Origin: a virus
Virus record (IMG/VR): IMGVR_UViG_3300035698_005771
Coordinates: 1-20,533 of that record
Length of the DNA: 20,533 nucleotides
Direction: 5' to 3' (one strand)
Positions 1-20,533 of this stretch are shown in pieces. The position numbers and the translations under genes were made by a program. Numbering within the stretch: position 1 is the first letter of the stretch; every line of letters starts with the position of its first letter. A model generated the notes under the pieces. It was given only the letters and a program-made list of their open reading frames with translations. It was not told the origin of the DNA and ran no database searches.

Positions 1-1778
1 CTTAATAATTCTTGATCTATTACTTGAACGAAGGTTCTGAGACTATCCTCGTCTCCTAACAAGCCTCCGTTTACATTAATGGTTACATTTCCACCTATTC
101 CACCACCAGAGTCATCTAAGGGGACTACAGCCTCATCCATACCGCCTTCACCGATTGTCGCATTAATTCCACCTGGTGTTGCTCTTACGATTCCACCATC
201 CTCCATTTTAGGCCCTTGAATCGCGGTTGCAGCAATAGCAGCTACATTTGTATAACCAGCCGCGTAAGTTGCAGCTTGCAGTGGTGGGCCTCCGACAATA
301 AGTGCTTTAGATGCAGCAAGGTTTGTATTTACAATTGCTCCAGCAAGCGCAGCGGCTTTTTGCAGTATAAAAGATATTTTTGATTCTCTTCCAGCAATCG
401 CCGAAACAAGGTTGGCCGTGCTACTCAGCATTGTAACTCTCATTGTTGACCATGCTCTTTCGTTTTGGAGTCGTTGGGTTTGAGTTAATAGGTCTTGTTT
501 AGTTACAATATCATTATGTTTTTTTTCAACCATTGCTTCTTTTTTGAGCAATAATTCTCTTTGTTTTATTTTATTCTTTTCTGCACCAATTTCTTGATTA
601 ATTGCGGCTATTTGTGCGGCATATTTTTGATCTGTCATGGCCTGTTGATGTACGGCTTGACGTAATAACTCTTCTTCATTTGTTGCTTCAAGGGTTGCTA
701 TTTTTGTCTCTAAATCAAGTGCAGCGGCTTCTGCGTCTTTTTGTCTTTTTGTTTCTCTTGCCTGTGCGTCTTGTGCATCTTCTCTTGCCTGTGCAGTTTT
801 TTGCATCTCCAATATATTATCAATATGTGCCTGCAAATCAACCCTATCTTGGTTTAATACCGACTTTGACACCATGCCGCCCATACTTACTTTTGTAATA
901 TATTTTGGTAAGGTTGCCAACTCGGTTTGCATTGCCTTTAATCGTTCAGTTATTTTTTTAACCGAGTTTGAAGAACCATCAGCTTGTTTTTCTATATTAG
1001 TCTGTAAAAAATTGCCAATATCTTCAATTTGTTTCATTACTAAATTAGCAACTAATAAAATCCCTTTAAATGCTGGTATAAGATAGGTTCCTACTGCAAT
1101 TGCGGCATTAGTCATTCCTGTTTTAAATTGTGCCCACATATCGACAACGGAATCGCCCGTCTCGCCGGCTGCTTTCACGTTGGCATTTCCTAACGCTATT
1201 GCTTTATTAATAAAGGCTTGTTTTCTTTCCGCTTCACTTAATGATTCAACCGTTCTGTTTAAACTTCTAGCATATTCGGCTTGTGCTTTTTCTGCATTAA
1301 TTACGATACCTAGATTGTCTAACATTAACTTAGAACCACGACCCAAACCAGTTACAATGGAATTGAGCATAAATTCCATACTTTGACCGGTTGCCTTTGC
1401 GGATGATCTAGCGATATTTAACATATCACCAAATTTTTCAACTGGTAGACCTAAAAGCATAGCTTGATTGGCCTGCTTCATTAAATCCATATCGGAAATA
1501 GTGCCTTTGGACAACTTTTTCATTTGGGCAAGCATTGCTTCTGAATCCTCGCCTTGTGATCTTGCCATATTTCTAAAAGCTGCCTCGACTTCTTTGAATT
1601 TACCAGCTTCTAATGCTAGTTTACCTATGGCCGCCGTAACTACACCGACTAAAGCAGCGACTACAGTCAAACCAAGAGCGGCTTTTTTAATTGCAGCAAA
1701 ACCCTTCTTAACGGCTGATAATGATTTCGTCCCTACTGTCTTTATTTTTAATAGAAGTGTGGCTTCTTCTTTTGCCAT
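1..1778 (-). CDS. Tail tape measure protein (partial, 3' end beyond window)
   Basis: This reading frame is open from an ATG at 1778 to the left edge, giving 592 residues with no stop. It sets tail length and is expected to enter or contact the host envelope during DNA delivery. The N-terminus is basic and amphipathic, followed by a hydrophobic stretch at about residues 33-52 (LGLTVVAALVGVV). A long Ala/Gln/Glu/Lys-rich coiled-coil region covers about residues 320-435. A small-residue-rich segment follows, then the tape-measure C-terminal signature near residues 523-545 (EDGGIVRATPGG, then GEGGMDEAVVPL). That signature suggests only a short part is missing. Its ATG directly follows the stop of the frameshifted chaperone (TAAATG), the standard chaperone-to-tape-measure order of siphoviruses. 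At roughly 0.15 nm per residue the tail would be around 90 nm long; this is an inference. Confidence 0.93.
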   Translation of the reverse strand, partial: MAKEEATLLLKIKTVGTKSLSAVKKGFAAIKKAALGLTVVAALVGVVTAAIGKLALEAGKFKEVEAAFRNMARSQGEDSEAMLAQMKKLSKGTISDMDLMKQANQAMLLGLPVEKFGDMLNIARSSAKATGQSMEFMLNSIVTGLGRGSKLMLDNLGIVINAEKAQAEYARSLNRTVESLSEAERKQAFINKAIALGNANVKAAGETGDSVVDMWAQFKTGMTNAAIAVGTYLIPAFKGILLVANLVMKQIEDIGNFLQTNIEKQADGSSNSVKKITERLKAMQTELATLPKYITKVSMGGMVSKSVLNQDRVDLQAHIDNILEMQKTAQAREDAQDAQARETKRQKDAEAAALDLETKIATLEATNEEELLRQAVHQQAMTDQKYAAQIAAINQEIGAEKNKIKQRELLLKKEAMVEKKHNDIVTKQDLLTQTQRLQNERAWSTMRVTMLSSTANLVSAIAGRESKISFILQKAAALAGAIVNTNLAASKALIVGGPPLQAATYAAGYTNVAAIAATAIQGPKMEDGGIVRATPGGINATIGEGGMDEAVVPLDDSGGGIGGNVTINVNGGLLGDEDSLRTFVQVIDQELL

Positions 1779-2338
1779 TTAAACCTTCCTTAGTTTCTTG
1801 GCTTGATCTGCTTCTCTTTTAATACCGTTGTTTAAAACCAGAATATTAAATTGTAATTCATCAATATCTAGTTTTAAAACTTCACTTGGTAATTGTCCAT
1901 ACCTCTTGCAAATATGGTCTATATCTTCGGCATGTTTTTTTGCAACTTTATAAGTTTGCGCAGTTTTTTTTTACCGTAAGTAAAATTTATTATCTCACTA
2001 TATAGCAATTCTGGTAGAATCGGATTATGGAATATGTCATCAACAAAAATCTGTTCACCACAATCCTTATTTCTTGTCAATATGGGTTTTACAACCCCTG
2101 CCATAAAGACATCTCTATAATGTTCTTTAACTTTATTGATTGACTTAACAGCATCCGGCTCTTTACCAGTTTTATAATTTTCATAAGTTCCAAGCATTAC
2201 TTTTGACCCATTAAGGTAATCTAAGATATCAATCTTTTTAATGTGAAATAAAACACCCTCAATTTTTACCTTGAGAGTGCCTTGTAATACATCTTTAATA
2301 TCTTTACCAAAAAGTAGTTGCTTGAATCTTTTAAACAT
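1779..2338 (-). CDS. Tail assembly chaperone, G-T fusion made by -1 frameshift
   Basis: If ribosomes slip back one base on the A9 run (1972 to 1964), the first 125 residues of the G-like product join a 61-residue extension that ends in TAA at 1781-1779, immediately before the tape measure ATG. The extension begins TAQTYKVAKK and contains CKRYGQLPSEVLKLDIDEL, which resembles the C-terminal domain of phage tail chaperones (KRYG.LPSEVL followed by a D/E-rich helix). The total is 186 residues. In lambda, G and G-T act in a fixed ratio and the T part recruits tail tube protein to the tape measure; the same role is inferred here. The evidence is the open -1 frame filling exactly the gap between the G stop and the tape measure start, plus the slippery run. 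Slippage itself cannot be shown from sequence. Confidence 0.8.
1919..2338 (-). CDS. Tail assembly chaperone, G-like product (unshifted)
   Basis: This 139-residue protein sits between the tail tube and tape measure genes, where siphoviruses encode the chaperone that coats the tape measure during tube assembly. I place the start at the ATG at 2338 (MFKRFKQLLFG), overlapping the end of the tail tube gene by 8 bases. The frame is open further upstream to a GTG at 2389, but that would extend deep into the tail tube gene and has no ribosome binding site; the chosen ATG also lacks a strong one, so coupling is likely. The C-terminus passes through a run of nine A, giving GKKK, and ends 14 residues later. 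I recognise the family by position and by the frameshift signal rather than by residue motifs. See the frameshifted product for the longer form. Confidence 0.8.
   Translation of the reverse strand: MFKRFKQLLFGKDIKDVLQGTLKVKIEGVLFHIKKIDILDYLNGSKVMLGTYENYKTGKEPDAVKSINKVKEHYRDVFMAGVVKPILTRNKDCGEQIFVDDIFHNPILPELLYSEIINFTYGKKKLRKLIKLQKNMPKI
1964..1972 (-). promoter_or_regulatory. Programmed -1 ribosomal frameshift slippery site
   Basis: On the coding strand the site reads GGT AAA AAA AAA CTG, a run of nine A that contains A AAA AAA in the phase needed for tandem P- and A-site slippage to -1. After the slip the next codon is ACT at 1964-1962. Four bases downstream a small stem can form (1959-1952 with 1948-1942, GCAAACTT / AAGTTGC, one bulged A, loop ATA), which may stimulate slippage. 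The hairpin is weak, so the A-run is the main evidence. A homopolymer this long can also be a sequencing-error hotspot, but here the gene arrangement makes sense with the run exactly as written. Confidence 0.8.
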
Positions 2339-3380
2339 ATGTTGCCGTGTCGTTAGTAAGTACCGTTTGCAATGCATAACCACCGGCACTTGAGCAATCT
2401 TGTAACACTTGAAAGGTTACTTCGCTAGTTAGTATTTCGTCCGGTCCTCCTATCTCTGGGTCTCCGGCATCTGATACATATATCTTAGGCATATTAAATT
2501 TAAGACCTTTTTGAACTGCGGAGCCTGTAATCGTACTTCCTAAGAAGTCTAATTGTGCAGATAGTTGAGTCCCGGCTACCATAGCATCAAAAGAAGTGGT
2601 TGTGTCGAATCTAACCGTTGCGGTAAATGTAAAAGATGCAATCCCGACCGGTAGCACGTCAAGCGTATCACTTCCAATTCGTCTCGATTCACTATCACCT
2701 TTAAGATTATTGTTTACGGCTAAATTTGCGGCTTGTATGTGCCAATATGCTGTGCTGGTAATTGCTGCGAATGTGCTATCAATACTTAACCTTCCACCAA
2801 CAAAGTTTAGAACCTCTGCACAAGCAAGGGTTAAACCACTCTCAACATCATTAGAGGAGGTTGATAAATCAATTCCCATAAATGATACATTTGTTTTTAA
2901 TGCCTCATCTATTTCAGTACTAAACCCGATTTCTCCGACCCTTAACCCGTCATATTCAAATATTTTACCAGTAGTTGCAGGCCCTTTTCTAATATTCATC
3001 GAAAGGCTGGTATATGAATTATCCATATTGCCAATTTCAAAAGTATGTTCAAAGGCAAGGCCACCAATAGTCTCGCCCGTTGCGGTTGCGCTTGTAATTG
3101 ACCCACCCATTGCATTTTCTAATATAAAGGCATGAGCATCAACATCCGGACGGAAATAATATTCAAGTTCCCCCTCAATTACTTTACCGGTCGGGATTCT
3201 TCCGTTATATGTGCGGCTTCTTGATAATTCTTCTAATATCTTACCTTCTTTAGTAAGTTTCATGTTTGCACTAATACAATCAATTGCCGAAGTACAAGTC
3301 ACATGTGTCCCTAAAGCCTTTTCACGGCCAATTGCTACATAACTCTCTGTACTTACTAACGCTCCTTGTCCTATACTCAT
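2331..3380 (-). CDS. Major tail tube protein
   Basis: This 349-residue protein lies just upstream of the chaperone and tape measure genes and has the composition of a tail tube subunit: Gly/Ser/Thr-rich beta strands and few cysteines. It starts MSIGQGALVSTESYVAIGRE and includes the tube-like passage LEYYFRPDVDAHAFILENAM near residues 72-91. It should polymerise into the hollow tube through which DNA passes. The length is typical of a tube subunit, possibly with an added surface domain. The ATG at 3380 follows GGGGGA with about 6 bases of spacing. No contractile sheath gene lies next to it, which supports a siphovirus tail. The family call rests on gene order and general character, so the subfamily is uncertain. 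Confidence 0.82.
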   Translation of the reverse strand: MSIGQGALVSTESYVAIGREKALGTHVTCTSAIDCISANMKLTKEGKILEELSRSRTYNGRIPTGKVIEGELEYYFRPDVDAHAFILENAMGGSITSATATGETIGGLAFEHTFEIGNMDNSYTSLSMNIRKGPATTGKIFEYDGLRVGEIGFSTEIDEALKTNVSFMGIDLSTSSNDVESGLTLACAEVLNFVGGRLSIDSTFAAITSTAYWHIQAANLAVNNNLKGDSESRRIGSDTLDVLPVGIASFTFTATVRFDTTTSFDAMVAGTQLSAQLDFLGSTITGSAVQKGLKFNMPKIYVSDAGDPEIGGPDEILTSEVTFQVLQDCSSAGGYALQTVLTNDTATYV

Positions 3381-3391
3381 TTTAAATCCCC

Positions 3392-4375
3392 CTAAACGGT
3401 TCTTAAGAAATTATAAGTATGTTGTTTACTTACACACTCAATATTATTATTAATAATCATTAGCCTTTTTTGTATATCGGCTTTTTCTAAAATCATTTTC
3501 TTTATAGTCTTGCTATGTCCTGTATTATAATTATATATCATTTGCTCTTTTAAATCACCCGTATATTTAGATGATAAAATACTATTTTTGGTACAATTAA
3601 CCACTGGAAGGTTAAACGCTGCAATATAGGTGTATAACCACTTAGCAGAAAAAAATAAATTAGTTGAAGTGTAACAATCATCCCCTGCAATATCTCTTAT
3701 ATACTCATGACGCATATAATTATCTTTACCATCACCCAAATCATCAAAAGAGTAATATTTTCCATCTCTCCAACAATAATCATATCCAATTAATAGAATT
3801 TTATCATATCCAAAATAATTACGAGGCTTTTCATTGTCACATTGAGTTAAAAAAACCACCATTTCGTTACTAACATTCGTTGCCGCCGCCACTATATTTT
3901 TACAGCCACTTATCGAACTAAATTCTTTTTCTGATTCAATTACATCCTTATTTACAAAGAAATATACATCTTTCCAATTGCCTTGCTTTGTCCATTCAGG
4001 GTTGCCACATACATTCATAAATAATGTTGTGTTTTTAAGCTTGTCTTTCCACGGCTTGAGGTATTTCTCATAAGACACGTTGGCATCACATACCATTACA
4101 TAAGTGGGAATGATCCCGTTGTCTAAACAGTGGCCTAATACCTTATCACATACTAATACATCAACTTTTTTCTGTTGTTTTTTAATTACTTCTAAATTTT
4201 CTTGAAATGATCGTCCATTTGCTATGCATAAAATAGCTTTGCCAAGTCCGGAAGCGGTAAAGTCTTTTAAATCTTTCATCTCATATTTAGAATGGTTCGT
4301 CGCATGTTCACGCCATTGCTTACACCATTGATTATAGGCTGATTTACTTTGACTTAATACTTCCTCGTGATTCAT
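3392..4375 (-). CDS. DUF115 / Maf-like protein (MptE-related fold, possible glycan-modifying enzyme)
   Basis: This 327-residue protein matches the DUF115 pattern shared by archaeal MptE (6-hydroxymethylpterin pyrophosphokinase) and bacterial Maf motility accessory factors implicated in flagellin glycosylation. Visible elements are a nucleotide-binding-like turn at residues 50-56 (CIANGRS), the strand-loop pair around residues 71-98 (VDVLVCDKVL, then GIIPTYVMVCDA), a central LLIGYDYCWRDGKYY at about 194-208, and the C-terminal VVNCTKNSILSS near 258-269. These are the spacing and motifs expected of the family. It sits between tail-completion genes and the tail tube gene, an odd place for an enzyme, and starts with a good binding site (AGGGAG, then TAAGC, then ATG). 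It might modify the virion or host glycans, perhaps using sugars from the upstream dehydrogenase and epimerase; that link is inference. Exact activity is unknown. Confidence 0.75.
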   Translation of the reverse strand: MNHEEVLSQSKSAYNQWCKQWREHATNHSKYEMKDLKDFTASGLGKAILCIANGRSFQENLEVIKKQQKKVDVLVCDKVLGHCLDNGIIPTYVMVCDANVSYEKYLKPWKDKLKNTTLFMNVCGNPEWTKQGNWKDVYFFVNKDVIESEKEFSSISGCKNIVAAATNVSNEMVVFLTQCDNEKPRNYFGYDKILLIGYDYCWRDGKYYSFDDLGDGKDNYMRHEYIRDIAGDDCYTSTNLFFSAKWLYTYIAAFNLPVVNCTKNSILSSKYTGDLKEQMIYNYNTGHSKTIKKMILEKADIQKRLMIINNNIECVSKQHTYNFLRTV

Positions 4376-4387
4376 GCTTACTCCCTA

Positions 4388-4600
4388 TTAGGTTCGCTTG
4401 TATTTTGTGAATATAAGCTCGTTTTCGTATAATCCGAGATCCATCACATCATTCCACACCCCATTAAAGGATGAGAAATATTGTAAGGCCCCGTACTTAT
4501 CGATTCTATAGAGATAATTGTCTGATATTGTTTCATAAACGTCAACCGTTCCTAGTTGATGCAGATAATACAATTTTACCTTTCTTCTTTTTGGTTTCAT
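4388..4600 (-). CDS. Hypothetical 70-residue protein
   Basis: I do not recognise this protein. It is rich in Tyr and basic residues (MKPKRRKVKLYYLHQLGTV) and has no membrane segment or cysteine motif. Its ATG overlaps the stop of the upstream gene as TAATG, a strong sign of coupled translation, and it ends 12 bases before the DUF115 gene. Its place at the head-tail joining genes suggests a small structural or assembly protein, but nothing in the sequence proves it. Confidence 0.7.
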   Translation of the reverse strand: MKPKRRKVKLYYLHQLGTVDVYETISDNYLYRIDKYGALQYFSSFNGVWNDVMDLGLYENELIFTKYKRT

Positions 4601-5103
4601 TAATAATTTACCTTTACTTCAAAGTCCATAATAGCAACTCTGTAATGTGTTTGCTCGTCAAGACTTAAGTTATGATATGTTATACCCGTGGGTTTCTGTG
4701 TTAATACAGTACCCTCTAAAGTGTCATTAGCTCTTAATATTAGCTCGATATTTTCCATTAATTTCTCAACATCATCATCGGCGGCATCTTCTTGAAATGA
4801 ATCAACCGTGCTATTCCAGAACATACCAGCTATTTTAAACGATATATTTGATTGTCTCATTCCGTTTAACTGATTCTTGCATATTGTCTTTAATTCAACA
4901 TCCTTACTATCAAGCCATATTGTTATGCATGGAATGATTGATGCTTGCATTGAAAATAAGTTTGGATTAAGCTTTAATACTTGGTTTATTCTAGTTGTTA
5001 AGCCATTTGACAGATCAATGGGAGATCCAGCAACATTATTATTATTATCTAATATCTCTTTTATTTTGCTCTTAATTCCATCTATGTCTATGACTGATCC
5101 CAT
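4600..5103 (-). CDS. Probable tail terminator / neck protein (Mu gp37-like position)
   Basis: This 167-residue protein follows the Mu G-like gene, where a tail terminator or gp37-like neck protein normally lies. It starts MGSVIDIDGIKSKIKEIL, with a helix first, then a mixed strand region (ASIIPCITIWLDSKD, about residues 54-68) and a C-terminal strand (HYRVAIMDFEVKVNY) typical of terminator-like folds. The ATG at 5103 follows AGGAAATAAG. Such proteins cap the finished tail tube and join it to the head. The assignment is by gene order and overall strand pattern; I cannot see a defining motif. A minor tail protein is the main alternative. Confidence 0.6.
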   Translation of the reverse strand: MGSVIDIDGIKSKIKEILDNNNNVAGSPIDLSNGLTTRINQVLKLNPNLFSMQASIIPCITIWLDSKDVELKTICKNQLNGMRQSNISFKIAGMFWNSTVDSFQEDAADDDVEKLMENIELILRANDTLEGTVLTQKPTGITYHNLSLDEQTHYRVAIMDFEVKVNY

Positions 5104-5111
5104 CTTATTTC

Positions 5112-5609
5112 CTATTTCTTAATCATAAATTGAAGTGTTTGCTTGCCGATCTTCTTCATTGCTACATTTGAAAGCCACATAAACGATCTTCTTGGCAGCT
5201 TTTTTCTGGTTCCGTCGTCATTATCGTGTGCATATGCATAAGGAAAGTTTTTTCCGGTTTTGGCATTATTAAACCATAATAAACCTTCTGATACCTTTCT
5301 AACATTGCCACCACTTTTAATTGGTGTTACTTTTTGTCTCAACATACCGCTGTCTTGAAGCTTCTTATTGCCACCTTTACCGATCTTGGCCATATGCGTT
5401 TGATATATATCACTCCAAGCTTTCCATTTGCCATTAGGCCCTTGTTCTTTTTCAAAATGGTCTATTATGTCGGCATAAACAAGCGCAGACAATAAACCGA
5501 CATACTTATTATCTTTAATATTAATATCATTTACTTTACTAGCTGTTTTTTCTATAAATTTAGTTATTCTTGTATCTTTAAATGTGGCTTGAACATCAAC
5601 CTTGGCCAT
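5112..5609 (-). CDS. Mu G-like virion morphogenesis protein (tail completion)
   Basis: This 165-residue basic protein resembles the phage virion morphogenesis family that includes Mu gpG. Characteristic features are GKWKAWSDIYQTHMAK near residues 60-75, the LQDSGMLRQKV element (about 84-94) and the C-terminal DDGTRKKLPRRSFMWLS (about 131-147), corresponding to the family's 'P.R.F.gls' ending. Such proteins act at head-tail joining or tail completion. In phage Mu the G gene follows F directly; here it lies behind the capsid and gp36-like genes. The start ATG abuts the upstream stop (TAAATG), with GGGA just before it. Confidence 0.75.
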   Translation of the reverse strand: MAKVDVQATFKDTRITKFIEKTASKVNDINIKDNKYVGLLSALVYADIIDHFEKEQGPNGKWKAWSDIYQTHMAKIGKGGNKKLQDSGMLRQKVTPIKSGGNVRKVSEGLLWFNNAKTGKNFPYAYAHDNDDGTRKKLPRRSFMWLSNVAMKKIGKQTLQFMIKK

Positions 5610-6089
5610 TTAGTCCCTCTCGTCTGCTATATCTTGCAATTTATCAGAATCAACCTTCCAATTTTCAGGGGCATCCTCATTAAATGTCGGTGTATAATCA
5701 GACGTACTGCATTTAATAGACCATGCTGTATTGGGCTTTTCAGGAAGTATGCTTCCGGCCGTATCTACTAGATGCATCTTATATTCTCGCACATCTTCCA
5801 TGTTTTCTCGTACACCCTTAATAAGAGATCGGCCACGGACAATGCTATCCTTGCCACCGCGACTCATAAAGACCCACATCTTACCAGCCGACCATGATTT
5901 ACACCATGAGCACACTAAAGGAGGTACATTTGTATAAAATGAGGACGTATCATATCTCTTTGACATATATTTGTTGATTTCGTTCTCAGCCATATCAATA
6001 CATTCGGTTGCGAGTGAAGTCGTAGCAGTATCAAAGTTAACCCCATACATTAAAGTTTGTAATGACGTTGTAGTACAATAAGTCCCCAT
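5610..6089 (-). CDS. Mu gp36-like head completion/neck protein (DUF1320 type)
   Basis: This 159-residue protein opens with GTYCTTTSLQTLMYGVN, the 'YCT..dl....G' opening of gp36-like proteins. It continues with the helix CIDMAENEINKYMSKRY (about residues 30-46), matching the family pattern of a helix ending in 'ID.Y...RY'. A segment with two cysteines follows (PPLVCSWCKSW). These proteins lie after the major capsid gene and are thought to take part in head-tail joining. The ATG at 6089 is preceded by GAGGT at about 8 bases. The length matches Mu-like relatives. Confidence 0.75.
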   Translation of the reverse strand: MGTYCTTTSLQTLMYGVNFDTATTSLATECIDMAENEINKYMSKRYDTSSFYTNVPPLVCSWCKSWSAGKMWVFMSRGGKDSIVRGRSLIKGVRENMEDVREYKMHLVDTAGSILPEKPNTAWSIKCSTSDYTPTFNEDAPENWKVDSDKLQDIADERD

Positions 6090-6100
6090 ATTTTTTACCT

Positions 6101-6373
6101 CTAATTTACTCTAAATTTTCCAGCTTTCTTTAATTTTTTATACTCATCTGGTCTTTTTTTAGTGCTAAATTCATAAGTTGAATATTTATCACCCAACTCA
6201 TTAATTTTTATCTTGCATACCTTGTGGCCGTTAAGAATGTAATACTCCTCGATGATGTTCTTTTTTTGTTGCCTTACTATTTCTTCAGCTTCTTCAATTC
6301 TTAAGTTGTGCTTAAGCTTGATGTTTACCGAGTCATCTTCGATAAGCTCATCTTTCTTTTTTCCTCTTGCCAT
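6101..6373 (-). CDS. Hypothetical charged 90-residue protein
   Basis: This small Lys/Glu-rich protein (begins MARGKKKDELIEDDSVNIKL) has a helical middle (RIEEAEEIVRQQKKNII) and a basic C-terminal tail (KKAGKFRVN). I do not recognise the family. It has a strong binding site, AAGGAG before the ATG at 6373, and is the first gene after the terminator behind the major capsid gene. By position it could be a head completion or connector accessory protein, but no motif supports a specific role. Confidence 0.65.
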   Translation of the reverse strand: MARGKKKDELIEDDSVNIKLKHNLRIEEAEEIVRQQKKNIIEEYYILNGHKVCKIKINELGDKYSTYEFSTKKRPDEYKKLKKAGKFRVN

Positions 6374-6386
6374 TTGTCATCTCCTT

Positions 6387-6410
6387 AAAAGAGGGGGGCA
6401 TTTACCCCCC
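6387..6410 (-). terminator. Intrinsic terminator after the major capsid gene
   Basis: On the minus strand GGGGGG (6410-6405) and CCCCCC (6398-6393) are separated by TAAATG and followed by TCTTTT (6392-6387). This makes a perfect 6-bp all-GC stem, extendable by a T-G wobble, with a short U-tract. It fills the 43-base gap between the capsid stop (6417) and the next start (6373). Because essential head and tail genes lie downstream, it probably terminates only part of the time, raising capsid mRNA over later genes. The plus-strand side also has a T-rich flank (ATTATTTT), so it might act both ways. Confidence 0.8.
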
Positions 6411-6416
6411 ATTATT

Positions 6417-7316
6417 TTAGTTTGTACCTCGAACTAAATAACCACATAAAGAGGCTACTATTTTCGGTTGATAGTACATGTTTACTTCAATTGCTTCCGC
6501 TTCTCTTTCATCATCCATCCATCTCTTAACTGAAGGTGCGCGTTTTTGAAAGATATAACCGGCTGAAGGTGCCAATCGTGATGCGCTATTAGGCTTATAA
6601 CCTACAAATACATTATTATTCCAAATAGGAGCAATACTAGCAGTCACACCAGGTGCAGAGCTATCAAGTACAGCATTTCCAGTTAGAATTTCATCAAGAT
6701 CAAACAAGCCTTTCATAATTTCAACTGTCATATCTCTTGAAGTGTATTTTACCCTATCTAATAAAGACACATGGTTCTTAGCAGCAACCAAAGATAGTCT
6801 TGGAATGATTGCAAACTTAGGAACATGACCCGAAGCAAAAATAATCGATGTTGCGGCGGTGTCCATAGTTGGAATTGGGTTAGTTGTTAATGTATTTGAT
6901 GTCCACGCAGCCGCCAAAGACACATTTAAACTCCAAGAAGTAGTTGTAAAAAGATCAGCAACTTGCTTTTCTCTTCTTAGCATTATCTTGTCGGTTAGAT
7001 ATTCAGTGGTATCAGCCCTAAGTGAGCCGGCTTCATAATCATCTTCTTTTTCAATTGCGATATAGTCCTTTAGACCGTGCTTTTGTAGAACATAGCTTGC
7101 TGTCGAAACTTCAAAGCTAGATTCGTTTGACTTTGCTCCTTCCGCTCTTATTGTTTCGGGAAGTCTAAAATCTCTTTCAAAAACTCTGTATTTATCGCTG
7201 GTACTAGATACTGACACAGGTGGAAACACCTTATCAGCAATAAAATCCTTATTAGAATACTTTACTGCAACATTAGTGAGTAATTTATCCTCTTTAATCG
7301 TACTTCTCAATGGCAT
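6417..7316 (-). CDS. Major capsid protein
   Basis: This 299-residue protein follows the protease/scaffold and decoration genes, as in Mu-like head modules. Its N-terminus (LLTNVAVKYSNKDFIADKVFPPVSV, about residues 12-36) matches the 'L.n..v.Y.n..fiAd.vFP.v.V' pattern of these capsid proteins. It is followed by an E-loop-like segment with SDKYRVFERDFR, and the C-terminal region contains VFVGYKPNSA and a final domain ending in YLVRGTN. It should assemble the icosahedral shell. The ATG at 7316 has a strong site, AAGGAG at 6 bases, fitting high expression, and a terminator lies just downstream. I see no prohead cleavage motif I can state with certainty. Confidence 0.88.
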   Translation of the reverse strand: MPLRSTIKEDKLLTNVAVKYSNKDFIADKVFPPVSVSSTSDKYRVFERDFRLPETIRAEGAKSNESSFEVSTASYVLQKHGLKDYIAIEKEDDYEAGSLRADTTEYLTDKIMLRREKQVADLFTTTSWSLNVSLAAAWTSNTLTTNPIPTMDTAATSIIFASGHVPKFAIIPRLSLVAAKNHVSLLDRVKYTSRDMTVEIMKGLFDLDEILTGNAVLDSSAPGVTASIAPIWNNNVFVGYKPNSASRLAPSAGYIFQKRAPSVKRWMDDEREAEAIEVNMYYQPKIVASLCGYLVRGTN

Positions 7317-7326
7317 AATTTACTCC

Positions 7327-7701
7327 TTATAATATTGCAACCTGTCCAGGCTGAATTAATATTTCTGCAATTGTTCCGGTCGCTGCAACAGCATCACCAA
7401 GTAACACACCGGCAAAATAAGACGTGCCCGTTGCTGCTACAAATGGTATTGCTTGACCAGCGGAATTAAATCCGATTAGTCCTGCGGCTGAAACTGTATC
7501 ATTAAAATATACTTTGGCTCTTTCACCTACCATAGCAACTGGAATGGCTTGATTGGTGTCTAAAACTGTGTCTAACGTAACTCCAACAGGCATGTCAGTG
7601 ATTGCAGTAGTATATGCAACTGTATCGGCTGCACTTACATAAACAATTCTGTTAGCTATAAGAGTTGTTGCAACCTTAAAAGATTGAACATTCTTTCCCA
7701 T
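7327..7701 (-). CDS. Head decoration / capsid cement protein (DUF2190-like)
   Basis: This 124-residue beta-rich, cysteine-free protein sits directly before the major capsid gene. It has the repetitive Ala/Val/Thr/Gly composition of head decoration proteins: NRIVYVSAADTVAYTTAITDMPVGV at about residues 17-41 (written here in two recognised halves), then PVAMVGERAKVYFND and a C-terminal AEILIQPGQVAIL. Such proteins trim the outside of the capsid and stabilise it against DNA pressure. The start has a strong AAGGAGG site 5 bases before the ATG, matching the capsid gene's strong site and suggesting stoichiometric production. An alternative is a small head fibre base, but the fold pattern favours decoration. 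Confidence 0.75.
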   Translation of the reverse strand: MGKNVQSFKVATTLIANRIVYVSAADTVAYTTAITDMPVGVTLDTVLDTNQAIPVAMVGERAKVYFNDTVSAAGLIGFNSAGQAIPFVAATGTSYFAGVLLGDAVAATGTIAEILIQPGQVAIL

Positions 7702-7729
7702 TATAATCCTCCTTGATTATTTCTAATTA

Positions 7730-8308
7730 TTACTTTTTCTGAGGTTCCTCTTTTTTAACCTCTTCTTTTTTCTCTTCTTCTACGGGTTTATCGTCCTTGA
7801 CTTCTTCTTCAACGACTGGTTCCGCAGCTTCAGACAAAATTGCTTTATATGCATCTTTAAACGATAAATCATTCTCTTTTGCATACTTATTTACTTTTTC
7901 AATCATCTCTTCTTGAGGATCTTTAGTAACTTCGGGTTTAAGCGCATCGGAATTTTCTGTGAAATTAACCTTTGCGGCTTCTACACTAAGTTTTAACAAC
8001 TCCTGTAGAACGTCTAATTTAGAAAGTGTTTTTTCTTCTAGTTTATACTCTTTCTTCTCTTCACCAAGAATAAGTTTAGCATATACTTGCATACCTGGAG
8101 TAATTAGCTCACACGCATTTACATCTCTTTCAAGTTCTGCTTCTTTCTTAGCCTCTTCAATTGCGAAAAGCTCTTTATCGGTCTTTTCTTTTTCTTCTGT
8201 CATTGTTCCAACAGTTTCTTGCAATTTAGTAGCCTCTTCTTCTTTTACTGCCAAGGCAGCTTTACTTTCTTCAAGCTCTTTTTCAAGTGCTTCCATTTTC
8301 TCATTCAT
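7730..8308 (-). CDS. Internal in-frame scaffolding protein (Mu Z / lambda Nu3-like)
   Basis: Residue 174 of the protease/scaffold gene is a Met (ATG at 8308) preceded by GGAGG (8320-8316) with 7 bases of spacing. The site is better than most gene starts in the window. Translation from here yields 192 residues holding only the coiled coil (MNEKMEALEKELEESKAA) and the acidic tail. This mirrors Mu gpI/gpZ and lambda C/Nu3, in which a scaffold starts inside the protease gene in the same frame. Many more scaffold copies than protease are needed, so the internal site makes functional sense. Its use is inferred from sequence only. Confidence 0.78.
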   Translation of the reverse strand: MNEKMEALEKELEESKAALAVKEEEATKLQETVGTMTEEKEKTDKELFAIEEAKKEAELERDVNACELITPGMQVYAKLILGEEKKEYKLEEKTLSKLDVLQELLKLSVEAAKVNFTENSDALKPEVTKDPQEEMIEKVNKYAKENDLSFKDAYKAILSEAAEPVVEEEVKDDKPVEEEKKEEVKKEEPQKK

Positions 8309-8827
8309 TTCCTCGCCTCCCTTGACGTTAGTTGAATAAATTTTCTTTTCACCGTTATTTTCTTCATAGACTTTCAATTCGTCTAAGCTAATGCCATATA
8401 ATGCTAATATATCATCCAAATTTGATACGGCTGGCATATCAGAACCCAATAAAGCCACGGCACTTAGAAACTTAGGGTATTTTTTACCGTTTAGCGTGAT
8501 ATTCCAATATATTTCGGATGATACCTTTCTATAAGCCTTATTTTTAAGCAATTCAAATATCTTTGCCGGGATGTCAACGAAATCAGCTAATAATTTCTCG
8601 CCTTGTCTGTAGATATTACCAATCCATCCGGCCGCTGGTAAGCCATCATTTTGTAATAACGACTGATCGCTGCTATGACCTAACTTTAGATATGGCCTGA
8701 TCTTATCCTTATTTTCATTATATGCTTCAACCATATCATCAAGGTCTTTTGATGTGTATTTATCACCGTTCCACTCTCCAACAGCGAAAACCTCAACACC
8801 TTCTATTTTATTTAATTCAGATGGCAC
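7730..8827 (-). CDS. Mu I-like prohead protease with C-terminal scaffold domain
   Basis: This 365-residue protein joins a protease domain (about residues 1-150) to a scaffold-like C-terminus. In the protease part are the probable catalytic His in LKLGHSSDQ (His51) and Ser in YRKVSSEIYWN (Ser103 or Ser104), with the family's surrounding pattern GWIGNIYRQGEKLLADFVDIP. From about residue 174 there is a Glu/Lys-rich coiled coil, then a charged tail ending in PVEEEKKEEVKKEEPQKK, typical of scaffolding proteins. The start is GTG at 8827, supported by AAAGGAG 7 bases upstream, and overlaps the previous gene by 11 bases. The protease would mature the prohead and cleave the scaffold. An internal start gives the scaffold alone. 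Confidence 0.85.
   Translation of the reverse strand: MPSELNKIEGVEVFAVGEWNGDKYTSKDLDDMVEAYNENKDKIRPYLKLGHSSDQSLLQNDGLPAAGWIGNIYRQGEKLLADFVDIPAKIFELLKNKAYRKVSSEIYWNITLNGKKYPKFLSAVALLGSDMPAVSNLDDILALYGISLDELKVYEENNGEKKIYSTNVKGGEEMNEKMEALEKELEESKAALAVKEEEATKLQETVGTMTEEKEKTDKELFAIEEAKKEAELERDVNACELITPGMQVYAKLILGEEKKEYKLEEKTLSKLDVLQELLKLSVEAAKVNFTENSDALKPEVTKDPQEEMIEKVNKYAKENDLSFKDAYKAILSEAAEPVVEEEVKDDKPVEEEKKEEVKKEEPQKK
8316..8320 (-). promoter_or_regulatory. Internal ribosome binding site for the scaffold product
   Basis: The coding strand reads AAGGGAGGCGAGGAAATG. GGAGG lies 7 bases before the ATG at 8308, and a second partial site (GAGG) lies nearer. A Shine-Dalgarno match this strong inside a gene is unlikely by chance at the exact junction of protease and coiled-coil domains. 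Confidence 0.78.
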
Positions 8828-9221
8828 TTATAAGCTCCTTTAGTATCAAATAATAATCAATAATCCCTTGCTTAATAGGATTACACAAATATATAAAACT
8901 TGCAAACTGAATACTTGCAAGGATAATAATTGGTGACTTTGGATATTTATATTTTTTATATCCCCTAATCAATTTTCGATGGGCTTTGATTTTATTGTCT
9001 CTTTTTTGTATTTTATTGGTGACTTCTTTCTTTTTTTCTTTATTCATTTCAACAATTCGACCTTTTTTGTCTAATGCCCAAAATGAAGGAGATACACCCT
9101 TAACATATTCAAGACTAGGCCCATATAAAAGCGTCCCTTGCTTATTAAGTGCCTCAATGTTGGGTGGATTCTTGTAAATCTTTGCCCCGTAATCAGTAAT
9201 TAATACATATCTATCTTTCAT
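8817..9221 (-). CDS. Hypothetical membrane-anchored protein, 134 residues
   Basis: I do not recognise this protein. The N-terminal half is soluble (MKDRYVLITDYGAKIYKNPP, then WALDKKGRIVEM near residues 48-59). A strongly basic helix follows (about 60-94), then one membrane segment at about 96-113 (SPIIILASIQFASFIYL). I chose the ATG at 9221 because it overlaps the stop of the 19-codon ORF as TAATG and has AAGGGTG about 5 bases before it. A longer start at 9248 would overlap that small ORF and has a poorly spaced site. It lies between the beta-helix gene and the protease gene, a place where Mu-like phages carry no conserved gene, so it may be accessory cargo, possibly acting at the host membrane. 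Confidence 0.65.
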   Translation of the reverse strand: MKDRYVLITDYGAKIYKNPPNIEALNKQGTLLYGPSLEYVKGVSPSFWALDKKGRIVEMNKEKKKEVTNKIQKRDNKIKAHRKLIRGYKKYKYPKSPIIILASIQFASFIYLCNPIKQGIIDYYLILKELISAI

Positions 9222-9280
9222 TAAACACCCTTGCTTTGTTGTTCGCATGATCCAGGTGCATCTATTAATTTACTTGTCAT
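9221..9280 (-). CDS. Coupled micro-ORF, 19 residues
   Basis: This short frame reads MTSKLIDAPGSCEQQSKGV. Its ATG overlaps the stop of the beta-helix gene as ATGA, and its own TAA overlaps the next ATG as TAATG. GGGGA lies 6 bases before the start, so all initiation signals are present. It could be a real micropeptide, or a leader that controls translation of the downstream membrane protein. The peptide has one Cys and no membrane segment, and I recognise no family. Confidence 0.5.
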   Translation of the reverse strand: MTSKLIDAPGSCEQQSKGV

Positions 9281-12051
9281 TCAAAATCCCCATTAGTATC
9301 AAACCCATCAAATCTTTGCCCAACACTTATACCATTTACAAACTCATCCGCTTCTGGATCACTGTTATACATTGAATGATGACTATAATAGGTACATGTT
9401 TGACCGGCATCTGTCCCAAATGGGTTATTTGAAGCAGTACCACCGTTAAAAATATTAGATCCCCATATCTTAATAGGATTGATTACCCCACCATCGAAGT
9501 AAATGGCTGGATTAGTGGCATTTGATATTAATTTACTGTGTTTAATCTTAATTTTTGGTAATGCTGAATTAACTCTCAAACAATGATTATTTGCTGAATT
9601 ACCATTTATTACTGAATGGTCTATGTCAATTTCTGTATTTGCTGCACCATCTATTACGTTGACCCTTCCGTTTATCTCCGTGCCAGAATCTATAATTAAT
9701 GAACAATTAGTCCCGTCAACGTCGATATTTCCGTCAATATTTATCCCTTCAAGTCTTAACCTCGCATCATCATTTAATTCAAAGGCTGTAGAAGCTACTG
9801 CACCGTTAAGCTTATAGGTTGCATTGCCATCAAAAGTAACATCAATATCTTCAATAACTAAAGAAGATGGTAAAGACCAATCTTTTCTTAAATTTATTAC
9901 TGCGGCATCATCTGTTGGTGCTATGCCCCTCAAAGCATCGGCCGGAGATCCATACATATCATTATTTCCACCCACATACTTAATATTTCTTGTGTGCCTA
10001 AACGATCCCGTTTGACTAAGGCTATAAATACCAATTTTCATTGAATTACCAACAAACAAGGCACCACTAACCACATTTGTACCGGTTACGTCAATGTCAG
10101 AGCTTATAATATTTAAAAATTGGTTTGATGAAAATTCTACCTGATTATTCGGAGTACATGCCATTTTAAATGTTGGGTTAGCAACAGTAAAAAAGTCACT
10201 TCCGACGACTCTTACAACTCCGACTTGACCAGCACCGTTATTATCGCTTATTCTTACGGCTCCGCCAAATAACCCAACAACACTTGACTTAATAATACTA
10301 AAAAATCCGACGGCGGTTGTGGTTGCTATACCTTTAGATTCTAAAGTTACAATCCCATATACTACGCTTCCTTGCAGTGTTACGGTAGCATCTTCTGTTG
10401 ATACATATAGGCCACCAAGCACCGTAGATCCACCCTGTATATTGATGGTTGTTGAAATATTTCCAGTGCTGCTTACATTTACGGCCGCTAAATCGCAAGC
10501 CGAAGCACGAAAGCTAATAGCACTAGTTATAGTGCTGGTTGTTACCATTCCATTCGCAACACAACCTTTAAGGCTTAGATTGCCCCTAGTAATATCTATA
10601 CATCTAGTTCCAGGATCATCTGGAAGTGCTTTAAATGTTATATTACTGACTTCGGTTGATGTGAAGCTCGAATCAACACTTACGACGGTTGCTGATTGTC
10701 CAATTGTTACCAATGCCGACGAATCACCATCTAAGTTTACGCCACTTGTTAATACTATATTCTCTAAATACTCACCCGGACTAATTTTAACAACATCCCC
10801 AGCACTTCCACTATCAATCGCATCCTGAATAAGGTTAAATTCAGAAGATGTCCCAACAGGTCTTAAGCTTGTGGCCAAGTTTTGCGCTGGTGCATTATGT
10901 CCGCGAGCAAAGGTGTTATTCAATCCATAAAATAAGTATGTTGCTCCACCTAAATTATTAAAAATGCCATATGTTGGTTCTGTATTAGATGTATTATATA
11001 AAAATGCACAACTTATGACGGCTCCACTAGTGGCTTGAGCATCAACCCTGACACTATAATAATCAGTACCTAAATAATTGCCACCACCTTGAAAAACACA
11101 GTAATAAACTGCAAAAGATCCAGTACTTCCTGATACTGCGGCGTGACCAGTGGTATTGGTTACCGAACAGTTATTCGCAAACAAAGAAGCATCATTTGAA
11201 GTGGTTAATATCGGACTTGTTATAGATGTTCCACTTATATGGGTGTCATATGCATAGGTAGTGCCGCCCTCAATGCTTACAATCCCATCAATTATGCAAT
11301 TTAGAAAATATATAAGGTTAAATGCGCCCCCACCTATCTTTAAAATCTTATAAGTGTTGCCCGTTGAGTGTCTTAGATTACACCTTAGAAACATCATAAA
11401 GGTATTTTCTTCTATTGATATTTCGCTTCCATCGTCAAGATTACCAAAGAACGTACAGTCCCAAAACCTTATAAAATCAGTCATTAATGATGGTGATGCA
11501 ACACTCATGAGCCTATTTGTGGTTGTTGCCCTAATAGCACAGCCATAAAATGATATCCCAGTTGCTCCCCCATTTATGTCAACAACATCCCCGGCATTTT
11601 CGATAAAAACAGTTTCGGCCGAATCACCGATTATACTCATAAAGCTATTAGTAACCCCAGAAAAGGTTAATTGTTCGTCATAAACCCCGGGGCCTACTTT
11701 AATGACCCATTTTAATGTATTTGTAGGACTTTGAGTAATGGCATATGTAATGGCGGTTTGTATTGTGCTAAAAAATCGTGAATCTGTATTATCTGTGTAT
11801 GAAGGTGATACCCAACACGTCCTTGCTGGCACTAAACCATTAATTGCATCGGCATCAACACTGAAATCAATAGTATCAGTTGCGGCATTTCCAGTAATAT
11901 CAACGGAGCCATCTGAGCTGGTCATCGTTAGAGTATCTTCGGGACTATCTGCAACGGGTGAAGTTCCTAAATCAGTCTGAATTGTATCAAAGCTATTATA
12001 ATGATAAACAGCGTCGAATTTTCCCGTAAAAGGATTAAGATGATATCTCAA
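9277..12051 (-). CDS. Large beta-helix protein (pectate-lyase-like fold), probable virion fibre or spike
   Basis: At 924 residues this is the longest gene. After an N-terminal head piece (RYHLNPFTGKFDAVYHYNS) and a short repeat-like section, it becomes a right-handed parallel beta-helix of the pectate lyase/pectinesterase type. Entry segments recur: about residues 90-140 (FFSTIQTAITYA, then VIKVGPGVYDEQLTF), about 395-440 (FNLIQDAIDSG, then VVKISPGEYLENIVL) and about 705-770 (NLRKDWSLPSSLVIEDIDV). The remainder is Asn/Ser/Thr/Gly-rich rungs. Such folds form receptor-binding or glycan-cleaving spikes. It lies among head genes rather than tail-tip genes, so a head fibre is possible. The start is TTG at 12051, with GGAG (12060-12057) 5 bases before it. 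I see no clear catalytic residues. Confidence 0.75.
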   Translation of the reverse strand: MRYHLNPFTGKFDAVYHYNSFDTIQTDLGTSPVADSPEDTLTMTSSDGSVDITGNAATDTIDFSVDADAINGLVPARTCWVSPSYTDNTDSRFFSTIQTAITYAITQSPTNTLKWVIKVGPGVYDEQLTFSGVTNSFMSIIGDSAETVFIENAGDVVDINGGATGISFYGCAIRATTTNRLMSVASPSLMTDFIRFWDCTFFGNLDDGSEISIEENTFMMFLRCNLRHSTGNTYKILKIGGGAFNLIYFLNCIIDGIVSIEGGTTYAYDTHISGTSITSPILTTSNDASLFANNCSVTNTTGHAAVSGSTGSFAVYYCVFQGGGNYLGTDYYSVRVDAQATSGAVISCAFLYNTSNTEPTYGIFNNLGGATYLFYGLNNTFARGHNAPAQNLATSLRPVGTSSEFNLIQDAIDSGSAGDVVKISPGEYLENIVLTSGVNLDGDSSALVTIGQSATVVSVDSSFTSTEVSNITFKALPDDPGTRCIDITRGNLSLKGCVANGMVTTSTITSAISFRASACDLAAVNVSSTGNISTTINIQGGSTVLGGLYVSTEDATVTLQGSVVYGIVTLESKGIATTTAVGFFSIIKSSVVGLFGGAVRISDNNGAGQVGVVRVVGSDFFTVANPTFKMACTPNNQVEFSSNQFLNIISSDIDVTGTNVVSGALFVGNSMKIGIYSLSQTGSFRHTRNIKYVGGNNDMYGSPADALRGIAPTDDAAVINLRKDWSLPSSLVIEDIDVTFDGNATYKLNGAVASTAFELNDDARLRLEGINIDGNIDVDGTNCSLIIDSGTEINGRVNVIDGAANTEIDIDHSVINGNSANNHCLRVNSALPKIKIKHSKLISNATNPAIYFDGGVINPIKIWGSNIFNGGTASNNPFGTDAGQTCTYYSHHSMYNSDPEADEFVNGISVGQRFDGFDTNGDFE

Positions 12052-12053
12052 TT

Positions 12054-12278
12054 TTACTCCAAACTAAAGGTTTTCTTGGCATTAACTAATTCAACCTTTG
12101 CACTTGTTTCATATGTTAATAAAACAACTCCAACAGTAACCCCTACTAGTAAATAAGAAAATTCGTCGGCTGTGTTTGTCGGATGAGTGACTGCAACCTC
12201 ATCATGTTCCTTGCCAAAGTAAACAATATTTTGCCCACCTATTCCGGCACCCTTATACATGTAATCATTATAACTCAT
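12054..12278 (-). CDS. Hypothetical 74-residue protein
   Basis: I do not recognise this protein. It begins MSYNDYMYKGAGIGGQNIVY, has a middle likely made of strands (FSYLLVGVTVGVVLLTYETS, about residues 40-59) and ends in charged residues. The hydrophobic stretch could be a membrane segment but includes strand-like alternation. The start has AAGGA 9 bases upstream. It ends two bases before the beta-helix gene's TTG, so the two are probably translated together; it might be a partner or base for that spike. Confidence 0.65.
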   Translation of the reverse strand: MSYNDYMYKGAGIGGQNIVYFGKEHDEVAVTHPTNTADEFSYLLVGVTVGVVLLTYETSAKVELVNAKKTFSLE

Positions 12279-12453
12279 TATATTCGTTCCTTATTGCCTT
12301 ATCTAATTTTGATTCTATTCTGTCTAATCTATTGCATAACATCTCAAAAACGTCCTTATTAACAAAGCTCGAATTGATATATGCAAAACTAGTAAGTGAG
12401 TAGATTAATATAGTCACAACAATCGTCAAAAATAGTATTACATTCTTACTCAT
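12268..12453 (-). CDS. Small membrane protein with charged C-terminal helix, 61 residues
   Basis: The N-terminus is a membrane segment or uncleaved signal (NVILFLTIVVTILIYSLTSFAY, residues about 4-25). A predicted helix with heptad-like Leu/Ile spacing follows (FEMLCNRLDRIESKLDKAIR). The ATG overlaps the portal/F stop as ATGA. The layout of one N-terminal membrane helix plus an amphipathic charged helix recurs in the 41-residue protein at 17755-17880. Small phage proteins of this kind can be holin- or spanin-like, but neither is shown here. Confidence 0.65.
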   Translation of the reverse strand: MSKNVILFLTIVVTILIYSLTSFAYINSSFVNKDVFEMLCNRLDRIESKLDKAIRNEYNEL

Positions 12454-14627
12454 TTTTTACCAAACCCCTTGCCGGCTTTTTCATCTATAAACTGGTCTAA
12501 TGATGTGTCTTTAGGAAATCTTTTATCAGGTGTAAATTCTTCAAATATTGTTATTGGTATTAATACCGATCTGCAATTAAAATGCATTGGTGGAATTGGT
12601 TGCTCTCCTGCTTTAAACTTCTTACCATGTAATCCGCTGCATATTTCCGACGTTCTACCGTCTAGTATTGCGCTATATTGATAGCCATCTACGGCACCGG
12701 TTGACTCAAAGTAAGATACTCGACCCTTATTAAACATTTCAGTCGTTTTAGTTCGTGCATATCGGTCAATTGATACCTGCATTGCTCCTTTAATCTCTGT
12801 GCCTAATGTTGCTATTACACTCGACACTGGGCGACCGTCCTTAATAGCAGCAATTATCTCTAATCTGGTTTTTTGGTCTATTGCATACTTAAAATCGGCA
12901 ACATAATCAAATACTTCACTCTCTATTATTTCTAAGAAAGCGGCATCGGTTAAAGGCTCGGCAAAGTTGTTTTTTCTAACTTCATTCTGTGCAGTGACTA
13001 TACCCTCACCCCAAACGTCCTTAAGATTGCTTAGAATTATCTTATTTATCGCTTTTAAGCTGCTTACCTTGAGCTTATCTATCTTGGCAATATTTCCAGT
13101 TTCAATAATACGCTTCTTTCTTATTTGCTCACCCAAATCATCGAACATTAGATCAAGAATTACATTAGTTTGATTTACCACCTTATTAGTGGTGGATTCT
13201 AGTGTCGTATTAACCTTATTAAAATCAACTTTCTTGTGATAGTCGCCTTTTGGTGTCTTATAGGCATAATTTTGAGTGTTCTTTACTGGATCTTCTTTAT
13301 TTACCTCGTCTTGGTTTTCGGGTACTTCTTTTTTACCATCCATTTCGGGCTTGTCAGCGTCCCCAAATTGAGGAGGGACAAGTGCTTCGGCTTCTTCAAT
13401 TTCGCCTTGTGGGAAGTTTAAAATGGCTCTGAGGTGGTTTATTTCCTCGTCATTAGGTCTAAATATTCTACTCTTAACGGCTTCAATCCATAATCTGGCG
13501 TATTCCTTAACATCTTTTTGACCAATTTCTTTAAACTTAAATCTTGGTGGGAAGTCTATATCACCATAATTATATAATACTATTGGTTTAATAATTTCTT
13601 GGTTAATTAGTCTTTCAAGTACACCCTTTTTTCTTGCTATGTGTTTGAAAAAGATTTCCATCTGATTTTCACCTAATGAGAATGATCCCCCACTAGTCTC
13701 AGATCCAGAAAAGCCTAATAAGTCAGGCAATAGCAAAGATCGACCTATAAACATGTTAAACATATCTATGGCCTTACGAAATGCCTCGCCATTATTTCCC
13801 GATTCGAGAAATTCCAGGTCGATTCCCTTCGGAAATACTAAATTAGTCTTAGCTTGAAAAGATTTTAGGCATGAGCTTAATTCGTCGGCTGTGCCATCGG
13901 GTGCGTTGGCATCATATTTGGCCACTGGAATAGGTGATGCCGATTTCTCTAAGAATATACCTAAATATCTTATAATCTGTGTTTTAGTGAAATATGCTGC
14001 ATATGCTGGTCTTAAATCTGATTCGCCATATGGGTTTTGGAATCTTCTATTATTAATAAAGTGAATTATGCTTTTAGGATTGACATCAATGCTCTTATTA
14101 TAGACTCTTTGCTCATATTTAGTAATGTTACCCTTTGGATCTTGATGGAATAACCACGGACCCGGATGTCTGGTAATTAAATTACCTAATTCGATCTTAC
14201 CATCTAGCTTTTTGGCAAATATCTTCTCTGATATCGAGAATCCATACTCATAACCAGTAAGTATCTGCTCGATCATTTCATCAAATGAATATGGCAAATC
14301 GTTAATTAAATCTGATTCTATCTCTTGTGCCATTTCTTCTGTTGACTCATCTCCTGCACCTATTTCCCATCCAGAACCAAGAATTAAGTCCTTTTTGAGC
14401 TTCATTGATGAGCTCACTTGATCATCTTTCATCATCTCATCATATCGATCATATTCATTACGCTTGTATAAATCATCTGCATTATAAGGCTCTTCTTGAG
14501 AGTCATCATAATAAGAAGAAAGCCTTTCGGTCTTTTCTTGCATGTTTAAATACATTTTATCGATGGGGTTAGTCTTACTATAAGAACTAATATACCTTTT
14601 ATTCGGTCCTAAAACTGTGTTTGCCAA
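12450..14627 (-). CDS. Portal protein fused to Mu F-like head protein
   Basis: This 725-residue protein combines two functions that phage Mu encodes separately (gp29 and gpF). The N-terminal part (to about residue 410) is a DUF935/Mu gp29-type portal; visible parts include VSSSMKLKKDLILGSGWEIG, GYEYGFSISEKIF and SGSETSGGSFSLGENQ near residues 310-325. A low-complexity acidic linker (about 415-460) leads to the F-like domain, with its signature at the end: YARTKTTEMFNKGRVSYFES (623-642), LDGRTSEICSGLHGKKF (Cys663, His667) and PPMHFNCRS (His682, Cys685). The portal forms the DNA entry ring; F-like proteins are minor head components. The start is TTG at 14627, supported by GGGAG 7 bases upstream. 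The next in-frame ATG (14555) has no site. Confidence 0.9.
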   Translation of the reverse strand: MANTVLGPNKRYISSYSKTNPIDKMYLNMQEKTERLSSYYDDSQEEPYNADDLYKRNEYDRYDEMMKDDQVSSSMKLKKDLILGSGWEIGAGDESTEEMAQEIESDLINDLPYSFDEMIEQILTGYEYGFSISEKIFAKKLDGKIELGNLITRHPGPWLFHQDPKGNITKYEQRVYNKSIDVNPKSIIHFINNRRFQNPYGESDLRPAYAAYFTKTQIIRYLGIFLEKSASPIPVAKYDANAPDGTADELSSCLKSFQAKTNLVFPKGIDLEFLESGNNGEAFRKAIDMFNMFIGRSLLLPDLLGFSGSETSGGSFSLGENQMEIFFKHIARKKGVLERLINQEIIKPIVLYNYGDIDFPPRFKFKEIGQKDVKEYARLWIEAVKSRIFRPNDEEINHLRAILNFPQGEIEEAEALVPPQFGDADKPEMDGKKEVPENQDEVNKEDPVKNTQNYAYKTPKGDYHKKVDFNKVNTTLESTTNKVVNQTNVILDLMFDDLGEQIRKKRIIETGNIAKIDKLKVSSLKAINKIILSNLKDVWGEGIVTAQNEVRKNNFAEPLTDAAFLEIIESEVFDYVADFKYAIDQKTRLEIIAAIKDGRPVSSVIATLGTEIKGAMQVSIDRYARTKTTEMFNKGRVSYFESTGAVDGYQYSAILDGRTSEICSGLHGKKFKAGEQPIPPMHFNCRSVLIPITIFEEFTPDKRFPKDTSLDQFIDEKAGKGFGKK

Positions 14628-14634
14628 TCCTTGG

Positions 14635-14639
14635 CTCCC
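14635..14639 (-). promoter_or_regulatory. Ribosome binding site supporting the TTG start of the portal/F gene
   Basis: The coding strand reads GGGAGCCAAGGATTGGCA. GGGAG is 7 bases before TTG at 14627. Starting at the next ATG would drop 24 residues and lacks any site, so this element decides the start. Confidence 0.65.
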
Positions 14640-14649
14640 GGTTTTGAAT

Positions 14650-16095
14650 TTATCGTATATACTTACTTATATCATTATATATCTTACTTACAGAATTTTC
14701 AACCACCATTTTTACTGCAATGCATGAGGCTATAAAAGCATCATCGTGCTTGTTGGCGGCTGCCTCTATTTTTCCCTCGTTGTTCACAAGTGTTAAACAT
14801 TCGTTTAGTAAATCTTTATCATTTATCTGTACAGTTCGATTCTCGATTCCTTCGATTAGTGTATCAATCATTAATGGACGGGTTATTTTATCAGTTAACC
14901 AGCCCAATCTATCTTTGGTATATGAATATATATTCGCATATCTTATATGCTCACTTAATTCTAATAGTACAGCATGACCGTGATTATTTCTCTCAACTCC
15001 AAGCAATGGATATACTCGACTAGCATGTTGATATCGTTTACAAAGCTCATTTATCTTATGTGCAAAATCATGCGGTTTATATTGTCCTCTTAATTGGGCG
15101 CATTGTTGAAAATGTGAGTCGTATATCGTGGCGACTGAATAATCACCCCCAACACCCTCAGAGACATCAACGCCACACACATATAAGCCATCTTTTTCAT
15201 ATTGGTGGTATATTTTCAAGCCATCCTTGTCATATAAAGGATTAGGGGCATCGTGCATAAGCTCCTTAATCGTTCCCAAATCAATGGCTGGATTACCGGA
15301 AGATAAAAAACATGTTTGGTCATCTTCTGGATATTCTTGTCCGAATAACTCTTTAAGTTCTGATTGTTTTAATCTTCGATAAGCCAATTGTTCTTTTGAT
15401 ATGGTGATATTATACATTTTCTTAGCTTTCTTAATAAACTCCTGCTCATCCTCCGATAAAAGCATTGGTTCGGCTTCAATCTGGTATTCGTCATGCATAA
15501 ACCAAGGAAAAAACATGTTTTCGTATGGTGAATCTGAGGCAATCCACATATCATAATAGAATGACCCTAATCCATTAGGTGTTGTTTCAATTGATACTAT
15601 GCCATCTAGTGGAACAGCTTGAAGGGTTGCAATTAACTTAGATTTCTCCTTAAAAAAGGCTAATTCTGAAACATGAAGCCAATTAATAGTATCACCGCGA
15701 GATTCAAGATCGCAATAAATACGGCTATTAATATCGGGAAAATACATCTCATATTTAGACCCCTTACCCCTATCTAATCGAGGTCGTAAGTTCTCAGGCA
15801 TAAACTCATATGCCCTCCTAACTATTCTAAACAGCTTCTTAATACTATCCTGTTCATGTGCTAATATAACGCAAGTTTGATTACGATTCCAGATACAATG
15901 GTCAAACATTCGGATTATTTCACCCGTTGAGACACCAAATTGACGTGCTTTAAGTATGTTCTTTCGTTTAGATGTACTGTCAGATATGAGCTTTTGAATA
16001 CAATTTTGCTTAAACTTAACCTTCTCAGATTGTTTGTTTACGATATAGTATAGGTGATTAACCCTCCATAGAGGGTCTAACATGTTGTGGTTCAT
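14650..16095 (-). CDS. terL: Terminase large subunit
   Basis: This 481-residue protein is the motor that pumps DNA into the head and cuts the concatemer. The ATPase half shows a variant Walker A (LKARQFGVST, residues 48-57), Walker B ending in a catalytic Glu (NWLHVSE, Glu144) and the coupling motif (SIETTPNG, 168-175). The nuclease half shows the three acidic clusters of the RNase H fold: GVDVSEG (Asp310), LLGVERNNHG (Glu368) and NKHDDAF (Asp451/452). All key residues are present and the length is normal. The ATG at 16095 lies 20 bases after the upstream gene with no clear binding site; a second in-frame ATG is 4 codons later. It ends 22 bases before the portal start. Confidence 0.95.
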   Translation of the reverse strand: MNHNMLDPLWRVNHLYYIVNKQSEKVKFKQNCIQKLISDSTSKRKNILKARQFGVSTGEIIRMFDHCIWNRNQTCVILAHEQDSIKKLFRIVRRAYEFMPENLRPRLDRGKGSKYEMYFPDINSRIYCDLESRGDTINWLHVSELAFFKEKSKLIATLQAVPLDGIVSIETTPNGLGSFYYDMWIASDSPYENMFFPWFMHDEYQIEAEPMLLSEDEQEFIKKAKKMYNITISKEQLAYRRLKQSELKELFGQEYPEDDQTCFLSSGNPAIDLGTIKELMHDAPNPLYDKDGLKIYHQYEKDGLYVCGVDVSEGVGGDYSVATIYDSHFQQCAQLRGQYKPHDFAHKINELCKRYQHASRVYPLLGVERNNHGHAVLLELSEHIRYANIYSYTKDRLGWLTDKITRPLMIDTLIEGIENRTVQINDKDLLNECLTLVNNEGKIEAAANKHDDAFIASCIAVKMVVENSVSKIYNDISKYIR

Positions 16096-16115
16096 ATAAA
16101 TATAATTACATTAAT

Positions 16116-16442
16116 TTATGATTGTGGCAAATCTCTATACTTTAAATCTTCAATTTTGCTTACCAACTCATCATAGTCAATTCTTGGTATAAATGCATAA
16201 TTCTCAGCTTGCAATGTGACCCCACCGTTTTTTTCCCATTTTATACTTAGTTTGTATCTACTATCTTCACTATCTCCCATTATTAAGCACCCATTAAGAT
16301 ACGACTTACCTTCTTTTTTGTACTTTTTTACAAGACTTTTTGAGCTTTCCATATACTGAATTGGCCTATCTTCTTTAAATATCTCGTCATGTCTATCTGA
16401 GTATTTCTTATCACTCCCTACCTTTAACTTATCAGTTCCCAT
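16116..16442 (-). CDS. Hypothetical 108-residue protein
   Basis: I do not recognise this charged, lysine-rich protein. It starts MGTDKLKVGSDKKYSDRHDE; the second half looks like a small beta sheet (YKLSIKWEKNGGVTLQAENY, about residues 64-83) followed by a short helix. The frame also opens at a GTG two codons earlier (16448), but the ATG at 16442 has GGAG with 5 bases of spacing, so I prefer it. It starts two bases after the coiled-coil gene ends and lies just before the large terminase, so a packaging accessory role is possible. Confidence 0.6.
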   Translation of the reverse strand: MGTDKLKVGSDKKYSDRHDEIFKEDRPIQYMESSKSLVKKYKKEGKSYLNGCLIMGDSEDSRYKLSIKWEKNGGVTLQAENYAFIPRIDYDELVSKIEDLKYRDLPQS

Positions 16443-16444
16443 TA

Positions 16445-16588
16445 TCACTCCAATGTTTCAAAAAATGCTTTTATATCACTAATCATGTTCTTTAGTCTAA
16501 TATTATCCTCTTTAAGTTGGCGGTTTTCTTTTTTAAGTTCGAGAATATGTGCCATAGTTTCAGTATCAATAACAATGTCTTTTGACAT
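16445..16588 (-). CDS. Short coiled-coil protein, 47 residues
   Basis: This is an ORF of 48 codons including the stop. It reads as a nearly continuous amphipathic helix with leucine-zipper-like spacing (ILELKKENRQLKEDNIRL near residues 14-31). The ATG overlaps the upstream stop as TAATG, and GGGAGG lies 5 bases before it, so it is very likely translated. I do not recognise a family. A small coiled coil beside terminase genes could be an oligomerisation partner or regulator. Confidence 0.65.
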   Translation of the reverse strand: MSKDIVIDTETMAHILELKKENRQLKEDNIRLKNMISDIKAFFETLE

Positions 16589-16908
16589 TATCCCTCCCAT
16601 TCGATTTTTATGATGTCTACATACTTACGTGCACCAATGCATCTGTGTGAACAAGCATCACCCCTAGTTTTATAAATCGTCTTACTTAACCGACATTGTT
16701 CTTCATCTAGCTCATAAATATTAACCCACCCAAACTTTTTTACTTTTGGTTTGGTTGGGGACATTTCATAGTAAGAAAGAGTTTCTCCATCACATTGAAC
16801 AAAATCACCATCTTCACTCTTGCTTAGACTATCAATTACTTTTGCTTTACCATTTACCCAAACAGTCTGCCCAATTCTTAAATCTTCAATTTTTATATCG
16901 CTCATCAT
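16588..16908 (-). CDS. Hypothetical 106-residue protein with C-terminal Cys/His cluster
   Basis: I do not recognise this protein. The N-terminal half looks like a small SH3-like beta barrel (RIGQTVWVNGKAKVIDSLSK, about residues 11-30). The C-terminal half carries ECs and His spaced as EEQCRLSK, then DACSHRCIGARKY, which might bind a metal. The first ATG (16908) overlaps the small terminase stop as ATGA; the second ATG immediately after it is better spaced from GGAGG and may be the true start. It lies between terminase genes; function is unknown. Confidence 0.65.
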   Translation of the reverse strand: MMSDIKIEDLRIGQTVWVNGKAKVIDSLSKSEDGDFVQCDGETLSYYEMSPTKPKVKKFGWVNIYELDEEQCRLSKTIYKTRGDACSHRCIGARKYVDIIKIEWEG

Positions 16909-17273
16909 TCCTCCCCTGCTAATTTCTCTATTTGCTGCATTATAGTCAAATGACCACTCAAATTTACATCAACCTCATCTTTAACCTTACCCACCATGCG
17001 GTTAGTTAGTGACTCAAGACCCTTATAATCACCCTTCTTAACCACTTCAATCATGCACTTGATTATCATTACATCTATTATTGAGGTTTTCTTATTGTTT
17101 GCTATTGCTCTCAATTCATCAAGTGTAGCATTTGCGTGCTTATCCAATAGCTCAAGATACCGTATAGTATTAAGCTTTCTAGCCTGTTTTAATTTAGGTG
17201 ACAAGGCTATTCTCCCACCAGGATTAGGGTTACATCCCTTCTTAAACCTTCCATTCTTATCTCTCTTGTCCAT
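16905..17273 (-). CDS. Probable terminase small subunit
   Basis: The protein (122 residues) opens with DKRDKNGRFKKGCNPNPGGR, the 'GRF.kG..gNPGGR' opening common to many phage small-terminase-like and DUF5681 proteins. A basic helical region follows (about residues 25-75), then LTNRMVGKVKDEVD near residues 86-99, resembling the family's 'l.dR..Gk' ending. It would recognise the packaging site and load the large subunit. Its location three small genes before terL supports this. The ATG at 17273 follows GGAGTGAGTC. A second DNA-binding candidate for the role is the helix-turn-helix protein at 19564-19812, but that one is farther away. Confidence 0.65.
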   Translation of the reverse strand: MDKRDKNGRFKKGCNPNPGGRIALSPKLKQARKLNTIRYLELLDKHANATLDELRAIANNKKTSIIDVMIIKCMIEVVKKGDYKGLESLTNRMVGKVKDEVDVNLSGHLTIMQQIEKLAGEE

Positions 17274-17327
17274 GACTCACTCCATTAAACTACCATTTGT
17301 ATGGCAATATTTTCTTAACATGTTGCA

Positions 17328-17768
17328 TTATAGCTCACACCCACATTCGGGGCATTGTTTAGTTTTCTTTTCTTTCTTCTCTGCAATTCCCAAATCATCA
17401 TCGGTAAAGCCGAATTCTACCAAATCACCTATTTCAAAGTTATTCGCCAATAATTCGGTGTCCCATTCCCCGGCAATATTCTTATTCATTCTTATTAATA
17501 CTGCATCTTCTTCCTTCTTGGTTAGTTTTCTATTTGGGACAAATACGTCTATTTGTTTAACACCTTCTTTTAATGATACAAAATACCTTGCATGGCCTGA
17601 TAATATAGTCCCATCTTGTTTAATGTTGATAGGTTGTGCCATTCCAATTTGATCTATGGATTCTTTAAGCTCATTTAATCCTTCCTCTGTTATATTACGA
17701 GGGTTGTTGGGATGTGGTCTTAGTTCGTGTATAGGTCTTGATTCTAGTTTCCATTTAATCTTTTTCAT
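17328..17768 (-). CDS. ParB-like N-terminal domain protein with C-terminal Cys motif
   Basis: This 146-residue protein is built on a ParB/Srx-type domain. The sequence runs PIHELRPHPNNPRN (residues 12-25), then a helix, then the CTP-binding-type loop SGHARYFVSLKEG (57-69), similar to the 'GxHR...A' motif of ParB. It lacks the helix-turn-helix and dimer domains of plasmid ParB. It ends in QCPECGCEL (138-146), a half zinc knuckle of C-x2-C-x-C form. Phages often place such proteins near terminase or methyltransferase genes; some relatives have nuclease activity, and the function here is unknown. The start at 17768 lies within the end of the membrane-protein gene (14-base overlap), with AGAGGAAC just before it. 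The 54 bases after it hold no clear gene. Confidence 0.75.
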   Translation of the reverse strand: MKKIKWKLESRPIHELRPHPNNPRNITEEGLNELKESIDQIGMAQPINIKQDGTILSGHARYFVSLKEGVKQIDVFVPNRKLTKKEEDAVLIRMNKNIAGEWDTELLANNFEIGDLVEFGFTDDDLGIAEKKEKKTKQCPECGCEL

Positions 17769-17880
17769 TTAGTTCCTCTATTCTCTTTAATACTCTTTCA
17801 AGCTCTGATTTATCTCTTAATAGGTCCATATATAATACACTTAAAATAAATAATGCAACGATAATTAATACTATAATCAT
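17755..17880 (-). CDS. Small membrane protein, 41 residues
   Basis: This short gene reads one N-terminal membrane helix (IIVLIIVALFILSVLY, residues 2-17) followed by a charged helix (RDKSELERVLKRIEELNEKD). Its ATG overlaps the dehydrogenase stop as ATGA, and it overlaps the ParB-like start by 14 bases. No family is recognised. Its layout resembles the 61-residue protein at 12268-12453. Confidence 0.6.
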   Translation of the reverse strand: MIIVLIIVALFILSVLYMDLLRDKSELERVLKRIEELNEKD

Positions 17881-18677
17881 TCTATTAACTCCTTGTCGTG
17901 CTTTCTATAAATATAAGTGTTGTCATTTGCAACGACATCAAACATAGATGAATAAGAGAAATTTGCAGTATATCCAACAAATGCATTTAAGTCTTTAGGT
18001 AAACACTTGCCGCCAAATCCCCTTAACTTATCAGGACCCGGGACTTGCGTGTGTTGGTCCATATTGAAAAAGTTAGTAATCCCCATTATCTGCTTAACCA
18101 TGTCAAATGAACATTCGTTCCTTTCGCATGCTTCTTTTATTATATTAAAATAGTTTACCTTTACTGCTGCAAAGCAATTGTGGGCATATTTACCCATAAA
18201 TGCCTCTTTATTAGATACGATGCTAAATTTCTTATTTGGGAATATATCCATAATGAGGCTAGATAATTCTATTATTAGCATGTTATCTTTGCCGCCTCCA
18301 AAAATCATTGGTAGTTTTTCCATATCATCGTTACACGTTTTTTCTGTTAAAAACTCAGGATTAGCATAAATACGTTTATTGTGCTTCTTTGCCATAATAT
18401 CACATACATCCGGCAATACTGTACTTCTAATAAATATTGGCACATCGGGACATATTCTAATAGATGCTTGTAAGTCCGTTAAGACTTGAGTGGTTACGCC
18501 TTCACCATCTTTTATGTTCATTACCGGGACACAAATGAAAACGGCTTTGGCTTCTTGTATAGATCCCCATAAGTCTTTATATGGATCATATTTTAGTAGT
18601 TCATGTTTTGTGTGGGTTTTAAACCATGTTGCTAATGTGCCTCCGACCATTCCAAGGCCTATAATTCCAATTTTCAT
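17877..18677 (-). CDS. UDP-sugar 6-dehydrogenase-like protein lacking the C-terminal domain
   Basis: This protein belongs to the UDP-glucose/GDP-mannose dehydrogenase family, which oxidises C6 of a nucleotide sugar to a uronic acid with NAD+. The nucleotide-binding loop is at residues 7-13 (GLGMVGG). The family motifs STVLP (85-89) and NPEFLTE (106-112) are present, as is the central helix MGKYAHNCFAAVKVNYFN (161-178), whose Lys and Asn are catalytic. So is the active-site loop GFGGKCLPKDL (220-230, catalytic Cys225). Usual members have 380-450 residues; this one stops at 266, about where the central domain ends, so the UDP-binding C-terminal domain is missing. There is no frameshift remnant, since the next gene starts at the overlap. 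It may be a genuinely short phage form. It overlaps the epimerase as ATGA. Confidence 0.85.
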   Translation of the reverse strand: MKIGIIGLGMVGGTLATWFKTHTKHELLKYDPYKDLWGSIQEAKAVFICVPVMNIKDGEGVTTQVLTDLQASIRICPDVPIFIRSTVLPDVCDIMAKKHNKRIYANPEFLTEKTCNDDMEKLPMIFGGGKDNMLIIELSSLIMDIFPNKKFSIVSNKEAFMGKYAHNCFAAVKVNYFNIIKEACERNECSFDMVKQIMGITNFFNMDQHTQVPGPDKLRGFGGKCLPKDLNAFVGYTANFSYSSMFDVVANDNTYIYRKHDKELIE

Positions 18678-19567
18678 ACATTCTCCTTAAACCAATTTAC
18701 ATATTTTTGTATACCTTCTTTAAACTTAAGTACAGGTTCATATCCAAAATCATTATTTATGTCAAATAGATCGGCTTTGGATTGTAAAATATCCCCACTT
18801 CTCGCATCCCTCATCGAATATCTTACCGGTAAAGTTCCCATCGCAATATTAATCATTTTACATGCATCCATTAATTCGGTTGATTCACCACACCCAACAT
18901 CATACACGCTATATTTACCAAGATTTTCTAAATTGTTAATAATTAATTTTATTGCGTGTATGACATTAGATACGTGAGTAAAATCTCTTGATATTTTACC
19001 ATTGCCATTTACTGTTGTTGGTGCTTTTCTGTGTATTAATTCAGTCCATTTCGGAATTGCTGCAATATTAGGCCCCATTGATTTTTGCCAAGGCCCAAAA
19101 ACGTTAAAGAATCTTAATCCAACTATGGGCATATTATATAATTCAGAGTATTGCTTTGCCATTTGTTCGTTTATTTGTTTAGAAAGCGCATATGGAGACA
19201 ACGGATTCCCATTATCCCCATACACTGAACTAGAAGACGCAAAAATGATTGGAGCATATTTGGGTTGTCTTCTAGCTATTTCTAATATATTTATAAAACT
19301 ATTAATATTATTGTCAAACACTTTCTTTGGATTTTCCATTGAATATGGTACGCATCCAGTGGCGGCAAGATGAATTATTAAATCATAGTCCCTATATGGT
19401 ACATACTTAGCGGCATCTTTCACTTCAATATCTTTCCAATCATAATATTTGTTCTTTATGTTGTGGTTTGATGCGTTATCAATAGCCGTTATTTTATGTT
19501 CACACTTTAAAGCATTGTATAAGTTGGAACCAATAAAGCCGGCGGCCCCTGTAAGTAGAATTTTCAT
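18674..19567 (-). CDS. NAD-dependent nucleotide-sugar 4-epimerase (WbpP/TviC-like)
   Basis: This 297-residue extended short-chain dehydrogenase has the NAD motif GAAGFIG (7-13), the strand IIHLAAT (64-70), a Ser cluster (ASSSSVYGD, 110-118) and the catalytic pair Tyr126/Lys130 (YALSK). Substrate-binding elements are LRFFNVFGPWQ (151-161), NIAAIPKW (167-174) and SRDFTHVSNV (193-202). The 'FGP.Q....AAIPKW' pattern is that of UDP-GlcNAc/GlcNAcA 4-epimerases such as WbpP and TviC. With the adjoining dehydrogenase it could convert a UDP-hexose to a UDP-uronic acid and epimerise it. It is slightly shorter than typical 310-340 residue members. The ATG overlaps the HTH gene stop as ATGA. Sugar specificity is inferred. 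Confidence 0.88.
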   Translation of the reverse strand: MKILLTGAAGFIGSNLYNALKCEHKITAIDNASNHNIKNKYYDWKDIEVKDAAKYVPYRDYDLIIHLAATGCVPYSMENPKKVFDNNINSFINILEIARRQPKYAPIIFASSSSVYGDNGNPLSPYALSKQINEQMAKQYSELYNMPIVGLRFFNVFGPWQKSMGPNIAAIPKWTELIHRKAPTTVNGNGKISRDFTHVSNVIHAIKLIINNLENLGKYSVYDVGCGESTELMDACKMINIAMGTLPVRYSMRDARSGDILQSKADLFDINNDFGYEPVLKFKEGIQKYVNWFKENV

Positions 19568-19812
19568 CTGTTCATTCTCCTTGCTTTTTTTACTTTTTCT
19601 TTATGATCTTCACTTCTTGATATTTCACTCATTTTTCTTGATGGTTCACATATATAAAGTCTTATTTCTTTTATTGTTGGGATGTCTAATCTATTTACCC
19701 AATTTGTCCATGTTCTTTTTGTTATGCCAATATCCAAACAAGCCCGTCCAATCTTTCCACTTGATCTTAATAACCCTTTTATCATGGCATCTTTTGTATA
19801 TTCATTATTCAT
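19564..19812 (-). CDS. Small helix-turn-helix DNA-binding protein
   Basis: An 82-residue protein with a Fis-like or terminase-small-subunit-like helix-turn-helix around residues 12-40 (LLRSSGKIGRACLDIGITKR, then TWTNWVNRLD). The pattern 'G.i..Ac...GIt..T...W' is common in phage DNA-binding proteins. The C-terminus is very basic (HKEKVKKARRMNR). The ATG lies within the last codons of the apt gene (8-base overlap), and the TGA overlaps the epimerase ATG. It may be a regulator of this accessory block, or a small terminase relative; I cannot tell which. Confidence 0.65.
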   Translation of the reverse strand: MNNEYTKDAMIKGLLRSSGKIGRACLDIGITKRTWTNWVNRLDIPTIKEIRLYICEPSRKMSEISRSEDHKEKVKKARRMNR

Positions 19813-20329
19813 ATTTAACCAGTGACTTTGCCTTTAGCCCGTTATATGAAAAGTCATTTAAAAATCTCAGGTCAATTACTGTTAATATATCCGTGATCTC
19901 ATACCCACCACGCTCGGCAATCTGACAAGACATTTCCAAGGTTCCACCAGTTGCTAAGACATCATCAATTATAACGGCTTTCTTTTTAGGTCGCTGATCC
20001 TTTGAATACATTTCTATTTTATATGAATCATATTCACTTTTTAATTCACCTTGTATTATTCTAGTATTTGGCTTTTTGGGCAATTTACCCTCTTTTCTAG
20101 TCAGTATTAGAGGTATTCTGCAATATTCTGCTAATGCAGAACCAAATATAAAGCCCCTTGCCTCAATTGCGATTATTGCTTGACAATTATCATAATCAAA
20201 TAATGCTCTTAAATCCCTTGTTACATTTCTTAATCCCTCTGGATCTTCAAGTAATGGGGTAATATCTTTGAACGATACCCCTTTAATGGGGTAATCTTTT
20301 ACTTCTTCTATTAGTTTTTTATAATTCAT
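19805..20329 (-). CDS. apt: Adenine phosphoribosyltransferase
   Basis: The enzyme makes AMP from adenine and PRPP in the cytoplasm. At 174 residues it has the usual length. It shows the family opening YPIKGVSFKDITPLLEDP (13-30) and the APRT-specific IEARGFIFGSALA (55-67). The PRPP-binding loop is AVIIDDVLATGGT (118-130). The flexible-loop region before it (RKEGKLPKKP, 78-87) is also typical. These motifs separate it from hypoxanthine or orotate transferases. It overlaps the HNH gene as ATGA. A phage copy would salvage host adenine, or counter a defence that releases adenine; the second idea is speculation. Confidence 0.9.
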   Translation of the reverse strand: MNYKKLIEEVKDYPIKGVSFKDITPLLEDPEGLRNVTRDLRALFDYDNCQAIIAIEARGFIFGSALAEYCRIPLILTRKEGKLPKKPNTRIIQGELKSEYDSYKIEMYSKDQRPKKKAVIIDDVLATGGTLEMSCQIAERGGYEITDILTVIDLRFLNDFSYNGLKAKSLVKYE

Positions 20330-20533
20330 TTTATTACTATGTAATATTTTTTTGTATTTTCATCTTGCAGCCATCCATTATTGTCGAGCCATCTCACAAC
20401 CGGTGGGTATCTATCAACAAATGTCAACTTGCCGATTTTGTGTATTTCTATATGATGTTTCATACATAGAGGCATTAAATTCCATTCATCATCTGTGCCG
20501 CCGGACCCTACTGTTTTAAAGTGGTGCCCTTTC
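20326..20533 (-). CDS. HNH endonuclease (partial, 5' end beyond window)
   Basis: The last 68 codons of a gene entering from the right edge read through an HNH-type fold: GHHFKTVGSGG (the first His pair), DDEWNLMPLC (Asn18 of the visible part) and CMKHHIEIH (the C-terminal metal-binding His). This is the 'HH...GSGG....N..PLC..HH...H' pattern of phage HNH nucleases. It ends TGA at 20328-20326, overlapping the apt ATG. Its role could be in DNA recombination, packaging or host DNA breakdown. The start cannot be seen. Confidence 0.75.
   Translation of the reverse strand, partial: KGHHFKTVGSGGTDDEWNLMPLCMKHHIEIHKIGKLTFVDRYPPVVRWLDNNGWLQDENTKKYYIVIK

Follow-up and report, generated by a model that had tools for sequence, protein, structure and literature searches.

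Maf enzymes transfer CMP-activated nonulosonic acids to Ser/Thr residues of flagellin and accept CMP-Neu5Ac and CMP-Kdo (PMC11339370). This glycosylation is cytoplasmic and takes place before assembly (PMC4065374). The enzymes consist of three domains, an N-terminal Rossmann-like domain, MAF_flag10 and a C-terminal helical bundle, the central one of which resembles CstII (PMC11339370). Among phages, virion glycosylation has been described for mycobacteriophages Che8, Corndog and Myrna (Freeman et al. 2023, cited in PMC12363180), where phage-encoded glycosyltransferases target capsid and tail tube proteins. The idea of phage tail glycosylation thus has a precedent, since tail tube proteins are among the glycosylated virion components (PMC12363180).

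A DUF115 gene between tail genes

The window analysed here is the whole stretch of 20,533 nucleotides, a viral record of 20.5 kb outside any bacterial genome. An earlier note on this DNA had placed a complete DUF115 gene between tail-completion and tail tube genes, which was confirmed by an intact reading frame, a match to PF01973 and the identification of both flanks:

3..1778 (-): tape measure protein, truncated by the contig end
1919..2389 (-): gene in the tail-chaperone position, a downstream neighbour named from position only
2331..3380 (-): tail tube protein, Phage_tube_2 (PF18906, E=2.5e-19), downstream of DUF115; most likely acceptor
3392..4375 (-): DUF115/PF01973 Maf-like protein, 327 aa from ATG to stop (ORF and Pfam); putative CMP-ulosonate:protein glycosyltransferase
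4388..4600 (-): 70-aa ORF between terminator and DUF115, not seen in relatives
4600..5103 (-): tail-terminator-like protein (PHROG 'tail terminator', E=0.007), conserved upstream neighbour

PF01973 (Pfam) was matched over residues 24-204 of the protein (E=1.5e-14; 54.6 bits against a cut-off of 34.6) and by 28/28 sampled DUF115 relatives, while the NCBIfam model of PseD (flagellin modification) matched 24/28 members, the best at 3.8e-12. The AlphaFold2 model (pLDDT 85.9, pTM 0.84) predicts a core flanked by one helix at each end, spanning residues 3-28 and 287-326. The best PDB match of this model in Foldseek was Maf of Magnetospirillum (5mu5, E 4.2e-11, TMq 0.57), followed by archaeal MptE (8sd5, E 1e-5); the mammalian sialyltransferase 2wnf (prob 0.97) appeared among the weaker matches. 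Likewise, the DUF115 profile compared with PDB sequences gave 3.1e-5 for Maf 5mu5 and 0.22 for MptE. The kinship with Maf put forward in the earlier note was thus borne out by both profile and fold.

The phage protein shares with Maf/PseD the central MAF_flag10 domain (PF01973) and its fold, and is nearer to Maf than to MptE, a 6-hydroxymethyl-7,8-dihydropterin diphosphokinase of the same Pfam family, in profile as well as fold. However, the three-domain architecture was not found: the 327 aa hold the DUF115 domain and the terminal helices, with no N-terminal Rossmann-like domain, and for this reason the protein is regarded as minimal and not as a Maf orthologue. At the level of gene context, the phage and Maf/PseD systems have in common a PEP-dependent ulosonate synthase, a CMP-sugar synthetase and linkage to the gene of a polymer-forming protein, but the phage gene adjoins that of the tail tube instead of flagellin, and the phage synthase is often DAHP-synthase-like. 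The sialyltransferase match recalls the CstII-type enzymes (GT42), whereas a search of these genomes for PF06002 (CST-I/GT42), run without a positive control, gave no match.

Across 70 sequences, the invariant or near-invariant residues were N-G-x-S 53-56, D77, P90, D97, T166-N167-V168, G197 and D199. The conserved motifs align with the nucleotide-binding loops of Maf/PF01973, and judging from sequence their residues would line the putative active site:

4208..4222 (-): codons 52-56 (ANGRS), counterpart of the Maf GPS nucleotide-binding loop; G54 and S56 invariant (70/70)
4085..4087 (-): codon 97 (Asp), in a PTYxxVCDA motif; invariant (70/70)
3866..3880 (-): codons 166-170 (TNVSN); T166, N167 and V168 invariant (70/70)
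3770..3787 (-): codons 197-202 (GYDYCW); G197 and D199 invariant (70/70)

Conservation and place in the tail module

A profile search of viral contigs returned 74 DUF115 loci, in which gene order was read from a simple gene call. The order terminator-DUF115-tube was seen in every resolved locus, the first two genes being occasionally separated by a small ORF; deviations came from contig ends or, in GC-rich contigs, from antisense ORFs that the script had picked. The reverse search, starting from the tail tube, gave 69 loci, which share contigs with the first set and are not independent samples of it; DUF115 lay directly upstream in 67/67 loci with upstream DNA, the remaining two contigs starting at the tube gene. 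Contig L216 has its tail module in the opposite orientation with respect to the sugar cassette described below, yet DUF115 and tube remain together. DUF115 is consequently a core gene of the tail module in a clade of uncultured siphovirus-like phages. A chance insertion (moron) model was also considered and is ruled out by synteny.

The median pairwise identity of DUF115 (52%) lies between those of the tube (54%) and the capsid (50%), with the terminator at 41%. Three close pairs in which change could be measured gave a dN/dS of about 0.04-0.05 for DUF115, and the gene is under purifying selection. Its distance correlation was 0.32 with the tube, 0.28 with the terminator and 0.23 with the capsid; the higher values for its neighbours were not taken as proof, because linkage fits them too. 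No relatives of DUF115 (tblastn) or of the tail tube were found in an isolate collection of 50,697 phage records, and neither profile found relatives in 84,980 species genomes.

Some contigs carry a terminator gene lengthened to 470-550 aa by a C-terminal region (L004:3472-4902, L009:2571-4049, L010:8324-9982, and also L020, L021, L037, L052, L053, L056 and L077), directly upstream of DUF115 or one gene off. The added region is fn3 in L009, had no Pfam match in L004, and is possibly a surface domain. The tail tube at L134:723-1699, on the contig that also carries L079, is split over two frames, by a frameshift or an assembly error. Elsewhere in the window, a portal protein has a Mu F-like head morphogenesis domain fused to it (12450-14627; PF06074 and PF04233), and a 924-aa ORF with no Pfam match (9277-12051) lies between the portal and protease genes. 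In relatives its place is taken by unrelated proteins, some of them with collagen repeats (L037, L040) or rich in glycine (L058); the head module has a variable display slot here.

Sugar genes of the window and its relatives

The earlier note had pointed to a nucleotide-sugar pair as the company of DUF115. Both genes are present, on the strand of DUF115 and about 13.5 kb upstream of it:

17877..18677 (-): accessory sugar gene for a UDP-glucose/GDP-mannose dehydrogenase-like protein that has only the N-terminal and central domains
18674..19567 (-): accessory sugar gene for an NAD-dependent nucleotide-sugar epimerase

Co-occurrence of DUF115 with sugar genes, examined as that note had proposed, was borne out: the epimerase was found in 17/25 related records and the UDP-glucose dehydrogenase, above the cut-off, in 15/25, and a CMP-ulosonate cassette, the stronger link, was present in 21/21 contigs covering its place. 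The pair is therefore frequent but not universal, and it is not the key partner, since four genomes of 42-48 kb have DUF115 but neither gene by those models. The pair is also commoner in other phages (the epimerase in 326 records), and it was rejected as the main DUF115 partner on both counts. An APRT-like phosphoribosyltransferase gene upstream of the pair (window 19805-20329) is not among the recurrent genes of the relatives.

For the gene context, 23 long related contigs were compared with the window. The cassette directly follows the fibre genes, 7-9 kb from DUF115 and outside the window, and comprises a radical SAM/SPASM enzyme, a CTP_transf_3-GT2 fusion, a small helical protein, a PEP-dependent ulosonate synthase and a methyltransferase, the last with TPR repeats. 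All five genes were present in 21/21 long contigs covering that place, a count that leaves aside the window, G007 and G027, which end short of it; because the window contig ends inside the tape measure gene, its own cassette is deduced from the relatives. Likewise, a search from the CTP_transf_3-GT2 fusion gave the cassette in 30/30 loci, interrupted only by contig ends, with DUF115/tube present wherever the stretch extends that far. Maf depends on a CMP-ulosonate made by a NeuB/PseI-type synthase and a CMP-sugar synthetase of the same genome; as judged by homology, a synthase and CTP_transf_3 accompany DUF115 in 21/21 relatives covering the place.

The CTP_transf_3 half of the fusion gave KdsB-like matches and its GT2 half matched polysaccharide glycosyltransferases. 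The synthase belongs to the DAHP-synthase family (NF006421, 1.5e-80) or the NeuB family (TIGR03569, 1.1e-24), and because it is nearest DAHP synthase, not KdsA or NeuB, in 14/24 compared genomes, the sugar is uncertain. Classical DAHP synthases have KPRT in the substrate loop. The DAHP-synthase-like proteins instead carry R-A-G-T there, without variation among 12 sequences, a hint that their aldose substrate is another one.

The radical SAM/SPASM enzyme is the first cassette gene in 21/21 contigs (e.g. L136:1622-2590, L151:17124-18080). The small cassette protein (L136:4334-4708 and 18 others; 113-155 aa) is all-helical and conserved; neither Pfam nor NCBIfam gave a match, and no PDB fold matched significantly. 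Both NeuB-like and DAHP-synthase-like genes occur in G009 and G019 (L142, L170), whereas in the other genomes this slot contains only one of the two.

Among the 50,697 isolate phage records, DAHP-synthase-like proteins were found in 13, several of which look like bacterial contamination, NeuB in 1 and the CTP_transf_3-GT2 fusion at full length in 0. Several isolate records labelled as Listeria or Staphylococcus phage, such as OR848333 and OR849944, carry DAHP synthase and epimerase genes on small contigs and look like bacterial contamination. The KdtA and KpsC/S transferase families were absent from 21 related records, and DUF115 was the only recognised candidate CMP-sugar transferase found.

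Proposed pathway, alternatives and meaning

Counterparts of a synthase, an activating enzyme and a transferase are all present in the phage set, and we conclude that DUF115 most likely attaches an ulosonic acid to a tail protein. On balance we favour a phage-encoded Maf-like pathway that probably acts on a tail protein in the cytoplasm. The synthase, NeuB-like or DAHP-synthase-like, would join PEP and an aldose to give a 3-deoxy-ulosonic acid, which the cytidylyltransferase half of the fusion would activate with CTP to the CMP-ulosonate. While tails are being assembled in the host cytoplasm, DUF115 would then move the ulosonic acid from CMP to Ser/Thr of the tail protein. Extension or trimming of the glycan may fall to the GT2 domain and the methyltransferase, and to the UDP-sugar genes in genomes that have them. 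The most likely acceptor is the tail tube, favoured solely as the product of the adjacent gene; its Ser/Thr richness is undistinctive (S+T 20.5%, against 20.4% for HTA and 21.6% for DIT9). It is tentatively possible, with an expectation slightly short of even, that this constitutes a self-contained flagellin-style O-glycosylation system in which tail-tube glycosylation is a built-in and perhaps essential assembly step, as for flagella.

Some results count against the pathway. Besides the ordinary Ser/Thr content of the tube and the nearness of many synthases to DAHP synthase, DUF115 sequence did not specifically track synthase type (identity within minus between types 1.1 points, p 0.05), and TerL, T6, tube and CTPt track it more than DUF115 does; a strict match to the donor might produce such tracking.

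The alternative that survives best, though unlikely, is that DUF115 and the cassette alter a glycan of the host surface, LPS core or capsule, and thereby block superinfection, tube adjacency reflecting late co-expression only. Ulosonic acids such as Kdo occur as LPS and capsule sugars, surface-converting enzymes are frequent in phages, and the polysaccharide matches of the GT2 half would fit. However, moron genes move, whereas DUF115 strictly adjoins the tube in all contigs; transferases of the KdtA and KpsC/S type are missing, and the nearest fold with a known acceptor is a flagellin glycosyltransferase.

It is also rather improbable that DUF115 has lost transfer catalysis and now serves tail assembly as a structural protein or chaperone. 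A single, universal copy at a fixed morphogenetic position, conserved like tube and capsid, would be expected of such a protein, but the motif residues of the nucleotide-binding loops do not vary in any of the 70 sequences, and every genome covering the place of the sugar cassette has it.

There is a small chance that the two sets of genes act separately, DUF115 glycosylating tail proteins without the cassette product while the cassette and its GT2 decorate the tail fibres. The position of the cassette next to the fibre genes, 7-9 kb from DUF115, and the lack of specific co-variation with synthase type agree with this division; against it, CMP-ulosonates are used by Maf-type enzymes (PMC11339370) and no second recognised CMP-sugar transferase was found. 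Finally, it is very improbable that the protein is a pterin diphosphokinase of the MptE kind or another nucleotide enzyme, for although PF01973 is so named in Pfam and MptE ranks second by fold, Maf is clearly nearer, the NCBIfam match is PseD, and folate or pterin genes were absent from the recurrent clusters.

With the Maf-like pathway as the preferred reading, we infer catalysis by DUF115, its donor and acceptor, and a benefit to the phage. As in Che8, Corndog and Myrna, a phage-encoded glycosyltransferase, here a putative one, would act on a virion protein; unlike those systems, this DUF115 is unmatched in the 50,697 phage records and the phage appears to make its own CMP-activated sugar. 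No paper dealing with a DUF115 or MptE-like protein of a phage tail turned up in the open literature, most subscription journals lying outside this scope. What is new here is a Maf-like enzyme with its own CMP-sugar supply that is universal in a clade.

In combination, the data suggest that this large group of uncultured bacterial viruses sugar-coats its own tails. If this is true, phage genes now labelled 'pterin diphosphokinase MptE-like' would merit renaming, the 327-aa protein would offer a minimal Maf domain for studying Ser/Thr acceptor choice by this enzyme class, and the DAHP-synthase-like enzyme may yield a new ulosonic acid. Virion glycosylation would then be a core trait of a wide environmental phage group, not a peculiarity of some isolates, and would rest on the same chemistry with which bacteria modify their flagella.
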